Assembly (NCBI RefSeq): GCF_001273845.1
Contig: NZ_JHBW01000065.1
Coordinates: forward strand, 1-64,000
Direction of reading: 5' to 3'
Source of the DNA: Leucobacter musarum subsp. musarum
Lineage (GTDB): Bacteria > Actinomycetota > Actinomycetes > Actinomycetales > Microbacteriaceae
Length of the DNA stretch: 64,000 bases
Position numbers and translations under genes: made by a program
Shown here: positions 1 to 64,000 of the stretch, piece after piece
Layout of the letters: each line of letters starts with the position of its first letter
Numbering within the stretch: the stretch's first letter is position 1
The notes under the pieces: generated by a model
The model's input: only the letters and a program-made list of their open reading frames with translations
The model's database searches: none
What the model was told of the DNA's origin: nothing

Positions 1-59
1 CGTGCGACCCTTTCGCTTTTTTACGACATTTCAACAGCGCTGATTTTCGGAGGCACCCC

Positions 60-2060
60 ATGAATGAACGACCCGATCGGAACGAAGCCTCGGATCGTGG
101 ACCCCGAAACCAGCGCAACGACTCCCGTGGGGGAGGCGCGCGCCGCGATGATCGTGGAGGCCGCCAGCCCTACGACCGCGATCGACGCGACGGAGGCTCA
201 GACCGTCGCCCCCAGCGCGATGGCGATCGCCCGCGTCGCGACTTTGGCGACCGTGATGATCGTCCGCGTCGTTCGTTCGATGACCGCGGCGATCGTCGTC
301 CGCAGCGTGATGGCGACCGTCCGCGTCGTGATTTCGGCGACCGCAACGATCGTCCGCGCCGTGACTTCTCCGACCGTGATGATCGTCGCCCGCAGCGCGA
401 TGGCGACCGCCCGCGTCGAGACTCCGGCGATCGGAACGATCGTCCGCGTCGTCAGTTCTCCGACCGTGATGATCGTCGCCCGCGGCGTGACGGTGATCGT
501 CCGCGTCGCGACTTTGGTGACCGTGATGATCGTCGTCCGCAGCGTGATGGCGACCGCCCGCGTCGTTCGTTCGACGACCGAGGCGATCGTCGCCCGCAGC
601 GCGACGGGGACCGTCCGCGTCGCGACTTCGGGAACCGTGACGACCGGCCGCGTCGCGATTTCGGCGATCGCAACGATCGTCCACGTCGTGACTTTGGCGA
701 TCGTGATGATCGTCGTCCGCAGAGTGATGGCGACCGTCCGCGCCGCGATTTTGGCGCCCGTGACGACCGTCCGCGTCGTTCATTCGATGACCGCGGTGAT
801 CGTCGCCCCCAGCGTGACGGCGATCGTCCGCGTCGTGATTTCGGGAACCGTGATGACCGTCCGCGTCGCGACTTTGGTGACCGTGATGATCGTCGTCCCC
901 AGCGCGATGGCGATCGCCCGCGTCGTCAGTTCTCCGATCGCGATGATCGTCGCCCGCAGCGCGATGATCGCGCCGACTACGGTCGCGGCGGCACCCGTGG
1001 CGGCGGCCGAAGCGACCGTGGCGGCAAAGACCGCGTGTTTACCGAGGCGGAGCGCCTCCAGCACGAGCTCCGTCCGGTCCGCGCAGACCACCAGGATCCG
1101 GTACTCCCGGAGACCGTCGAGCCGCGCGACCTGCACCCTGCCGCACGCAATGAACTGAAGACGTTGCAGGCTGACGTGCAGGAGCGCGTCGCGCGCCACC
1201 TCGCAATGGTGGCGTTCCTGATCGACGATGATCCCGAGCTGGCGCACCAGCATGCGCTCTCGGCAAGTCGACGTGCGGGGCGCATTCCCGTCGCACGCGA
1301 GACGCTCGCGATCACGGCGTACCGCACCGGCGACTTCGCACTCGCGCTCCGGGAGCTCCGCACGTACCGACGACTGAGCGGTCTCGATGGGCACGTCGCC
1401 ATCATGGTCGACAGCGAGCGCGGCCTCGGGCGCCCTGATAAGGCGCTCGAGACCGGTCTGGCCGTCGACGCGTCGGCGCTCGACACCGACCAGCGAGTGC
1501 ACCTGGCGATTGCGATGTCAGGCGCGCGCCTCGATCTCGGGCAGACCCAGCAGGCGCTGTTCGAGCTCGAGATTCCAGAGCTGAACCCGACCAAGGCGTT
1601 CTCCTGGAGCCCCGACCTCTTCTCGGCCTACTCCGCAGTGCTCGAAGACTTGGGTCGCTCGGAAGAAGCCGCGAAGTGGCTCGAGCACGCGAACCACGCC
1701 GCGCGGGCGCTGCAGGCGCACCACGGCTCGCAAGACGAACTCGAGGTATTTGAGGTGTACGAGTCCGAGCCCGAAGAGTTCGCCGCTGACGCCACAGACG
1801 ACATCGCAGACAGCACCCACGATGATGACGCGACCGCTGGAGCTGAGCCCAGTGCCGCGAGTGAAGCAGTCGAGGCCGAGGCTGAGGCCGAGGGTGAAGC
1901 TGAGCCCAGCGTCTCGCCGATTGACGCGGCTCGCGCTGAAGAAGCCCACCTGCCCGAGGACATGTCGATCGAAGATGAGGTCGACGAACTGCTCGCCGCG
2001 GCCGGCATCGGCGCGCTCGACGCGGATGAGTCGGATGACGACGCGGATCGCAAGAACTGA
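60..2060 (+). CDS. Arg/Asp-rich repeat protein with TPR-like C-terminal region
   Basis: 666 residues. The start ATG at 60 follows a good GGAGG site at about 49-53. Residues about 48-310 consist of roughly ten degenerate copies of a unit built on DRRPQRDGDRPRR, separated by DFGDRD-type or SFDDRG-type linkers. This gives a highly charged, probably disordered and nucleic-acid-binding segment. Residues about 330-560 are helical and TPR-like (ELAHQHALSASRRAGR, ALALRELRTYRRLSG). The tail is strongly acidic (ESEPEEF, EAEAEGEAE). The gene overlaps the HAD phosphatase gene by one base (TGATG). The M. tuberculosis gene at the same position, Rv1691, is a TPR protein, so the C-terminal part is the conserved piece and the repeats are a lineage add-on. 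Function is unknown; a role with RNA or ribosomes is only inference from the charged repeats. Confidence 0.85.
   Translation: MNERPDRNEASDRGPRNQRNDSRGGGARRDDRGGRQPYDRDRRDGGSDRRPQRDGDRPRRDFGDRDDRPRRSFDDRGDRRPQRDGDRPRRDFGDRNDRPRRDFSDRDDRRPQRDGDRPRRDSGDRNDRPRRQFSDRDDRRPRRDGDRPRRDFGDRDDRRPQRDGDRPRRSFDDRGDRRPQRDGDRPRRDFGNRDDRPRRDFGDRNDRPRRDFGDRDDRRPQSDGDRPRRDFGARDDRPRRSFDDRGDRRPQRDGDRPRRDFGNRDDRPRRDFGDRDDRRPQRDGDRPRRQFSDRDDRRPQRDDRADYGRGGTRGGGRSDRGGKDRVFTEAERLQHELRPVRADHQDPVLPETVEPRDLHPAARNELKTLQADVQERVARHLAMVAFLIDDDPELAHQHALSASRRAGRIPVARETLAITAYRTGDFALALRELRTYRRLSGLDGHVAIMVDSERGLGRPDKALETGLAVDASALDTDQRVHLAIAMSGARLDLGQTQQALFELEIPELNPTKAFSWSPDLFSAYSAVLEDLGRSEEAAKWLEHANHAARALQAHHGSQDELEVFEVYESEPEEFAADATDDIADSTHDDDATAGAEPSAASEAVEAEAEAEGEAEPSVSPIDAARAEEAHLPEDMSIEDEVDELLAAAGIGALDADESDDDADRKN
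201..980 (+). repeat. In-gene tandem array encoding Arg/Asp-rich units
   Basis: About ten imperfect units of variable length (roughly 57-120 bases) encode variants of DRRPQRDGDRPRR followed by one to three DFGDRDDRPRR-type linkers. The DNA repeats are not exact: third positions vary, which suggests old duplication under protein-level selection rather than recent slippage. The array also creates long open frames on other frames and on the opposite strand, and these are by-products of its composition. Copy number could vary between strains. Confidence 0.85.
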
Positions 2061-3103
2061 TGGGGTTGTTCGGCAAACGCTCCACAGCCCTCGGCGACAC
2101 CCCGATCGCGGGGCGCGAGCTGCTGCTCGCGGACCTCGATGGGGTGATCTATCGCGGGCCGAAGGCGATCCCGCACGCGGTTTCCGAGTTGAACCGCGCG
2201 GGTGAGCACCTGCGACTGGGCTATGTCACGAACAATGCCTCGCGCACCGACGCGACGGTGGCGCACCACCTGCAGGAACTCGGATTGCGCGTCACGCCCT
2301 CGGACGTCGTGACATCTCCGCAGGCGGCCGTGGCACTGCTCGCGCGCACGGTCCCCGCAGGCTCGCGCGTGCTGGTGATTGGTGGAGACGGGCTCGTCGA
2401 TGAGCTCACGAAGGCCGGGTTCGAAGTCACTCGCAGCGCGGATGACGCGCCTGCCGCGGTGGTGCAAGGATTCGCGCCCGACGTGGGCTGGGTACATCTC
2501 GCCGAGGCCGCGTTCGCGCTTGCCGAGCAGCCGGGTCGCGAGCCGCTGCCCTGGATCGCCACGAATACGGACTGGACCATCCCCGTCGAGCGCGGTCTGG
2601 CCCCGGGCAACGGCACCCTGGTCTCTGCGGTGCACACCGCGGTGCAACGGCTTCCTGTGTTCGCGGGAAAGCCCGAGACGCCGATCTTCGAGGCCGCTTT
2701 CGAGCGATTCGGCACGCGCAATGCGCTGATGATCGGGGATCGTCTCGACACCGACATCAAGGGTGCGGTGGCGGCCGGTATTCCTTCGCTCCATGTGCTC
2801 ACCGGGGTCGATCGCCCAAAGCAGCTCGTCGCCGCGTCGCAAGACATGCGCCCGGAGTTCATCGTCGCGACGCTGGCCGAGTTGCACGAGCCCTATCCGA
2901 CGACCGAGCGCCTGAAAGACGGCACGATGCAGGTGGGCACGGCGAAGGTGCGGATGGACGGACACATCGCCTCGGTCGTCGCCGAAGGCGATTCGCCGAT
3001 CAACCTGCTGCGGGCGGGGTGCGCGGCGATTTGGGCCTCCGGTCTCGCGATCTACGGGCTGCAAGTGCCAGAGATTCTGTATGAGGATCACTGGCGCGTT
3101 TAG
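2060..3103 (+). CDS. HAD-IIA family phosphatase, likely glycerol-3-phosphate phosphatase type
   Basis: 347 residues. HAD motif I is LLLADLDGVIYRG near residues 22-34, with nucleophile Asp and acid/base Asp in the DLDG motif. Motif II is TNNASRT near 56, and motifs III/IV lie in KPETPIF and MIGDRLDTDIKGA near 213-236. The long cap inserted between motifs II and III is typical of the NagD/PGP (IIA) class. It is the positional counterpart of Rv1692, characterised as a glycerol-3-phosphate phosphatase in M. tuberculosis, so phospholipid glycerol recycling is the best guess. The ATG at 2060 overlaps the preceding stop, which indicates co-translation. Confidence 0.85.
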   Translation: MGLFGKRSTALGDTPIAGRELLLADLDGVIYRGPKAIPHAVSELNRAGEHLRLGYVTNNASRTDATVAHHLQELGLRVTPSDVVTSPQAAVALLARTVPAGSRVLVIGGDGLVDELTKAGFEVTRSADDAPAAVVQGFAPDVGWVHLAEAAFALAEQPGREPLPWIATNTDWTIPVERGLAPGNGTLVSAVHTAVQRLPVFAGKPETPIFEAAFERFGTRNALMIGDRLDTDIKGAVAAGIPSLHVLTGVDRPKQLVAASQDMRPEFIVATLAELHEPYPTTERLKDGTMQVGTAKVRMDGHIASVVAEGDSPINLLRAGCAAIWASGLAIYGLQVPEILYEDHWRV

Positions 3104-3152
3104 CCTGTGGACAGCGCGGGTGGATGTCCCCGGTCATCGCTAGTCTGGAGTC

Positions 3153-3350
3153 ATGAACGAATCAGCCGCTCCTGACACCGACTCGGGTTCTGCCGGGGCT
3201 CCGGCGACTCCGGCGGTGTCTGAGGACGGGCTGATGAGTCGTCTCGATGTGATCGAGTCGCAGCCGCTGGCGCAGCGGGCGGCAGGTTTCGAACAGGTGC
3301 ACGATGAGTTGCTCTCCGAACTCCAGAGAGGCGACCGGGGTGAAGGCTGA
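3153..3350 (+). CDS. Small conserved actinobacterial protein (Rv1693-like position)
   Basis: 65 residues: an Ala/Ser/Pro/Thr-rich N-terminus followed by a short helix (LDVIESQPLAQRAAGFEQVH) ending in DELLSELQRGD. A TAGTCT box at 3141-3146 lies six bases before the ATG and there is no ribosome binding site, so it is probably the first, leaderless gene of the tlyA-nadK-recN transcript. Its end overlaps the tlyA start. M. tuberculosis has a small protein gene at the same place (Rv1693). Function is unknown. Confidence 0.7.
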   Translation: MNESAAPDTDSGSAGAPATPAVSEDGLMSRLDVIESQPLAQRAAGFEQVHDELLSELQRGDRGEG

Positions 3351-4269
3351 CGTCAACCGATCGTCGGGCGCTGCCGAGCACACTCGCGAGGCGGTGTGGA
3401 GTGCGGCACCCGAACGTCTTGATCGGGTGCTCTCGGAGCTCGGCCTCGCTCGCTCCCGCAGCCGGGCAGCCGAATTGATCGCAGCCGGTGGTGTCACGGT
3501 CGATGGCAGCGGCGCTGCGAAGGCTTCGCTGAGCGTGCCTCGTGGGGCCCGGGTCGAAGTGTCGGGTGACGATCACTACGTCGGGAGAGCGGCACACAAA
3601 CTCATCGCCGCACTCGAGCAATTCGACGTCGAGCCGGCAGGCCGTATCGCCCTCGATTTGGGGGCGTCCACCGGCGGGTTCACGCAGGTGCTGCTCGAAC
3701 GTGGGGTCACCGCGGTGCAGGCCATCGACGTCGGGCATGATCAACTCGCCGCGCAGTTGCGGGGCGATGCGCGCGTGCATCTGGTGGAGGGGCGCAACGC
3801 CCGCGATCTCACCCCTGAAAATCTCGCTGCCGACACCGGGCTCGACGAGCGCCCCAGTCTGGTGGTCGCCGACCTCTCATTCATTTCGCTGAGTCTGGTG
3901 CTCCCCGCAATCTCGGAGTGCGCGGCTCCCGAAGCCGAGCTCCTGCTGCTCATCAAACCGCAGTTCGAAGTGGGGCGCGTGCGCGACGGGGTGGTGACTT
4001 CGCCCGAGCAATGGGCCGAAGCAATTCGCATCGTGCTCGATGCCGCGGCGCGATACGGTTTCGCGGCCCGTGGCATTGCCGAATCTCCGATCGAAGGCGG
4101 GGCGGGCAACCGGGAGTATCTGGCGCACTTCGAGCGCGCCGCGGCACCGGTTCCGACAGAATGGGAGTCGCGCATCGCTGCACTCACCGGTGCGGCGGCG
4201 ACGGTTGAGCCCGATGCGGGTGCGGTCGAAACGGCCGGCACGCAATCGACAGCGGATGGAGGGCGATGA
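3340..4269 (+). CDS. tlyA: TlyA: 16S/23S rRNA (cytidine-2'-O)-methyltransferase
   Basis: 309 residues from the GTG at 3340, which follows AGAGAGG and overlaps the end of the small upstream gene. The N-terminal S4 RNA-binding domain (RLDRVLSELGLARSRSRAAE, then GGVTVDG) is followed by an FtsJ/RrmJ-like Rossmann methyltransferase: SAM motif LDLGASTGGFTQVLL, KPQFEVGR, and the C-terminal signature ESPIEGGAGNREYLAHF. In mycobacteria TlyA methylates 2'-O of cytidines in 16S and 23S rRNA, and its loss gives capreomycin resistance. ATGA overlap with nadK. Confidence 0.95.
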   Translation: MKADVNRSSGAAEHTREAVWSAAPERLDRVLSELGLARSRSRAAELIAAGGVTVDGSGAAKASLSVPRGARVEVSGDDHYVGRAAHKLIAALEQFDVEPAGRIALDLGASTGGFTQVLLERGVTAVQAIDVGHDQLAAQLRGDARVHLVEGRNARDLTPENLAADTGLDERPSLVVADLSFISLSLVLPAISECAAPEAELLLLIKPQFEVGRVRDGVVTSPEQWAEAIRIVLDAAARYGFAARGIAESPIEGGAGNREYLAHFERAAAPVPTEWESRIAALTGAAATVEPDAGAVETAGTQSTADGGR

Positions 4270-5195
4270 ACGTGCAGCAGCAGTCCGAGCAACGGCGTAT
4301 TTTGATCGTCTCGCACACGCACCGCGATGAGGCGGTATCGGCGACGGTCGAAGCGGTGACCACGCTGATCGGAGCAGGAGTACTGCCCGTCTTTGATGCG
4401 CCGGATCGCGAGGCGTTCTCCCCGCATCTCGAAGTCGAGCAGATCGGCCGACTCAGCGACGACGTCACGATCGATGAGCTTGAAGCGGCGATCGTGCTCG
4501 GAGGCGACGGCACGATTCTTCGCGCTGCGGAACTGCTTCGAGGCTCGGAGTGCCCCATCATCGGGGTCAACCTCGGGCACGTGGGGTTTCTTGCAGAGAT
4601 GGAGAGCGTCGATCTCACGACCACGATCGATCGCGTACTGCGTCGCGACTACACCGTCGAAGAACGCTTGACGGTCGACGTGCAAGCCAGCCACGACGGC
4701 GTCGTGATCGCTGAGACCTGGGCGCTCAACGAAGCCAGCGTCGAGAAGCAGCGGCGCATGCTCGAAGTCGAGATCGGCGTTGACGGCAAACCTATCTCGA
4801 CCTTTGCCTGCGACGGCGTCGTGCTCGCGACCCCGACCGGGTCGACGGCGTACGCGTTCTCTGCGGGCGGCCCCATCGTGTGGCCGTCGGTGCAGGCGAT
4901 GCTGCTCGTGCCCATTGCCGCGCACGCACTCTTCGACCGCCCGCTCGTCACCGGCACCGACTCCGAACTGCGCGTACGCATTCTCCCCGAGAACATCGGC
5001 CCGGGAGTGCTGTGGTGCGACGGACGCCGTCGCACCGAGCTGCCAGCAGGATCGATGGTCACGGTGCGACGCTCGGACCTCTCCGTGCGCCTGGGGCGCC
5101 TCACCGGGGGCGTGTTCTCGGACCGACTCGTGCGCAAATTCCACCTGCCGACCTCGGGGTGGCGGGGCAGCCGACGCGGAGGGGAGATCGCGTGA
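4266..5195 (+). CDS. nadK: NAD kinase
   Basis: 309 residues. GGDGT at residues 79-83 is the NAD kinase signature; GVNLGHVGFLAE and the conserved NEASVEK follow, and the later TPTGSTAYAFSAGGPI segment is the nucleotide-binding glycine-rich region. It phosphorylates NAD to NADP in the cytoplasm. It sits between tlyA and recN with four-base overlaps on both sides, the classic actinobacterial order. Confidence 0.96.
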   Translation: MNVQQQSEQRRILIVSHTHRDEAVSATVEAVTTLIGAGVLPVFDAPDREAFSPHLEVEQIGRLSDDVTIDELEAAIVLGGDGTILRAAELLRGSECPIIGVNLGHVGFLAEMESVDLTTTIDRVLRRDYTVEERLTVDVQASHDGVVIAETWALNEASVEKQRRMLEVEIGVDGKPISTFACDGVVLATPTGSTAYAFSAGGPIVWPSVQAMLLVPIAAHALFDRPLVTGTDSELRVRILPENIGPGVLWCDGRRRTELPAGSMVTVRRSDLSVRLGRLTGGVFSDRLVRKFHLPTSGWRGSRRGGEIA

Positions 5196-6883
5196 TCGAG
5201 GAACTGCGCATCAGAGACCTGGGCGTGATCGTCGATTCGACCGTGCCACTGGGGCCGGGCTTCACCGCGATCACCGGTGAGACCGGCGCCGGCAAAACAA
5301 TGGTGGTGAGCGCGCTGGGGCTGCTCATGGGTGAGCGCAGCGACGCCGGCGCCGTGCGATCCGGTGCCGCTCAGGCCCGCGTGCACGGCATCGTGCGTAC
5401 GCAGGATTCCGTGGTCATCGACCTCGTCGACGAGCTCGGCGGAGAAGTCGAAGACGGTGAACTCGTGCTCAGCCGCACGGTGAGCGCCGAGGGGCGCAGC
5501 CGCGCCGGCATCGGCGGAGCGAGCGCACCGGTCGGCAGCCTCGGCAAACTGGCTGACCGGCTCTTCGCGGTGCACGGCCAGTCCGAGCAGCTGCGCCTCA
5601 AATCAGCGTCGGCACAACGAGAAACGCTCGACCGTTTCGGCGGCGAGTTGCTTGCGACGACGCTGGCGGAGTACCGCGAGTCGCATCGAGAGCGTCAGCT
5701 CCTCTCCGCACGCGTGCACGAACTCACCGAAGCACGTGAGGAGCGTGCCGCAGAGGCGGTGCGCCTGCGCACGGAGCTCGATGAGATCGCCGCGGTCGAC
5801 CCGCAAGCGGGCGAAGAGATCGAGCTGTCGGGCCGTATCGAGCTGCTCAGCAATGTCGAGGCGTTGCGCTCCGCAACCGCGACCGCCCACGAGGCTCTGG
5901 CGAGCGAATCCGACGACCCGCTCGCGCGCGATGCCTCGGGGTTGATCGACGAAGCCGCCCGCGAACTCGAACGGGTCGCGGAGTATGACCCGCGCCTCGC
6001 CGCCGTGCTCGAATCGCTGCGCGCAGTGAGTTTTCAGGTCGCCGATGCGGCTCGAGAACTCGCCGCGTACGCCGGCGACCTCGATGAGGAAGGCCCCGGA
6101 GAACTCGCGCGAGCGAACGAGCGCCTGGCCGCGCTGAACGTGCTCTTCCGCCAATACGGCCACGATTCGGCCACCGTCATCGCTGCTGCCGAAACGGCCG
6201 CACAGCGACTCGCGGAGCTCGACGGAGACGGTGATCTCGTGGACGAGCTCGCTGCGCGTCTCGACTCCGAGGCGGCCCGTGAGCGCAGCCTCGCCGAGCG
6301 GCTGACCGAGCTGCGCACGGCCGCAGCCGAACAGCTCTCGGAACTCGTCAGCGCCGAATTGCGCCAGCTGGCGCTGCCGGATGCCCGATTCGTCGTGCAG
6401 GTCGCGCCCTTGCCAGCGCTCGGTGGCTCTGGAGCCGACGAGGTGCAGCTGCTGCTCAGTCCGCATGCCGGAGCGGCACCTCGCCCGGTCGCGAAGACAG
6501 CCTCCGGTGGTGAGCTCTCGCGCGTGATGCTCGCACTCGAGGTCGTCGTCGCGGCGGTCGATCCGGTGCCCACATTCGTCTTCGACGAGGTTGATGCCGG
6601 CGTCGGCGGGGCGGCCGCGATTGAGATCGGGCGTCGTCTCGCGCGCCTCTCGCGCACGTCGCAGGTCATCGTGGTGACGCACCTCGCGCAGGTCGCCGCG
6701 TTCGCTTCGAATCATCTGCAGGTCATTAAAGACTCTGCGGGCGGATTCACCGAGAGCAGCTGCCAACGGCTCGAAGGAGACGCGCGGCTTGCCGAGATGG
6801 CGCGACTGCTCTCGGGGCTTAGCGACTCCGGGAGCGCGCTCGAACACGCCGCCGAACTGCTCGCACTGCGCGACGCCGCGTGA
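5192..6883 (+). CDS. recN: DNA repair protein RecN
   Basis: 563 residues from the GTG at 5192, whose GTGA overlaps the nadK stop. SMC-like ATPase halves are separated by a long coiled coil. Walker A is GETGAGKT at residues 29-36, with HGQSEQLRL shortly after. The ABC signature region is KTASGGELSRVMLALE, Walker B is FVFDEVDAGVGG, and VTHLAQVAAFA lies near the end. RecN acts early in double-strand break repair. A longer open frame extends upstream inside nadK but has no support. Confidence 0.95.
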   Translation: MIEELRIRDLGVIVDSTVPLGPGFTAITGETGAGKTMVVSALGLLMGERSDAGAVRSGAAQARVHGIVRTQDSVVIDLVDELGGEVEDGELVLSRTVSAEGRSRAGIGGASAPVGSLGKLADRLFAVHGQSEQLRLKSASAQRETLDRFGGELLATTLAEYRESHRERQLLSARVHELTEAREERAAEAVRLRTELDEIAAVDPQAGEEIELSGRIELLSNVEALRSATATAHEALASESDDPLARDASGLIDEAARELERVAEYDPRLAAVLESLRAVSFQVADAARELAAYAGDLDEEGPGELARANERLAALNVLFRQYGHDSATVIAAAETAAQRLAELDGDGDLVDELAARLDSEAARERSLAERLTELRTAAAEQLSELVSAELRQLALPDARFVVQVAPLPALGGSGADEVQLLLSPHAGAAPRPVAKTASGGELSRVMLALEVVVAAVDPVPTFVFDEVDAGVGGAAAIEIGRRLARLSRTSQVIVVTHLAQVAAFASNHLQVIKDSAGGFTESSCQRLEGDARLAEMARLLSGLSDSGSALEHAAELLALRDAA

Positions 6884-6923
6884 GGCGGTACCGGGTGTCC
6901 ATGGTCACTGCTACGCTCCCCAC

Positions 6924-8186
6924 ATGGTGAAGTTCCTCGGCCGTCTGCGGCCCTCGGCGCCGAGAAAGCCCGACCTCAACGACAATGCCGCGACGAAGGC
7001 GGCATATCTCGATTCGCATCCCGATGTGAAGCACGCCGACATCGAGCAGATGGACGCCGACACGCGAGAGATGTACCGCGACGCCCGAGAAGCCGCAGTC
7101 GATGCGCGCGAAGAGCGGGCGAAGGCGCAGACCCGTGAGTTCGTCGTGCGCGGGCCGTTCCAGCTCGGGTTCACCATCACCCTGGGCGTGCTCGTCGCGA
7201 TGCTGTTCGGCGGCATGATCGAGCAGCTGACCACGATCATCATGTACGTCGCAGCGGCGCTCTTCGTCGCGCTGGGGCTCGACCCGGTCGTGCGATCGCT
7301 CGAACGCCGCGGGCTCAAGCGCCCGCTGGGCATCGCCGTCGTGTTCGGCGGCTTCGTGCTCGTCATCGCCGGTCTCCTCGCGATCATCATCCCGATGATC
7401 GCGAGTCAGATCACGCTGCTCGTGCGCAGCGCACCGGGGCTCTTCCGCGACATCACGCACCAGCAGTGGTTCCTCGACATCAACGACCGATTCGGGCAGT
7501 TCGTCGACTTCGACGGACTGCTGCAGATGGGGCAAGATCTCGTCAGCAAGCCCGAGAACTGGGCGCAGGTCGCCGGTGGGGTGTGGCAGGCCGGCATCGG
7601 CATTGCCAACGGGCTGACCGCGGGCCTCATCGTGCTCATTCTCACGCTGTACTTCCTCGCCTCGCTGCAGTCGATCAAGCGAGCGTTCTACTCCCTGGTG
7701 CCGCGCTCCGGCCGGGCCAAGGTGATCGACATCACCGAGCAGGTCACCAAGTCCGTCGGCGGCTACGTCAACGGCATGGTGATCCTGGCATTCGTGAACG
7801 CCGTGCTCGGCTTCGTCATGATGACGATCGTCGATGTGCCGTTCGCGGGCCTGGTGGCGGTCGGCGTCTTCTTCCTCGCGTTGATCCCGCTGATCGGTTC
7901 AGTCATGGCGACGGTGCTCGTGACGATCGTGGCGCTGTTCCAGTCACCCTCCGCCGCGATCATCGCGGCGGTCTACTACCTCATCTACATGCAGATCGAG
8001 TCGTATCTGCTGACCCCGCGCGTCATGAATCGGGTGGTCTCGGTTCCGGGCGCGCTCGTGGTGATCGGTGCGCTCGCCGGCGGCACCTTGCTCGGCCTGC
8101 TCGGTGCACTGATCTCCATTCCCGTCACTGCGATGGTGCTGATGATCATCAAGCAAGTCTGGGTGCCGCGGCAAGAGCTGCGATAG
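6924..8186 (+). CDS. AI-2E family transporter (PerM-like permease)
   Basis: 420 residues. A charged cytoplasmic N-terminus of about 75 residues is followed by about eight hydrophobic segments in the AI-2E/PerM arrangement: GFTITLGVLVAMLFGGMI, YVAAALFVALGLDPVV, VVFGGFVLVIAGLLAIIIP, and later VGVFFLALIPLIGSVMATVL and ALAGGTLLGLLGALISIPVTA. Family members export varied solutes and the substrate cannot be told from sequence. The ATG at 6924 lies six bases after TACGCT (6912-6917) without a ribosome binding site, so a leaderless transcript is likely. In M. tuberculosis this slot between recN and pyrG holds other genes. Confidence 0.85.
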   Translation: MVKFLGRLRPSAPRKPDLNDNAATKAAYLDSHPDVKHADIEQMDADTREMYRDAREAAVDAREERAKAQTREFVVRGPFQLGFTITLGVLVAMLFGGMIEQLTTIIMYVAAALFVALGLDPVVRSLERRGLKRPLGIAVVFGGFVLVIAGLLAIIIPMIASQITLLVRSAPGLFRDITHQQWFLDINDRFGQFVDFDGLLQMGQDLVSKPENWAQVAGGVWQAGIGIANGLTAGLIVLILTLYFLASLQSIKRAFYSLVPRSGRAKVIDITEQVTKSVGGYVNGMVILAFVNAVLGFVMMTIVDVPFAGLVAVGVFFLALIPLIGSVMATVLVTIVALFQSPSAAIIAAVYYLIYMQIESYLLTPRVMNRVVSVPGALVVIGALAGGTLLGLLGALISIPVTAMVLMIIKQVWVPRQELR

Positions 8187-10622
<2,436 letters not shown>

Positions 10623-10623
<1 letters not shown>

Positions 10624-11606
10624 TGCCGCTGAGCCCGGAGCAGGGTGCGGAGCGCTATCTGCGCCACGTCGCGCTCGAACTCGGGCTGTCGGCCAACAGC
10701 CAGGCCGCGTATCGCCGCGACCTCATCGCCTATGGCAGCTGGTTGCGGGAGCGCGGCATCGATGACCTCGCCGAGGTGCACCCCGACACCCTCGCGGCCT
10801 ACGTCGCCGACCTCGCCGAACCGCCTCGGCCGAGCGAGGGGCACCCGGTGCCGGCACTCGCTCCGGCGTCGATCACGCGTCGACTCTCGACGGTGCGCGG
10901 AATGCACCGCTTCCTGTTCGAGGAGGGGCTGCTCGCCGAGCACGCCGGCAGCGGACTGCGCACCCCGAAACGCGCGCAGCGCCTGCCCAAGGCCCTGCCC
11001 TTCGAATCGGTGGAGGCGCTGCTCGGCGCGGTCGGCGGTGACGATCCCGTGGACCTGCGCGACCGTGCCCTGCTCGAACTGCTCTATGCGAGTGGCGCGC
11101 GCGTGAGCGAGGTGACGGCGCTCGACGTCGACGATCTGCTGGCGGTTCCGGGCCGTGCCGACGCGGTAAGCGAACCCGAAGCCGCGCTTGGCGACGGCGG
11201 GTTTCTGCGGGTGACCGGCAAAGGATCGAAGCAGCGCATCGTGCCCTACGGCAGCTACGCGGGGCGCGCGCTCGCCGCCTACCTCGTGCGCGCCCGTCCG
11301 ACCATGGTCGCGCGTGGCCGGGGCACACCGGCGCTGTTCGTTGGCCCGCGCGGGGCGAGATTGTCGCGCCAGAGCGCCTGGCTCGTGATCCGAGCCGCCG
11401 CCGACCGCGCCGGCATCACGCAGGAAGTGTCTCCGCATACCCTGCGGCACTCCTTCGCCACGCACCTGCTCGCCGGAGGCGCCGACGTGCGCACCGTGCA
11501 AGAGCTGCTGGGGCACGCCTCGGTCACCACGACGCAGATCTACACGCAGGTGACCGCCGATACGCTGCGCGAGCACTACCTGCTGTCGCACCCGCGCGCG
11601 AAGTAG
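10623..11606 (+). CDS. xerD: Tyrosine recombinase XerD
   Basis: 327 residues. The N-terminal SAM-like DNA-binding domain begins [21 protein letters not shown]. The catalytic domain has Arg in [14 protein letters not shown], Lys in [35 protein letters not shown] with the nucleophile Tyr, and the C-terminal [13 protein letters not shown] tail. XerD resolves chromosome dimers at dif with XerC. Its place directly after pyrG and the Nudix gene supports XerD rather than an element integrase. Confidence 0.94.
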
Positions 11607-11842
11607 ACGCCGTCTGGGACCGGTGGGTGTTGGGTGCCGGTGGCGACTGTGCGGGTGAGGCGCGCTGGCAGCGCCCGTCAGGTGAACGCAGGGTAGCCAA
11701 CAGGGAAAGACTCGGTGCTGCGAGCGGAAATCTCGGCAATACGGGCCTGCGAGCTCTCGTGCGGGTGACATTCTCGAAGCAGCACCCGCGCGCGCCCGAC
11801 CGGTCGCGTCGCGCCCGAACGACTGCGAGAAGACGCCGCCTC
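11607..11842 (+). other. Gap between xerD and the NRPS-like gene
   Basis: 236 bases with no clear hairpin terminator and no convincing gene. The frame of the synthetase stays open through it, so the N-terminus of the synthetase could begin earlier than the TTG at 11843 (for example at GTG codons near 11759-11765). This is the point where conserved housekeeping order is broken by the synthetase cluster. Confidence 0.4.
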
Positions 11843-14800
11843 TTGAACGACTCACTGCGCGAAGATCCTCAGATCCCGCTGACCCGCGGTGCGCACGCCG
11901 CCCCCGAACGCACACTCATCGACGTGCTGCGCGCGACAGCAGCGGCGTACCCCGAGGCCTCGGCGATCGACGCCGGATCGGGTGCGCTGAGCTACCGTGA
12001 ACTCGTCGCAGCGGTCGATGAGCGTGCCAACGAACTGCGGGCGGCCGGGGTGCAGGTCGGCGATCGCGTCGGTGTGCGTGTGGACTCGGGATCGCAAGAT
12101 CTTTACATCGCGATCCTCGCGATCATGCGCGCGGGGGCGGCGTACGTGCCGGTCGACGCCGACGACACCGATGAGCGGGCCCGCCTGGTATTCGGCGAGG
12201 CCCGAGTGGTGGGCATCGTCGGCAACCACGGCTTCGTGCCGCGCGCGAGTGATGCATCGGCAACTGATGCGCCCGCGGTCATCGAAGCCGAGAGCGAGGT
12301 GCTCACAAGCGAGGCGATTGAGGCCGAGGCAGCCCCCCCTAGTCGACCCGACCCCGGATGATGATGCGTGGATCATCTTCACCTCGGGGTCGACGGGCGT
12401 ACCGAAGGGCGTCGCCGTAACCCACCGATCCGCCGCCGCATTCGCGGATGCCGAGGCGCGCATGTTCTTGCAGCGCGAGCCTCTCGGCCCCGGCGACCGG
12501 GTGCTTGCGGGCCTGTCGGTCGCGTTCGATGCCTCGTGCGAGGAGATGTGGCTCGCGTGGCGGCACGGGGCCTGCCTGGTGCCGGCTCCGCGGGCGATCG
12601 TTCGGGCCGGTGAAGACCTGGCGCAGTGGTTGGTGCGGCAGAGCATCAGCGTCGTGTCGACGGTGCCGACGCTCGCCGCCATGTGGCCGCGAGAGGCGAT
12701 CGAGCACGTGCGCCTGCTGATCTTCGGCGGCGAGGCGTGCCCGCCCGAGCTCGCCGCCCGCCTCGTGGAAGACGGTCGCGAGGTCTGGAACACCTACGGC
12801 CCGACCGAGGCGACGGTGGTGGCCTGCGGGTGCCCGCTCGACGGCGTCTCGCCGATCAGTATCGGTCTGCCGCTCGACGGCTGGGATCTGGCGGTCGTCG
12901 ACGCCGAGGGCCGCCGTGTGGCGCCGGGGGAGTCGGGCGAGCTGATCATCGGCGGCGTCGGCCTCGCGCGGTACCTTGACCCTGCGAAAGACGCGGAGAA
13001 ATACGCGCCGATGCCCGAGCTGGGCTGGGAGCGCGCCTATCGTTCGGGCGACCTGGTGCGGTACGAGCCGACGGGGCTCATGTTTTTGGGCCGTGCCGAT
13101 GACCAGGTGAAGGTGGGCGGTCGACGCATCGAGCTCGGCGAGGTCGAGAACGCGTTGCAGGATTTGCCCGGCGTGACGGCCGCTGCCGCCGCGGTGCGCT
13201 CGAGCGACGCCGGTGTGCCGGTGCTCGTCGGGTACCTGGTCGTCGAGGGGGAGGCACCGCTCGATCGCGCACTCGCCCGTGAGCATCTCGCCGCGCGACT
13301 CGCGGCCGGAGTGATGCCGTTGCTCGCCGTGGTCGACGAACTCCCCATTCGTACCTCGGGCAAGGTCGACCGCGCGGCGCTGCCGTGGCCGTTGCCCGGA
13401 GTCGACGCTCCGGCGGCCGAGGGGCTGAACGCGAGCGAGGCCTGGCTGGCGGAGCAGTGGCAGGCCGTGCTCGGGGTGCCCGTGCCGGGCGCCGACGCCG
13501 ACTTCTTCGATCTGGGCGGCGGCTCGCTGCCCGCCGCGCAGCTCGTCTCGCGCATTCGCACCCGGGTGCCCGAGTTCACCGTGGCCGACATCTACGATGT
13601 GCCACGTCTCGCAGCGATGGCGAAGGCGATCGCGGCGGTCGATGACGCGGGTGATGCGAGCAGCTTCCACCAGCCCGCCCCGACGCCGCGCGGCACGCAG
13701 TGGGCGCAGACGCTGGCCGGTGTGCCGCTGTTCATCGCGAGCGGGTTGCGCTGGCTCGTGTATCTGCTGACGGCGGGCACGATCCTGAATCTCACGACCG
13801 GGTTCGAGGTGCTGCCGAGCGTGCCGATCTGGATGCTGCTCCTCGGCATCCTGGTGCTGTCGACGCCGTTCGGCAAGATGGCGATCGCGGCGATTGTGGC
13901 GCGCGTGCTGCTCGTCGGGGTGCGCGCCGGCGATTACCCGCGCGGCGGCGTGACGCACATGCGCCTGTGGCTTGCGGAGCAGTTCGCGCAGCAGATCGAC
14001 GCGGTTGGGCTCGCGGGTGCGCCCTGGATCACGATCTACGCCCGTGCCCTCGGCGCGCAGATCGCGCGCGATGTCAGCTTGCACACGCTGCCGCCCATCA
14101 CGGGAATGCTCGAGGTCGGCGCGCGCTCGGCCATCGAACCCGAGGTCGACCTCACCGGCTATTGGATCGACGGCGACCTGCTGCGCATCGGCGGTGTGCG
14201 CATCGGCAGCGATGTCACGGTCGGCTCGCGCAGCACGCTTGCGCCGGGCACCCGAATCGATGACGGCGCGGAGATCGCGCCCGGTTCGGCGGTGTTCGGT
14301 CGCGTGAAATCGGAGCAGACCTGGGCAGGATCGCCGGCCGTGCGCATCGGTGGCAATCGAACGGAGGAGTGGCCCGATGGCCAGCCGCATCGCGAGCCCG
14401 TGTGGCGCTTCGCGTACGCGGGGTCGTCGATCGTGCTCGCCCTGCTGCCGTTCGTCTCGTTCGCCGTCGGCGGCCTGCTCATCGCTGCCGGAATGCGCGG
14501 CGCGGAGTCGCTCGGTGCTGCATTCGGTGCGGCACTGCTCTGGTTGGTCCCGGCTGTACTGGTCACCGGTGTCGTCTACGCCGGCGCGGTCGTGCTGTTC
14601 GTACGGCTGCTCGCGATCGGGCTCGACGAGGGCACCTTCCCCGTGCACAGCCGTATCGGCTGGCAGACCTGGACGACGGAGCGCCTGCTCGACGCGGCGC
14701 GCACCTTCCTCTTCCCGCTCTACTCGAGCCTCTTCACGCCGGTGTGGCTGCGCCTGCTCGGCGCCCGCGTCGGCCGCAATGTCGAGGCGTCGACGGTGCT

Positions 14801-15812
14801 GCTGCTCCCGAAGATGACGCGCATCGACGATGGCGCCTTCCTCGCCGACGACACGATGGTGGCGTCGTACCAGTTGCACCGCGGGTGGATGCGGATCGGC
14901 CGCGTGCGCATCGGCAAGCGCGCCTTCCTCGGCAACTCGGGGATGGCCGGCCCAGGGCACCGCGTGCCCAAGGACTCGCTCGTCGCCGTACTCTCGGTCG
15001 CACCCGGCAAGGCGAAGGCTGGCTCCTCGTGGCTCGGTTCGCCACCCGTGCGACTGCGCCGCCTGGCGCAGGACGGGGACGACAGTCGCACCTACCACCC
15101 GGGTGCTGCACTGCGCATCGCACGGGCACTCTGGGAGCTCGGACGCATTCTCGCCGTCTTCGCGACGACCGCGCTCGGCCTCACCGTGCTCTTCGCGTTT
15201 GCGTGGCTCTGGACGTCGGTCGGAGCGGTCTGGACGATCCTGCTCTCGGGACTCGTCATGCTCGCCGCGGGCGCCGTCGCCGCCGGCATCTCGACCGCGG
15301 CCAAGTGGATCATCGTCGGGCCGATCCGGGCCGGCGAAGCGCCCCTGTGGTCGAGCTTCGTCTGGCGCACCGAGGTGAGCGACACGTTCACCGAGATGCT
15401 CGCGTCGCCCTGGTTCGCCCGCGCGGCCGCCGGTACCCCCGCGCTCGCCGTCTGGCTGCGCTCGCTCGGAGCGCGGATCGGCGCGGGTGTGTGGTGCGAA
15501 TCGTACTGGCTGCCGGAACCCGACCTCGTGACACTGGGCGACGGATCCACCGTCAACCGGGGGTGCGTCGTGCAGACCCACCTGTTCCATGATCGAATCA
15601 TGAGCATGGATACCGTCGAACTCGCCGCGGGCGCGACCCTCGGGCCGCACAGCGTCATTCTGCCCGCCGCCGTCATCGGCGCCCACGCGACCGTCGGCCC
15701 CGCATCGCTCGTCATGCGCGGCGAAAGCGTGCCCGTCGGTTCGCGCTGGAGCGGCAACCCCATCGGACCCTGGCGCGCCATCAAACTGCGCGCCTACCAG
15801 TCGACGAAGTAG
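11843..15812 (+). pseudogene. Pls/PosA-family NRPS-like poly(amino acid) synthetase, interrupted by a one-base frameshift
   Basis: The reading frame shifts at a run of seven C (12333-12339). Removing one C rejoins two open frames into about 1322 residues and restores the adenylation core ...DPTPDDDAWIIFTSGSTG. Domains in order: an adenylation domain (GALSYRELVA; TSGSTGVPKGVAVTHRS; FDASCEEMW; NTYGPTEATVV; YRSGDLV; GRADDQVKVGGRRIE); a thiolation domain (FFDLGGGSLPAAQ, near 13500); then transmembrane segments alternating with three related left-handed beta-helix modules, each introduced by a LGARxG-type motif (about 14040, 14755 and 15460). There is no condensation or thioesterase domain. This is the architecture of epsilon-poly-lysine synthetase (Pls). 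The start TTG 11843 is tentative. Inactive as written unless the extra C is a sequencing error or a phase-variable slip. Linked M1 peptidase and phosphopantetheinyl transferase support the call. Confidence 0.85.
12333..12339 (+). other. Seven-C homopolymer causing the NRPS frameshift
   Basis: Seven consecutive C lie in the linker just before adenylation core motif A3. With seven C the upstream frame ends at the TGA at 12359-12361. With six C it reads on into TSGSTGVPKG and the rest of the protein. Sequencing error, slipped-strand phase variation and true mutation all fit; the sequence alone does not separate them. Confidence 0.8.
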
Positions 15813-15839
15813 TCGACGATGCACCTGCGAAAGACCGGC

Positions 15840-17120
15840 ATGAGCGACCCCTACACTCCCACCAGTGGCGACCCGAGATACTCGGTCGCGCACTACGACC
15901 TCGACCTGCGCTACACCCCGCGCACGAACCGGCTCGAAGGCCGCGCCTGCCTGCAGGTGCGCGTGCTTGAGGCCACCGACCAGCTGCGCATCGACCTCAT
16001 CGGGCTCAGCGCGAGCAAGGTTCGCGTCGACGGCGCACTCCAGCGGCAGGCGAAGCAGGGGCCGCACGCGCTGACGATCCGGCTCGACGACCCGGCTGAG
16101 CCCGGTGCCGAACTGCAACTCGACATCGAGTACGCCGGCCGCCCCGCACCCCGGCGATCGCGCTGGGGCCAACTGGGCTGGGAAGAACTCGAACACGGCG
16201 CCCTCGTCGCCTCCCAGCCAACCGGCGCACCCACGTGGTTCCCCTGCAACGACCGCGTCGACGACCGCGCCACCTACGACGTCTCGTTCACCACCGATCG
16301 CGGCTTCTTCGTCGCCATCACAGGTGTGCCCGGCACCGTGACCGGGCGATCCGGCAAAACTCTGCGCACATTCTCGACGACCGTGCCGACCGCTACCTAC
16401 CTGCTCGCCGCACACATCGGCGAATACGCCGAATACCGCCTCGGCGACCGCGCCCGACTCATCGCACCACCCGGACGATCACGCGCCGTGCAGCGCGCCT
16501 TCGCACCCGTGCCGCGCATCATCGACATCTTCGAAGAATGGTTCGGGCCGTACCCGCAAGAAGACCTCACCATCGTCGTCACCGAAGAAGAACTCGAGAT
16601 TCCCCTCGAAGCGCAAGGCATGGCGACATTCGGCCGCAACCACGAAGCCCCCAGCGAGCAACGCCTCATCGCGCATGAACTCGCCCACCAGTGGTTCGGC
16701 AACTCCGTCGGCCTCGCCCGCTGGCAAGACATCTGGCTCAACGAAGGCTTCGCCTGCTACTCCGAATGGATCTGGTCAGAAGCCTCAGGCGGGCCGAGCA
16801 TCGCCGACCTCGCCGAACAGCACCACGCACGACTCGCCGCACTGCCGCAGCACCTCGTGCTCGCCGATCCCGGCCCCGCCGACATGTTCGACGACCGCGT
16901 CTACAAACGCGGTGCCCTCGTGCTCGAAACGCTGCGACGCACCCTCGGCGACGACCTCTTCCGCGCCGTACTGCTGCGCTGGGCCACCGAACGACGCCAC
17001 ACCCTCGTGCGCACCCCTGACTTCATCGCCCTCGTGCAAGAGATGAGCCCCGTGCCGATCGACGGGGTGTTCGACTCCTGGGTGTTTGCTGCGGCGTTGC
17101 CTGCGCTGCCGGATCGGTAG
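15840..17120 (+). CDS. M1 family zinc metallopeptidase (aminopeptidase N-like)
   Basis: 426 residues from ATG 15840 (an in-frame ATG at 15819 adds seven residues; neither has a strong ribosome binding site). Zinc motif HELAHQWFGN with His279, Glu280 and His283, and the third ligand Glu in WLNEGFACYSEW about 19 residues later. An EAQGMATFG segment sits where the GAMEN substrate-binding motif is expected. The N-terminal beta domain begins YSVAHYDLDLRYTPRTNRL. No signal peptide is seen, and it is shorter than full aminopeptidase N because it lacks the C-terminal domain. It follows the Pls-like synthetase by 27 bases. The epsilon-poly-lysine-degrading enzymes of Streptomyces are also M1 peptidases, so it may trim or detoxify the polymer (inference). 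Confidence 0.88.
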   Translation: MSDPYTPTSGDPRYSVAHYDLDLRYTPRTNRLEGRACLQVRVLEATDQLRIDLIGLSASKVRVDGALQRQAKQGPHALTIRLDDPAEPGAELQLDIEYAGRPAPRRSRWGQLGWEELEHGALVASQPTGAPTWFPCNDRVDDRATYDVSFTTDRGFFVAITGVPGTVTGRSGKTLRTFSTTVPTATYLLAAHIGEYAEYRLGDRARLIAPPGRSRAVQRAFAPVPRIIDIFEEWFGPYPQEDLTIVVTEEELEIPLEAQGMATFGRNHEAPSEQRLIAHELAHQWFGNSVGLARWQDIWLNEGFACYSEWIWSEASGGPSIADLAEQHHARLAALPQHLVLADPGPADMFDDRVYKRGALVLETLRRTLGDDLFRAVLLRWATERRHTLVRTPDFIALVQEMSPVPIDGVFDSWVFAAALPALPDR

Positions 17121-17135
17121 GTCTGCTGGGCGTCC

Positions 17136-17238
17136 GCGGGCCCGTGCGCCCTCCGGCGTCGCTCATTGCGTAATCGTCGCGTGCCGCTTCGCACGCTCCT
17201 CTTCCGCAAATGCGACACCGGAAGGCGCACGGGCCCGC
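17136..17238. terminator. Long inverted repeat between convergent genes
   Basis: A 27-base arm at 17136-17162 (GCGGGCCCGTGCGCC...) is repeated in inverted orientation at 17212-17238 with only two mismatches, around a 49-base loop that itself contains a GCGTGC/GCACGC hairpin. It lies between the stop of the M1 peptidase gene (+) and the stop of the phosphopantetheinyl transferase gene (-), so it would fold in both transcripts and probably serves as a bidirectional terminator. No T-run follows. Confidence 0.6.
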
Positions 17239-17298
17239 GTCCGCCCGGCCGCTCGTGTGGGGCGGTGCTCAGCGACTGCCTGGGTGGGCGCTTGTCGG

Positions 17299-17940
17299 TC
17301 AGCGTGTTGGGCGGCGTGGGGTTTGTGCGGCGACGGTGAGGATCGCCCGGGGCATGGGGGACGGGAGCGTCAGGGGCAGGTCTGCGCCGACGAGTCGGGG
17401 CTCCTCGGTGGTGTGCCAGGTGCCTTCGGTGCGAGTCTCGACTACTGGCTCGCGCAGCGACGTGCCCAGCCCCGCGCCCGAGGCCTTCGCGATGGCTTCG
17501 AGGCGGGTCCAGGAGCGGGTATCGGCGTCGGACGGGTGCAGGTCGAGCGCTTCCGCAATGCGGGCGCGCGTGCGGTCGTCGTCGAGCTCGACATCGATCG
17601 CGAAGGCCATGGCCTCGGGCGGGGCGACGCCGACCGCGACGAGGCCTGCGGCGTAGCTGATGCCGATGCGGGGGAGCGCCTGGGCGGGCGAGCTGTGCTC
17701 GCCGACGAGGCGGGCGCTCGGCATGCCGTGCGCGGTGCTGCCGCACGACGGGCACCGGCGCACGAACACGAATGCCTCGGGCGCGATGCCGTGGTGCAGC
17801 TCGTGGAGCAGGCCCGCGAGGAGTTCGTGGGCGATCGCTTGGCGATCCGGCGCGTGCGTGTCATTCGACTCGTCGACGGGATATGCGCGCCACGCGAGGT
17901 GCGCCCCGAGGGGGGTCTCGGTGTGCGCGACGGGTGTCAT
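17299..17940 (-). CDS. 4'-phosphopantetheinyl transferase superfamily protein
   Basis: 213 residues. The features are those of Sfp-type transferases: a zinc-finger-like RCPSCGSTAHGMP segment, ISYAAGLVAVGVA, the magnesium-binding FAIDVE motif (usually GIDVE), and WTRLEAIAKASGAGL (the W-x-x-KEA-x-x-K motif, here with Arg for the first Lys). It would load phosphopantetheine onto the thiolation domain of the neighbouring synthetase; no other carrier protein is visible nearby. Its start overlaps the zapE stop by four bases (ATGA), so it is translated with zapE. Confidence 0.8.
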   Translation of the reverse strand: MTPVAHTETPLGAHLAWRAYPVDESNDTHAPDRQAIAHELLAGLLHELHHGIAPEAFVFVRRCPSCGSTAHGMPSARLVGEHSSPAQALPRIGISYAAGLVAVGVAPPEAMAFAIDVELDDDRTRARIAEALDLHPSDADTRSWTRLEAIAKASGAGLGTSLREPVVETRTEGTWHTTEEPRLVGADLPLTLPSPMPRAILTVAAQTPRRPTR

Positions 17941-19031
17941 TCGCCCAGCAGCGCGAGGCGGCTGACGGTGCGGAAGAGGTCGGCCGGCGGGTCGGCGATA
18001 TCGACGAGCCCGGCCCGGTCGGTACTCGCGAACACCGTCAGCGGCAGGTCGGCGTGCACGAGCACGTCGAGCAGCGCGACGAACCGCTGACGTGCCTCCC
18101 GGCTCGCGCGCGACAGCGGCGGCACGTCGACGAGCACCCAGCGATCGTGCTGCGCGGCGAGGTCGAGGAAGTCTTCGGCGATCGACGACGCCTCGAGCAG
18201 ATCGTCGAAGGCGAACCAGATCTCCGAGGAGGAGGGAGAAGCCGCGGAGTCGATCGGGCGCACCGCGAGCGCGCGCAGGGCGCGGTGCCCATCGAGCACC
18301 TGCGTGGCCTCGGCGGCGGTCGGCGGGGTGAGCTGGGCGGCGCTGACGGCGCTCGCCGCCGGAGTGCCGGTGGGCACCGCGATCCAGCGCCCCGATGCGA
18401 ACCCGGTCGCGGGCCGCGCATCGCCCGCAGCGGAGCCCGCCGTGCGATAGTCGGTGCCGCCGTCGAGGGTGCGCACCGCGAAGTGCTCGCGGATGAGGCG
18501 CACGCTCGGCTCGACGACGTGGTGGAACACCGGGTTCGCGAGCAGCCCCTCGGGGACGTAGTTCGAGGTGAAGAGCGTGGGGATGCGGCGCTCGACGAGC
18601 TCCGCGATGAGCCGGTTGAGCAGGCTCGCCCCGCCCGGATCGTGCACGTGCAGCTCGTCGAAGAAGAACAGTTCGGCGCCGTCAAGCAGTTCGGCGACCG
18701 TGTCATCGATCGCCTCGCGCGCGGTCATCTGCGCGCCGAAGCGGCGCTGCAGCTCCTGGAAGAAGGTGTGGAAGTGCACGCGGCGCTTGGCGGCCTCGGG
18801 CACGTCGACGGCGGTGAAGATCTCGCTCGTGAGCCAGGTCTTGCCGCGACCGGCGGGCCCGTGCACGAAGGCGCCGACGGGCGCTGCGGGATCGGCCCAG
18901 TGCTCGGCGAGCTCCGCGATCTCGGCGAGCAGCTCGCGCTGCGGCGCATCGAGGTCGATGCCGCGAGCGGCGGCGGCGTGCCCCACCCGGTCGGTGAGCT
19001 TCGAGAGCGTGGGTGCGTCGGTTTCGGTCAC
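17937..19031 (-). CDS. zapE: Cell division protein ZapE (AFG1-like ATPase)
   Basis: 364 residues from a GTG start. The AAA-type P-loop is HGPAGRGKTWL near residues 57-67, followed by VHFHTFFQELQRRFG and Walker B LFFFDELHVHDPG, then TLFTSNYVPEGLL (sensor I). The C-terminal part carries FDDLLEASSIAEDFLDLA and ends with RTVSRLALLGE. In E. coli ZapE destabilises FtsZ polymers; AFG1 homologues act in protein quality control. A TAGGAT box (read leftwards, 19045-19040) is eight bases before the GTG, so the mRNA is probably leaderless. Confidence 0.88.
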   Translation of the reverse strand: MTETDAPTLSKLTDRVGHAAAARGIDLDAPQRELLAEIAELAEHWADPAAPVGAFVHGPAGRGKTWLTSEIFTAVDVPEAAKRRVHFHTFFQELQRRFGAQMTAREAIDDTVAELLDGAELFFFDELHVHDPGGASLLNRLIAELVERRIPTLFTSNYVPEGLLANPVFHHVVEPSVRLIREHFAVRTLDGGTDYRTAGSAAGDARPATGFASGRWIAVPTGTPAASAVSAAQLTPPTAAEATQVLDGHRALRALAVRPIDSAASPSSSEIWFAFDDLLEASSIAEDFLDLAAQHDRWVLVDVPPLSRASREARQRFVALLDVLVHADLPLTVFASTDRAGLVDIADPPADLFRTVSRLALLGE

Positions 19032-19039
19032 GTTCCCCG

Positions 19040-19069
19040 ATCCTAGCGACGGCCGCTCCAGGCTAGGAT
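19040..19069. promoter_or_regulatory. Back-to-back -10 boxes of zapE and parA
   Basis: ATCCTAGC at 19040-19047 and GCTAGGAT at 19062-19069 form a perfect inverted repeat with 14 bases between. Read outward, each gives a TAGGAT -10 box: the left one eight bases before the zapE GTG, the right one about 30 bases before the parA ATG. The two promoters must share or compete for polymerase. Confidence 0.5.
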
Positions 19070-19099
19070 GGAATGTCAGCGAGCGGGAGGAGGCCGGGT

Positions 19100-19951
19100 A
19101 TGGCGAAGCAGGTCGAACTTGGGCCCACCGGGCGACCCGATCGCATCATTCCGGCGCCGAAAAAGCTCGACCGCCACGGCCCCGCGCGCATCATCGCGAT
19201 GTGCAACCAGAAGGGTGGCGTCGGCAAGACGACGAGCACCATCAACCTGGCCGCCGCGCTCGCGCGCTACGGTCGCCGCGTGCTCGCCGTCGACTTCGAT
19301 CCGCAGGGTGCGCTCTCGGCCGGCCTCGGTGTCCAGGCGCACGACGTGCCCACGATCTACGACCTCATGCTCGGCAAGGTGAAGGATCCGCGTGAGGCGA
19401 TCCAGCACACCGAGACGGCGGGGCTCGACGTGATCCCGGCCAACATCGACCTGTCTGCCGCAGAGGTGCACCTCGTGACTGAGGTGGCGCGCGAGCAGAT
19501 TCTCGCCGGCGTGCTGCGCAAGGTCGCCGGCGACTACGACGTCATTCTGATCGACTGCCAGCCCTCGCTCGGGCTGCTCACGGTCAATGCGCTGACGGCG
19601 AGCCACGGCGTGCTCATTCCGCTCGCCTGCGAGTACTTCGCGCTCCGCGGCGTCGCGCTGCTCGTCGAGACCGTCGACAAGGTGCGCGATCGCCTGAACC
19701 CCGCGCTCGAGCTCGACGGCATTCTCGCGACCATGTACGACGCCCGCACGCTGCACGCGCGAGAGGTGCTCGAGCGCGTCGTCGACACCTTCGATGACAA
19801 GGTCTTCGACACGGTCATCGGCCGCACGGTGAAGCTGCCCGACGCGCAGATCGCCGCGAAGCCGATTCTCGACTACGCCCCCTCCAACGCCGCATCCGAG
19901 GCGTATCTCAAGCTGGCCCGCGAGCTCGTGCAGCGCGGCGTCGTCGCCTAG
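19100..19951 (+). CDS. parA: ParA family ATPase (chromosome partitioning)
   Basis: 283 residues from ATG 19100, which follows GGGAGGAGG at about 19085-19093. An in-frame ATG at 19073 would lie at or before the predicted transcription start. The deviant Walker A CNQKGGVGKTT is at residues 35-45, then AVDFDPQGALSAGLG, Walker B VILIDCQPSLGLLT, and the C-terminal ARELVQRGVVA. It sits directly before scpA/scpB, as Rv1708 does in M. tuberculosis; this soj-like copy is distinct from the parAB pair near oriC. Likely role in chromosome segregation with the Scp proteins. Confidence 0.92.
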   Translation: MAKQVELGPTGRPDRIIPAPKKLDRHGPARIIAMCNQKGGVGKTTSTINLAAALARYGRRVLAVDFDPQGALSAGLGVQAHDVPTIYDLMLGKVKDPREAIQHTETAGLDVIPANIDLSAAEVHLVTEVAREQILAGVLRKVAGDYDVILIDCQPSLGLLTVNALTASHGVLIPLACEYFALRGVALLVETVDKVRDRLNPALELDGILATMYDARTLHAREVLERVVDTFDDKVFDTVIGRTVKLPDAQIAAKPILDYAPSNAASEAYLKLARELVQRGVVA

Positions 19952-19955
19952 CGCC

Positions 19956-20888
19956 ATGGTGGTGAGCACCGATCCGGGCGCCGCTGCGGCAGGTACGGAT
20001 CCGGTGCCCGCGGCGAATGCGGCCGCGCCTGCAGGGGGAGCGGCCGATCCGGCATCTGCGTCAGCAACTGCACCGGCGACCGCGGAAACGACCGAGACCG
20101 CGCCCGCCGGCTTCCGCGTCAGCCTCGAAATCTTCGACGGGCCCTTCGACCTCCTGCTGAACCTCATCGGCAAGCACGAGCTCGACATCACCGAGGTGTC
20201 GTTGAGCCTCGTGACCGACGAGTTCATCGCCTACCTGGCAACGATCGAGGGCGAGGGCGTTGAGCATCTCGACCGTGCCTCGGAATTCTTGGTCGTCGCC
20301 GCAACCCTGCTCGACCTGAAGATCGCGAGCCTGCTGCCGCAGGGCGAGGCGGTCGACGCCGAAGACATCGCGCTGCTCGAGGCGCGCGACCTACTCTTCG
20401 CGCGTCTGCTGCAGTACCGGGCGTTCAAACAGGCGAGTGCCTGGTTCCGCGATCGGCTCGAGGCCGAGGGGGCGCGGCACGCGCGTCTCGTGCCGCTCGA
20501 CGCGAAGTACCGCGACCGCGGGCCCGAGCTCGTCTGGACGCTGAACGCCGCCGACTTCGCGGCGCTCGCGACGCTGGCGTTCGCGCCGCGCGAGATTCCG
20601 ACGGTCGGGCTCGACCACCTGCACGCGCCACTCGTGTCGATTCGCGAGCAGGCGGCGGTCGTCGTCGCCCTGTTGCGCACCGGCGGCGTGCGCAGCTTCC
20701 GGGAACTCATCGCGGGAGAGCCCGAGCGGGGTGTGGTGGTGGCGCGCTTCCTCGCCATTCTGGAGCTGTATCGCCGGGCCGCAGTGACATTTGAGCAGGC
20801 CGAGCCGCTCGGAGAGCTGCACGTGCAGTGGGTCGGCGAGAGCTGGTCAGACGACGAACTTGCTACGTTAGGGAACGATTATGACTGA
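19956..20888 (+). CDS. scpA: Segregation and condensation protein A (ScpA kleisin)
   Basis: 310 residues. An Ala/Pro/Thr-rich N-terminal extension of about 50 residues precedes the conserved start FRVSLEIFDGPFDLLLNLIGKHELDITE. Further conserved pieces are FLVVAATLLDLKIASLLP and the winged-helix C-terminus VVARFLAILELYRRAAV. ScpA links SMC heads together with ScpB. The gene starts four bases after parA and overlaps scpB by eight bases. Confidence 0.93.
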   Translation: MVVSTDPGAAAAGTDPVPAANAAAPAGGAADPASASATAPATAETTETAPAGFRVSLEIFDGPFDLLLNLIGKHELDITEVSLSLVTDEFIAYLATIEGEGVEHLDRASEFLVVAATLLDLKIASLLPQGEAVDAEDIALLEARDLLFARLLQYRAFKQASAWFRDRLEAEGARHARLVPLDAKYRDRGPELVWTLNAADFAALATLAFAPREIPTVGLDHLHAPLVSIREQAAVVVALLRTGGVRSFRELIAGEPERGVVVARFLAILELYRRAAVTFEQAEPLGELHVQWVGESWSDDELATLGNDYD

Positions 20889-21546
20889 GGCGACACTTGA
20901 GCAGACGGCCGAGCCGGGCGCGAACCCCGAGCTCGAGCGCGCCCGCGCCGCGCACTCGCTATCGCAGCAGCTCGAGGCGCTGCTCATCGTCGCCGACGAA
21001 CCGCTCAGCGCGGTCGCCCTGGCGACTGCCACTGACCGGCCCGTGCGCGAGGTGCGGGCGGCCTTGTCGGCGCTCGTTGCCGAGTTCAACGGTGACGCGG
21101 TGGGGTCTGGTGCTGCGGGCGGGGCGGTCGCAGCAGGCGATGGCGCGGGTGCCGGATCGCCCCGCGGGTTCGAGCTCCGCGAGGTCGCGGGCGGATACCG
21201 CTTCTACGTGCGCGAGAGCCTCGACCCCGTCGTCGCCGATTTCGTGCAGCAGCAGTCGCCGTCGCGCCTCTCGCAGGCGGCACTCGAAACGCTCTCGGTG
21301 ATCGCCTACCGTCAGCCGATCTCGCGCGGCGCGATCGCGTCGATTCGTGCGGTGAACGTCGACTCGGTCGTGCGCACGCTGCTCGGCCGCGGCCTCGTGA
21401 CCGAGGTCGGTCAAGACGGCGAGACCGGCGCAATTCTCTACGGCACCTCTGACGCGCTGCTGGGGTACCTCGGCATCGGCGACATCTCGGAGTTGCCGCC
21501 CATTTCACCGCTCCTCGATGAGCCCACGGAAGGATTCGACGAATGA
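20881..21546 (+). CDS. scpB: Segregation and condensation protein B (ScpB)
   Basis: 221 residues, two winged-helix domains: SQQLEALLIVADEPLSAVAL opens the first, and ETLSVIAYRQPISRGAIASI with RTLLGRGLVTEVG marks the second. A glycine/alanine-rich insert (near residues 75-98) separates conserved elements in the first domain. Partner of ScpA in the SMC complex. Four-base overlap with rluB. Confidence 0.93.
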   Translation: MTEATLEQTAEPGANPELERARAAHSLSQQLEALLIVADEPLSAVALATATDRPVREVRAALSALVAEFNGDAVGSGAAGGAVAAGDGAGAGSPRGFELREVAGGYRFYVRESLDPVVADFVQQQSPSRLSQAALETLSVIAYRQPISRGAIASIRAVNVDSVVRTLLGRGLVTEVGQDGETGAILYGTSDALLGYLGIGDISELPPISPLLDEPTEGFDE

Positions 21547-22859
21547 CGCGCTCGGAGGGCCTCGGCGGATCATTCTCCGTCGACGGCGAGAACATCGAAG
21601 TCGACCTCGCGGAGTTCGGGTGGGATCGGCCCATCACCGGTGCCGGTTCGGGTGCTGCTGGTGGCGAGGGCGGCGACTCGGCGCACGACGATGATGGCCG
21701 CGTTCGCCTGCAGAAGGCGCTCGCGCACGCGGGGGTCGCCTCGCGCCGTGCCTGCGAGACGCTGATCACGAGCGGTCGCGTCACCGTGAACGGCGTGGAG
21801 GAGCGCGAGCTGGGCTCGCGCGTCGATCCGGATACCGATGAAGTGCGCGTCGACGGCGTCGTCGTGCAGCTCGACGTCTCGAAGCGCTACTTCGTGCTCA
21901 ACAAGCCCACCGGCGTCGTCTCGACCATGAGCGACGAGAACGGCCGCCCCGACCTGCGCGAGTTCGCCGATCAGGTCGAAGACCGCCTCTACAACGTGGG
22001 TCGCCTCGACGAAGACACGAGCGGCCTGCTCATTCTCACGAACGACGGCGATCTCGCGCACCGCCTCGCGCACCCCAGCTTCGGGGTGCAGAAGACCTAC
22101 ATCGCGAAGGTGCGTGGGCGGGTGACGGCTGCGGTGATCCAGCAACTCAAAGACGGGGTCGAACTCAAAGACGGGCGGATGCACGCCGATCGTGCGAAGC
22201 TGCTGCCGAACGGCACGGGCACCGCGCACTCGCTGGTCGAACTGACGCTGCACTCGGGGCGCAACCGCATCGTGCGCCGCATGCTCGCCGAGGTCGGGCA
22301 TCCGGTCGTCGAGCTCGTGCGTCGCCAATTCGGGCCGCTGCACCTTGGAACGCTGCGCTCGGGCGAGCTGCGCGAGCTGGCGCCGGCCGAACGCGGGGCG
22401 CTGCTCTCGGCGGTTGCCGACGGCGGTGCTTCGGGCGACAGTGCTGAGGGCGGTGCCGGATCGCAGAGCGCCGACACCCGCGGCCGCGCGGGCGGTGCCT
22501 CGTCCGACGCCGGCAAGCCCGCGAAGAAGCGTCGCGAGGTGACCGCGGGTCGACCGGGCGACGGCGCCGGCGCGCGCGGCATGCGCGGCACGGCGGCGCG
22601 CGGCAACCCGCATGGGCGCGGCGGCCCGAAGGGTGACGGGGCGCGTGGCGCGAGTGGCGCGGATCGCGCAGGCGGTCGCGGGCGTTCGAGTGACGGCAAC
22701 GGCGGCTCCGGTGGCTTCGACGGTTTCAGTGGGCGCGGCGGTTCGGGCGGGCCCAAGCAGCAGAACAACGGTCGAGCCCCGCAGCGCGGTGGCAGCCAGG
22801 GACAGCAGCGCGGTGGCTCGAACGGGCCGCGCGGTGGCCGGAAGCAGGGTGGACGATGA
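21543..22859 (+). CDS. rluB: Ribosomal large subunit pseudouridine synthase B-type with Gly/Arg-rich tail
   Basis: 438 residues. S4 domain (RLQKALAHAGVASRRACE, then GRVTVNG), then the RsuA/RluB catalytic domain with KPTGVVSTMSDE, the catalytic Asp in GRLDEDTSGLLILTNDG, and GRNRIVRRMLAEVGHPV. From about residue 300 the protein becomes a low-complexity Gly/Arg/Ala/Ser tail ending GPRGGRKQGGR, roughly 140 residues longer than the enzyme core. Such tails usually add RNA affinity. It modifies uridine in 23S rRNA if orthology to RluB holds. Fits the standard order scpB-rluB. Confidence 0.9.
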   Translation: MTRSEGLGGSFSVDGENIEVDLAEFGWDRPITGAGSGAAGGEGGDSAHDDDGRVRLQKALAHAGVASRRACETLITSGRVTVNGVEERELGSRVDPDTDEVRVDGVVVQLDVSKRYFVLNKPTGVVSTMSDENGRPDLREFADQVEDRLYNVGRLDEDTSGLLILTNDGDLAHRLAHPSFGVQKTYIAKVRGRVTAAVIQQLKDGVELKDGRMHADRAKLLPNGTGTAHSLVELTLHSGRNRIVRRMLAEVGHPVVELVRRQFGPLHLGTLRSGELRELAPAERGALLSAVADGGASGDSAEGGAGSQSADTRGRAGGASSDAGKPAKKRREVTAGRPGDGAGARGMRGTAARGNPHGRGGPKGDGARGASGADRAGGRGRSSDGNGGSGGFDGFSGRGGSGGPKQQNNGRAPQRGGSQGQQRGGSNGPRGGRKQGGR

Positions 22860-24043
22860 GCGCGGAACCACAGGCGACGGGGAGCGTGGCGGGGCCGGGT
22901 GATCCCGCGCCTCAGGCTGCCGCAGCCGGTGCGCATTTGCGTGCGCCGGGGGAGCGTGCGCCGCTCGCGGCCCGCACCCGGGGCACGGTGCACATCATCG
23001 GTGCCGGGCTGCTCGGGGCGAGCGTCGGGCTCGGCCTCCGTGAGCGCGGCGTCGACGTGACGCTCGAAGACCTGTCGCCGACCACGGTCGCGCTCGCCGC
23101 CGACTACGGCGCCGGCCGACTGCGCACCGCCGACGATGCGGCGCCCGCACTCGTGATCGTGGCGACCCCGCCCGACGTGACCGCCGACGTGGTGGAGCGC
23201 GCACTGCGCACCTACCCCGGTGCGGTCGTCACCGATGTCGCGAGTGTGAAGCTGGCGCCCTTCGAAGAACTGACCCGTCGCGGCATCGACCTCGCCAACT
23301 ACGTCGGCTCGCACCCGATGGCGGGCCGCGAGCGCGGTGGGGCCATCATGGCCCGGGCCGACCTGTTCGTCGCACGCCCCTGGGTGATCTGCCGCGACGG
23401 CGAGACCTCGGCCGAGGTGCTGTCGGTCGTCGAGGCAGTCGCCCTCGATCTCGGCGGTGTGCTGCTCGAGATGACCCCTGCCGAGCACGACCGCGCCGTT
23501 GGGCTGGTCTCGCACCTGCCCCAGGTGGTGTCGAGCCTGTTGGCCGCGCGCCTCGTGCCGGCCCAGGAGCAGGCGATCGGGCTCGCTGGTGCCGGACTGC
23601 GCGACACCACGCGCGTCGCGTCGAGCGACCCTGAGCTGTGGGTGCAGATCCTGGGCGCCAACAGTGCACCCGTTGTCGAGCTGCTCGACGCGTTCGCCGC
23701 CGATGTGGCCGCGTTCGCTGATGCGCTGCGCGATCCCGCCCAGACCGGGGCGCGGCGCCGCATCGCCGACCTGCTCTCGGCCGGCAACAACGGGGTCTCG
23801 CGTATTCCGGGCAAGCACGGATCGTCCGAGCGATTCACCTCGATCACGGTGCTCATCGACGATTCTCCGGGCCAGCTCGCGAAGCTGCTCACCGAACTCG
23901 GAGAACTCGGTATTAATATGGAAGACTTGCGTCTTGAGCACTCGCCGGGCGCCCAGATCGGATTCGCCGAGATCGCTGTGCTGCCAGAGGTCGCCGAACG
24001 AGCCCTCGCTGATCTCGCGGAACGCGGATGGAGAACGCTGTGA
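22856..24043 (+). CDS. tyrA: Prephenate dehydrogenase with C-terminal ACT domain
   Basis: 395 residues. After an Ala-rich leader of about 40 residues comes the NAD-binding Rossmann motif VHIIGAGLLGASVGLGL, then VTDVASVK, the prephenate-binding SHPMAGRERGG, and VGLVSHLPQVVSSLLA. The last 80 residues form an ACT regulatory domain (TSITVLIDDSPGQLAKLLTE...NMEDLRLEHSPG), as in tyrosine-inhibited enzymes. It catalyses oxidative decarboxylation of prephenate to 4-hydroxyphenylpyruvate in tyrosine synthesis. Located between rluB and cmk with coupled starts. Confidence 0.92.
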   Translation: MSAEPQATGSVAGPGDPAPQAAAAGAHLRAPGERAPLAARTRGTVHIIGAGLLGASVGLGLRERGVDVTLEDLSPTTVALAADYGAGRLRTADDAAPALVIVATPPDVTADVVERALRTYPGAVVTDVASVKLAPFEELTRRGIDLANYVGSHPMAGRERGGAIMARADLFVARPWVICRDGETSAEVLSVVEAVALDLGGVLLEMTPAEHDRAVGLVSHLPQVVSSLLAARLVPAQEQAIGLAGAGLRDTTRVASSDPELWVQILGANSAPVVELLDAFAADVAAFADALRDPAQTGARRRIADLLSAGNNGVSRIPGKHGSSERFTSITVLIDDSPGQLAKLLTELGELGINMEDLRLEHSPGAQIGFAEIAVLPEVAERALADLAERGWRTL

Positions 24044-24803
24044 CTGTTGCTGCACTGCAGAACGCGGCATCGAGCGACCCCGCAACCGCGACCTCGATCT
24101 CGATCGCACCGTTGCTCGTCGCAATCGACGGGCCGGCCGGCAGCGGCAAATCGAGCGTCTCGCGCGCGGCAGCCGAGCGACTCGACTTCGGCATTCTCGA
24201 CACGGGCGCCGCGTACCGCGCGCTCGCGTGGATGGCGACCGAGCTCGGTGCCGATCTCGATGATGCCGATGCCGTCGCGGCGATCCTGCGCGATTGGAAC
24301 TACTCGATCACGCTGCGCGGGCCGCAGCAGGTCACCGTCGTCTGGAACGATGGCGAGACCTCTCGCACGTACGCGCTGACCGACGCGATTCGCGAGCACG
24401 CCGTGAGCGGGCTCGTCAGCCGGGTGTCGAAGCATCCGGAGGTGCGCGAGCGGCTCAACGCGATGTTCCGCGAGATCGTCGCCGCGTCGGGGCTGCCCGG
24501 CGTCGTCATCGAAGGGCGCGACATCACGACCGTGGTGGCGCCCGATGCGCCCGTGCGCATCCTGATGACCGCGTCTGCCGACGTGCGGGCGCAGCGCCGC
24601 GCCGGCGAGCTGCCGGGCCTCACACACGCCGAGGTGCTTGCCGCGATCGAGGCGCGCGACGCGAAGGACGCGCTCGTCGTGGACTTCTTCACCCCGGCCC
24701 CGGGGGTAACGCTCGTCGATACGAGCGATCTAGACTTCGAGCAGTCGGTGCAGGCTGTGGTCGATATCGTACGAGCGGCGCAGGGTGCCGCAGAAGAGAG
24801 CGA

Positions 24804-24807
<4 letters not shown>
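24040..24807 (+). CDS. cmk: Cytidylate kinase
   Basis: 255 residues from GTG 24040, chosen because GGAG at 24030-24033 is well spaced and the GTGA overlaps the tyrA stop; an in-frame ATG at 24028 is the alternative. P-loop [32 protein letters not shown], then [20 protein letters not shown]. It phosphorylates CMP/dCMP. Overlaps der. Confidence 0.94.
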
Positions 24808-26486
<1,679 letters not shown>

Positions 26487-26502
26487 GGCGAGTGAGGTGC
26501 GA

Positions 26503-26536
26503 GCGGGGCTCGGGATCTGAGGATCCCGGGCCCCGC
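26503..26536 (+). terminator. Hairpin terminator of the parA-der operon
   Basis: Arms GCGGGGCTCGGGATC (26503-26517) and GATCCCGGGCCCCGC (26522-26536) pair with one G-T wobble around a four-base loop, 17 bases after the der stop. Only a short TTCC follows, as is common in high-GC actinobacteria. Confidence 0.75.
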
Positions 26537-26601
26537 TTCCGTGTGTGGGGCGGGTGGTTGCTTGGCGAGGTCGCTGGGTGGCCGGGTGGCTGGTTTCCAC
26601 C

Positions 26602-26672
26602 GCGAGTGCACCACTTTTACGCGAGCGTACCCTTTCGTGCCTGGTGCACTCGGGAGAAAGTGGTGCGCTCGC
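26602..26672. repeat. 71-bp palindromic element, copy 1
   Basis: The 16-base outer arms (26602-26617 and 26657-26672) pair with one wobble: GCGAGTGCACCACTTT against AAAGTGGTGCGCTCGC. An internal GGTGCACTCG can pair instead with the left arm, so two alternative folds exist. A second copy of the same length lies at 26791-26861; the last 32 bases are identical. Non-coding. Confidence 0.75.
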
Positions 26673-26790
26673 GGGAGGGCGGGGGCATGGTCGCGAGGGG
26701 GGCGAGGTGCGAGGTGGCGGGGCCCCTTGCGAGGAGTACTTGGACAGTGCACGCGGTGGTGACCCTCGCCCCTGCAATGGGTTCCCGGCC

Positions 26791-26861
26791 GCGAATGCAC
26801 CACTTGTGCGCAAGTGCACCCCTTTGTGGCTGGTGCACTCGGGAGAAAGTGGTGCGCTCGC
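26791..26861. repeat. 71-bp palindromic element, copy 2
   Basis: Same length as and closely similar to 26602-26672, 189 bases apart. Differences are concentrated in the left arm and loop, and the right 32 bases are unchanged. The paired arrangement recalls REP/BIME-type repeats. Confidence 0.75.
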
Positions 26862-26977
26862 GAAGGGGTTGGGAGTCGGGAGTTGGGAGGGGGCGCAGGG
26901 CGCAGGGCGCGGCACGCAGCCAAGCAGCCAGGCAGCCAGTGCAGGATCACCCAGCCGGTGCACGCTAGCCTCTCTGC

Positions 26978-28090
26978 ATGGGAGATGCTGCGTCAACGCC
27001 GGGGGAGGCGGGGGAGCCTCGCGAGCGCGCGGAGCAGTCCGGGAGTGCCGGCGAGCGACCAGAGACGCCCGGGGACCGTGGGTCTCGGGGCCACCGGCTC
27101 AGCAAGAGCGGAGCTGGGGAGAGCGGAGCCGGGGAGAAGAGCCCCGGGGAGCGCGGCGCCAGGAAGAACATGTCCAGAGACAACAGCCCCACTGACCTCA
27201 CCCTCGCTGAGACCTCGACCCGCCAGCTCACGCCGCTCGAGCGAGTCATCGACCGCACCGCCCATCGCCTGCTCGCGGGGAAGCCGGCCAGTGGGGTGCG
27301 CGCGGTGCTCATCGAGGTCGCCGTCTTCCTGTTGAAGCAGGCGTGGGCCTGCGTCTTCGGGGCGCTCATGCTCGTCGTGATCGTCGCGGTCCGGCTGTGG
27401 TACCCCGACGATGCGGTGCTCGCCCGCAATGACGCGATGACGATCGCGGCGGTGGCGATCCAGGTCGGAATGCTCGTCGGCAAGCTCGAGAGCGGGCGCG
27501 AGCTCTGGGTGATCGTGCTGTTCCACATCACGGGCACCGTGATGGAGCTGTTCAAGACCGACGTGGGCTCGTGGGCGTACGCGGCCGACGGAGTGCTGCG
27601 TCTGGGCGCGGTGCCGCTGTTCAGCGGGTTCATGTACGCCGCGGTCGGGTCGTACATGGTGCGTATCTACCGGCTGCATGACCTGCGGTTCACGCGGTAT
27701 CCGCCAATCTGGGCGACCACCGTAGTGGCGGTGGCGATCTACGCGAACTTCTTCACGCACCATTATGTGTTCGACGTGCGGTGGATCCTGCTCGCCGCCG
27801 TCGTGCTGCTGTGGTTCCCGACGATGATGCACTTCCGAATCTGGCGCGCGACGCTCAAGGTGCCGCTGCTGCCCGTGTTTCTCGGGGTGGCCGTGTTCAT
27901 CTGGATCGCCGAGAACATCGCCACCCTCTCGGGCGCCTGGCTCTACCCGAACCAGGCCGAGGGGTGGGAGTTCGTGTCGGGGCAGAAGATCATCTCGTGG
28001 CTGCTGCTCATGATCATCTCGGTCGTCATGGTCACCTGGGTGTATCGACCCAGGCGACCTGACGCGGTCGAGGTGACGCACGCGCGGTGA
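26978..28090 (+). CDS. DUF817 family integral membrane protein
   Basis: 370 residues if started at ATG 26978, which lies six bases after TAGCCT (26966-26971), the leaderless pattern seen repeatedly here. ATG 27170 after AGGAAGAA is a good alternative and removes a 64-residue charged, low-complexity leader. From about residue 80 the protein is DUF817: LERVIDRTAHRLLAGKP, about eight membrane segments, MELFKTDVGSWAY, GFMYAAVGSYMVRIYRL, and IWIAENIATLSGAWLYPNQ. Function unknown. It converges on the next gene with a 19-base gap. Confidence 0.8.
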   Translation: MGDAASTPGEAGEPRERAEQSGSAGERPETPGDRGSRGHRLSKSGAGESGAGEKSPGERGARKNMSRDNSPTDLTLAETSTRQLTPLERVIDRTAHRLLAGKPASGVRAVLIEVAVFLLKQAWACVFGALMLVVIVAVRLWYPDDAVLARNDAMTIAAVAIQVGMLVGKLESGRELWVIVLFHITGTVMELFKTDVGSWAYAADGVLRLGAVPLFSGFMYAAVGSYMVRIYRLHDLRFTRYPPIWATTVVAVAIYANFFTHHYVFDVRWILLAAVVLLWFPTMMHFRIWRATLKVPLLPVFLGVAVFIWIAENIATLSGAWLYPNQAEGWEFVSGQKIISWLLLMIISVVMVTWVYRPRRPDAVEVTHAR

Positions 28091-28109
28091 TCCGGCAGCC
28101 GTGGGCGGG

Positions 28110-28499
28110 TTAGACCGCGGCGAGATGCGCGAGTGCGGCGAAGCCGAAGACTGCGGCTCCGGCGAGGGCGATGACGGCCCAGATGGCGAGCATCGCCGCG
28201 TTCAACCAGACACCCCAGAGTGCGAGGGCGCGGTCTTGCGTGCCGCGGCGCAGGGCGAGGATGCCGAAGATGAGTCCGGTGATGGGGGCAAAGAAGGTCC
28301 AGCCGCTCGCGACCGACGCGATGCCGAGCACGAAGCTGGTGATCGTGAAGGCGCGCGAGTGGTCGTTGGCGACCGGCCCGTTCGGGAACGGCACTGAGCC
28401 GGTCGATGCGGCGTTGCTCGCGGGCACCGGCGCCGTGTCGGGGGCGACGGTGGTGTGTGCGGTGGTCTCGGTGACGTCGGGGGTCAGGGTGGCGCTCAT
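28110..28499 (-). CDS. Small two/three-TM protein, DUF4190-like
   Basis: 129 residues from the ATG at 28499, preceded by GAGAGGAG. The N-terminal half is Thr/Ala/Pro-rich and probably cytoplasmic. The C-terminal half has TITSFVLGIASVASGWTFF and ITGLIFGILALRRG, then a last segment AMLAIWAVIALAGAAVFGF; the G-I-L-A-L-R/H-R pattern after the hairpin is the DUF4190 hallmark. Function unknown. Confidence 0.7.
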   Translation of the reverse strand: MSATLTPDVTETTAHTTVAPDTAPVPASNAASTGSVPFPNGPVANDHSRAFTITSFVLGIASVASGWTFFAPITGLIFGILALRRGTQDRALALWGVWLNAAMLAIWAVIALAGAAVFGFAALAHLAAV

Positions 28500-28770
28500 G
28501 GTGTGCTCCTCTCGATGCGGGGCGAACCGGCTGTTCGTCCGCGATGATTCCAAGGTACGTTCGCACCCCCGGTCACCGCGTCGGCCCGAGGTATCAACCG
28601 CATGAGACCCCGGTACCGCTTCGCGCAGTACCGAGGTCAGGGTCGTTCGGGGTGCGGCGAGGGGTCGGCTCAGGGTCACCCGGGTGCCGGATCGCCGCAC
28701 CCCGTTCGCTCAGCCTTCGCGCGCAGTGCTCCGTGCGAGGCCGTTGAAGGGCTGCGGTCGCGTGCGAATT
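28500..28770. other. Upstream region of the small membrane protein gene
   Basis: About 270 bases without a credible gene. It contains a short CGGTAC/GTACCG inverted repeat near 28612-28633 that could be an operator for the leftward gene. Nothing else recognised; the hairpin elements listed separately follow it. Confidence 0.3.
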
Positions 28771-28824
28771 TGATGACCCGTGTGGTGCGCTAAACGGGGT
28801 TTTAGTGCATCACACGGGTCATCA
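28771..28824. repeat. Dispersed hairpin element (C)
   Basis: 24-base arms at 28771-28794 and 28801-28824 pair with two mismatches; the inner part is GGTGCGCTAAA ... TTTAGTGCAT around the loop CGGGGT. It shares its core with elements at 28878 and 62065. It is downstream of the leftward MFS gene, with element D between. Confidence 0.75.
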
Positions 28825-28877
28825 GGTGCTGGTGCTCTGCACTCGGGGTGGCTTCGGAACCCGCGCTAGAAGGTTTG

Positions 28878-28925
28878 ATGGCAGTTTGGTGCGCTATTAG
28901 TGGTTTTAGCGCACCAAACTGCCAT
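28878..28925. repeat. Dispersed hairpin element (D), perfect 19-bp arms
   Basis: ATGGCAGTTTGGTGCGCTA (28878-28896) and its exact complement TAGCGCACCAAACTGCCAT (28907-28925) flank a ten-base loop. The right arm plus five further bases (28907-28930) recurs exactly at 62096-62119. It lies about 50 bases beyond the MFS stop and probably ends that transcript. Confidence 0.8.
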
Positions 28926-28977
28926 TAAGTTCTCGCGCGTTGGGCGCGGGCTCGGGGGCAGCTCGGGGCCAGCGCGC

Positions 28978-30579
28978 CTAGTGCGAGGCCTCCGAGACGT
29001 CGGTGCCCTTGGGCGTCGTCACGAACACGGCCACGGCGACGGCGAACATGATGATGCCTCCGGCGATCCCGGTCGACTGCATCGCGTGTGTGAACGCGAC
29101 GCCCGCCTGCTGGCCCAGCTCGGGGAGGTTGAGCTCGGCCGCGATCGAGACCGCGGCCCCGAGCGACTCCTCGGCCTGCGTGGCGAGAGTGCGGTCGATG
29201 CCCGTGAGCACGCTCGCGCCCATGAACTCGGTGCGGTAGAGCAGCGCTGAGATGCTGCCGAGGATCGCCACGCCGAGCACGGCGCCGAGCTCGTACGAGG
29301 TCTCCTCGATTGCGCCGGCGTTGCCCGCCTTCTCTTCGGGTGATCCGTGCATGATCATTGCGGAGGCGATGGCGAGGGATCCGGTGCCCGCGCCCACGAG
29401 GCACAGGCCGATGATCACCGTGAGCAGTGAGAGCGTGCCGGGTTGCACGCCGATGAGCAACATGCCGAGCCCAGCGAGCCCGAGCCCGCCCGAGAGCACG
29501 GCTCGCGCGCCGATGCGGCGTGCAACAGCCGGGGCCGCGAGCGATGCCAGCGCGCCCGTGATCGCGATCGGGAAGAGGCGCACGCCGGCCTCGACCGGCG
29601 AGGCGCCGTCGACGAGCTGCAGCCACTGCGCGATGAGCAGCAGCGCGGCCATCATAGCGAACGTCGAGCCGAGTGCGGCGATCGTGCCGGCCGAGAACAC
29701 GCGGTTGCGGAACAAGCCCAGGTCGAGCAGTGGGGCGTCGCTGCGCAGGCAGCGCAGCACGAACCACACGAGCAGCCCGGCGCCGGCGACGAACGCGACG
29801 ATCGCCTCGGGAACGAGCACGCTCGCCTCCTTGCCGAACGTCTTGATCGCCCACACGAGCAGCGTCATGCCGACGAGCGACAGCGCGGCCGCAATGAAGT
29901 CCCAGCGGCCCGGGTGCGCGACGCGCGACTCGGGGAGGATCAGGATGCCCGCGATCACACCGATCGCCATCAGCGGCACGTTCACCAGGAACGCCGCGTG
30001 CCACGAGAAGTGCTCGAGCAGCACGCCGCCGATGAGCGGCCCGAACGCGGCGCCGAGGCCCGACACCGCAGCCCAGATCGCGAGGGCGGTGGCGCGCTCA
30101 CGGGCGCTCGTGAAAATGACGCGAATCAGCGACAGCGTAATCGGCATGATCATCGCGCCGCCGATGCCCAAGATGGCGCGAATGGCGATGACCGACTCCG
30201 CGTTCGTCGCGAACAGCACCAGCAGCGACGAGGCGCCGAAGATCGTATAACCAAGCAGCAGCATGCGCTTGCGGCCCCAACGGTCGGCGATCGCCGCGAA
30301 CGAGACCAGCAGGCCGGCGAGCACGAGGGAGTACACGTCGATGATCCAGAGCTGCTGCGACGACGTCGGGTGCAGCTCGGCCGCCATTTCGGGCAGCGCG
30401 ATGTTCAAGATGGTCATATCCATCGTGATCACGAGCAGGCTCGCGGTGAGCACGCTGAGCGCGGCCCAGCGGCGGCGCTTGCTGAGCGGGGCGCGGGGTG
30501 CTTCGGCGCTCGCTGCGTGCGTGCTGCTCGACTGCTCGTTGCGCGGGGTCGGGGTATGGTTGGTGTGCAGATCGGACAT
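28978..30579 (-). CDS. DHA2-family MFS drug transporter (14 TM, EmrB/QacA type)
   Basis: 533 residues from the ATG at 30579, which is preceded by GGAAAGG at a spacing of eight; an upstream in-frame GTG is too close to that site. MFS motifs: LLVITMDMTILNIALPEMA in TM1, LADR-like FAAIADRWGRKRMLLLGY between TM2 and TM3, and motif C region WAAVSGLGAAFGPLIGGVL in TM5. The length and hydrophobic pattern fit 14 helices. Typical substrates are lipophilic drugs or antibiotics driven by proton exchange. It is the second gene after a TetR regulator on the same strand. Confidence 0.9.
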   Translation of the reverse strand: MSDLHTNHTPTPRNEQSSSTHAASAEAPRAPLSKRRRWAALSVLTASLLVITMDMTILNIALPEMAAELHPTSSQQLWIIDVYSLVLAGLLVSFAAIADRWGRKRMLLLGYTIFGASSLLVLFATNAESVIAIRAILGIGGAMIMPITLSLIRVIFTSARERATALAIWAAVSGLGAAFGPLIGGVLLEHFSWHAAFLVNVPLMAIGVIAGILILPESRVAHPGRWDFIAAALSLVGMTLLVWAIKTFGKEASVLVPEAIVAFVAGAGLLVWFVLRCLRSDAPLLDLGLFRNRVFSAGTIAALGSTFAMMAALLLIAQWLQLVDGASPVEAGVRLFPIAITGALASLAAPAVARRIGARAVLSGGLGLAGLGMLLIGVQPGTLSLLTVIIGLCLVGAGTGSLAIASAMIMHGSPEEKAGNAGAIEETSYELGAVLGVAILGSISALLYRTEFMGASVLTGIDRTLATQAEESLGAAVSIAAELNLPELGQQAGVAFTHAMQSTGIAGGIIMFAVAVAVFVTTPKGTDVSEASH

Positions 30580-30663
30580 GGTCACGGCCTTTCCAGGGTC
30601 GCTGTGTTCCGGGGTGGGAGGTGTGGTGCAGGATCGGGCCGGCCGCGGTGCGGCCGAGCCCCA

Positions 30664-31251
30664 CTACGTCGCGGGGTCGGGAACCGGCATCGTCGCGAGC
30701 GCCGTCAGTGTGCGCATGATCTGATCGCGGCTGAGCGGGGCCCGGGTGAGGCCAGCGTGCATCGTTGCCCCGTCGAGGAAGACCGCGATCGCAATGGCGC
30801 GCTCTTCGCCGACGCACGGCCCGAGAATCTCGATGAGGCGCTCCGGCCAGCGCAGCGCGAGTGCGCGCAATCGTTCGTCGGTGGTGCCGGCGGTCATCAG
30901 CGCGATGTCGGCGTGCACGGTGCGCTCGTCGCTGAGGTAGCGGAGCATCTCGTCGACGACGGGCCCCGGATCGTCGATGAAGTGCTCGGCGAGCGGCTCA
31001 AGGCGGGCGAGCGCCTCGTCAATTTCGTCGGCGAGGGCCTGCAGCGCTGACTCGCGCAGGTCGTCGATCGACGTGAAGTACTGGGTGGTCGACCCGAGCG
31101 GCACCGACGCGCGCGCGGCGACGGCGCGGTGGGTGAGGGCGGCAGGACCCTGCTCGACGATGATCGCGGTGGCTGCCTCCAGGATCGCCCGGCGTCGACC
31201 CTCGGGGTCGCGGCGACGCGGTGCGGCCTGCGTGGCGGTCTCTGCGTTCAT
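30664..31251 (-). CDS. TetR family transcriptional regulator (partner of MFS exporter)
   Basis: 195 residues. The N-terminal helix-turn-helix is intact (RAILEATAAIIVEQGPAALTHRAVAARASVPLGSTTQYF). The C-terminal ligand domain is ordinary for this class. GGAG precedes the ATG at 31251. The MFS gene follows after 84 bases, so the pair is likely autoregulated and drug-responsive. A strong palindrome at 31374-31405 in the divergent gap is its most likely operator. Confidence 0.85.
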   Translation of the reverse strand: MNAETATQAAPRRRDPEGRRRAILEAATAIIVEQGPAALTHRAVAARASVPLGSTTQYFTSIDDLRESALQALADEIDEALARLEPLAEHFIDDPGPVVDEMLRYLSDERTVHADIALMTAGTTDERLRALALRWPERLIEILGPCVGEERAIAIAVFLDGATMHAGLTRAPLSRDQIMRTLTALATMPVPDPAT

Positions 31252-31287
31252 GGTGCTCCGGGGTCGGGGTTTGCTTGCTGCATTTGC

Positions 31288-31348
31288 GGATCGGTGTCAC
31301 TTTCTGCGCGAAACCGTGGTGATTTGGCGCAGAACGTGACACTGATCC
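31288..31348. repeat. Long hairpin in the tetR-rraA gap (E)
   Basis: 22-base arms at 31288-31309 and 31327-31348 (GGATCGGTGTCACTTTCTGC... and its inverted copy) pair with two mismatches around a 17-base loop. Unlike the other hairpins it is in a divergent, promoter-containing gap rather than behind genes. Confidence 0.65.
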
Positions 31349-31373
31349 GGGGTGGGGTGCGGGTCTGCCAGTA

Positions 31374-31405
31374 ACTGTACATGTGTACATGTACTTTTGT
31401 ACAGT
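31374..31405. promoter_or_regulatory. Probable TetR operator
   Basis: ACTGTACA (31374-31381) and TGTACAGT (31398-31405) form a perfect inverted repeat, with an inner perfect palindrome GTACATGTAC at 31385-31394. The site lies about 120 bases upstream of tetR and about 170 upstream of rraA. Nested palindromes of this size are typical of TetR operators. Confidence 0.55.
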
Positions 31406-31574
31406 TCGGGATCGCTTCACGTGTTGCCTACCGATGACGACCTCGCACCGGATTGCCTCCGATTGCCGCGCCTCACCCGAATGTCTGAGGATGCAGGTAA
31501 CGTCAGACGCACACACCGCCACCACGTCGGTACGCGGTCACCGGAAGGGGTGGCCGCAAGAGGGGAGCAACATC

Positions 31575-32045
31575 ATGGCGCAGGTCAGCACCGCAGACTT
31601 ATACGACGAGCGCGGCAGCGAGCTGGAGTCGGTCTCGCTGCAGTTCCAGAACATCGGCGGTATGACCGGCTTCACGGGTGTCGTGCGCACGGTCAAGTGC
31701 CATCAAGACAACGCGCTGCTCAAAGAGGTGCTCTCGGGCCCGGGTGAGGGTGCCGTGCTGGTGATCGATGGTGGCGGATCGCTGGAGACCGCGCTGGTCG
31801 GCGACATGATCGCGGAGCTCGCCTGCGACAACGGCTGGGCGGGTCTCATCGTGAACGGCGCCATTCGTGACCGTGTCGCGATCGGTACCCTGCCGTTTGG
31901 AGTGAAGGCGCTCGGGTCGAACCCCGCGAAGTCCACGAAGACGGGCGCCGGTGAGTTCGACGTGCCGGTCGAGATCGGCGGCGTGACGTTCAGGCCAGGC
32001 GCGCAGGTCTGGTGCGATGACGACGGCATCTTGATCGAGCCGTAG
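31575..32045 (+). CDS. RraA family protein (RNase E regulator / HMG aldolase fold)
   Basis: 156 residues from ATG 31575 after GGGGAG. Characteristic segments: [52 protein letters not shown] and [21 protein letters not shown]. The family includes regulators of ribonuclease activity and class II 4-hydroxy-4-methyl-2-oxoglutarate aldolases; the G-x20-R-D metal-site pattern (…NGAIRD) is present, so aldolase or oxaloacetate decarboxylase activity is as likely as RNase regulation. The upstream gap of 323 bases holds the hairpin and operator listed separately. Confidence 0.85.
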
Positions 32046-32108
32046 CCGCGTGCGAGCGACACGAGACCTCTGACGATTTCGAGCGCTGCGATGATGCCCC
32101 GCGAGCCC

Positions 32109-32120
32109 TATGATGCGAGT
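32109..32120 (+). promoter_or_regulatory. -10 box of the lysoplasmalogenase gene
   Basis: TATGAT at 32109-32114 lies six bases before ATG 32121; there is no ribosome binding site, so the mRNA should be leaderless. It is the best match to the -10 consensus among the leaderless starts in this window. Confidence 0.55.
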
Positions 32121-32873
32121 ATGACCGAGCGCACCCGTGCCCTGTGGCCATTCGTACCGTACGCGGTGATCTCCGTGGTGCACGTCATCGCGTGCTTCGG
32201 CCAGTACGCCTTCGAGGGGTGGACGAAGCTGCTGCTCATGCCGCTGCTCGTCGGCGCCGTCGTCGCGTCGCTCGTCTTCGTGCCCGGGCTGCGTGTGCGG
32301 CCGGTGCCGGTGGGCGCGCTCACGGTGCTCGTCATTGCCATCGTGTTTTCGTGGCTCGGCGACGGGGCGCGGTGGTTCTTCCCGATGTTCCGCGACGAGC
32401 TGCCAATGATGCTCGCGTGCTTCGGCATCGCCCACATCGCGTACGTGCTGCTGATGTGGCGCGGTCGCGGCATCGCCGCGCGCCGACTGCCGGCGTGGAG
32501 CCTGGTCTACGTAGTCGCGTACCTCGTACTCATCGCGCTGCTGCTGCCGCACACGAAGTCGCTCTCGGGGGCAGTGATGGCCTACGGGGTGCTGCTCGCC
32601 GCCACCGCCGCGATGGCGACCCGGTGCGGCCCGATCGTGGGGCTCGGTGGCGCGCTCTTTCTGCTCTCCGACGCAATCCTCGCGTTCCGGCTCTTCGTGC
32701 CCGGCACGTCGATCTGGACGAACGGGCTCGTCATGCTCACCTACACGCTCGGCCAGGGCCTCATCGCGTTCGGTATCGTGGCGGCGCTGCGACGACGCGA
32801 TACCGCTGAGAACGCGAGTGGCGCTTCGGGCGCCGGCGACCCCGCATCGCCCGCGACGCCGCTGACGGCTTAG
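32121..32873 (+). CDS. Lysoplasmalogenase family (YhhN/TMEM86) membrane protein
   Basis: 250 residues with about eight hydrophobic segments. The YhhN pattern is visible: WTKLLLMPLLVGAVV after the first helix, FSWLGDGARWF, FGIAHIAYVLLM, and GALFLLSDAILAFRLF followed by LVMLTYTLGQGLIAFG. Acidic residues in the middle helices (WLGD, LLSDA) are the conserved catalytic candidates. Characterised members hydrolyse the vinyl-ether bond of lysoplasmalogens; the bacterial role is less clear. A Ser/Ala/Pro tail ends the protein. Converges on mesD. Confidence 0.82.
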   Translation: MTERTRALWPFVPYAVISVVHVIACFGQYAFEGWTKLLLMPLLVGAVVASLVFVPGLRVRPVPVGALTVLVIAIVFSWLGDGARWFFPMFRDELPMMLACFGIAHIAYVLLMWRGRGIAARRLPAWSLVYVVAYLVLIALLLPHTKSLSGAVMAYGVLLAATAAMATRCGPIVGLGGALFLLSDAILAFRLFVPGTSIWTNGLVMLTYTLGQGLIAFGIVAALRRRDTAENASGASGAGDPASPATPLTA

Positions 32874-32909
32874 CCGCGAGTCGCGCAGCTGCCCCTCCGC
32901 TGCGGCCAG

Positions 32910-32973
32910 CACCCAATCTGCAGTCATCACCCTCTGTGGGAGTGGATGTGTTCTGCTGCGTGCAGATTGGGTG
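32910..32973. repeat. Hairpin element (F) between convergent genes
   Basis: CACCCAATCTGCA at 32910-32922 is exactly inverted at 32961-32973. TCATCACCC (32924-32932) can pair instead with GGGTGATGA (32969-32977), so two competing folds are possible. It lies just before the perfect palindrome at 32989. Confidence 0.6.
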
Positions 32974-32988
32974 ATGAGCGCCGGTGGC

Positions 32989-33024
32989 GGCGCTGGTGGG
33001 GCCGCGCGCGGCCCCACCAGCGCC
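32989..33024. terminator. Perfect 36-bp palindrome, bidirectional terminator
   Basis: 18-base arms (GGCGCTGGTGGGGCCGCG and its exact complement) meet without a spacer. The right end touches the TAG of the leftward mesD gene, and the left end is about 115 bases beyond the lysoplasmalogenase stop. Extremely stable in both transcripts. Confidence 0.7.
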
Positions 33025-34049
33025 TACGCGAGTTCGGCGCGCAGCAGCTCCGCGCCCGCCGCGAGCGCCACCATCTTGTCGCGGGCGACGCCGCGCGAAA
33101 GGGGGGCCATGCCGCAGTTGGTGCTCGGAATGAGCTTGTCGGCGTCGACGTAGGGGAGCGCGCGGCGCAGCGTCGCGGCAACCTCCTCGGGCGTCTCGAT
33201 GGTGTCGCTGGCGACGTCGATCGCGCCCAGCATGACCTTCTTGCCGCGCAGCATCTCGATGACCTCGACGGGCACGCGCGAGTTGTGCGACTCGAGTGAG
33301 ATGATGTCGAGCGACGACTGCTGCAGCAGCGGGAACGACTCCTCGTACTGGCGCCACTCCTCGCCGAGCGTGGCCTTCCAGTCGTTGTTCGCCTTGATGC
33401 CGTAGCCGTAGCAAATGTGCACAGCGGTCTGCGCCTTGAGACCTTCGGTGGCGCGCTCGAGGGCGGCGACGCCCCAATCCTTCAGCTCGTCGAAGAACAC
33501 GTTGAACGCGGGCTCGTCGAACTGGATGATGTCGACGCCGGCAGCCTCAAGCTCCTTCGCCTCCTGGTTCAGGATCGTCGCGAACTCCCACGCCAGCTTC
33601 TCGCGGCTCTGGTAGTGCGCGTCGTACAGCGTGTCGATCATCGTCATGGGACCGGGGAGCGCCCACTTGATCGGCTGGTCGGTCTCGGCGCGCAGGCGCT
33701 TCGCGTCTTCGGCGAACACGGAGTGCTCGCGGCTCACCGCACCCGTGACGGTCGGCACGCTCGCGTCGTAGCGGTTGCGAATGCGCACGGTCTCGCGGCG
33801 CTCGAAGTCGACCCCGCTGAGGTGCTCGATGAACGTCGTGACGAAGTGCTGACGCGTCTGCTCACCGTCGCTGATGATGCTGAGACCCGCGCGACGCTGC
33901 TCCTCGGCCGCGAGCGACTGCGCATCGAGCTTGCCGACCGCGAGGTCGTCGCCCTCGAGCTTCCAGGGCGACCACAGCTTCTCGGGCTCAGAGAGCCACA
34001 ACGGCTTCGGCAGGCTGCCAACGATCGCGGTGGGCAGGAGTGCGTTCAT
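33024..34049 (-). CDS. mesD: Core (folate-independent) methionine synthase, MesD type
   Basis: 341 residues, corresponding only to the C-terminal catalytic barrel of MetE. It begins TAIVGSLPKPLWL. Zinc ligands expected for the barrel are visible as His and Cys in AVHICYGYG, Glu in ISLESHNSR and Cys in STNCGMAPL; FDEPAF is the substrate-site signature. It lacks the folate-binding half of MetE. It is 78 bases downstream of a DUF1852 gene, the partner that MesD requires in Acinetobacter, where the pair makes methionine from homocysteine with an unknown methyl donor and needs oxygen. The neighbour makes MesD much more likely than other MetE-like proteins. Confidence 0.88.
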   Translation of the reverse strand: MNALLPTAIVGSLPKPLWLSEPEKLWSPWKLEGDDLAVGKLDAQSLAAEEQRRAGLSIISDGEQTRQHFVTTFIEHLSGVDFERRETVRIRNRYDASVPTVTGAVSREHSVFAEDAKRLRAETDQPIKWALPGPMTMIDTLYDAHYQSREKLAWEFATILNQEAKELEAAGVDIIQFDEPAFNVFFDELKDWGVAALERATEGLKAQTAVHICYGYGIKANNDWKATLGEEWRQYEESFPLLQQSSLDIISLESHNSRVPVEVIEMLRGKKVMLGAIDVASDTIETPEEVAATLRRALPYVDADKLIPSTNCGMAPLSRGVARDKMVALAAGAELLRAELA

Positions 34050-34127
34050 CGATGATTCCTCAGGGTTGTGACGTGCGGTCAGTGGCGCGGCGGGCCAGGG
34101 CCGCGACGCGGCCGCTGGCGGTCGGGG

Positions 34128-35147
34128 TTAAGCGAAGGCGGGTGCGGGATCCGCCACCGACTCTGCAGCACCCGCGTCGCCGGCGACCCACTCTTCGAGC
34201 ACCGAGCCGTAGGGCTGCATCAGGTTCACCTCGGTGAACTTGCCCTGGATCGTGCCGAGCTGGCTGCGCTCCACGCGGTCGTAGTAGACCTGCGTGGGCG
34301 AGAAGTCGGCGTTCTCGAGGGTCGGCCGGTAGACGTCGGCGGCCGAGGTGGTGGCGTTGTAGATCTCGGGGCGGTAGATCTTCTGGAAGGTCTCCATCGT
34401 GCCGATGGTCGCCGCCAGCGCGAGCGGCGAGTGGTCGTTGAGCAGGTCGCCGCGGTGGTAGAACGCGAGCGGGGCTGCGGCGCCGCGCGGCATGAAGTAG
34501 CGCACGTTCAGGCCCATCTTCGCGAAGTACTGGTCGGTCAGCGAGTACTCGTCTTGCTGGTACTCGACGCCCAGCACGGGGTGCTCGTTCACGAGTCGAT
34601 GATACGTGCGCGAGGTCGAGACGCTGATGCAGATGACGGGAGGTTGCGTGAAGCGATCCCGGTACGCGGAAGACGCGAGGAAGCGCTCGAAGACCTGGCC
34701 GTGCAGATCGCCGAAGTCGCCCGGCAGGCCCTTCGCGCCGCTCGCCTTGTGCGCGGGGAGCACGACGCTGAAGTCGTAGTCGCGGATGTACGACGAGAAG
34801 TTGTTGCCCGCGATGCCGGGCACGCGCTGGCCGGTGTGCGTGTCGAGAATCTGCACGTCGAGCACTTCGATGACCGGGAACGCGCTGTCTTCGCCGGCGG
34901 CCGGGATGTGCAGGTCGACCGAGACGATGTCGAGCTCGACCTTGTAGCGGTCGCGGGTCGGGTTGTCCCAGTGCACGAGCTCGTTGCAGCGGTTGTCGAT
35001 CATGGTGAGGGCGTTGCGCAGGTTCTGCTGGCGCTTTTCGCCGCGGGCCAGGTTCGCGAAGTTGGTGGTGCTGCGCGAATTCGCCGACGGCGCGTAGTCT
35101 TCGTCGAAGCGGGTGGTGCTGATGCTGAACGTGCACTCGGATGTCAT
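34128..35147 (-). CDS. mesX: DUF1852 protein MesX, required for MesD methionine synthase
   Basis: 339 residues from the ATG at 35147 (TACACT lies seven bases upstream, the leaderless pattern). DUF1852 features: FSISTTRFDEDYAPSANSR, ARGEKRQQNLRNALTMIDNR, FVVDLH-like SVDLHIPAAGED, then YIRDYDFSVVLPAHKASGAK and ADVYRPTLENADFSPTQVYYD. Founding members are suspected oxygenases needed for MesD activity in aerobic bacteria. Same strand as mesD, 78 bases upstream, controlled from a short promoter region behind lysR. Confidence 0.88.
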   Translation of the reverse strand: MTSECTFSISTTRFDEDYAPSANSRSTTNFANLARGEKRQQNLRNALTMIDNRCNELVHWDNPTRDRYKVELDIVSVDLHIPAAGEDSAFPVIEVLDVQILDTHTGQRVPGIAGNNFSSYIRDYDFSVVLPAHKASGAKGLPGDFGDLHGQVFERFLASSAYRDRFTQPPVICISVSTSRTYHRLVNEHPVLGVEYQQDEYSLTDQYFAKMGLNVRYFMPRGAAAPLAFYHRGDLLNDHSPLALAATIGTMETFQKIYRPEIYNATTSAADVYRPTLENADFSPTQVYYDRVERSQLGTIQGKFTEVNLMQPYGSVLEEWVAGDAGAAESVADPAPAFA

Positions 35148-35154
35148 GTTTTCG

Positions 35155-35196
35155 AGTGTAGGCAGAACCCGGAGATATAGCCCCATCGGTATGGGC
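35155..35196 (-). promoter_or_regulatory. mesX promoter with LysR-type palindrome
   Basis: Reading leftwards, TACACT (35160-35155) is a -10 box seven bases before the mesX ATG. GCCCCATCGGTATGGGC at 35180-35196 is an interrupted palindrome (GCCCAT-type arms) placed about 20 bases upstream of it, where a LysR activator usually contacts DNA next to RNA polymerase. Confidence 0.5.
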
Positions 35197-35218
35197 GATG
35201 CTCTGCCAGAGGCAAAAC

Positions 35219-36172
35219 CTATGTCAAGAGCTCGACACCGAAATCGGCAACGACGTCGCGCATCTCGTCGACGAAACGCTGCGCCTGTGCGGTGAGCGCG
35301 ATGTGCGTCTGGCCGATCCACCCAATCTCAATGCGCTCGTCGACGTCGAGCGGCACGGCCACGATCGAGGGGTCGAGATCGTCGGAGATGATGCCGGTCG
35401 AGATGGTGTATCCGCCGAGGCTGATCATGAGGTTGAAGATGGTGGCGCGGTCGCTGACGCGGATGTCTTGCGCGACCGAGCGGGTCGAGAGAATCTCTTC
35501 GGCGAAGTAGAACGAGTTGTTGGCGCCCTGGTCGAAGGTGAGGCGGGGCAGCTCGTCGAGGTCGTCGAGCGTGACCCGCGCGCGGCCGGCGAGCGGGTTG
35601 GTGCGCGCGATGAAGATGTGTGGGGTGGCGAGGAACAGGGGAGTGAAGGTGAGCCCCGAGTCGCGCAGCAGCTTGTCGATGACGTTGCGGTTAAAGTCGT
35701 TGCGGAAGAGTACGCCGAGCTCGCTGCGTAGAGTGCGCACGTCTTCGATGATGTCCCAGGTGCGCGACTCGCGCAGGCTGAACGCGTACTCCGCGGCGCC
35801 CGAGGCCTTCACCATGCGGGCGAACGCGTCGACGACGAACGAGTAGTGCTGCGTCGACACCGCGAGTAGGCGGCGCGAGGGTGCCCGACCGAGGTAGCGC
35901 TGCTCGAGCAGCTCGGCCTGTTCGGTGACCTGTCGGGCGTAGCCCAGAAACTCGGTGCCGTCTTCGGTGAGCGTGACCCCGCGGGTGGAGCGGACGAAGA
36001 GTGTCGATCCGACGCGGTTTTCGAGGTCTTTGAGCGCGGCCGACATGGTGGGCTGCGAGACGTAGAGCAGGTCGGCGGCCGCGCTGATGGAGCCCTCGGC
36101 GGCGACCTCGACGAAGTATCTCAGCTGCTGCAGGGTGATGCCGCGGGCCGCGCTCGTGCCGGTTCTAGCCAT
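35219..36172 (-). CDS. LysR family transcriptional regulator of the mesX-mesD locus
   Basis: 317 residues. The N-terminal winged helix is clear (TLQQLRYFVEVAAEGSISAAADLLYVSQPTMSAALKDLE, starting near residue 13). The remainder is a periplasmic-binding-like effector domain. TAGCCT (36184-36179) is six bases before the ATG: leaderless. It lies directly upstream of mesX on the same strand and is therefore the likely methionine/homocysteine-responsive regulator; MetR and CbL are analogous LysR regulators of methionine and cysteine genes in other bacteria. Confidence 0.87.
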   Translation of the reverse strand: MARTGTSAARGITLQQLRYFVEVAAEGSISAAADLLYVSQPTMSAALKDLENRVGSTLFVRSTRGVTLTEDGTEFLGYARQVTEQAELLEQRYLGRAPSRRLLAVSTQHYSFVVDAFARMVKASGAAEYAFSLRESRTWDIIEDVRTLRSELGVLFRNDFNRNVIDKLLRDSGLTFTPLFLATPHIFIARTNPLAGRARVTLDDLDELPRLTFDQGANNSFYFAEEILSTRSVAQDIRVSDRATIFNLMISLGGYTISTGIISDDLDPSIVAVPLDVDERIEIGWIGQTHIALTAQAQRFVDEMRDVVADFGVELLT

Positions 36173-36242
36173 AGAGCGAGGCTATCGCGAGTTGCTGGGT
36201 GGCTCGCTTTCCTGATAGTCGGAGCGGGAGTGTGGCGAACTG

Positions 36243-37175
36243 TTACAGTTCCAGCGCACCCGTGACGGGTGGCTCGGTGAGCTCTTCGGGCAGGATCCGC
36301 AGCAGCTTCTTGACCCCGCGAATGGCCGTGGCCCCCGCGGCGGTGACCCGCACGCGCAGCTCGGCGTCGCTGGTGACGACGGTGGTGATTGATCCGCCGG
36401 CCTTCAGCATTTCGACGGCTCCGACGATGGTGTCGTCGCCCGTCTCTTCGGCGCTGAGCACGTGCACGGCGTCGGTGCTCTCAATGCCGCGCGCGGTGCC
36501 CTCGACGACGAGGATCCAATCGGGGTAGACGCGCTCGAGGCCGGGCACGCGGGGCTCGGCGAGGTCAAGGAACCCGGCTCGAATGCCATCGCGGGAGTGC
36601 ACGAAATCGGTCAGGCGATCCCGCAACCGCACTGCGGCGCCCCTGCGGTCTTTCCACCAGCCGTTGGGTACGCTGCCGATGACGTTCGCGGCGTCGACCA
36701 CGACCGTGGGCGGCGGGCCGAGCAGGGGGCGCAGCAGCTGCCAGCTGGTCGCGAACGCGGGGTGCAGGGGGAGGTCGTCGACCTGGTCGAGCGGCACCCA
36801 GGCGAGGGCGTGGCTTTCGGGGTCGGTGATCTCGGGTTCGAACGGGGTGGTGACGTCGGCGATGAGGGTCGTGTACGTCCATCCGCCGCGGTCGAGCACG
36901 TGGGTGTAGCGGGCGCGCACGGCGTCGTCGGGCACCCCGGCTTCTTCTTGCGATTCGCGGATCGCCCCGGCAATCGCACCCTCACCCTCGTGGCGGGCGC
37001 CGCCCGGAATGCCCCAGGTGTCACCGTGATCGCTCCAGGTGACACGGTGCTGCAGCAGGATCGCATCGCGTGCGTGATCGTAGGCGAGCAGGCCGGCGGC
37101 GCCGAAGCGGCCCCAGTAGCGGCCTCCGTCGTCGGCGGTGACCCAGGCATCGCCGGAGTTTCGGAGGTCGCTCAT
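36243..37175 (-). CDS. Nudix hydrolase fused to a NYN/PIN-like domain
   Basis: 310 residues from the ATG at 37175, six bases after TACGCT and without a ribosome binding site. Residues about 15-150 are a Nudix domain with the complete box GGARHEGEGAIAGAIRESQEEAGV after TWGIPGG. Residues about 160-300 resemble a NYN nuclease: VVVDAANVIG (first acidic Asp), ETGDDTIVGAVE (second acidic cluster) and TVVTSDAELRVRVTAAGA (third). The fusion recurs in actinobacteria; an RNA or nucleotide sanitation role is plausible but unproven. Confidence 0.8.
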   Translation of the reverse strand: MSDLRNSGDAWVTADDGGRYWGRFGAAGLLAYDHARDAILLQHRVTWSDHGDTWGIPGGARHEGEGAIAGAIRESQEEAGVPDDAVRARYTHVLDRGGWTYTTLIADVTTPFEPEITDPESHALAWVPLDQVDDLPLHPAFATSWQLLRPLLGPPPTVVVDAANVIGSVPNGWWKDRRGAAVRLRDRLTDFVHSRDGIRAGFLDLAEPRVPGLERVYPDWILVVEGTARGIESTDAVHVLSAEETGDDTIVGAVEMLKAGGSITTVVTSDAELRVRVTAAGATAIRGVKKLLRILPEELTEPPVTGALEL

Positions 37176-37385
37176 GGTCTCAGCGTAGTCGGGTTGGCGG
37201 GCTCGGTGCTGGGGTTGCGGGTGCTTTTGCTGCGGGCGGGTGTGGGCGGGGCTCAAGCGGGTACGGATGGGGTGCGGGAATGCGCGAGCGGTGGGGCGGT
37301 GTTGCACTCGACGTGGCCCGCGGGTTTGCTCGCGCCTTTTATTCATTTCCACGCTGCCGCCCTGCGCCCTGCCCAAGGAGTATCG

Positions 37386-37847
37386 ATGACCGCCCCTGAA
37401 TCGCCCGCCGCTGTGGCGCTCGCCGCCGCCGATGCCGAGGCCCGCGGGCTCGCGGTCGAGTTCGTGCCGCGCGAGCCGGGGCAGCGGCCCGCGCCGGTCG
37501 ACGGGCTCGAGCTCGTGAAGACGATCGTGGTGCAGGCGAAGGATCGCTTCGTGCTCGTGCTCACCCCCGTCGATGCGCAGTTCTCGTGGGCGAAGCTGCG
37601 CAAGCTGCTCGGCGTGAACAAGCTGTCGCTGCCCGACGCCGACGGCGCGTTCGCCGCGACCGGCTACGTGCGCGGCACCATCTCACCTTTGGGCGCTGCC
37701 GGTTCGTGGCCCGTGGTGATCGACGCGCGGCTCGCGGGGCGCCGGATCGCGATCGGCTCGGGCAGCCCCGCGTTCGGAGCGCTGGTCTGGGCCGACGAGC
37801 TCGCAGTTGCGTATGGTGCGAGTGTGGTGGATCTCACGTCGGAATGA
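37386..37847 (+). CDS. YbaK/EbsC family aminoacyl-tRNA deacylase
   Basis: 153 residues, with AAGGAG well placed before ATG 37386. Conserved pieces: VKTIVVQAKDRFVLVLTPVDAQFSWAK (with the catalytic-lysine region), GYVRGTISPLGAA and IAIGSGSPAFGALVWADEL. Family members hydrolyse mischarged tRNAs such as Cys- or Ala-tRNA(Pro); a tRNA-Pro gene happens to follow. Single domain, normal length. Confidence 0.85.
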   Translation: MTAPESPAAVALAAADAEARGLAVEFVPREPGQRPAPVDGLELVKTIVVQAKDRFVLVLTPVDAQFSWAKLRKLLGVNKLSLPDADGAFAATGYVRGTISPLGAAGSWPVVIDARLAGRRIAIGSGSPAFGALVWADELAVAYGASVVDLTSE

Positions 37848-38002
37848 GTGGCGCGCCCGGGGTGCATTCGCGCTCTCGCAGTGGAATCTCCGGCGGTGCT
37901 TGGGTTTCTGGCCGGCTGGTTATTTGCGTCGCCGGAATGTGGGTAATATAGAGGGGTTGCCTCGGCACCAGATCAGTCTCTGATCGGCTCGCTGGAGAAC
38001 AA

Positions 38003-38076
<74 letters not shown>

Positions 38077-38081
38077 CCGTG

Positions 38082-39344
38082 TGATGTCTCAGGACATCAT
38101 GGACACCCGGACCCACACTGTGTGGGTCCGGGTGTTTTTCGTTGGTAGTCCTTTTCTGGGTCGATGTCGTATTCCCCAAGGAAGTCACCGGTGTGCGTGA
38201 TCACGGTCGCGTGATGTGCGTGGACGAGGCAGATGATCTCGGTGCGCGCGTGTTCCCGGCCGATCCCGAGATGTTTGAGGCGGCCTGCGTGCCGGAGCGA
38301 GATCGTCCCGGTTTTCCCCACGATGTCGTATCGGACCTGCCACGTGTCCGGGGTATCGGGTTTCACGGGTGTCGCTTTCGGGATCAACGTGTACGCGTCA
38401 TGCGGGGTGCGCCGGCTGATCGCGCGATGCGGGCGGACCTCGTAGTAGTGCTCGCGGAAGCGATCGAGCACGAGGTGGAGCTCGCTCAGGGTCGCGACAT
38501 TGTTCTGCGCGAGATACTTCTTCAGGGTCTGCCAGAACCGTTCGATCTTGCCCTGCGTGGTGGGTTTGTAGGGGCGCCCGTTTTTCTGGGTGATGCCCTC
38601 GAGCTTCAGGAGCGTTTCGAACGCGTTCAGGCCGGCCTGCTGCCCGCCGCGTGCAAGACGGGTGGTGTAGACCATGCCCTTATCGGTGAGTGTTGATGCG
38701 GGATGCCCGTGAGAGTTCGCGGATGACGTGAATGTATCGACCACGATGCGTCCGGTCACGCGCGGATGCGCGGTGAGGTGCAGGAGATAGCGGGAGTGGT
38801 CGTCGAGCCAACCGATGATCTCGATCTCTTGCCCCGTGGTGAGGCGATGGTGGGTGAAATCGGATTGCCACATCTCGTTGGGTTGCTGTGCTTGGAGGCG
38901 TTGCCAGGACGAGCGCGGCCGTTTCTGGGGTTGCGGGGTGATCTGCCCGGAACGTTTCCGGATGCGCCAGATCGTTGCCCGGGACACGACGATGTGTTCT
39001 CGGGCGAGGTAGGTGTGGATGGTGTCGGCCCCGGCATCGCTTCCGTGGGCGTGGAGCTTGGTTCGGAGTTCAAGGATGCGCTGGCGCACTTCTGGTGGGG
39101 TCTGGTTGGGGCGGGTGCGGGGTGCGCGAGAGCGTGGCGCCAGGCCCGCGTCGCCTTCAGTGAGGAAGCGTTGGTGCACTTTGTGGACGAGTGATTTGGA
39201 GACCCCGTACACGCGGGCTGCTTCACGGTAGGACAGGCCCTGGATGGTGATCGCGTGGATGAGGAGTTGGTTGCGGTGCACTGTCCATGATGTCCCGAGA
39301 CATCAGCAGTAAGGGGAGTTGGGTGTCCACGATGTCGTGAGACA
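38082..39344. mobile_element. IS481-family insertion sequence beside tRNA-Pro
   Basis: The left terminal repeat is 38082-38105, starting TGATGTCTCAGGACATCATG. An inverted copy with one mismatch is at 39282-39305. A further related inverted copy follows at 39321-39344 (22 of 24 match 38085-38108), and a weaker third one at about 39345-39372. The exact right end is therefore uncertain (39305, 39344 or about 39372). The transposase gene fills the element. No clear target duplication was found. Confidence 0.75.
38097..39281 (-). CDS. IS481-family transposase
   Basis: 394 residues, full length. The N-terminal HTH (ITIQGLSYREAARVYGVSKS) is followed by a second helix-turn-helix and the DDE integrase core: MWQSDFTHHRL (first Asp), GWLDDHSRYLL (second Asp) and GKIERFWQTLKKYL (Glu), then HRAISRRTPHDAY. 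The GTG start lies at the inner edge of the right terminal repeat and the stop lies inside the left one. Looks intact. Confidence 0.9.
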   Translation of the reverse strand: MHRNQLLIHAITIQGLSYREAARVYGVSKSLVHKVHQRFLTEGDAGLAPRSRAPRTRPNQTPPEVRQRILELRTKLHAHGSDAGADTIHTYLAREHIVVSRATIWRIRKRSGQITPQPQKRPRSSWQRLQAQQPNEMWQSDFTHHRLTTGQEIEIIGWLDDHSRYLLHLTAHPRVTGRIVVDTFTSSANSHGHPASTLTDKGMVYTTRLARGGQQAGLNAFETLLKLEGITQKNGRPYKPTTQGKIERFWQTLKKYLAQNNVATLSELHLVLDRFREHYYEVRPHRAISRRTPHDAYTLIPKATPVKPDTPDTWQVRYDIVGKTGTISLRHAGRLKHLGIGREHARTEIICLVHAHHATVITHTGDFLGEYDIDPEKDYQRKTPGPTQCGSGCP

Positions 39345-39394
39345 GGTGTCCACTATGTGCTGAAACCAGACAAAGCCGTGCTTCGCGCGACGAC

Positions 39395-40453
39395 CTACGG
39401 CAGCCAGATCTCCAGCGAAGCATTGCTGCCGGTCAACCGTGTCCAGTACGCGTGACCGAGCGCCAACCCAACCGACGTCAGCGTCAACGATCGAAGACCC
39501 GTCTTGTCATCATCCCATGTATCACGAAGGGTGCTGAGTTCTGGCACTCTTTCGACTACCTCGTCCGACACCTCCCCTTCTGACATGCGCCCGAGACTAA
39601 CCACATTTTTCAGGTCTGGGATCCGTCCTTCGAGCCCGAGCGCTGTGGCACGCTTCTCGAGATCTTCATCCGCAAGAAGGGCCAACTGAAAGCGGCTCTG
39701 ATCTCGCAACGCCGGGATCACGAATTGGCATGCCTGCAGTTCGGTCAGCAGGGCCGCATCAATATCGTTCTCGGCGAAGCCTTTGGTGTAGAGGCCTTCA
39801 ACGCCCGACATGATCCCATTGGCGAAGCTATGGCTCGAGATACTCAGCGATCCAGCGCCGACGTATTCGATGTGCTGGTAGTCTGCGTGGCCCGTAGGGA
39901 GTGAGATTCCGAGAGCGGAAACTTCATTCTTCAACCGTAAGTAGTGGTCCTCAGGCGTACCTACATTTGTGGGTCGCGTGTACATCAAGTAGAAGACCCA
40001 AGCGATCGCTCGTCGTTGCCTCTCGGTCAGCTTCGGTGCAGACACAATAGCCTCGTTGAGCGCCAGAGTTCGTAGGTTTCGATCCTCCTCACCAACGCGT
40101 GCTGCCAAGAGATCCACGAGCGCCACGCGAAGATCGTCTTCACCGGAGCGAGCGAACTCCTTCTGCGCCTGGAAGACGACGCTTTGGACGTCGGGATCCG
40201 CAAGTTGATCGACCCGCTCGGGTATCTCTGTTTCAAGCTTGGTCAGAAATTCATTGGTCAGCTGCTCAGCGCGCGCTACGGCCAGTGTCTGGGCAACGCC
40301 GGCAAGTTCGAGCGCGTTGCTCCTAAACACGTCAAGCGCGACAGTGCGGGCTTCGTCGATCGAAAGGCCGTGCACATGAATATCCTTGCCCGCTTGATAG
40401 TTGGTGGAATTGTCGCCGGCTTTTTGCGCCTGATCGCGCCTACCCATCTGCAT
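39395..40453 (-). CDS. Island protein with N-terminal GDNSTNYQAGKDI motif (resembles LPO_1073/Vpar_1526 family)
   Basis: 352 residues. The N-terminus carries GDNSTNYQAGKDIHVHG (residues about 13-29), a short beta-type motif often found at the front of conflict-system proteins. The middle is helical and charged (RAEQLTNEFLTKLETEIPER, LTERQRRAIAWVFYLM), and the end is LALGHAYWTRLTGSN. No enzymatic motif was recognised. The family name is from memory of the motif and length, not a search. GGAG precedes ATG 40453. It overlaps the upstream small membrane-protein gene by 14 bases, so the two are translated together and probably work as a pair. Base composition is less GC-biased than the chromosome around it. 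Confidence 0.65.
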   Translation of the reverse strand: MQMGRRDQAQKAGDNSTNYQAGKDIHVHGLSIDEARTVALDVFRSNALELAGVAQTLAVARAEQLTNEFLTKLETEIPERVDQLADPDVQSVVFQAQKEFARSGEDDLRVALVDLLAARVGEEDRNLRTLALNEAIVSAPKLTERQRRAIAWVFYLMYTRPTNVGTPEDHYLRLKNEVSALGISLPTGHADYQHIEYVGAGSLSISSHSFANGIMSGVEGLYTKGFAENDIDAALLTELQACQFVIPALRDQSRFQLALLADEDLEKRATALGLEGRIPDLKNVVSLGRMSEGEVSDEVVERVPELSTLRDTWDDDKTGLRSLTLTSVGLALGHAYWTRLTGSNASLEIWLP

Positions 40454-40730
40454 CTTCGCTCCGACCGATCGTCATGTCTCTTCCTGCCTGGTAATTAGTC
40501 GACGCCTTGCCGCCGCGCTGTCGTTGAGCAGCGGAAGGCGTATCGCGTCGAAGAAGTCCCGCTACGAGAAGGATCAGGCCAAGTCCTGTCACGACAAGAG
40601 CGACGACGCCTTGCCAAGACCAAAAAGTAAGGTCGTTCTCAAGCGTGTAGATGTAGTAGGCCACCCCTAATGCGCCCCCAAGGCCGACAACGACACCGCC
40701 TGCAGTGACAAGTCTGTCTGGTGTGCTCAT
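40440..40730 (-). CDS. Small two-TM protein with C-terminal STNYQAGRDM motif
   Basis: 96 residues. Two hydrophobic helices (VTAGGVVVGLGGALGVAYYIY and GVVALVVTGLGLILLVAGLL) are followed by a cytosolic tail RRDTPSAAQRQRGGKASTNY and QAGRDMTIG. The tail motif matches the N-terminal motif of the downstream partner (STNYQAGKDI). TATGGT is six bases before the ATG at 40730, indicating a leaderless message. It may anchor the partner at the membrane through like-with-like motif pairing (inference). Confidence 0.7.
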   Translation of the reverse strand: MSTPDRLVTAGGVVVGLGGALGVAYYIYTLENDLTFWSWQGVVALVVTGLGLILLVAGLLRRDTPSAAQRQRGGKASTNYQAGRDMTIGRSEDADG

Positions 40731-40768
40731 GTCAGAACCATATCGATCTTCGGTCGCTGCTCTGAGAG

Positions 40769-41332
40769 TCAGCCGGTCGTGGCCTCCGCTCGCACGCCCG
40801 ACACGGCCCCGACGGAGACGTCAACGGCTGAGGCGATCACCCGGATCGACTTGCCCTTCTCGCGGCGAGCGAGGATCACCGCTCGCTTGTCGTCGTCGAC
40901 CACCCGAGGTCGACCCTCGACCTTGCCGCAGGCACGTGCTGCGTCCAGCCCGTGCCTGGTCTTGTGCACGATGTCGCGCCGACGATCATCGGCCAGCGCG
41001 AGTGCCAGATCAAGAATCAGGCTCCGCTCGTTTTGCTCGCCCTGCGCGATGCCGTCGAGTACCTTCACGGCGACGCCACGCTCGAAGCGGTCGGTGGCGA
41101 CAATCAGCCCCTCGAGGAGGCTACCTCCTAGCCGGTCCACCTCGTGCACAGTGAGCATGTCGCCTTCGTGCATGTACTCCAGTGCGGCTGCCAGGCTTGG
41201 GCGATCCTCGACCTTGAGCTTCCCGCTGACCTTCTCCTCGAAGACCGTCACGCCGATGGGGGCGAAGGCGTCATGCTGTCTCGCCGTCTCCTGGGCCCTG
41301 GTGCTCACTCGCATCAGTCCTACCAGTGCCAT
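40769..41332 (-). CDS. Serine recombinase (resolvase/invertase family)
   Basis: 187 residues. The N-terminal catalytic domain starts LVGLMRVSTRAQETARQ, with the nucleophile Ser in RVST, LTVHEVDRLGGSLLEGL and the arginine cluster near DDRRRDIVHKTRHGLDAAR. The C-terminal HTH is GKSIRVIASAVDVSVGAVSGV. Size and layout fit Tn3-type resolvases or DNA invertases. Two AACGTGTT direct repeats lie in the 194-base gap before the next gene and could be part of its recombination site. It does not belong to the IS481 element. Confidence 0.85.
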   Translation of the reverse strand: MALVGLMRVSTRAQETARQHDAFAPIGVTVFEEKVSGKLKVEDRPSLAAALEYMHEGDMLTVHEVDRLGGSLLEGLIVATDRFERGVAVKVLDGIAQGEQNERSLILDLALALADDRRRDIVHKTRHGLDAARACGKVEGRPRVVDDDKRAVILARREKGKSIRVIASAVDVSVGAVSGVRAEATTG

Positions 41333-41526
41333 GGTCGTTGCTTCGTTTGATAAACGTGTTCAGTTGTCATCTCCAATGAGTACCTGTTTATGAACGTGTT
41401 TTTGCACACCTGCAGCTGCTTTGTGCGTGTCATTTTGACCATGCCCCCGATGCTCAGTAGGCGACTGATTTCTGAACGCCGGAGGTGCGGCGGTCCGCTG
41501 TCGTGGGTCGACCGCATACTTGTGGC
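41333..41526. promoter_or_regulatory. Divergent gap between recombinase and AbiV genes
   Basis: 194 AT-richer bases. Contains CGTTT-GAT-AAACG (a small palindrome near 41342-41358) and two copies of AACGTGTT about 40 bases apart, candidates for res sub-sites. CATACT at 41515-41520 is six bases before the AbiV ATG and is its likely -10 box. Confidence 0.4.
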
Positions 41527-42243
41527 ATGGAACTGACCCCGGCCGCCGCGCGAGACTTCTGGAAGTCGCTGGTAGACAACGCGACGAACCTCATCACCGA
41601 CGCGAACCTGCTGCTCGAGCATGGCTCGTTCGGCAGAGCGCGCTCCCTGACCGTGCTCGCCCAGGAGGAGCTGGGCAAGGCGCTGTGGCTGTACGAGACG
41701 TTTGAGTCCGCATGGAGCAGCGGCATCGAAGAGTCCAAGGTCGTCGAGCGCCTTGCCTCGGACGGGCGCAGGCACGCGGTCAAATACATGGTGGCGTTCG
41801 TCTTCGGCCAGGAGCTCGAGGCTTTCTGGGGCGACTACGGGTCGCTCTACGAGGACGCCCCCGTCGACGGCACGCAGGCCGACTGGGACGCCTGGTTCGC
41901 CGCGCGCGACGCCGAGGCGAAGGCCGCCGGGAAGGTCGCCAACGAGGAGAAGATGCTCGGCTTCTACGTCGACCTCGACGCCGACGGGACGATCCTCAGC
42001 CCGAGCGACATCGACGCGGGGACGATCGCGGACGACCTGCAGACCGCCGCGCAGGTGGTGGAGATGCTACTGATCAAGGACCACAGCCGGATGAAGCTTG
42101 AGGCCGACACCCCCTACGACAGCACGCACGCGCAGCAGCACAAGTTACTCAGTATCAGCCACCCCGAGGACTGGGCTGGCGCGTCGGAGGCGTTCAGGAA
42201 CGGAGCGTACTTCCAGGCCGGCGAGGAACGCCCGATGGAATGA
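41527..42243 (+). CDS. AbiV-type abortive infection protein
   Basis: 238 residues. The AbiV/HEPN-like N-terminal segment is clear: NATNLITDANLLLEHGSFGR and ARSLTVLAQEELGKALWLYE. A conserved His/Lys region follows (GRRHAVKYMVAFVFGQ), and the C-terminal third ends HPEDWAGASEAFRNGAYFQAGEERP. In Lactococcus AbiV binds a phage protein (SaV) and blocks phage translation. A leaderless start is likely. Most direct evidence that this island is defensive. Confidence 0.8.
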   Translation: MELTPAAARDFWKSLVDNATNLITDANLLLEHGSFGRARSLTVLAQEELGKALWLYETFESAWSSGIEESKVVERLASDGRRHAVKYMVAFVFGQELEAFWGDYGSLYEDAPVDGTQADWDAWFAARDAEAKAAGKVANEEKMLGFYVDLDADGTILSPSDIDAGTIADDLQTAAQVVEMLLIKDHSRMKLEADTPYDSTHAQQHKLLSISHPEDWAGASEAFRNGAYFQAGEERPME

Positions 42244-42345
42244 AGCCTTGAAAAGGTTGACATTAGTAAACGTCGACGGCTTCTAGCTCGACGAGCACCC
42301 GGCGTCGGTGCAGGCGATGCTCTGAACAACGACCCTGCGAGTATA

Positions 42346-42512
42346 TCGCATTTCTGGACGGGCTGAGTCCAGCTGCGGCCATCCCACCATCGGTTGCGAC
42401 CCTGGCTGTCGTGGTACCAGCCTGCGGGGACAGCGGGGGTGACCGCTGCAGCCTGCTTGGCCGTCGGCTGGAAGTGATCGGTCCAAGTGTCGCCGTCCCA
42501 CCACCTCAATAG
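42346..42512 (-). pseudogene. Remnant of DUF2510 repeats, separated from its gene by a stop codon
   Basis: Reading continues in the same frame beyond the TAA of the next listed gene: LRWWDGDTWTDHF completes the first DUF2510 motif and PAGWYHDSQGRNRWWDGRSW is a second complete copy. After WTQPVQ the sequence loses resemblance and runs antisense into the AbiV gene. One nonsense change plus loss of the original 3' end explains what is seen. Confidence 0.65.
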
Positions 42513-42866
42513 TTACGAGCGCCCGTCCTGGTACCAGCCAGCAGGAGACAGTGAGCGGGTCGCGGGAGGGGCCGGCGGTGCCGACAGCATGATCGTCGAC
42601 TGTGGCAGCTCGGATGAAGCTTCGTCCGCACCTTCGTCTTCGGTTTCGGCGTCGGAGCCCTTCTCGCCGAAGATCTTCGACGCGCTGATGACTAGGGCTG
42701 CGCCACCGGCGATGACAACGGCGCCTTTGAGGGCGAATGGCGTGCTCTCGCTTCCGCCGAAATCCCTCGGCATCGGATGTTCTTGTGTAGATGTCGCAGT
42801 CATAGTCGTACTCGCGGCGCTGATACTCGTACTCGTGCCAGCGTCAGTGGTCGCACTCGCATTCAC
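42513..42866 (-). CDS. DUF2510 membrane protein, truncated by a nonsense codon
   Basis: 117 residues from a GTG start. A Thr/Ser/Ala-rich N-terminus, one membrane helix (ALKGAVVIAGGAALVISAS), an acidic linker, then SPAGWYQDGRS and the TAA at 42513-42515. A normal DUF2510 motif continues RWWDGxxWT, and exactly that sequence follows in frame after the stop. As written the protein ends in the middle of the motif, so it is probably a recent pseudogene. DUF2510 proteins are common in actinobacteria and their function is unclear. Confidence 0.55.
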   Translation of the reverse strand: MNASATTDAGTSTSISAASTTMTATSTQEHPMPRDFGGSESTPFALKGAVVIAGGAALVISASKIFGEKGSDAETEDEGADEASSELPQSTIMLSAPPAPPATRSLSPAGWYQDGRS

Positions 42867-42982
42867 ACCTGTACCTCAGAAGTCCTGATCCCGAGAGGCG
42901 TTCGCCGCCAGCCGGAGAATGTCGGTGGTTCGATCTAGCGTTGTAAGTGACACGAGAGTAAACGAAGCAGGAGCACCTCAGG

Positions 42983-44050
42983 ATGAGCGCAAGTCAATAC
43001 CGCGGACAGTTGGACCGCAAGCGCAAGCAACGGATCGAAGCGGACAAAAAGGCGGGCGAGTACCGGTCGAAGGAGTCCTCGAAGCGTGCTGATGCCGCTA
43101 GAGCAAGGCAAGCTGCCGCAAAGACCACGAGCAGCTCCACCCTCAGTAGCAAGTTGCGAGAAGCCGAGCGACGAGAGAAGGAAGCTGAGGCTGCAGGCAA
43201 GGAGGTAAGCCGCTGGCAAACCCGTGCGGCCGGCTACGCCAAAGAAGAAGCCGCGCTACAGACCAAGCTCTCCCGTGCTGAACAATCGGAGGCCGATGCC
43301 GCCGAGCGACGTCGCAAGAACGCGCAGCAGCGGGCCGACCGTCGCGCGGCGGCTGAGCGGGCTGAGCTTGAATCGAGGATCAGTGGTGCCGAAGTAGTCG
43401 TCAACACCGCGCTGCGTCACCTTCCAATGCCCAAACCCGAGAAGCTCCGAGTGCTCATGCTGGGTGCCTCCGCTGAAGGCGACCTCCGCGTGGGGCGCGA
43501 ACAGAAGCGCATCCGCGCTGCCGTTGAGTCCGCGCTACATCGGGACCAAATCGAACTCGACGTCCGGCCTGCAGCAACCACGGCTGACTTGCTGGTCGGC
43601 ATTACGAAGTTCCGTCCTCACGTGGTCCACTTCTCGGGCCACAGTAACGATGACCTGATTGTCTTCGAGGACGAAGTAGACGAACTTCATGAGGGAGTGG
43701 TCGTGACAGCGCGAGCGTTCGCTCGAGCGATCAGCGCAACCGACGATCCTCCGCTCCTCGTCCTTCTAAACTCCTGCCGCTCCGCAGCCCAGATCGACGA
43801 ACTAGTGGCACAAGTCGTACCATTCGCTATCGGGATGGCGGACCGCATTGAGGATGCCGATGCGATCAACTACGCAGCACAGTTCTATGCGGCAGTCGCA
43901 AACGGGCAGTCCATCAACTCGTCCCATTTGTCAGGTCAAGCTGCTCTTGAACTTGCAGGCCTGGAGAGCGCCGACTTGCCGACGCTTGCCTGGGCACCCG
44001 ACGTCGATCCATCAACCACGATCCTCGTCAAACCCGGGATCGAAGGTTGA
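42983..44050 (+). CDS. Coiled-coil protein with C-terminal CHAT (caspase-like) protease domain
   Basis: 355 residues. CAGGAG is well spaced before ATG 42983. Residues 1-145 are a very charged Ala/Arg/Glu/Lys coiled coil (KLREAERREKEAEAAGKEVS). Residues about 150-345 form a CHAT fold: LRVLMLGASAEGDLRVGREQ opens it, the catalytic His is in HVVHFSGHSNDD, and the catalytic Cys in LLVLLNSCRSAAQ, then FAIGMADRIEDADAINYAAQF. CHAT proteases act as effectors in several bacterial conflict systems, usually coupled to a sensor. Here no TPR, NACHT or SAVED partner is adjacent, so the coiled coil itself may sense or oligomerise. It lies in the same island as AbiV and the STNYQAG pair. Confidence 0.75.
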   Translation: MSASQYRGQLDRKRKQRIEADKKAGEYRSKESSKRADAARARQAAAKTTSSSTLSSKLREAERREKEAEAAGKEVSRWQTRAAGYAKEEAALQTKLSRAEQSEADAAERRRKNAQQRADRRAAAERAELESRISGAEVVVNTALRHLPMPKPEKLRVLMLGASAEGDLRVGREQKRIRAAVESALHRDQIELDVRPAATTADLLVGITKFRPHVVHFSGHSNDDLIVFEDEVDELHEGVVVTARAFARAISATDDPPLLVLLNSCRSAAQIDELVAQVVPFAIGMADRIEDADAINYAAQFYAAVANGQSINSSHLSGQAALELAGLESADLPTLAWAPDVDPSTTILVKPGIEG

Positions 44051-44158
44051 CTTCAGGTACCCCCACGTGGACGCAGCTCCCAAGGGATATTTCACAGACG
44101 CGCTCACGCTCCAAGCATCTCGTCTTGGGCCTGTTCGGTACTCTTCTTGCCACCGAAA

Positions 44159-44182
44159 GTGTGCACGCAAGTGTGCACGCAA
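44159..44182 (+). repeat. Tandem duplicate of GTGTGCACGCAA
   Basis: Two exact adjacent copies, 44159-44170 and 44171-44182. Short direct repeats of this kind are typical of integrase arm-binding sites near attachment sites, but no integrase gene remains. Confidence 0.6.
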
Positions 44183-44305
44183 GGTCCGGGATTTCGACAG
44201 ATTCAGCGGGAATCGGCGGGAACGGCCGAGGCCCCTCGATTCTTACTCCCATAGAGGATTTCCGGGTACTGAGAGCTCCCGAGAGAGATCCTGCCCATGG
44301 CTCGA

Positions 44306-44335
44306 AAGGTCGCCGGTTCGAATCAGTAGCTCGGA
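44306..44335 (+). other. Possible decayed attachment site (tRNA 3' end similarity)
   Basis: GGTCGCCGGTTCGAATC followed by AGTAGCTCGGA resembles the tRNA-Pro segment at 38047-38076 (GGTCGCAGGTTCAAATC...AGCCCGA), with a three-base gap and several mismatches. It would be the far end of an island integrated at the tRNA, but the match is too weak to be certain. Confidence 0.35.
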
Positions 44336-44405
44336 TTCACGCACAACGGGTCTCGTTGATCTGAATTGACAATGCGATGTTGGTAGAAGCCCCACCGCCG
44401 AGCAT

Positions 44406-45620
44406 TCAACCCGGCGTCACCCGATCCCACCTTCGCGGCGCCTTCGTCACCTTCCCGAGCACCCACTCGAGCGGCCCCTGCTTAAAGAGCAGCGCCCAGA
44501 GTGTGCACCCCGCAATGACCCAGAGCGTCATTGGCCAGAACGGGTCGAGGGCTCGGAAATCGAGCCAGGGATCCCAGCTCGGGTCGCGGGCCGTTTCTGC
44601 GGCGAGCCAGATCGCCCAGATGCCGATGTGGGCGACGTAGGCGGTGAGCGGCATGGAGCCGACCGCTCGCAGGGGTAGGGCGATCCAGCGCACGGGAGTG
44701 AGGCACAGCAGCACCGCCGCACTCGTCACTGCGAGCGCGAAACCTCCCGAGCCGAGCGCCTCGCCGATGCCGGATGAGTGTGGGGCGTCTTGCCACACGG
44801 CGAACCACCACTCGGGGGTGCCAAGCGCGGCATACTCGATCTCGTCGGGGCCCGCGGCGGCGAGCACCGCTGAGCCGATGACGCCGTATCCGACGACGGC
44901 GAGCACGATGCCGGCGCCCAGCAGCGCCCACGCGTAGCGCACCGAGCGCACGAGCAGGGTGCCGGCGGCCATGCCGCAGAACATGAAGGCCATCCAGAAC
45001 GGAATGGGGTAGTTCCACGCGATGAGGCGCAGCGACTCGTCAATATCAAACGCATTCGGGCTGGCTGCGACGGTGGAGTTGATCCACCACACGGCAAACG
45101 GGGCGATGAGCGCGAGCGCCGCCGAGAGCGTGAGGAGGTACCGGGGTGCGAGCGACGTGAACGGGATCGCCAGCACAAACAGCACCCCGTACGCGGGCAG
45201 AATCACGTACACCGGCACATCGAGATCATCGAGCCAGATACCCAGCAGCCACATGAGGATGCCGCGCAGTAGCAACTGCACGCGCAATCCCCAGAGCGGA
45301 CGAGCGGCGCCGGGGCCGCGAGCCTCGCGGCGGCGCTTCGCTGACGTCGACACGATGCCGAGCGACACCCCGGCGAGCATCGCGAACAGCACCGACGAGC
45401 GCCCCTCAACCACGCCCGACCAGGTACCGGGGTCGCTCCACTCGAGTGTCTCGATGAGGGCGAGGTGAGCGGCGAAGACGCCGATCACGGCCAACCCGCG
45501 GGCGAGATCGACGCCGGCGATGCGGTGAGGGGGCTCGAGACGTGCGAGATTCGTGCGGATGCGCGAGCGACGCTCGGGTGCCGGTCGGGTGACCGGGAGC
45601 GGGGCGTCGACGTGCGTCAT
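44406..45620 (-). CDS. Integral membrane acyltransferase-like protein (DUF418 / heparan N-acetyltransferase-like)
   Basis: 404 residues from the ATG at 45620, seven bases after TAGCGT with no ribosome binding site. About ten membrane segments. The first, with RIAGVDLARGLAVIGVFAAH, is the signature of the heparan-alpha-glucosaminide N-acetyltransferase/DUF1624 group, and the end GSMPLTAYVAHIGIWAIW resembles the conserved DUF418 C-terminus. Such proteins are thought to acylate cell-envelope sugars; the substrate is unknown. First chromosomal gene after the island. Confidence 0.72.
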   Translation of the reverse strand: MTHVDAPLPVTRPAPERRSRIRTNLARLEPPHRIAGVDLARGLAVIGVFAAHLALIETLEWSDPGTWSGVVEGRSSVLFAMLAGVSLGIVSTSAKRRREARGPGAARPLWGLRVQLLLRGILMWLLGIWLDDLDVPVYVILPAYGVLFVLAIPFTSLAPRYLLTLSAALALIAPFAVWWINSTVAASPNAFDIDESLRLIAWNYPIPFWMAFMFCGMAAGTLLVRSVRYAWALLGAGIVLAVVGYGVIGSAVLAAAGPDEIEYAALGTPEWWFAVWQDAPHSSGIGEALGSGGFALAVTSAAVLLCLTPVRWIALPLRAVGSMPLTAYVAHIGIWAIWLAAETARDPSWDPWLDFRALDPFWPMTLWVIAGCTLWALLFKQGPLEWVLGKVTKAPRRWDRVTPG

Positions 45621-45662
45621 GGAGGCGACGCTACTGGGTGAAGCTGCGCGCGGGGCGGAAGA

Positions 45663-45702
45663 AGTTGGCGCGGCGCGACGTGAGACGCGCGCCGCACCAA
45701 CT
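45663..45702 (-). terminator. Hairpin ending the catabolic operon (element J)
   Basis: 15-base arms AGTTGGCGCGGCGCG (45663-45677) and CGCGCCGCACCAACT (45688-45702) pair with one mismatch, ending five bases before the TAG of the leftward gene. The right flank GCACCAACTGCCACTA closely resembles GCACCAAACTGCCATTA of elements D and H, so it belongs to the same hairpin family. Confidence 0.65.
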
Positions 45703-45706
45703 GCCA

Positions 45707-47902
45707 CTACCGCGGAACCGCGTCGCGCCTCCATGAACTGCGGCGCAGCATCTCGCCGATCACATTGCCGATCACCGTCGACACACTGTTGTCGTAGTTG
45801 TTGTGCGAAAGCGAGCCGGTGAAGCAGATCGACCCCACGCTGAAGACCGCGCCCCCGCCGGGCTTGTCGAGCCACGTCATGTCTGACCGCACGTCGTCGC
45901 ACTCCGAACCACCGAGACCTGCCCGCGAGGCGAGCACGTCTTCGCCCGCGAGCAGGTAGAAGTCGCTGTGTCCGGTCGAGCTCGCAAGCACCACCGTTTC
46001 AGGCGGACTGCCGCGCTCGGGGTCGAAGCGATCGATCTCGTCACCCGACGACCCATTCATAATGAGCCCGAACTCACCAATGACCTCGTCGGTGATACCC
46101 GCGAAGACGAACTCGAAGCCCTCGGGCAGGTTCTCGGCAGGGCGGAACCCGGGCGCCTTCGAATCCCAACCCTGCGCCGTCATGCCGATGCCGGTCAGCG
46201 CATTCGGCCAACGGCCCCGACCGCGCCACAACCCGCCGGGCTCGCCGGTGGTGCTGTGATGGCCCTGGCCGGGAGCGCCCTCCGAAGGGCGCGTGCCTGC
46301 CGCACCTCGCCGAATCTCGAGCAGGTGCGGGCGATCCCGATCTTGACTGGTCACCCAGTAGAACCCATTGCCACCGAGATACATGAGCGAACCGCCCGCC
46401 TCGCCGAGCGCGTCGAACGCGTCGAGCATGCGGCCGCTCACGTACTCGGGGTGACTGCCTGTGATCACGATGTCGTACTCGGTGAGCAGATCGGCGCCGT
46501 CGCGGTGCACATCGTGGTCGGTCAGCACGTCGAATACGAGCCCCTGCTCCATGAGCCAATCCACGAGATAGAGATCTGCGCTGAGGTGACGCGGGGCATC
46601 TTGCAGCCAGGCGCGGTAGTCGGGCCTGAGATTTGGGATCGGCCGCAGGTGGGTGGAGTACGAGCAGGTGCTGCCATCGGAGTGCACGTCGTACATGCTG
46701 AGCCCCCACTCCGGGTGTTCGGCGAGTTCGAGATCGCGGTGACCCGGGTGAATGGGGTGATCGCTCATCTGGTCGCCCTCGAAATCGAGACGCGTCACCA
46801 TGCGCTCGTTGCCGTAGGCGATGTAGGTGAAGGTGGGCAGCAGCACGGCGATGCGTGCGCGCGGCCCGCTCGCCTTGGGGCGCACGACGAACGGCACGTG
46901 ATCCACCTTGCCCGTGGCCCGCAGCTCGACTGCATAGACCCCCGATTCGATCCCTTCGGGCACTGCGAACTGCAGACTCGTCGGCCAGCCGGCATCGTCG
47001 AGGTCGTCGTCGTGGAAGTGGATCGCGCCGTACTGATCGGGCACCTTGGTGAAGTCGATCTCCTCGTGCGTCCAGGTCGACCCGGTTGCGGCACGCAACG
47101 GTGCGTTGATGATGGTGCCGTGCGACGCGTGCGGCCCCACGTCGATGCACTGCGCACCGCCTATCTCGTGCTCGAAGCGCCATTCGGCGACGATCGAGCG
47201 CTCGCCGCCGGCACTGATGTGCGCGACCACCGGGTGCTCGAGCTTGCCATTGAAGGTGCGGTCGGGCACCCACTGCGATCCGGCGCGCTCACACCCCACT
47301 GCGGCGATGACCGCCGACGCGACCTCGACCGCGGTGGCATCGGCTGAGAGCGGCACCGGCGCACTCTCGACACTCTCTCGTTCGCGACGGTCACGCAGTT
47401 CGGTGCATCGCGCGACCAGGCCGCCCTCGCCTGACACCTCGACGTCGAGACGGTACCAACTGCCTCGCCGCCAGGGCACCGCGAGCGTCGCGCCAACGCC
47501 GTCGCGTTCACTCACCGTCACGGCGCCGTTCGCATCGATCGCCGCGGCCAGTGCCACGCTGCCGTCGGCCGCGAGCAGGGAGAACAGGCCCTGCTCGCGG
47601 CCCAGCGTCGGCGTCGTCGGCTGCAGCGTGATCTGCAGCGCGAGACCCCCGACCGGAGTCGCCGGCAGCTGGGGCACCACGACGCAGGACCCGAGATAGG
47701 TATTGCGCAGACCGCCGGGTACCGTGCGCGGCTCGAACCCCGCAACCGCGTCGATGCGCCGACCGGGTCCGTTCGGGTTGTCGTCGCCGTGCCGTAAGCG
47801 CACCAGCGCAAGCTCCACGGTTTCGGCACTCGCGCTGATCTTGAGATCGACGAGCTCGCCCGGCTCAGCCGAGAGCGTGTTGAGGTATCCGGTCAGCGTC
47901 AT
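45707..47902 (-). CDS. N,N-dimethylformamidase large-subunit-like protein
   Basis: 731 residues with AAGGAGA before the ATG. The N-terminal part (to about residue 215) is a lectin/laminin-like beta domain. The rest matches the dimethylformamidase beta-subunit family: FVVRPKASGPRARIAVLLPT, TYIAYGN, STHLRPIPNLRPDYRAW, LTEYDIVITGSHPEYVS, GGNGFYWVTS and SVGSICFTGSLSHNNYDN. Known members use a mononuclear iron site to hydrolyse N,N-dimethylformamide, but the fold is widespread in clusters unrelated to that compound. No small subunit gene is visible. Last gene of a sugar-type transport and catabolism operon, so its true amide substrate is likely related to the transported compound. Confidence 0.82.
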   Translation of the reverse strand: MTLTGYLNTLSAEPGELVDLKISASAETVELALVRLRHGDDNPNGPGRRIDAVAGFEPRTVPGGLRNTYLGSCVVVPQLPATPVGGLALQITLQPTTPTLGREQGLFSLLAADGSVALAAAIDANGAVTVSERDGVGATLAVPWRRGSWYRLDVEVSGEGGLVARCTELRDRRERESVESAPVPLSADATAVEVASAVIAAVGCERAGSQWVPDRTFNGKLEHPVVAHISAGGERSIVAEWRFEHEIGGAQCIDVGPHASHGTIINAPLRAATGSTWTHEEIDFTKVPDQYGAIHFHDDDLDDAGWPTSLQFAVPEGIESGVYAVELRATGKVDHVPFVVRPKASGPRARIAVLLPTFTYIAYGNERMVTRLDFEGDQMSDHPIHPGHRDLELAEHPEWGLSMYDVHSDGSTCSYSTHLRPIPNLRPDYRAWLQDAPRHLSADLYLVDWLMEQGLVFDVLTDHDVHRDGADLLTEYDIVITGSHPEYVSGRMLDAFDALGEAGGSLMYLGGNGFYWVTSQDRDRPHLLEIRRGAAGTRPSEGAPGQGHHSTTGEPGGLWRGRGRWPNALTGIGMTAQGWDSKAPGFRPAENLPEGFEFVFAGITDEVIGEFGLIMNGSSGDEIDRFDPERGSPPETVVLASSTGHSDFYLLAGEDVLASRAGLGGSECDDVRSDMTWLDKPGGGAVFSVGSICFTGSLSHNNYDNSVSTVIGNVIGEMLRRSSWRRDAVPR

Positions 47903-47960
47903 GTGGGTCTCCTTCTACGGGTGCGCGGTGTGGCGGTGCGGCGGTCTCGAGTCGATCAGA

Positions 47961-48983
47961 TCAGCTGCACTCGGTCTTGTACCAGAGCTTCTGGCCCTCG
48001 GGCGTATCGACGTCGTCGCTCGTGAGAATCTCGACCGGAGCGTCGACCGTCTTCTCAGTCTCTTCACCCTTCAGGTGCGCCGCGATCTGCTCGATCGCCA
48101 GCTCGCCCATCGCGAACGGCTGCTGGGCCACGGTTGCCTGCAGCACGCCCTCCTGTAGCAGCTCGACGTTCGGGGCGCCGGCATCCCAGCTGACCATCTT
48201 CACGTCGCCCACGAGGTCTGCGTTGCGCAGCGCGACCGCGGCACCGGTGGAGTTCAGGTAGTTGGTCGTGTAGAACGCTTTGAGTTCGGGGTACTTCACG
48301 AGCGTTGATGCGGCGTTGGCCTGAATCACATCGGCGGCGATTTCGGGGTATGAAATCGAGACGACCTCGATGTCGGGGTACTCCTTCAGGGCGTCCTCGA
48401 AACCTGCGATGCGCGCCTGCGTAATGGGGTTCGTCGCGAGTGAACCGATCGCCGCGATCTGCCCCTTGCCGCCGATCATCTCGGCGAGGTGCTTCGTGAT
48501 CTCTTTCGCGCCCTCGTAGTGATTCGAAGCGACGAACGAGTCGTACAGCTCTTCGTCTTCGAGTTGCGCGTCGACATCGATCACGGTCACACCGTCTGCG
48601 CGCGCATTTTGAATCGGGATCGCGCCCGCCACCGGGTCGGCGGGGGTGTAGATGAGCGCGTCGGGCGCCTTCGTCAGCATGTTCTGCACAATGGTTGTCA
48701 GCTGCGCCTGGTTCTGGTTCTGCGGGGCCTGAAGCTCACCGACCTCCATACCGAGCTTCTTGCCCGCGGCTTGGGCGCCGCAGGCCACCTGCGAGTAGTA
48801 CGGATCGCCCGACTGCGGGCCGGCGATGCTGACCGTGGCGCCGGTGACGGCGTCGTCTGAACCACCGCCCGCGGCCTCAGAACCGCCCGAGTCGCTCGAG
48901 CAGGCGGCGAGTGGGGCGATCAGCAGTGCTGAGGCTGCGAGAGCAAAGAGTGTGCGCCGGTGGCGCGGAACGGTGGGGTGCAT
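47961..48983 (-). CDS. Sugar-type ABC transporter substrate-binding lipoprotein (RbsB-like)
   Basis: 340 residues; the second of two adjacent ATGs (48983) has the better spacing to GAGGAG. Lipoprotein signal: RRTLFALAASALLIAPLAAC with the lipobox Leu-Ala-Ala-Cys. The mature part is a periplasmic-binding protein type I fold (GATVSIAGPQSGDPYYSQVA, DALIYTPADPVAGAIPIQ, GKGQIAAIGSLATNPITQAR). Pentose/polyol-type ligands are usual for this class; the actual ligand is unknown. Confidence 0.88.
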   Translation of the reverse strand: MHPTVPRHRRTLFALAASALLIAPLAACSSDSGGSEAAGGGSDDAVTGATVSIAGPQSGDPYYSQVACGAQAAGKKLGMEVGELQAPQNQNQAQLTTIVQNMLTKAPDALIYTPADPVAGAIPIQNARADGVTVIDVDAQLEDEELYDSFVASNHYEGAKEITKHLAEMIGGKGQIAAIGSLATNPITQARIAGFEDALKEYPDIEVVSISYPEIAADVIQANAASTLVKYPELKAFYTTNYLNSTGAAVALRNADLVGDVKMVSWDAGAPNVELLQEGVLQATVAQQPFAMGELAIEQIAAHLKGEETEKTVDAPVEILTSDDVDTPEGQKLWYKTECS

Positions 48984-49112
48984 CATGACTCCTCTGTCGT
49001 GGGTGCGGGGTGGTGCGGAAGTGGGGTGGTGCGAAAACGGGGTAGGAGAAAACGGAGTGGAGCGGGAAAGGAACGGGTCGGGATCAGCGCGGCGCGACGA
49101 CGAGCCGCCCGG

Positions 49113-50156
49113 TCACGCGGGAGCAGCGCTTGATCGGCGCACACTGCGCAGGCGCCGCAGGCGATCGAGATACAGTGCCCCGACGAGCACGGCACCCGTG
49201 ACGACCTGCTGCCAGAAGCTCTGGAGGCCGGCGATCACCAGGCCGCTGGCGAGCACGACCGGAATAGCGTTGCCGAGAGCGGTGCCCGCTATCGTGCCGA
49301 CGCCACCGAAGAGGCTTGCGCCGCCGAGAATCGCCGCTGTCGCCGCGGTGAGCGCATCGAGCGAGTGGCCCGAAATGTTGGTGGTGCCGTAGACCGAGAG
49401 CGAGAGCCAGCCTGCGAGACCGGCGAGCAACCCCGATAGTCCGTAGATCACGGCGAGATGACGCTTGACGGGGATGCCCGCGCGAACGGCAGCCTCTTTG
49501 TTCGAACCGATCGCGTAGGTGTGCCGGCCAAAGGCGGTCGAGTGCAGAGCGATCGCAGCGACGATGGCCACTGCGGCCGCGATGATCACGACCCACGGCA
49601 CTCCGACGAGACGCCCGACACCGAACTGCGACATCACCGTCGGCATGCCGCTGAGGTCTTGCCCGCCGGTGAACACCTGCGCCATGCCGAGGGCTGCGCC
49701 GAACATACCGAGCGTCACGATGATCGGGTTGAGGTCGGCGTAGGCGACGAGGAGGCCGTTGATCCACCCCAGCACCAGGCCACTCGCGATCGCGACCCCG
49801 AGCCCGACGAGCGCCGTGCCCCAGCCGTCACCGCCCATGCGTTGCATCACGATCATGCTGACGACGCCCGAGAAGACGAGCACCGAACCGACTGACAGAT
49901 CGAAGCCGGCGGTGACGATCACATACGTGACGCCCACGGCGAGCACGAGCATGATTGAGCCGGCCAAGAACATGTTGCGCACGTTGGCGGCGCCGAGAAA
50001 CGGTGCGCCGTTGACGATGGCGAATACGACGACGAGCAGGATGAGCGCGCACGTGACGACGAAAAGGGGATGCTGCCAGGCACGATCGATGCGGTCTCGC
50101 CAGGTGATCGGCTGCTGGGTGGGTACGGGGGCGCCCATCGTGTCGAGGGAGGTCAT
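49113..50156 (-). CDS. ABC transporter permease (RbsC/BPD_transp_2 family)
   Basis: 347 residues with about ten membrane segments and the family motifs TAGFDLSVGSVLVFSGVVS, GWINGLLVAYADLNPIIVTLGM and GSNKEAAVRAGIPVKRHLAVIYGLSG (the EAA-like coupling loop). Overlaps the ATPase gene by four bases. Imports the ligand of the adjacent lipoprotein. Confidence 0.9.
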   Translation of the reverse strand: MTSLDTMGAPVPTQQPITWRDRIDRAWQHPLFVVTCALILLVVVFAIVNGAPFLGAANVRNMFLAGSIMLVLAVGVTYVIVTAGFDLSVGSVLVFSGVVSMIVMQRMGGDGWGTALVGLGVAIASGLVLGWINGLLVAYADLNPIIVTLGMFGAALGMAQVFTGGQDLSGMPTVMSQFGVGRLVGVPWVVIIAAAVAIVAAIALHSTAFGRHTYAIGSNKEAAVRAGIPVKRHLAVIYGLSGLLAGLAGWLSLSVYGTTNISGHSLDALTAATAAILGGASLFGGVGTIAGTALGNAIPVVLASGLVIAGLQSFWQQVVTGAVLVGALYLDRLRRLRSVRRSSAAPA

Positions 50157-50992
50157 GATTCTGCTCGCTTCTCTGCGGAGTCGGGGGAGGTCGGGATTGG
50201 GCTGCCGCCCGTCATGGTCGAGACCAGGAGTTCGAGACTCGCCTCGCTGCGGGTGTAGCTCGCCACACGTTGGCCGAGGCGGAGCACCTCGATACGGTCG
50301 GCGACGCTGAGCACATCGCTCATGTTGTGGCTGATCAGCACGACCGCGAGCCCGCGATCGGCCACGCGTTTGACCATGTCGAGCACACCGCGGGTTTGCA
50401 CAACGCCGAGCGCCGCCGTCGGCTCGTCGAGCAGCACCACGCTGCGCGCCCAGCTCACCGCCCGTGCGACGGCCACGCCCTGGCGTTGACCACCAGACAT
50501 GTCGCTCACCGACCCGCGGCGCGGGTCAGCGGTCACGCCGAGCTGAGCGAATTCGCTTCGGGCCACCTCGGCCATCGCGCGATTGTCGAGGAAGCCGAGC
50601 TTGCCGAGCAGCCCCTTGCGACGCACTTCGCGCCCGAGAAACATGTTCGCGACCGGACCCATATCGGGTGCGAGCGCGAGGTCTTGCCAGACGGTCTCGA
50701 TGCCTGCGGCCTGCGCATCCGTAGGTCCGTTCGCACGGAACGGCTGCCCGGCGACGAACACCTGGCCGTCGTTGGGTGCGAGAGCCCCCGACAGCACTTT
50801 GACAAGGGTCGACTTGCCGGCGCCGTTGTCGCCGATGAGCGCGGTGACCTCGCCCGGACGGCAGTCGAAGTCGGCGCCGCGCAGTGCGTGTACGTGCCCA
50901 TACGAGACGCGGATCCCGCGCGCACTGAGCGCGGTGCCCTCGGGTGGCGACAGCGTCGATGCCGCTGCTGCGTGAGTGGATTCAGTACTCAT
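50153..50992 (-). CDS. ABC transporter ATP-binding protein, single-domain sugar type
   Basis: 279 residues: Walker A IGDNGAGKSTLVK, signature SDMSGGQRQGVAVARA, Walker B SVVLLDEPTAALG, and switch LISHNMSDV. Only one nucleotide-binding domain, so it works as a homodimer like FrcA rather than as a double-domain RbsA. An Ala/Thr-rich leader of about 20 residues precedes the domain. Confidence 0.92.
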   Translation of the reverse strand: MSTESTHAAAASTLSPPEGTALSARGIRVSYGHVHALRGADFDCRPGEVTALIGDNGAGKSTLVKVLSGALAPNDGQVFVAGQPFRANGPTDAQAAGIETVWQDLALAPDMGPVANMFLGREVRRKGLLGKLGFLDNRAMAEVARSEFAQLGVTADPRRGSVSDMSGGQRQGVAVARAVSWARSVVLLDEPTAALGVVQTRGVLDMVKRVADRGLAVVLISHNMSDVLSVADRIEVLRLGQRVASYTRSEASLELLVSTMTGGSPIPTSPDSAEKRAES

Positions 50993-51034
50993 CGAACGTG
51001 TGTCCTTTCTGCTCGCCGAAGCGAAGGTGATTGC

Positions 51035-51802
51035 TCAGACCGCGGTGTAGCCGCCGTCGATGGTGACCTGTTGAGCGGTCATGTAGCTCGACACGTCTGA
51101 TGCGAGGAAGACGACGAGACCTGCCACGTCTTCGGGCGTCGCCATGCGGCCCTGGGGAATAAGCGACACCCACTCGGCCTCAAGCGAGGGCTCGCGCTCG
51201 ATGATCTGACGCGTCAGGTCGGTGAGCACGTAGCCGGGGGCAACCGCGTTCACGCGGATGCCCGATGCCGCCCACTCGACGGCGAGCGATTTCGCCAAGT
51301 GAGCGACGGCCGCCTTCGACGAGTTGTACGAGGCCGCCCACTGGGGCACATTGACGATCGACCCCGACATCGACGAGATGAGGATCGCGCTGCCGGTCTG
51401 GCCCGCTCGCAGTAGGGTCTCGCCAAACGCTTGCGTCGAGAAGAAAGTGCCGGTGAGGTTCACATCGATCACCTTGCGCCACTGCTCGGCCGTCACGTCG
51501 ACGGAGTCGCCGTTGATCTCGATGCCGGCGGCGGTGAGCAGCACACGGGGAACGCCGAGGCGTTCAGTGATGAGTGCGAAGGCCGCCCGCGTCGCCGCTT
51601 GATCAGTGACGTCGAGACGGTGCCCGATCGCGCGCACACCGAACTCCTGAGCAATCTGCGCGGCGGTCTCTTCGACGGTATCCAGCAGGTCGAGCAAGGC
51701 GATATCAGTGCCTTCTGCGGCGAGTGCGCGGGCGACGGCGAGGCCGATGCCGCGCCCGCCTCCGGTGACGACGGCGACGCGGCCGGCAAGGTCGATGTTC
51801 AT
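51035..51802 (-). CDS. Short-chain dehydrogenase/reductase (catabolic operon)
   Basis: 255 residues from the ATG at 51802 after GAAGGAG. NAD-binding motif VTGGGRGIGLAVARAL, catalytic Ser in ILISSMSG, Tyr and Lys in YNSSKAAV, and GYTAV end. Asp in ALLDLLD after beta-2 suggests NAD rather than NADP. Likely oxidises the imported polyol or sugar. Confidence 0.9.
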   Translation of the reverse strand: MNIDLAGRVAVVTGGGRGIGLAVARALAAEGTDIALLDLLDTVEETAAQIAQEFGVRAIGHRLDVTDQAATRAAFALITERLGVPRVLLTAAGIEINGDSVDVTAEQWRKVIDVNLTGTFFSTQAFGETLLRAGQTGSAILISSMSGSIVNVPQWAASYNSSKAAVAHLAKSLAVEWAASGIRVNAVAPGYVLTDLTRQIIEREPSLEAEWVSLIPQGRMATPEDVAGLVVFLASDVSSYMTAQQVTIDGGYTAV

Positions 51803-51846
51803 GAATGGCTCCTTCGGAGGGTGGGATTCGGGGAGAGATGCGGGGG

Positions 51847-52653
51847 TTATGCGGCGATGAGGTCGCGCAGCCGTGACGCGGTGCGCGGCAGGGTGTGCGC
51901 CGGATCGCCTTCGGTCGAGCACTCAAGGTTGATGGCACCGGTGTAGTCGATGTCGCGGAGCGCCCCGAAGATCTCGGTCCAGTCGAGCGCGCCGCTACCG
52001 GGCAGCAGGCGATTGCTGTCGCCGAGATGCACATGACGCACCTGGTCGCCCGCTGCGCGCAGGGATGCTGGCACACTCGCCTCTTCGATCGACATGTGGA
52101 ACGTGTCGGGCAGCAGCCCCGCGTTCGGGTGCGCGACCTGCTGGAGCACAGCCAGATTGTCGCTGACCGAATTGAGGTATCGGCTCTCATAGCGATTCAG
52201 TGGTTCAAGCAGGATCGCCGCATCGGATCCTGACACTCGATCGAGCAGTTCACGGTAGAAGGCGGTGAATTCTTCGGCTTCTGCGTCGGCAGGCTGCTGA
52301 TAGGGGTCGAAGAGAGGCATCGGGTTCTGAGGTCCGTACTCGTACTCGATTTCGGTGACCAGGCTGAGCTCGGCGCACACGTCGGCAGCACGGCGGTACA
52401 TGTCGCGGCACTGCTCGCGCAGCGCGGCGTCGGGCGACATCGCGTTGCCGTAGATATCGCCGACGAGCACGAACTCGACCGGGCGCACCCCCGTGCGCGA
52501 CTCGAGATCCCGGAGTTCCTGATGCACATCGGAATTCCACAGTTCAATCGGCTGGAACACCGCGATCGCATCGTAGCCCCAGTCGCGCAGCGACTCGGCC
52601 TGAGTCGTCAGCGTCGCGCTGGGGAGCATCGGGGTGGAGCAAGAGAGCAACAT
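51847..52653 (-). CDS. Sugar phosphate isomerase/epimerase (TIM barrel, xylose-isomerase-like)
   Basis: 268 residues from MLLSCSTPM at 52653, four bases after the kinase stop; an in-frame ATG at 52677 overlaps the kinase gene. AP-endonuclease-2-like barrel with metal ligands expected at the Glu in LLEPLNRYE, the Asp/His in LLPDTFHM, HVHLGDSNR and the Glu in NLECST. EryC of erythritol catabolism belongs to the same superfamily. Confidence 0.85.
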   Translation of the reverse strand: MLLSCSTPMLPSATLTTQAESLRDWGYDAIAVFQPIELWNSDVHQELRDLESRTGVRPVEFVLVGDIYGNAMSPDAALREQCRDMYRRAADVCAELSLVTEIEYEYGPQNPMPLFDPYQQPADAEAEEFTAFYRELLDRVSGSDAAILLEPLNRYESRYLNSVSDNLAVLQQVAHPNAGLLPDTFHMSIEEASVPASLRAAGDQVRHVHLGDSNRLLPGSGALDWTEIFGALRDIDYTGAINLECSTEGDPAHTLPRTASRLRDLIAA

Positions 52654-52657
52654 GGGT

Positions 52658-54148
52658 TCAACTTTCGCGTGAGGCATGGTGGGGAAGGTTCTGCGGGTAG
52701 AGGCAGCCGAGTGCGGCCTCGAATTGCTCGTACCGCTGTGAACGATGCGCCGAATCGGATGGCACGAACGAGCGGACGTTCGGGGTCGAGAAACTCGTGA
52801 GGGCGTCGATTGCGGGTGTATAACCGGCCGCGACGAGCGCGAGCAGTGCGGCGCCGCGGCAGGCGTCTTCAGGTTCTTCGGCGACAGCGAGCGTGATGCC
52901 GCAGGCGTCCGCTTTCAGCTGGTTCCAGAAATCGGATGATGTGCCGCCGCCCGCGCTCACCATGCGATCAATGGTCTGGCCGTCGACAGCGAGATCCTCG
53001 ATATTGCGTCGGAGCAGGTGTGCGACGCCCTCCATGACGGCAAACGCGAGATCTGCACGGTCGTGCTGCACCTGCAGATCGACGAAGGCGCCGCGCGCAT
53101 CTGAGTTGAAATCAGGCGGATTGATTCCGGTCAGGTACGGAAGGAAGAGCGGAGCGTCAGTGCGGTCTCGAGACGAGAGCTGCGGCTCGAGATCGCCGTA
53201 GCTGATCCCGCCCGCGATGCGTTCGCGAAACCACTCGAGCGAGATGCCGCCGCTGTCGGCGCAGCTGAACTGCACAATGTCGTCAGAGCGAAGCCCGGCG
53301 TGGAACGAGACGCGATGCTGGGCATCGAACGTCCAGTCTGTTGCGAGCCGCGACAGTGCGAGCACGGTGCCGGCGGACACCCCCACGGTGCCCGCGTCGT
53401 AGGCGCCCAGCCCGAGCAGCGCGCTGAAGTGATCGAGGGCCCCTGCATTGACGGTGTACGAAGTGGCCGCCGGCAGATGAGCGACGACTTCGGGAAGCAC
53501 CGGTCCGATGTCGGTGCCCGCCGGCACGATCGGGGGCAGCTGATCGGGGTCGACACCGCAGAAGGTCAACATCTCGCCCCAGTACGCGCCCTCGCGCACA
53601 TCGGTCCAGTAGGTGAAGCCGCGAGTCGTCTCTTCGCCGACAGTCGAACCCGTGAGGCGCAGCAGCACGTAGTCCTTGATCATCAGCACGCGCCGCGTTG
53701 TGCGGAGCACCTCCGGCCGGTGCTTCGCGAACCAGCGAAGTTTGGCCGCCGGCCACGTCGCCGATGCTTCCGGTTGCCCGGTGATGGCGAAGGCCTCAGC
53801 AGCGGAAAACCGTGCGGCAATCTCCTCTGCCTCCTGGGTGGCGCGTTCATCCATCCACGAGAGGCCCGGCACCAGGCTGCGATCGTCGGCACCGGTGAGC
53901 ACGGTTGCCTCGGCCTGGCCGGTGAGCGAGATCGCCGCCCGGCTATCTGCGGGTGGCCCAGCTTGGCGGGCGCATTCAGTGATGAGCGCGAGCACCGTAT
54001 CGAAGACGGCTTCGGGATCGAACTCGACCGTGCTGCCGTCGCGCCGATAGTCCATCGGCCTCCGTGACACTGCGAGCTGACGGGCGCGCTCGTCGTACAG
54101 CACGACCTTCAGGTTCGTCGTGCCCAGATCGACCGCATAGACCAGCAT
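52658..54148 (-). CDS. FGGY family carbohydrate kinase
   Basis: 496 residues. The N-terminal phosphate-binding segment AVDLGTTNLKVVLYDE, ISLTGQAEATV, GLSWMDERA, and the FGGY C-terminal signature region MEGVAHLLRRNIEDL...VSAGGGTSSDFWNQLKAD are all present. The exact sugar is not predictable; the group includes xylulose, erythritol and glycerol kinases. Two bases separate it from yjbQ upstream. Confidence 0.9.
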   Translation of the reverse strand: MLVYAVDLGTTNLKVVLYDERARQLAVSRRPMDYRRDGSTVEFDPEAVFDTVLALITECARQAGPPADSRAAISLTGQAEATVLTGADDRSLVPGLSWMDERATQEAEEIAARFSAAEAFAITGQPEASATWPAAKLRWFAKHRPEVLRTTRRVLMIKDYVLLRLTGSTVGEETTRGFTYWTDVREGAYWGEMLTFCGVDPDQLPPIVPAGTDIGPVLPEVVAHLPAATSYTVNAGALDHFSALLGLGAYDAGTVGVSAGTVLALSRLATDWTFDAQHRVSFHAGLRSDDIVQFSCADSGGISLEWFRERIAGGISYGDLEPQLSSRDRTDAPLFLPYLTGINPPDFNSDARGAFVDLQVQHDRADLAFAVMEGVAHLLRRNIEDLAVDGQTIDRMVSAGGGTSSDFWNQLKADACGITLAVAEEPEDACRGAALLALVAAGYTPAIDALTSFSTPNVRSFVPSDSAHRSQRYEQFEAALGCLYPQNLPHHASRES

Positions 54149-54150
54149 CG

Positions 54151-54648
54151 TTATTCGCCCATCAACGTCAGCACCACGGTGCGCTCGCGCTCACGCACCG
54201 CGTCGAGATCACCGAAGTACACGCGCCCGAACTCGCCCAGAACCGGCGTGCCCTGAGCAACGGGAACTGCCTCGGAGCGCCCCAGCACCGAGGAGACGAT
54301 GTGCCCGTCGGTATTGAGCCCCCACGATGGATGCTCGTTGCGCAGTTCCGCGGCGTTCTTGATGTGAATCGGCCCGGGATGCAGGTATTGCCCCTCATGG
54401 CGGGTGGGCGGCACGATCTTCGCAAACACGTTGAGTGTGTCTTGCAGCAGCAATTGCGTGCCGTAATAGGTGACGTCTTCTGATTCCTCTTGAATCAACA
54501 CGCAGCAACTTGTGTGCGGCGTGAAGGCGTACAGCATGCCGTCGGCCACACCCGAAGATTCGACGAAGCTGATCACCTGATCGGTGACGTCGAAGAAGTC
54601 TTGGCGGGCCGGAGTCGAGAGGGTGAACGAGTGGCTGAGTACGACCAT
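54151..54648 (-). CDS. YjbQ/UPF0047 family protein
   Basis: 165 residues from the ATG at 54648. Conserved features: FTPHTSCCVLIQEESED (His-Thr motif), PTRHEGQYLHPGPIHIKNAA, LNTDGHIVSSVLGRSE and VYFGDLDAVRERERTVV. E. coli YjbQ shows weak thiamine-phosphate-synthase activity in vitro, but the true role is unknown, and its repeated presence in sugar-catabolic loci points to a step there. First gene of the leftward operon. Confidence 0.85.
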   Translation of the reverse strand: MVVLSHSFTLSTPARQDFFDVTDQVISFVESSGVADGMLYAFTPHTSCCVLIQEESEDVTYYGTQLLLQDTLNVFAKIVPPTRHEGQYLHPGPIHIKNAAELRNEHPSWGLNTDGHIVSSVLGRSEAVPVAQGTPVLGEFGRVYFGDLDAVRERERTVVLTLMGE

Positions 54649-54811
54649 GAGGCGTCCTGTCTGCTGCAGTGCATTCGGGGAGGGGCTAGTCGCAAACTGT
54701 GAACGTGCTTCCATGCCCGGAACTGCTCAGCATGCGAGTCGAACTTCGTTGTGACCTTATTTCAGTGAAATGTAATTCATTCACATCAACACCGCAAGCC
54801 TCGGGGTGAAG

Positions 54812-54834
54812 TTTGTTAATTTGTAACATTTGTT
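54812..54834. promoter_or_regulatory. Probable DeoR operator
   Basis: Three TTTGT(T/A) direct repeats start at 54812, 54820 and 54829, and GTTA-N5-TAAC lies within them. Another small palindrome TTTCA-G-TGAAA is near 54762-54772, closer to the leftward operon. The 259-base divergent gap is noticeably AT-rich, unlike its surroundings. DeoR-family repressors bind short direct repeats, so control of both operons from here is likely. Confidence 0.5.
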
Positions 54835-54907
54835 GCGATTGCTGTGATAGATTCTCGGGAAATGCACGCCGATTCCGGCGGACGAACGCGACGTCAGGAG
54901 GGCGCGA

Positions 54908-55693
54908 GTGGGCGCAATCTCTCCTCAGCGCAGGCGCGCTGAGATCGAAACGCTGATGAACGATCGCGAAGAGGTCGACATTCACAGCCTGGCGATGCAC
55001 TTCGGCGTCTCCGAGATGACGATTCGACGAGATCTCGGTGTGCTCGAAGACGGTGGGGTGGTACGGCGTCTCGTGGGCGGCCGCGCGCTGCTGCTCGATA
55101 CCAAGAGCCGCGAGCCCGCGCTGTCGACGCGCAGCCAGGCCGCGTACGAGACGAAATCGCACATCGGGCGCGCAGTCGTCGAGTTGCTCTCGGACGACGA
55201 GGTCGTGTTCATCGACGGGGGCAGCACCGCCCTCGCCGTCGCACACGCCCTCCGCGGAAGCGGGCGTGCGCTCACGGTGCTGACGCGCAGTCTGCTCGTC
55301 GTCGCCGAGCTAGCCGAAGAGCCAAACATCGAGATATTCATGCTGGGCGGCCGGGTGAAACTCTCAGAGATGTTGACGACCAGCGCGACGACGAGCGACG
55401 ACCTGCGCCACTACAACGTCGATACCTACGTGATGGGCATCAGCGGCGTGCATGCGACGCGAGGGCTCACGGACTACGACCCCGACGAGAGTCAGGGCAA
55501 GAGGCTCGCGATCGAGCGCGCGGATCGTGTGGTGCTCGTCGCCGATCACTCGAAGCTCGGGCGGGTGCTGATGTCGCGCGTCGCGGGTCTCGAAGATGTG
55601 AGTGTTCTCGTAACCGACGCCGACCCGAATGACGAAGTCGTTCGTGCGTTGCCTGCAACGGTGTCGGTGGTGCTCGTGGAGCCGCAGTCGTGA
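54908..55693 (+). CDS. DeoR family transcriptional regulator of the catabolic locus
   Basis: 261 residues from a GTG preceded by AGGAGG. N-terminal winged helix (VDIHSLAMHFGVSEMTIRRDLGVLEDGGVVRR), then the DeoR sugar-phosphate-sensing domain (IDGGSTALAVAHAL, LTRSLLVVAELAE, DESQGKRLAIERADRVVLVADHSKLG). Inducers of this family are usually phosphorylated pathway intermediates. Divergent from the transport/catabolic operon and coupled to the isomerase gene (GTGA overlap). Confidence 0.9.
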   Translation: MGAISPQRRRAEIETLMNDREEVDIHSLAMHFGVSEMTIRRDLGVLEDGGVVRRLVGGRALLLDTKSREPALSTRSQAAYETKSHIGRAVVELLSDDEVVFIDGGSTALAVAHALRGSGRALTVLTRSLLVVAELAEEPNIEIFMLGGRVKLSEMLTTSATTSDDLRHYNVDTYVMGISGVHATRGLTDYDPDESQGKRLAIERADRVVLVADHSKLGRVLMSRVAGLEDVSVLVTDADPNDEVVRALPATVSVVLVEPQS

Positions 55694-56445
55694 GTCGATC
55701 AGCCGTCCAGCAAGCATCCCTGCCGGCGACCGTGTCACAGGTTCGCCGGCTGTCGGCACCGATGTTCGAGATCGGGCCGAAGAACCTTATGCGGCTGGCC
55801 GAAATCGTGGAACTCGCGGTGGCGGCGGGCCGCGCGGGTGAGACGCACGGCGTCTCGGTCGTCGTGACCGTTCCGACAGCGCTCATCTCGCGGGTCAGCA
55901 GCGCCGCGCCGAACGTGTTCGTGTTCGCCCAAGAGATGAGCGTACAGTCGCTCGGTGCCAGTGTCGGGCGCACGACTGCTGAATCGCTCGTCGACGCCGG
56001 GGCACACGGGGTGATGCTCAACCACGACAGCAATCCGTTGGACGCGGAGGCGCTCGCCGCAGCGGTCGAGCGAGCTCACGACAACGGTTTGCTGACAATG
56101 GTCTGCGCAGGCAGCGACACCGAAGCGAGAACCGTCTTCGAACTGCAGCCCACCATTGTCTTGTACGAACCTCCGGAACTCATCGGCACGGCTGGTGGCG
56201 CGGATCGCCCGTGGATCGCAGCCATCAATCGTGAGGCTGCGACCGTGGTGCCTGAAACCCTGATGATGCACGCGGGCGGGGTCGCGGTACCCGACGATGC
56301 TTATCGCATCATGAGCGCGGGGGCACACGCGACCGGCGCAACGTCAGGTGTCATTCGCGCCGCATCTCCATCGGAGGCAGCCGCGGAATTCATCGCCGCC
56401 ACGCGCAAGGGCTTCGATGCGGCGCGCGCGCAGCACTCGCGGTGA
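55690..56445 (+). CDS. Triose-phosphate-isomerase-like protein (archaeal-type)
   Basis: 251 residues from GTG 55690. Active-site pieces of triose-phosphate isomerase are recognisable: Lys in MFEIGPKNLMRLAE, His in GAHGVMLNHDSNPLD, and the catalytic Glu in IVLYEPPELIGT, the last being the archaeal-type form. A housekeeping enzyme would not be in a DeoR operon; EryH, a TIM homologue, isomerises L-erythrulose 1-phosphate in Brucella erythritol catabolism, so a tetrulose- or related ketose-phosphate isomerase is a reasonable inference. Ends six bases before the convergent P1 peptidase gene. Confidence 0.78.
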   Translation: MSRSAVQQASLPATVSQVRRLSAPMFEIGPKNLMRLAEIVELAVAAGRAGETHGVSVVVTVPTALISRVSSAAPNVFVFAQEMSVQSLGASVGRTTAESLVDAGAHGVMLNHDSNPLDAEALAAAVERAHDNGLLTMVCAGSDTEARTVFELQPTIVLYEPPELIGTAGGADRPWIAAINREAATVVPETLMMHAGGVAVPDDAYRIMSAGAHATGATSGVIRAASPSEAAAEFIAATRKGFDAARAQHSR

Positions 56446-56451
56446 CGCGTT

Positions 56452-57672
56452 TCACCCGAACGCCGCACGCACCTCGTCATGCGGCAGCGCGTAGCTCGCG
56501 TGCCCCTCACGCCCGACCGTATCTTCGGCGGCGACGAGCGCGTTGAGCACCGCCTCCTCCGTCGCCTCGACCACAGCCGTGTAGATCGCGTCGATGCCAC
56601 CCCAGCTCAGATGCTCAAGCGTCGCCACCGTGCCCGTTGGCGTGCCCATGCGCGAACCGAGCGCATCAGGGTTCGCCGTCGAGAACGCCAAGAAGATATC
56701 GCCCGAGAAATGGCTGCCCGTCGTGCCCGTGCGGGCGAGCCCCAGCGACACCCGGCGAGCGAGCGCGCGGCACTGATCGGGCAGCAGGGGAGCGTCGGTC
56801 GCGACCACCACGATCACGCTGCCCGCGCCGGCGACCGCGTGTGCCGCCGATGCGGTCTCGAGTTCGAACCAGTCGCTCGTCTCCATCGGGTTCGGTGCCG
56901 CCGACTGCCGCCCGAGCGTGCGGCCGGCGACGCGCAGCTCCTTGCGCGAGCCGAAGTTGGCCTGCAGCAGCACGCCGACTGTCCACGACGGGTCGCTGTC
57001 GCGGTCACCTTCGCCAGCAGCACCAGCGCCACCTCGCACCACGCGTGACGCCGTGCCCGTGCCGCCCTTGAACCCATAGCAGTTCATGCCGGTGCCGCCA
57101 CCGACGTTGCCCTCGGCGATCGGTCCGCTCACTGCGGCATCGAGCGCGGCGTGCGCGTGCTCGGGCGTGACGGTGTCGGCGTTGATCTCGTTCAGATACC
57201 CGTCCCACGTCTCGCCGACGACGGGCAGCATCCACTGCGCGGCGGCCTCGGAGTGGTGCTCGGCGAGCCACTGGTCGACCCCACGGTGCACGGCGCCGAC
57301 GGCGTGCGAGTTCGTGATCGCAATGGGGGTCTGAAACTGGCCCGACTCCTCGATCCAGCTGCGCCCGGTGAGCTCGCCGTTGCCGTTGAGTACGGCGGTG
57401 CCGGCGGCGCACGGCCGTGCGGCCTCGGCGCGGCCGCGGGGCAGGATCACCGTAACCCCCGTGCGCGCCACGTGCGGGGTGTCGGTCACGATCGTGGCGT
57501 ACCCGACCTCGAGACCGGGTACGTCGGTGATGGCGTTCCACGGGCCGGGCTCGCCGTCAAACGGGATGCCGAGATCGCGGGCGCGGGGCGCGCGCGGGGC
57601 ACGATCGACGGCAGCGTCGAAAGCGGAACGTTCGGCGGCGGTGCCTGCGGCGCGGGGGGCGGTGTCGCTCAT
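56452..57672 (-). CDS. P1 family peptidase (DmpA/BapA-type aminopeptidase)
   Basis: 406 residues. Signature segments: ITDVPGLEVGYATI, TAVLNGNGELTG, NVGGGTGMNCYGFKGGTGTA, and VIVVVATDAPLLPDQCRALA. The GAG-SVIVVV junction near residue 263 corresponds to the Gly-Ser bond that DmpA cleaves itself, making Ser the N-terminal nucleophile. Members remove N-terminal D- or beta-amino acids from peptides. Last gene of a three-gene operon with an amino-acid permease and a TetR regulator; the start overlaps the tetR stop (ATGA). Confidence 0.9.
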   Translation of the reverse strand: MSDTAPRAAGTAAERSAFDAAVDRAPRAPRARDLGIPFDGEPGPWNAITDVPGLEVGYATIVTDTPHVARTGVTVILPRGRAEAARPCAAGTAVLNGNGELTGRSWIEESGQFQTPIAITNSHAVGAVHRGVDQWLAEHHSEAAAQWMLPVVGETWDGYLNEINADTVTPEHAHAALDAAVSGPIAEGNVGGGTGMNCYGFKGGTGTASRVVRGGAGAAGEGDRDSDPSWTVGVLLQANFGSRKELRVAGRTLGRQSAAPNPMETSDWFELETASAAHAVAGAGSVIVVVATDAPLLPDQCRALARRVSLGLARTGTTGSHFSGDIFLAFSTANPDALGSRMGTPTGTVATLEHLSWGGIDAIYTAVVEATEEAVLNALVAAEDTVGREGHASYALPHDEVRAAFG

Positions 57673-58337
57673 TGCGGCTCCTGAGGGTCGAGGGTGGGGG
57701 CTGAGGCGGCGGCTGATCCCGCATCTGCAGACTCGGATGCCTCATCGCTCAAGCTGCAATCGAGGGCGATTTCGGCGAACTGCAGCGTGTTCGCGAGGTA
57801 CCGGTCGCGCTGCCAGTTGTCGGGGTCGAGCAGGTAGAGGTCGTAGGCGTCTTCGAGCGCGACGAGGTTCGCGGCGATCGCAGCGACGTCCATGCGCGGG
57901 CGAAACACCCCGAGCGCCGCCCCGACCTCGATGATGGTCGTGTAGAGCGCGACCTGGCGCTCGAGCAGCAGCACCATGTCGGCGCGGAAGCGCGCCTGAT
58001 CGCGCACCACGGCCGACGCCTCGTACACGATGCGCAGGTCGTCGCTGATGGTGGCGGGAATGCCCGCCTCGATGGTGCGGCGCAGGCGCGTGAGCGGATC
58101 CGGATGCCCCTCGGCGAACTGGCGACGCCGGTCGATGAACTCCTCGATCGCCCCGCGCACCGCCGTCTCGACCAGGTGGTCGAAGCTTTCGAAGTGGTAG
58201 AGCACGCTGCCCGCGCTCACCTCGGCGCGCTCGGCGACGGCGCGCACGCTCACGCCCGCGAGCCCGCGCTCGCTGAGCACGCGCGTGGTGGCCTCGAGCA
58301 GATCTTTGCGACGCTGGGCACTCTTCGCTGCGGCCAT
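57669..58337 (-). CDS. TetR family regulator of the APC permease / P1 peptidase operon
   Basis: 222 residues. HTH in SAQRRKDLLEATTRVLSERGLAGVSVRAVAERAEVSAGSVLYHF; the all-helical C-terminus ends with an Ala/Ser tail. It is sandwiched between the permease (stop two bases upstream) and the peptidase (overlap), so all three genes are co-expressed and probably respond to a peptide or amino-acid-like ligand. Confidence 0.87.
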   Translation of the reverse strand: MAAAKSAQRRKDLLEATTRVLSERGLAGVSVRAVAERAEVSAGSVLYHFESFDHLVETAVRGAIEEFIDRRRQFAEGHPDPLTRLRRTIEAGIPATISDDLRIVYEASAVVRDQARFRADMVLLLERQVALYTTIIEVGAALGVFRPRMDVAAIAANLVALEDAYDLYLLDPDNWQRDRYLANTLQFAEIALDCSLSDEASESADAGSAAASAPTLDPQEPQ

Positions 58338-58339
58338 GA

Positions 58340-59815
58340 CTACTGCTCCGTTCGGTCGTCGGCAATCACGGTGACCGACTGCGTCAGCGCCGCGTAGCGC
58401 TCGGGGGAGCGCCGTCTCATCACGATAGCGACTGCCACGCCGCCCAAGAAGACGACCGGCACGCACGCGAGCATGACGCCGTTGATCGGCCCCTGCACCC
58501 CCGAGACGAGGTCGAAGTGGGTCGCGATCACGGCAAAGGCGCTCAGCAGACCGATGGCGCCGAGGATCGGGGCGACGATCACCTGCCACACGCCGTGCCC
58601 GCGGCGATCTTTCCAGAAGAACCCCACCACCGAGACCGCGGCGACGCCCTGCGAGAAGACGAGGCCGGCGACGCCGATCGCGTAGCACCAGAGGCCGACG
58701 CCGAGAAACGGGTCGGCGCCCGAGACCGCGGCGACGAGAATCGCGACGAGCGAGAGCGTGGTCAGCGTGAGGCTCGCGACGTGCGGCGAGTGCATGCGGG
58801 GGTGCGTGCGTGCGAGCCGTTCGGGCAGCAGGCGCTCGCGGCCGAGCGAGAAGAGGTAGCGCGAGCAGGCGTTGTGGAAGGCGAGGGTGCAGGCGAAGAA
58901 GCTGGTGACGACGAGGATCTCCATGACCACACCCGCCCACGCGCCGAGCGCATTGCCGCCGGCGATGAACATCATCTGCTCGAAGTCCTCTGACTGCGCG
59001 AGCGCCATGATGCCGTCGACACCGAACGCTACGGTCAGCGTGAAGAACGTGAACGCGTAGAACACCGCGAGGAAAGCGATCGCGATGTAGGTCGCCCGCG
59101 GCACCGTGCGGCGCGGCTGCTTCGCCTCCTCGGCGTAGATGACGGTGCCCTCGAAGCCGAGGAACGCGCCGAATCCGAAGACGAAGAGGGCACTCGCCCC
59201 CGACGCGAAAAACACGTTGCGCGGGTCGAACGACGCGGCGGCGGCCGGAACGATCGCGGTGCCGTGCTGCACGATGATCGCGATCGAAATGACGAGCAGA
59301 ATCGTGACCTCGGCCGTCAGCAGCACCGCGAGCACCTTCGCGCCGACGTCGATGCGCCGGTACCCGAGCAGCCCGATCACGCACACCGACACGACCGACC
59401 ACACCGCCCAGTGCACATCAATGCCGAAGAGGTGCGCGAAGGTGAGGTTCGCGAAGAAGCCGAGCAGCGCGTAGAAGCAGATGCAGAGAAACGCGTACGA
59501 GACGATCGTGATGAACGCGACGCCCACCCCGACGGGCTTGCCGAGCCCGGCCGCCGCGTACGCGTAGAAGGCCCCGGTGTTGCGCACGTAGCGCGACATC
59601 GCGGTGAATCCGACGGCAAAGAGGATCAGCACGAGCCCGCTGGCGAGCATCGCCCCCGGGGCTCCGATTCCGCCGACCAGAAACGCGAGCGGTGAGGAGC
59701 TCACGGCCACCGTCAGTGGAGCCGCCGCCGACACCACGAAGAAGACGATGTCGAAGGTGCCGAGCTTGCCCGGAGCGAGGGCGCCGGGTGGCGCGGTACG
59801 AACGTCAGATGACAC
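58340..59815 (-). CDS. APC family amino acid permease
   Basis: 491 residues from the GTG at 59815 with AAGGGAG six bases upstream; longer upstream frames lack signals. About twelve to fourteen helices. The first helix motif KLGTFDIVFFVVSAAAPLTV, GAFYAYAAAGLGKPVGVGVAF, and FLGFEGTVIYAEEAKQPRRTVPRATY are typical APC features. Substrate unknown, but co-transcription with a P1 peptidase suggests uptake of amines, beta- or D-amino acids or short peptide products. Confidence 0.88.
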   Translation of the reverse strand: MSSDVRTAPPGALAPGKLGTFDIVFFVVSAAAPLTVAVSSSPLAFLVGGIGAPGAMLASGLVLILFAVGFTAMSRYVRNTGAFYAYAAAGLGKPVGVGVAFITIVSYAFLCICFYALLGFFANLTFAHLFGIDVHWAVWSVVSVCVIGLLGYRRIDVGAKVLAVLLTAEVTILLVISIAIIVQHGTAIVPAAAASFDPRNVFFASGASALFVFGFGAFLGFEGTVIYAEEAKQPRRTVPRATYIAIAFLAVFYAFTFFTLTVAFGVDGIMALAQSEDFEQMMFIAGGNALGAWAGVVMEILVVTSFFACTLAFHNACSRYLFSLGRERLLPERLARTHPRMHSPHVASLTLTTLSLVAILVAAVSGADPFLGVGLWCYAIGVAGLVFSQGVAAVSVVGFFWKDRRGHGVWQVIVAPILGAIGLLSAFAVIATHFDLVSGVQGPINGVMLACVPVVFLGGVAVAIVMRRRSPERYAALTQSVTVIADDRTEQ

Positions 59816-60108
59816 GAGAAACTCCCTTGTTTCTGGGCGACGGGGCGATCCCGAAGCATCGTGCAGATTTCTGAACGACTGTATCACTTTTAATCTGAAT
59901 CGCAATGTTCTCGGAGATTTTCAGGCCTGAATCACGCTCGCAAGCGTTCAAGTTTGGTCAGTGCATGCGACGCAGTGGCCTCGGAATGGGCTGCTCTCGG
60001 CGGCAGCCCTGAGCGCGGGGCCGTGCACCGCCGGGGCGATCCGGAATACCGTGTACGACCCTGCGAGGCCTTGACGCGGGCCGGTGACGCCTTGCTAACG
60101 TTGCAGTG
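59816..60108. promoter_or_regulatory. Divergent gap with promoter of the NSS transporter
   Basis: Rightward: TTGACG (60071-60076) and TAACGT (60096-60101) with a 19-base spacer end seven bases before GTG 60109. Leftward: CAGATT...AATCTG inverted hexamers around 59863-59900 flank an AT-rich stretch and may be the TetR operator of the permease operon. A GGGCTG/CAGCCC hairpin lies near 59989-60010. Confidence 0.5.
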
Positions 60109-61734
60109 GTGACCTCCGAAGCCACCACCACAGCACCCGAGCGCGAGACCTGGGGCAAGCGCAGCGCCTTCATCATCGCCGCCATCAGCTCCGCCATCGG
60201 GCTGGGCAATATCTGGCGATTTCCCGGCGTCGCCTACGAAAACGGCGGGGGCGCGTTTCTCATCCCGTATCTCGTCGCGTTTCTGACGGCGGGGCTGCCG
60301 ATCCTCTTCCTGGACTACGCCATCGGGCACAAGTACCGCGCGGCGCCGCCGCTCGCGTTCAAGCGCCTCAACCGCAAGGCCGAACCGCTCGGCTGGTGGC
60401 AGGTGGGGGTCTCGTTCCTCATCCTGACCTACTACGCCGTGATCATCGCGTGGGCGCTCGGCTTCGTGTGGTTCAGCTTCGGGCGCCAGTGGGGCGACGA
60501 CGCCGTCGGCTTCTTCACGGGGGAGTACCTGCAGCTCGCGAGCGAACCCGGGGTCACCTTCGAATTCGTGCCGGCGGTGCTCGTCACCCTGCTGATCGTG
60601 TGGATCGCCGCCATCATCGTCATGTCGCTTGGGCTGCGCCGCGGCCTCGACCGTGCGAACCGTATCACGCTGCCGCTGCTCGTCATCGTCTTCACGATCA
60701 TCGTGATCTACGCCATGACGCTTCCCGGCGCGTGGGATGGCATCAACCAGTTCTTCGCCCCCAATTTCCCGGCTCTCGCCGACCCCGCCGTGTGGCTCGC
60801 GGCCTACGGGCACATCTTCTTCTCGTTCTCGATCGCGTTCGGCATCATGCTGACCTACTCGTCATACATGAAGCGGCGCAGCGACCTCGCCGGGTCGGGG
60901 CTCGTCGTCGCCTTCGCGAACTGCGGGTTCGAGATGCTCGCCGGCATCGGCGTGTTCGCGGCCCTCGGCTTTCTCGCCTTCACGCAGGGCGTGCATATCG
61001 ACGACCTCGAGGGCATCAGCGGCGTCGCGCTCGCGTTCATGACGTTCCCGACCCTGCTCAGCGAGATGCCGGGTGGCACCGTGATGGCGCTGCTGTTCTT
61101 CGGGTCGCTCGTGCTCGCCGGGTTCACGTCACTGCTCTCGATCTACCAAGTGGTCACCGGGTCGCTGCAAGACAAGACCGGCTGGTCGAACCGCCGCGTC
61201 GCCATCGTGGTGGGCCTCGCCGCGGGCATCCCGTCGGTGCTGCTCTTCGGCACCACGTCAGGGCTCAACGTGCTCGATGTGCTCGACGCATTCGTCAACA
61301 ACATCGGCGTCACAGGGTCTGCCGTCGCGATGCTCGTGCTCGTCGCGTGGGTGTTCCGCGCAGTGCCGGGCCTGCGCGCCCACCTCAACGCGCTCTCGTC
61401 GCTCAAGCTCGGGCCGGTCTGGACCATCGCGGTGTCGGTCGTCACCCCCGTGATTCTCGCCGTCATTCTGGTGCGCGGCGTCGAGACCTACATCGTCGAC
61501 GGGTACGGCGGCTTCCCGACCTGGTTCATCTCGGTGATCGGGTGGGGCGCCATCGCGCTGCTCGCCGTGTTCTCGTTCGCTATGAGTTACCGGCGATACC
61601 GGCGGCGAGACATCGACAGTTTCGTTCCCGACGAACCCGAACACCTGGAGACGCAAATGAACGAACTGGTCGCCGAAGCCCGCGATGCACGCGAGGCCAC
61701 CGCACCGCGCAGCACCTCAGGAGGCACCCGATGA
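60109..61734 (+). CDS. metP: SNF/NSS family sodium-dependent amino acid transporter (MetP-like)
   Basis: 541 residues; GTG 60109 fits the promoter better than the adjacent GTG 60106. NSS hallmarks: SAIGLGNIWRFPGVAYENGGGAF at the unwound TM1 sodium/substrate site, TYYAVIIAWALGF (TM3), FFSFSIAFGIMLTYSSYMKR (TM6-7), and about eleven to twelve helices. A 39-residue subunit gene of MetS type follows directly; in Corynebacterium glutamicum MetP with MetS imports methionine and alanine. Name assigned by that pairing. Confidence 0.87.
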   Translation: MTSEATTTAPERETWGKRSAFIIAAISSAIGLGNIWRFPGVAYENGGGAFLIPYLVAFLTAGLPILFLDYAIGHKYRAAPPLAFKRLNRKAEPLGWWQVGVSFLILTYYAVIIAWALGFVWFSFGRQWGDDAVGFFTGEYLQLASEPGVTFEFVPAVLVTLLIVWIAAIIVMSLGLRRGLDRANRITLPLLVIVFTIIVIYAMTLPGAWDGINQFFAPNFPALADPAVWLAAYGHIFFSFSIAFGIMLTYSSYMKRRSDLAGSGLVVAFANCGFEMLAGIGVFAALGFLAFTQGVHIDDLEGISGVALAFMTFPTLLSEMPGGTVMALLFFGSLVLAGFTSLLSIYQVVTGSLQDKTGWSNRRVAIVVGLAAGIPSVLLFGTTSGLNVLDVLDAFVNNIGVTGSAVAMLVLVAWVFRAVPGLRAHLNALSSLKLGPVWTIAVSVVTPVILAVILVRGVETYIVDGYGGFPTWFISVIGWGAIALLAVFSFAMSYRRYRRRDIDSFVPDEPEHLETQMNELVAEARDAREATAPRSTSGGTR

Positions 61735-61850
61735 CCACGAGCGCGATCGTGATGATGGTGCTCTCGCTCGGGGTGCTCTGGGGCGGGCTGGGCTGGGCGA
61801 TCCTGCGCCTGCGCAAACACCCCGACGTGAGCGGATTGAGCGACGACTGA
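61731..61850 (+). CDS. metS: MetS family small subunit of the NSS transporter
   Basis: 39 residues: one transmembrane helix (TSAIVMMVLSLGVLWGGLGW) followed by AILRLRKHPDVSGLSDD. The short C-terminal R-H-P motif is typical of this family. GGAGG lies just upstream, and the ATG overlaps the metP stop (ATGA). In C. glutamicum the small subunit is required for transport activity. Confidence 0.85.
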   Translation: MTTSAIVMMVLSLGVLWGGLGWAILRLRKHPDVSGLSDD

Positions 61851-61892
61851 CCTCGGGGTTCTGGCAAGACTGCGCGACCCCGCACCGTATGC

Positions 61893-61960
61893 GCAGATTT
61901 GGTGACGGCCCTGGTGCGCTATTCGGGAAATACAGCACCAAGGCCGTCACCAAACTTGCG
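61893..61960 (+). terminator. Hairpin after metPS (element G)
   Basis: 20-base arms at 61898-61917 and 61935-61954 (TTTGGTGACGGCC...) pair with one mismatch, and the loop can fold further (TATT/AATA). Flanking CGCA and TGCG extend the stem. About 45 bases after the metS stop, so a terminator is likely; the GGTGC core relates it to elements C, D and H. Confidence 0.65.
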
Positions 61961-62064
61961 GGTCACGCCGAACAGCCTCGCTCAGGCATCGCTTTGAGAC
62001 GGCGCCGCCGGGAAATCGAGCGGCACGTCGAGCAGTGCGAGCTGGCCGAGCTGCCGTCGCGTTT

Positions 62065-62116
62065 TGGTGTCAGTTTGATGCAGTAAACGGGGTTGTAGCG
62101 CACCAAACTGCCATTA
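62065..62116. repeat. Dispersed hairpin element (H)
   Basis: CAGTTTGATGCAGTAAA and TTGTAGCGCACCAAACTG pair with a few mismatches around CGGGG. The right arm (62096-62119) is identical over 24 bases to 28907-28930 (element D), 33 kb away. It overlaps the stop codon of the TetR remnant. Confidence 0.75.
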
Positions 62117-62290
62117 AGTCGGTGTCTCGGCCGCGTCGAGCACGAGGTCGAGCGCGAACGCGAACTCGTGGGCGCTGTCGCACCCGGCGGCGGAGTGCTG
62201 CGCGGCGTCGAGCGCGATCTGCACGATGAACGGGTAGCGCTCGCGCATGTAGGCGAGCACTGCGGGCTCGCCTCGTGCCGCGGGTGATTC
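62114..62290 (-). pseudogene. C-terminal fragment of a TetR-type regulator
   Basis: About 58 codons ending in TAA (62116-62114) encode ESPAARGEPAVLAYMRERYP, then ...HEFAFALDLVLDAAE, which resembles the C-terminal end of TetR regulators. No HTH part is present: the frame is closed by a TGA just upstream and the sequence switches to the DUF4386 remnant. Non-functional. Confidence 0.6.
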
Positions 62291-62499
62291 CGATCATTGG
62301 GCTCGTCGGTGCGCCGGTGTTGACGGTGTCTGCGTTGCTGACCGTTGCGGGCGTACTCGATCAAGTGTCGCCCGTCGCCGGCTTGCTCGCGCTGCCGATC
62401 GCGCTCTAGGAGCTCGCGATCGGGGTGTGGTTGCTCGTGCGCGGGGTGCTGAGTGGGGTGCTGCCGGATCGTCCCGACGAGGTGAGTCCTCGATCGTGA
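62284..62499 (+). pseudogene. C-terminal fragment of a DUF4386-like membrane protein
   Basis: 72 codons in one frame: IIGLVGAPVLTVSALLTVAG and LLALPIAL, then TAG (62407-62409), then ELAIGVWLLVRGVLSG. In DUF4386 proteins the stop position is usually Trp (IALWELS), so TGG to TAG is likely. The N-terminal helices are absent. Together with the TetR fragment it marks a deletion that removed the shared promoter region and both N-termini. Confidence 0.55.
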
Positions 62500-62513
62500 G
62501 TGCCTCGCTCGAT

Positions 62514-62561
62514 CGGTCACTTACGTGCACTATTTCGCGTTATGCAGCACCAAATTGACCG
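62514..62561. repeat. Hairpin element (I)
   Basis: CGGTCA (62514-62519) and TGACCG (62556-62561) enclose GTGCACTATT and TATGCAGCACCAAA, which pair partly. A weaker member of the family, immediately after the DUF4386 remnant. Confidence 0.5.
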
Positions 62562-62626
62562 CTCAAGCGGGGCGGTGCAGGCCAGAGTCATGCCGCCCGC
62601 CCGCTGCCCGTTGCTAGGCTCGCACC

Positions 62627-63031
62627 GTGAGTGAGCACGCATCCGCCCCCGCGCCTGGGCAAGCAGCGCCGTCCCCGCACCGCGTCTTCTCGTACGGCAC
62701 TCTGCGGCAGGCCAACGTGCAGCAGACGCTCTATGGCCGTGCTGTGCCGACGGTCGATGACACGCTGACAGGGTGGCGTCTCGAGTGGGTGCAGATCATC
62801 GACCCCGCGGTGATTGCGGCGTCGGGCTCCGACCGGCACCCGATTCTGCGCCCCGGATCGCCGAGCGATATGGTCGCCGGCGCCGCCCTGGCGCTCAGCG
62901 ATGCCGACCTCGCCGCAACCGACGACTACGAGGTCGACGACTACGTGCGCGTGCTCGTGCGACTCGCCTCGGGCGTCGACGCGTACGTGTACGTCGCAGC
63001 GAATGACGCGGCGAGCGGCGCGGTGATCTGA
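62627..63031 (+). CDS. Gamma-glutamylcyclotransferase family (AIG2-like) protein
   Basis: 134 residues from GTG 62627, six bases after TAGGCT (62615-62620): leaderless. HRVFSYGTLRQANVQQTLYG is the YGTL substrate loop of the family, and the Glu in YEVDDYVRVLVRL is the catalytic candidate. Compact single domain; members cleave gamma-glutamyl amines or repair such adducts. Three bases separate it from the VOC gene. Confidence 0.82.
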   Translation: MSEHASAPAPGQAAPSPHRVFSYGTLRQANVQQTLYGRAVPTVDDTLTGWRLEWVQIIDPAVIAASGSDRHPILRPGSPSDMVAGAALALSDADLAATDDYEVDDYVRVLVRLASGVDAYVYVAANDAASGAVI

Positions 63032-63034
63032 CCG

Positions 63035-63427
63035 ATGCCGGGGCTGCACCACGTCGAGGTCTGGGTGGCCGATCTGGCGACCGCCCGCACCGAACGGGGC
63101 TGGTTGCTCGCGCGGGTCGGGTTCTCACGGCAGAGCGAGTGGGACGAGGGCGAGACGTGGTCGGCGGGCGGCGCCTACGTCACACTGACGACGTCGCCGA
63201 ACCTTGCGAGAGCCCCGCACGATCGACGGCGACCCGGTGTGAACCACCTCGCCTTTCTTGGAGGATCGGCGGCGGCCGTTGATGCCCTCATGCTCGATGC
63301 TCCGGCGCAGGGCTGGACCCCGCTCTATCACGAGCGGTATCCGCATGCCGGCGGCACGGCGCACTACGCCGGCTGGCTCGAGAACGCCGCCGGGTTCAAA
63401 GTCGAGGTCGTCGCCGAAGCGGAATAG
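63035..63427 (+). CDS. VOC family (glyoxalase/dioxygenase fold) protein
   Basis: 130 residues. Paired beta-alpha-beta-beta-beta modules: GLHHVEVWVADLATARTE with His, ending GAYVTLTTSP; then GVNHLAFLGGSAAAVDAL with His, and FKVEVVAE with Glu as the last metal ligand. A single-chain VOC of this kind may be a glyoxalase, resistance protein or lyase; no further prediction. Cotranscribed with the preceding gene. Confidence 0.85.
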   Translation: MPGLHHVEVWVADLATARTERGWLLARVGFSRQSEWDEGETWSAGGAYVTLTTSPNLARAPHDRRRPGVNHLAFLGGSAAAVDALMLDAPAQGWTPLYHERYPHAGGTAHYAGWLENAAGFKVEVVAEAE

Positions 63428-63443
63428 GGCGGTCAGGCGGGCA

Positions 63444-63491
63444 ACGCACTGCGCCCCCGAGATCGGCGAGGATCCCGGGGGCGCAGTGCGT
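63444..63491. terminator. Bidirectional hairpin terminator
   Basis: ACGCACTGCGCCCCCG (63444-63459) is exactly inverted at 63476-63491 around a 16-base loop, between convergent stops of the VOC gene and the surface-protein gene. Confidence 0.8.
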
Positions 63492-63502
63492 GCGCTCGAG
63501 CG

Positions 63503-64000
63503 TTAAGCCGAGCGGCGGCGACGGCGAGCGACGAGCACGCCACCGGCGAGCAGCAGCAGCCCGCCGATGAGCGCGACCGGTGCCAGCTCGGTGCCGGTCG
63601 ACGCCAGAGCGGCGCCTCCCTGCGACCCGTTCGCTGCGGCACCCGACGCAGCGTCGGCGTCGCCGGCGGCGGCCGCGAGTACTTCGCCCGAGAACGCGAA
63701 CGTGAGCACCTCTTCGGTGCCGTTGTCGACCGTCACGATGAACGAGTAGACGCCCGGGTGCAGCGGGGTGCCGCTGAGAACGCCGGTTTCAGGATCGAGC
63801 GACAGACCCTCGGGCAACTGCCCGCTGGTCACGCGGAACGTTGGCTTTGGATCAGATGCGATGCCCGCGCTGAGGTCGACCGAGACCGGCTCGCCCTCGC
63901 GCAGCACGGGCAGCTTCGGCGTTCCAGCGTCGCCGGGGCGCGTCGGCGACTGCACGATCTTGCCCGAGAACTCGTGCGTGATCGCCTCGCCGATGCCGTT
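63503..64000 (-). CDS. Sortase-type surface protein, C-terminal part (runs off the window)
   Basis: 166 codons are visible and the frame is open to the window edge, so the N-terminus is missing. A putative-Ig/dystroglycan-like beta domain (FRVTSGQLPEGLSLDPETGV, then LSGTPLHPGVYSFIV) is typical of bacterial adhesins and is followed by a repeat-like EVLTFAFSGEVL. A Gly/Ala linker leads to LASTG, a hydrophobic segment (LAPVALIGGLLLLAGGVLVA) and RRRRRSA: a sorting signal with LASTG in place of LPXTG. Actinobacterial class E sortases accept related motifs. A cell-wall-anchored protein is likely. Confidence 0.78.
   Translation of the reverse strand, partial: NGIGEAITHEFSGKIVQSPTRPGDAGTPKLPVLREGEPVSVDLSAGIASDPKPTFRVTSGQLPEGLSLDPETGVLSGTPLHPGVYSFIVTVDNGTEEVLTFAFSGEVLAAAAGDADAASGAAANGSQGGAALASTGTELAPVALIGGLLLLAGGVLVARRRRRSA

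What the first reader, a model, noticed from the sequence alone, without database searches (positions are those of the whole stretch)
11843..17940. Candidate poly(amino acid) synthesis-and-trimming locus inserted in a conserved housekeeping block
A Pls/PosA-like synthetase (adenylation, thiolation, then membrane helices alternating with three beta-helix modules) is followed by a cytosolic M1 zinc peptidase and a phosphopantetheinyl transferase. Epsilon-poly-lysine producers pair Pls with an M1-type polymer-degrading peptidase. Here the carrier-activating enzyme is linked as well, and the whole set splits the xerD-parA order that is conserved in actinobacteria. It could make an isopeptide homopolymer outside the genus Streptomyces.
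Basis: partly seen in the sequence, partly recalled or inferred. Interest (0 to 1): 0.75.

Follow-up and report, generated by a model that had tools for sequence, protein, structure and literature searches.

The report
Polylysine synthetase, peptidase, carrier-activator gene set
The window holds a known kind of gene set for making and trimming the antimicrobial polymer epsilon-polylysine, plus a carrier-activating enzyme gene that usually travels with it in this bacterial family, although the synthetase gene is split by a frame break in this sequence.

Summary
Window 11843-17940 encodes a Pls-type synthetase, an M1 zinc peptidase and an Sfp-type phosphopantetheinyl transferase (PPTase). The synthetase matches TIGR02353 (694 bits, cut-off 423); its best PDB match is Pls (7wew), with an identical ten-residue pocket, DAESIGTVVK, so the predicted product is epsilon-poly-L-lysine.

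The peptidase follows the synthetase in 97 of 97 fetched lysine-type Microbacteriaceae loci; its subfamily was found in 98 of 99 synthetase-positive and 0 of 150 negative genomes. A PPTase lies beside the pair in 85 of 97 loci; PPTases of this type were found in 97 of 99 positive and 9 of 150 negative genomes. The set moves as a unit: 3 of 8 positive genomes of this genus carry it between xerD and parA, next to an AFG1/ZapE-like gene; a close relative has the empty site.

Polylysine synthetases with a neighbouring peptidase are already published for coryneforms, and such clusters for Microbacteriaceae. The linked PPTase is the one part I did not find in print. Verdict: new member of a known kind, with a modest new detail.

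The parts
11843..12361 (+). N-terminal part of the pls-like synthetase (start of the adenylation domain), in its own frame; ends at stop codons
   Evidence: AMP-binding E 1.8e-18
12333..12339 (+). run of seven C at which the synthetase reading frame changes; the only homopolymer of 7 or more in the 64 kb window
12333..15812 (+). rest of the synthetase (second frame, open from 11997): rest of the adenylation domain with pocket DAESIGTVVK, carrier domain, terminal region
13443..13631 (+). thiolation (phosphopantetheine carrier) domain
   Evidence: PF00550 at residues 483-545 of P0003
13704..15764 (+). Pls/PosA terminal domain TIGR02353
   Evidence: 694.5 bits, 697 bits, cut-off 423.1
14055..14345 (+). 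first predicted beta-helix module
   Evidence: AlphaFold2 model, mean pLDDT 82.9; the 21 Foldseek matches at E <= 0.001 are hexapeptide-type acyltransferases or designed proteins on that scaffold
14763..15035 (+). second predicted beta-helix module
15471..15749 (+). third predicted beta-helix module
15819..17120 (+). M1 zinc peptidase, 433 aa, no N-terminal signal sequence seen; HELAH at residue 286, Glu309 and Glu264
   Evidence: PF01433 E 7.4e-26, PF17900 E 2.9e-12; those motif residues identical in 193 of 193 aligned sequences
17299..17940 (-). Sfp-type phosphopantetheinyl transferase, 213 aa, convergent to the operon
   Evidence: model matches PPTases in PDB
17937..19031 (-). AFG1/ZapE-like ATPase beside the set; present alone at the empty site in G258, so not counted as part of the set
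   Evidence: PF03969 171.5 bits

Best explanation
The locus is an epsilon-poly-L-lysine (Pls-type) synthesis-and-trimming gene set of a Microbacteriaceae genome. In its working form, the PPTase loads the phosphopantetheine arm onto the carrier domain; the adenylation domain activates L-lysine and loads it; the membrane-embedded beta-helix region joins lysines through the epsilon-amino group and the chain leaves the cell; the cytosolic-looking M1 peptidase, encoded 6 bases downstream in the same operon, degrades polymer that stays or returns inside, as self-protection. The set has moved as a unit into the gap between xerD and an AFG1/ZapE-like gene in the ancestor of three sampled genomes of this genus. 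In this sequence the synthetase frame is broken at a run of seven C, from a recent slippage mutation or a sequencing error. Shown: domains, pocket identity with Pls, gene linkage, co-occurrence, site comparison, broken frame. Inferred: product, direction of transport, peptidase role, PPTase client.
For: TIGR02353 694.5 bits against a cut-off of 423.1. Adenylation domain: best PDB match 7wew, Pls, 487.6 bits, against 184.9 for 8www. Pocket DAESIGTVVK read from the sequence and identical in the 7wew alignment; the same code in 95 of 100 fetched family loci (2 more differ by one residue, 3 second copies differ), 80 of 80 named loci, 6 of 6 genus loci, and 9 of 12 further loci (the other 3 gave no code). 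Three beta-helix modules between helical blocks. M1 peptidase adjacent in 97 of 97 lysine-type family loci and 80 of 80 named loci, pls-stop to M1-start gap of 30 bases or less in 87 of 97. M1 subfamily in 98 of 99 pls-positive and 0 of 150 pls-negative family genomes. PPTase adjacent in 85 of 97 loci; PPTases of this type in 97 of 99 positive and 9 of 150 negative genomes, Fisher p 1.4e-55 without correction for relatedness. Trio between xerD and the AFG1-like gene in the window, G257 and G250; empty site in G258.
Against: The synthetase frame is broken here. No product was measured. PPTase not found beside the pair in 12 of 97 family loci (some cut by contig ends) and in 43 of 80 named loci, none of those labelled Nocardia, Rhodococcus or Tsukamurella having one. 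The genome has another Sfp-type PPTase on contig C92. Nine pls-negative genomes also carry a PPTase of this type. A published account places PldII outside the cell membrane (passage in PMC9223678), whereas no signal sequence is seen here.
Confidence: 0.82

Rival explanations
1. This copy is a decaying pseudogene: the frame break is a real mutation, the adenylation domain is lost, and the strain makes no polymer.
For: The frame changes at the only homopolymer of 7 or more in the window. Two of 100 other fetched loci (L112, L166) also have broken synthetase frames. Only 8 of 54 genomes of the genus have the synthetase, so gain and loss are common.
Against: Downstream codons are otherwise conserved (dN/dS 0.095-0.157 against four relatives, which mostly reflects the time before any break); peptidase and PPTase are intact. 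A draft assembly in 124 contigs may hold homopolymer errors.
Confidence: 0.4
2. The enzyme makes another cationic homopolymer or an aminoacylated product rather than epsilon-poly-L-lysine.
For: The wider Pls/PosA family makes several polymers (passages of PMC10522769; PMC8117764), and pocket codes do not prove a product.
Against: Pocket identical to Pls, with alanine at the chain-length position that the PosA paper assigns to lysine; the M1 neighbour is the gene context reported for epsilon-polylysine synthetases and not for the other three polymers (PMC8117764).
Confidence: 0.08
3. The PPTase is linked only by position and serves another carrier protein; the carrier of the synthetase is loaded by the genome's second PPTase.
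For: Second Sfp-type PPTase on contig C92; pls loci of Nocardia, Rhodococcus and Tsukamurella lack the linked gene; it is convergent, not in the operon.
Against: Linkage in 85 of 97 loci on either side of the pair, and strong co-occurrence at genome level.
Confidence: 0.15

Closest known systems
epsilon-poly-L-lysine synthetase Pls with PldII (Streptomyces albulus; Corynebacterium variabile)
   Same: Adenylation-thiolation-three-module terminal architecture, identical substrate pocket, peptidase gene directly downstream (PMC8117764, parts 1-2 of 4 read)
   Different: Linked PPTase gene; synthetase frame broken in this sequence; sequence identity of the M1 gene to PldII itself was not tested
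epsilon-poly-L-lysine clusters of Agrococcus, Microbacterium and Leifsonia (PMC12067966, passages seen)
   Same: Same family of bacteria, same synthetase architecture
   Different: The passages seen do not mention a PPTase (0 occurrences of 'phosphopantetheinyl')
PosA, delta-poly-L-ornithine synthetase
   Same: Same overall architecture and family profile
   Different: Pocket DMEHNGTVSK in PosA (passage) against DAESIGTVVK; much weaker adenylation-domain match
M1 metallopeptidase of Deinococcus radiodurans (PDB 6a8z; species recalled)
   Same: Two-domain-sized M1 peptidase aligning over residues 8-432
   Different: No synthetase link known to me; 166.8 bits only
Sfp-type PPTases (PptAb, PptT, Sfp)
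   Different: About 15% identity; convergent neighbour of a Pls operon

Membership tests
Pls/PosA family (TIGR02353) | Score above the curated cut-off of 423.1 bits over the terminal domain | tested here: met
   694.5 bits, positions 2-695 of 695
Pls/PosA family (TIGR02353) | Three beta-helix modules separated by membrane helices | tested here: met
   Predicted model and hydrophobic segments; predicted, not solved
epsilon-poly-L-lysine synthetase (Pls) | Lysine-type adenylation pocket | tested here: met
   DAESIGTVVK, identical to 7wew in the alignment; pocket positions placed from recalled numbering
epsilon-poly-L-lysine synthetase (Pls) | Intact synthetase open frame | tested here: not met
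   Frame changes at 12333-12339; seven positive genus relatives have no stop inside the matched stretch
epsilon-poly-L-lysine synthetase (Pls) | Peptidase gene in an operon with the synthetase | tested here: met
   6-base gap in the window; 97 of 97 fetched lysine-type family loci
epsilon-poly-L-lysine synthetase (Pls) | Makes epsilon-poly-L-lysine | not testable with these tools
   Needs expression and mass spectrometry
PldII epsilon-polylysine-degrading peptidase | Sequence relation to S. albulus PldII and cleavage of epsilon-polylysine | not tested
   PldII sequence not fetched; only gene position compared
M1 zinc peptidase | HExxH-18-E zinc site | tested here: met
   HELAH 286-290 and Glu309, in 193 of 193 aligned sequences
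Sfp-type PPTase | Pfam ACPS above its cut-off | tested here: not met
   20.2 against 25 bits for the window protein; 31 of 38 aligned relatives match at E <= 0.001
Sfp-type PPTase | Metal/CoA-binding acidic residues, W..xE...K motif and two-lobed fold | tested here: met
   Asp116, Trp144, Glu148, Lys152 in 87 of 87, Glu118 in 86 of 87; the seven Foldseek matches at E <= 0.001 are all PPTases

The most novel reading that the evidence does not exclude
In Microbacteriaceae and some other Micrococcales the epsilon-polylysine operon is a self-contained, mobile three-gene module that brings its own dedicated PPTase, because these hosts otherwise seldom carry an Sfp-type PPTase; and in the window strain a C-tract in the adenylation domain acts as an on-off switch of polymer production.
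Probability: 0.12. Interest if true: 0.5.

Novelty: new member of a known kind. Interest (0 to 1): 0.3.

Why it matters
It ties a third gene, a PPTase, to the epsilon-polylysine operon across a bacterial family, which gives a practical lead: expressing coryneform pls genes may need the matching PPTase. One published attempt in Corynebacterium glutamicum gave no product although the enzyme was made (PMC8117764); missing activation is one possible cause among several, and is my inference. It also shows that the synthetase and M1 peptidase are inseparable in this family, which supports a self-protection role for the peptidase.

Tried and rejected
Rejected: chance arrangement (linkage in 97 of 97 and 85 of 97 loci). 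Rejected: a PosA or diaminopropionate/diaminobutyrate type, from the pocket. Considered: an altered exopeptidase motif in the M1 gene that would mark an isopeptidase; by my own reading of the sequence the motif glutamate (Glu264) is kept (193 of 193), so no claim is made. Looked for further conserved neighbours by clustering ORFs around 97 loci: beyond PPTase- and M1-like clusters, the larger ones were frames that look like the antisense of genes, and a mixed transporter cluster in 21 loci; nothing convincing. Single-sequence PPTase search was insensitive (29 of 249 genomes), so an alignment was used. PDB sequence search with the PPTase gave nothing up to E 10. Tree comparison: Pls and M1 path lengths correlate at r 0.77 over 50 sampled loci; the Pls clade holding the genus also holds two loci from outside it (L140, L204), which hints at transfer, and the M1 clade has weak support of 0.158.

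Limits: the genome searches score only the best first-look candidates (up to 12 per genome for the PPTase, 6 for M1), so absences are not absolute. G219 (partial, contig end) was not fetched. Counts treat related species as independent. Pocket positions, the names Sfp, PptT and left-handed beta-helix, and the reading of f5/g91 genomes as Streptomyces-like are recalled.
Full report
What is there. The interval 11843-17940 holds three genes. The synthetase starts at the TTG at 11843 and ends at 15812. The M1 peptidase is 15819-17120. The PPTase is 17940-17299 on the other strand. Upstream are a CTP synthase, a NUDIX gene and xerD; downstream an AFG1/ZapE-like ATPase (19031-17937, minus), then parA, scpA, scpB and a pseudouridine synthase.

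The synthetase. Its pieces match AMP-binding (E 1.8e-18 and 1.9e-48), a carrier domain (E 2.3e-10) and the NCBIfam model TIGR02353, 'Pls/PosA family', at 694.5 bits with a cut-off of 423.1. The best PDB sequence match of the adenylation part is 7wew, the epsilon-poly-L-lysine synthase domain, at 487.6 bits; the ornithine enzyme chain 8www scores 184.9 (8www is identified as PosA by recall). The ten pocket residues, placed by recalled numbering, read DAESIGTVVK, and the 7wew alignment shows the same residues. The terminal 701 residues are predicted (mean pLDDT 82.9) as three beta-helix modules between helical blocks, and the 21 PDB matches at E <= 0.001 are hexapeptide-type acyltransferases or designed proteins on such a scaffold.

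The broken frame. The 11843 frame ends at 12361; the rest is in another frame, open from 11997. The change falls at a run of seven C, 12333-12339, the only homopolymer of seven or more in the window. Seven positive relatives in the genus show no stop inside the matched stretch and open frames of 1311-1395 codons, against 1273 here. Two of 100 other fetched loci also have broken frames (L112, L166). Downstream codons show dN/dS of 0.095-0.157 against four relatives, as expected of a gene broken recently or only in the assembly. I could not decide between these.

The peptidase. PF01433 and PF17900 match. HELAH, Glu309 and Glu264 are identical in 193 of 193 aligned sequences. No signal sequence is apparent in the window protein or in the nine relatives whose starts were printed. 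It follows the synthetase in 97 of 97 fetched lysine-type loci of the family and in 0 of the 3 second copies with another pocket code, and in 80 of 80 named loci within about 2 kb, among them Nocardia, Rhodococcus, Arthrobacter and Kribbella. With an alignment search the subfamily was found at E <= 1e-100 in 98 of 249 family genomes, each of them synthetase-positive; the one positive genome without it, G219, has a partial synthetase match.

The site. Among 54 genomes of the genus 8 have the synthetase, and all 8 have the trio (the window itself). In the window, G257 and G250 it lies between xerD and the AFG1-like gene; G258, with parA 94-95% identical, has xerD, AFG1-like gene and parA without it. 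In the other five no xerD or parA was found in the stretch fetched. G250 has an SSF symporter and an Lrp/AsnC-type regulator in addition. The genus was not named.

Literature. PMC8117764 (parts 1 and 2 of 4 read, plus passages) reports the pls-peptidase operon in Corynebacterium variabile, epsilon-polylysine made by heterologous expression, and homologues in coryneforms including Microbacterium. PMC12067966 (passages) reports epsilon-polylysine clusters in Agrococcus, Microbacterium and Leifsonia. PMC10522769 (passages) describes PosA and pocket rules. PMC9223678 (passages) describes PldII as coupled to pls, self-protective, and outside the membrane; that location differs from what is seen here. 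PMC4361855 (passage) mentions PPTases only as an enriched gene class. I found no mention of a PPTase linked to pls in searches, of which several only gave listings.

Verdict. A real, well-conserved epsilon-polylysine type gene set, with its synthetase broken in this sequence. The kind is known; the linked PPTase and its co-occurrence are the modest new part.

Noticed in passing
L161, L164, L165 (genomes G134, G071, G187): Second Pls/PosA-family copies with another pocket code, DFECLSVVTK, and no M1 neighbour; a PPTase lies within about 10 kb of them. They may make a different polymer.
   Followed up: partly
L112 and L166: Synthetase frames are broken in two other family loci as well.
   Followed up: partly
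window 17937-19031 (-); L286; L297: An AFG1/ZapE-like gene lies between xerD and parA in the window and in relatives with no polylysine set, so it reached this interval independently of the set.
   Followed up: partly
L285:11544-13958: Relative G250 has an SSF-family symporter and an Lrp/AsnC-type regulator between the PPTase and the AFG1-like gene.
   Followed up: no
L337 (G000:C92:161241-161768): A second Sfp-type PPTase elsewhere in the window's own genome, with unknown client.
   Followed up: no
window 12333-12339: The only homopolymer of 7 or more bases in the 64 kb window coincides with the synthetase frame break.
   Followed up: partly
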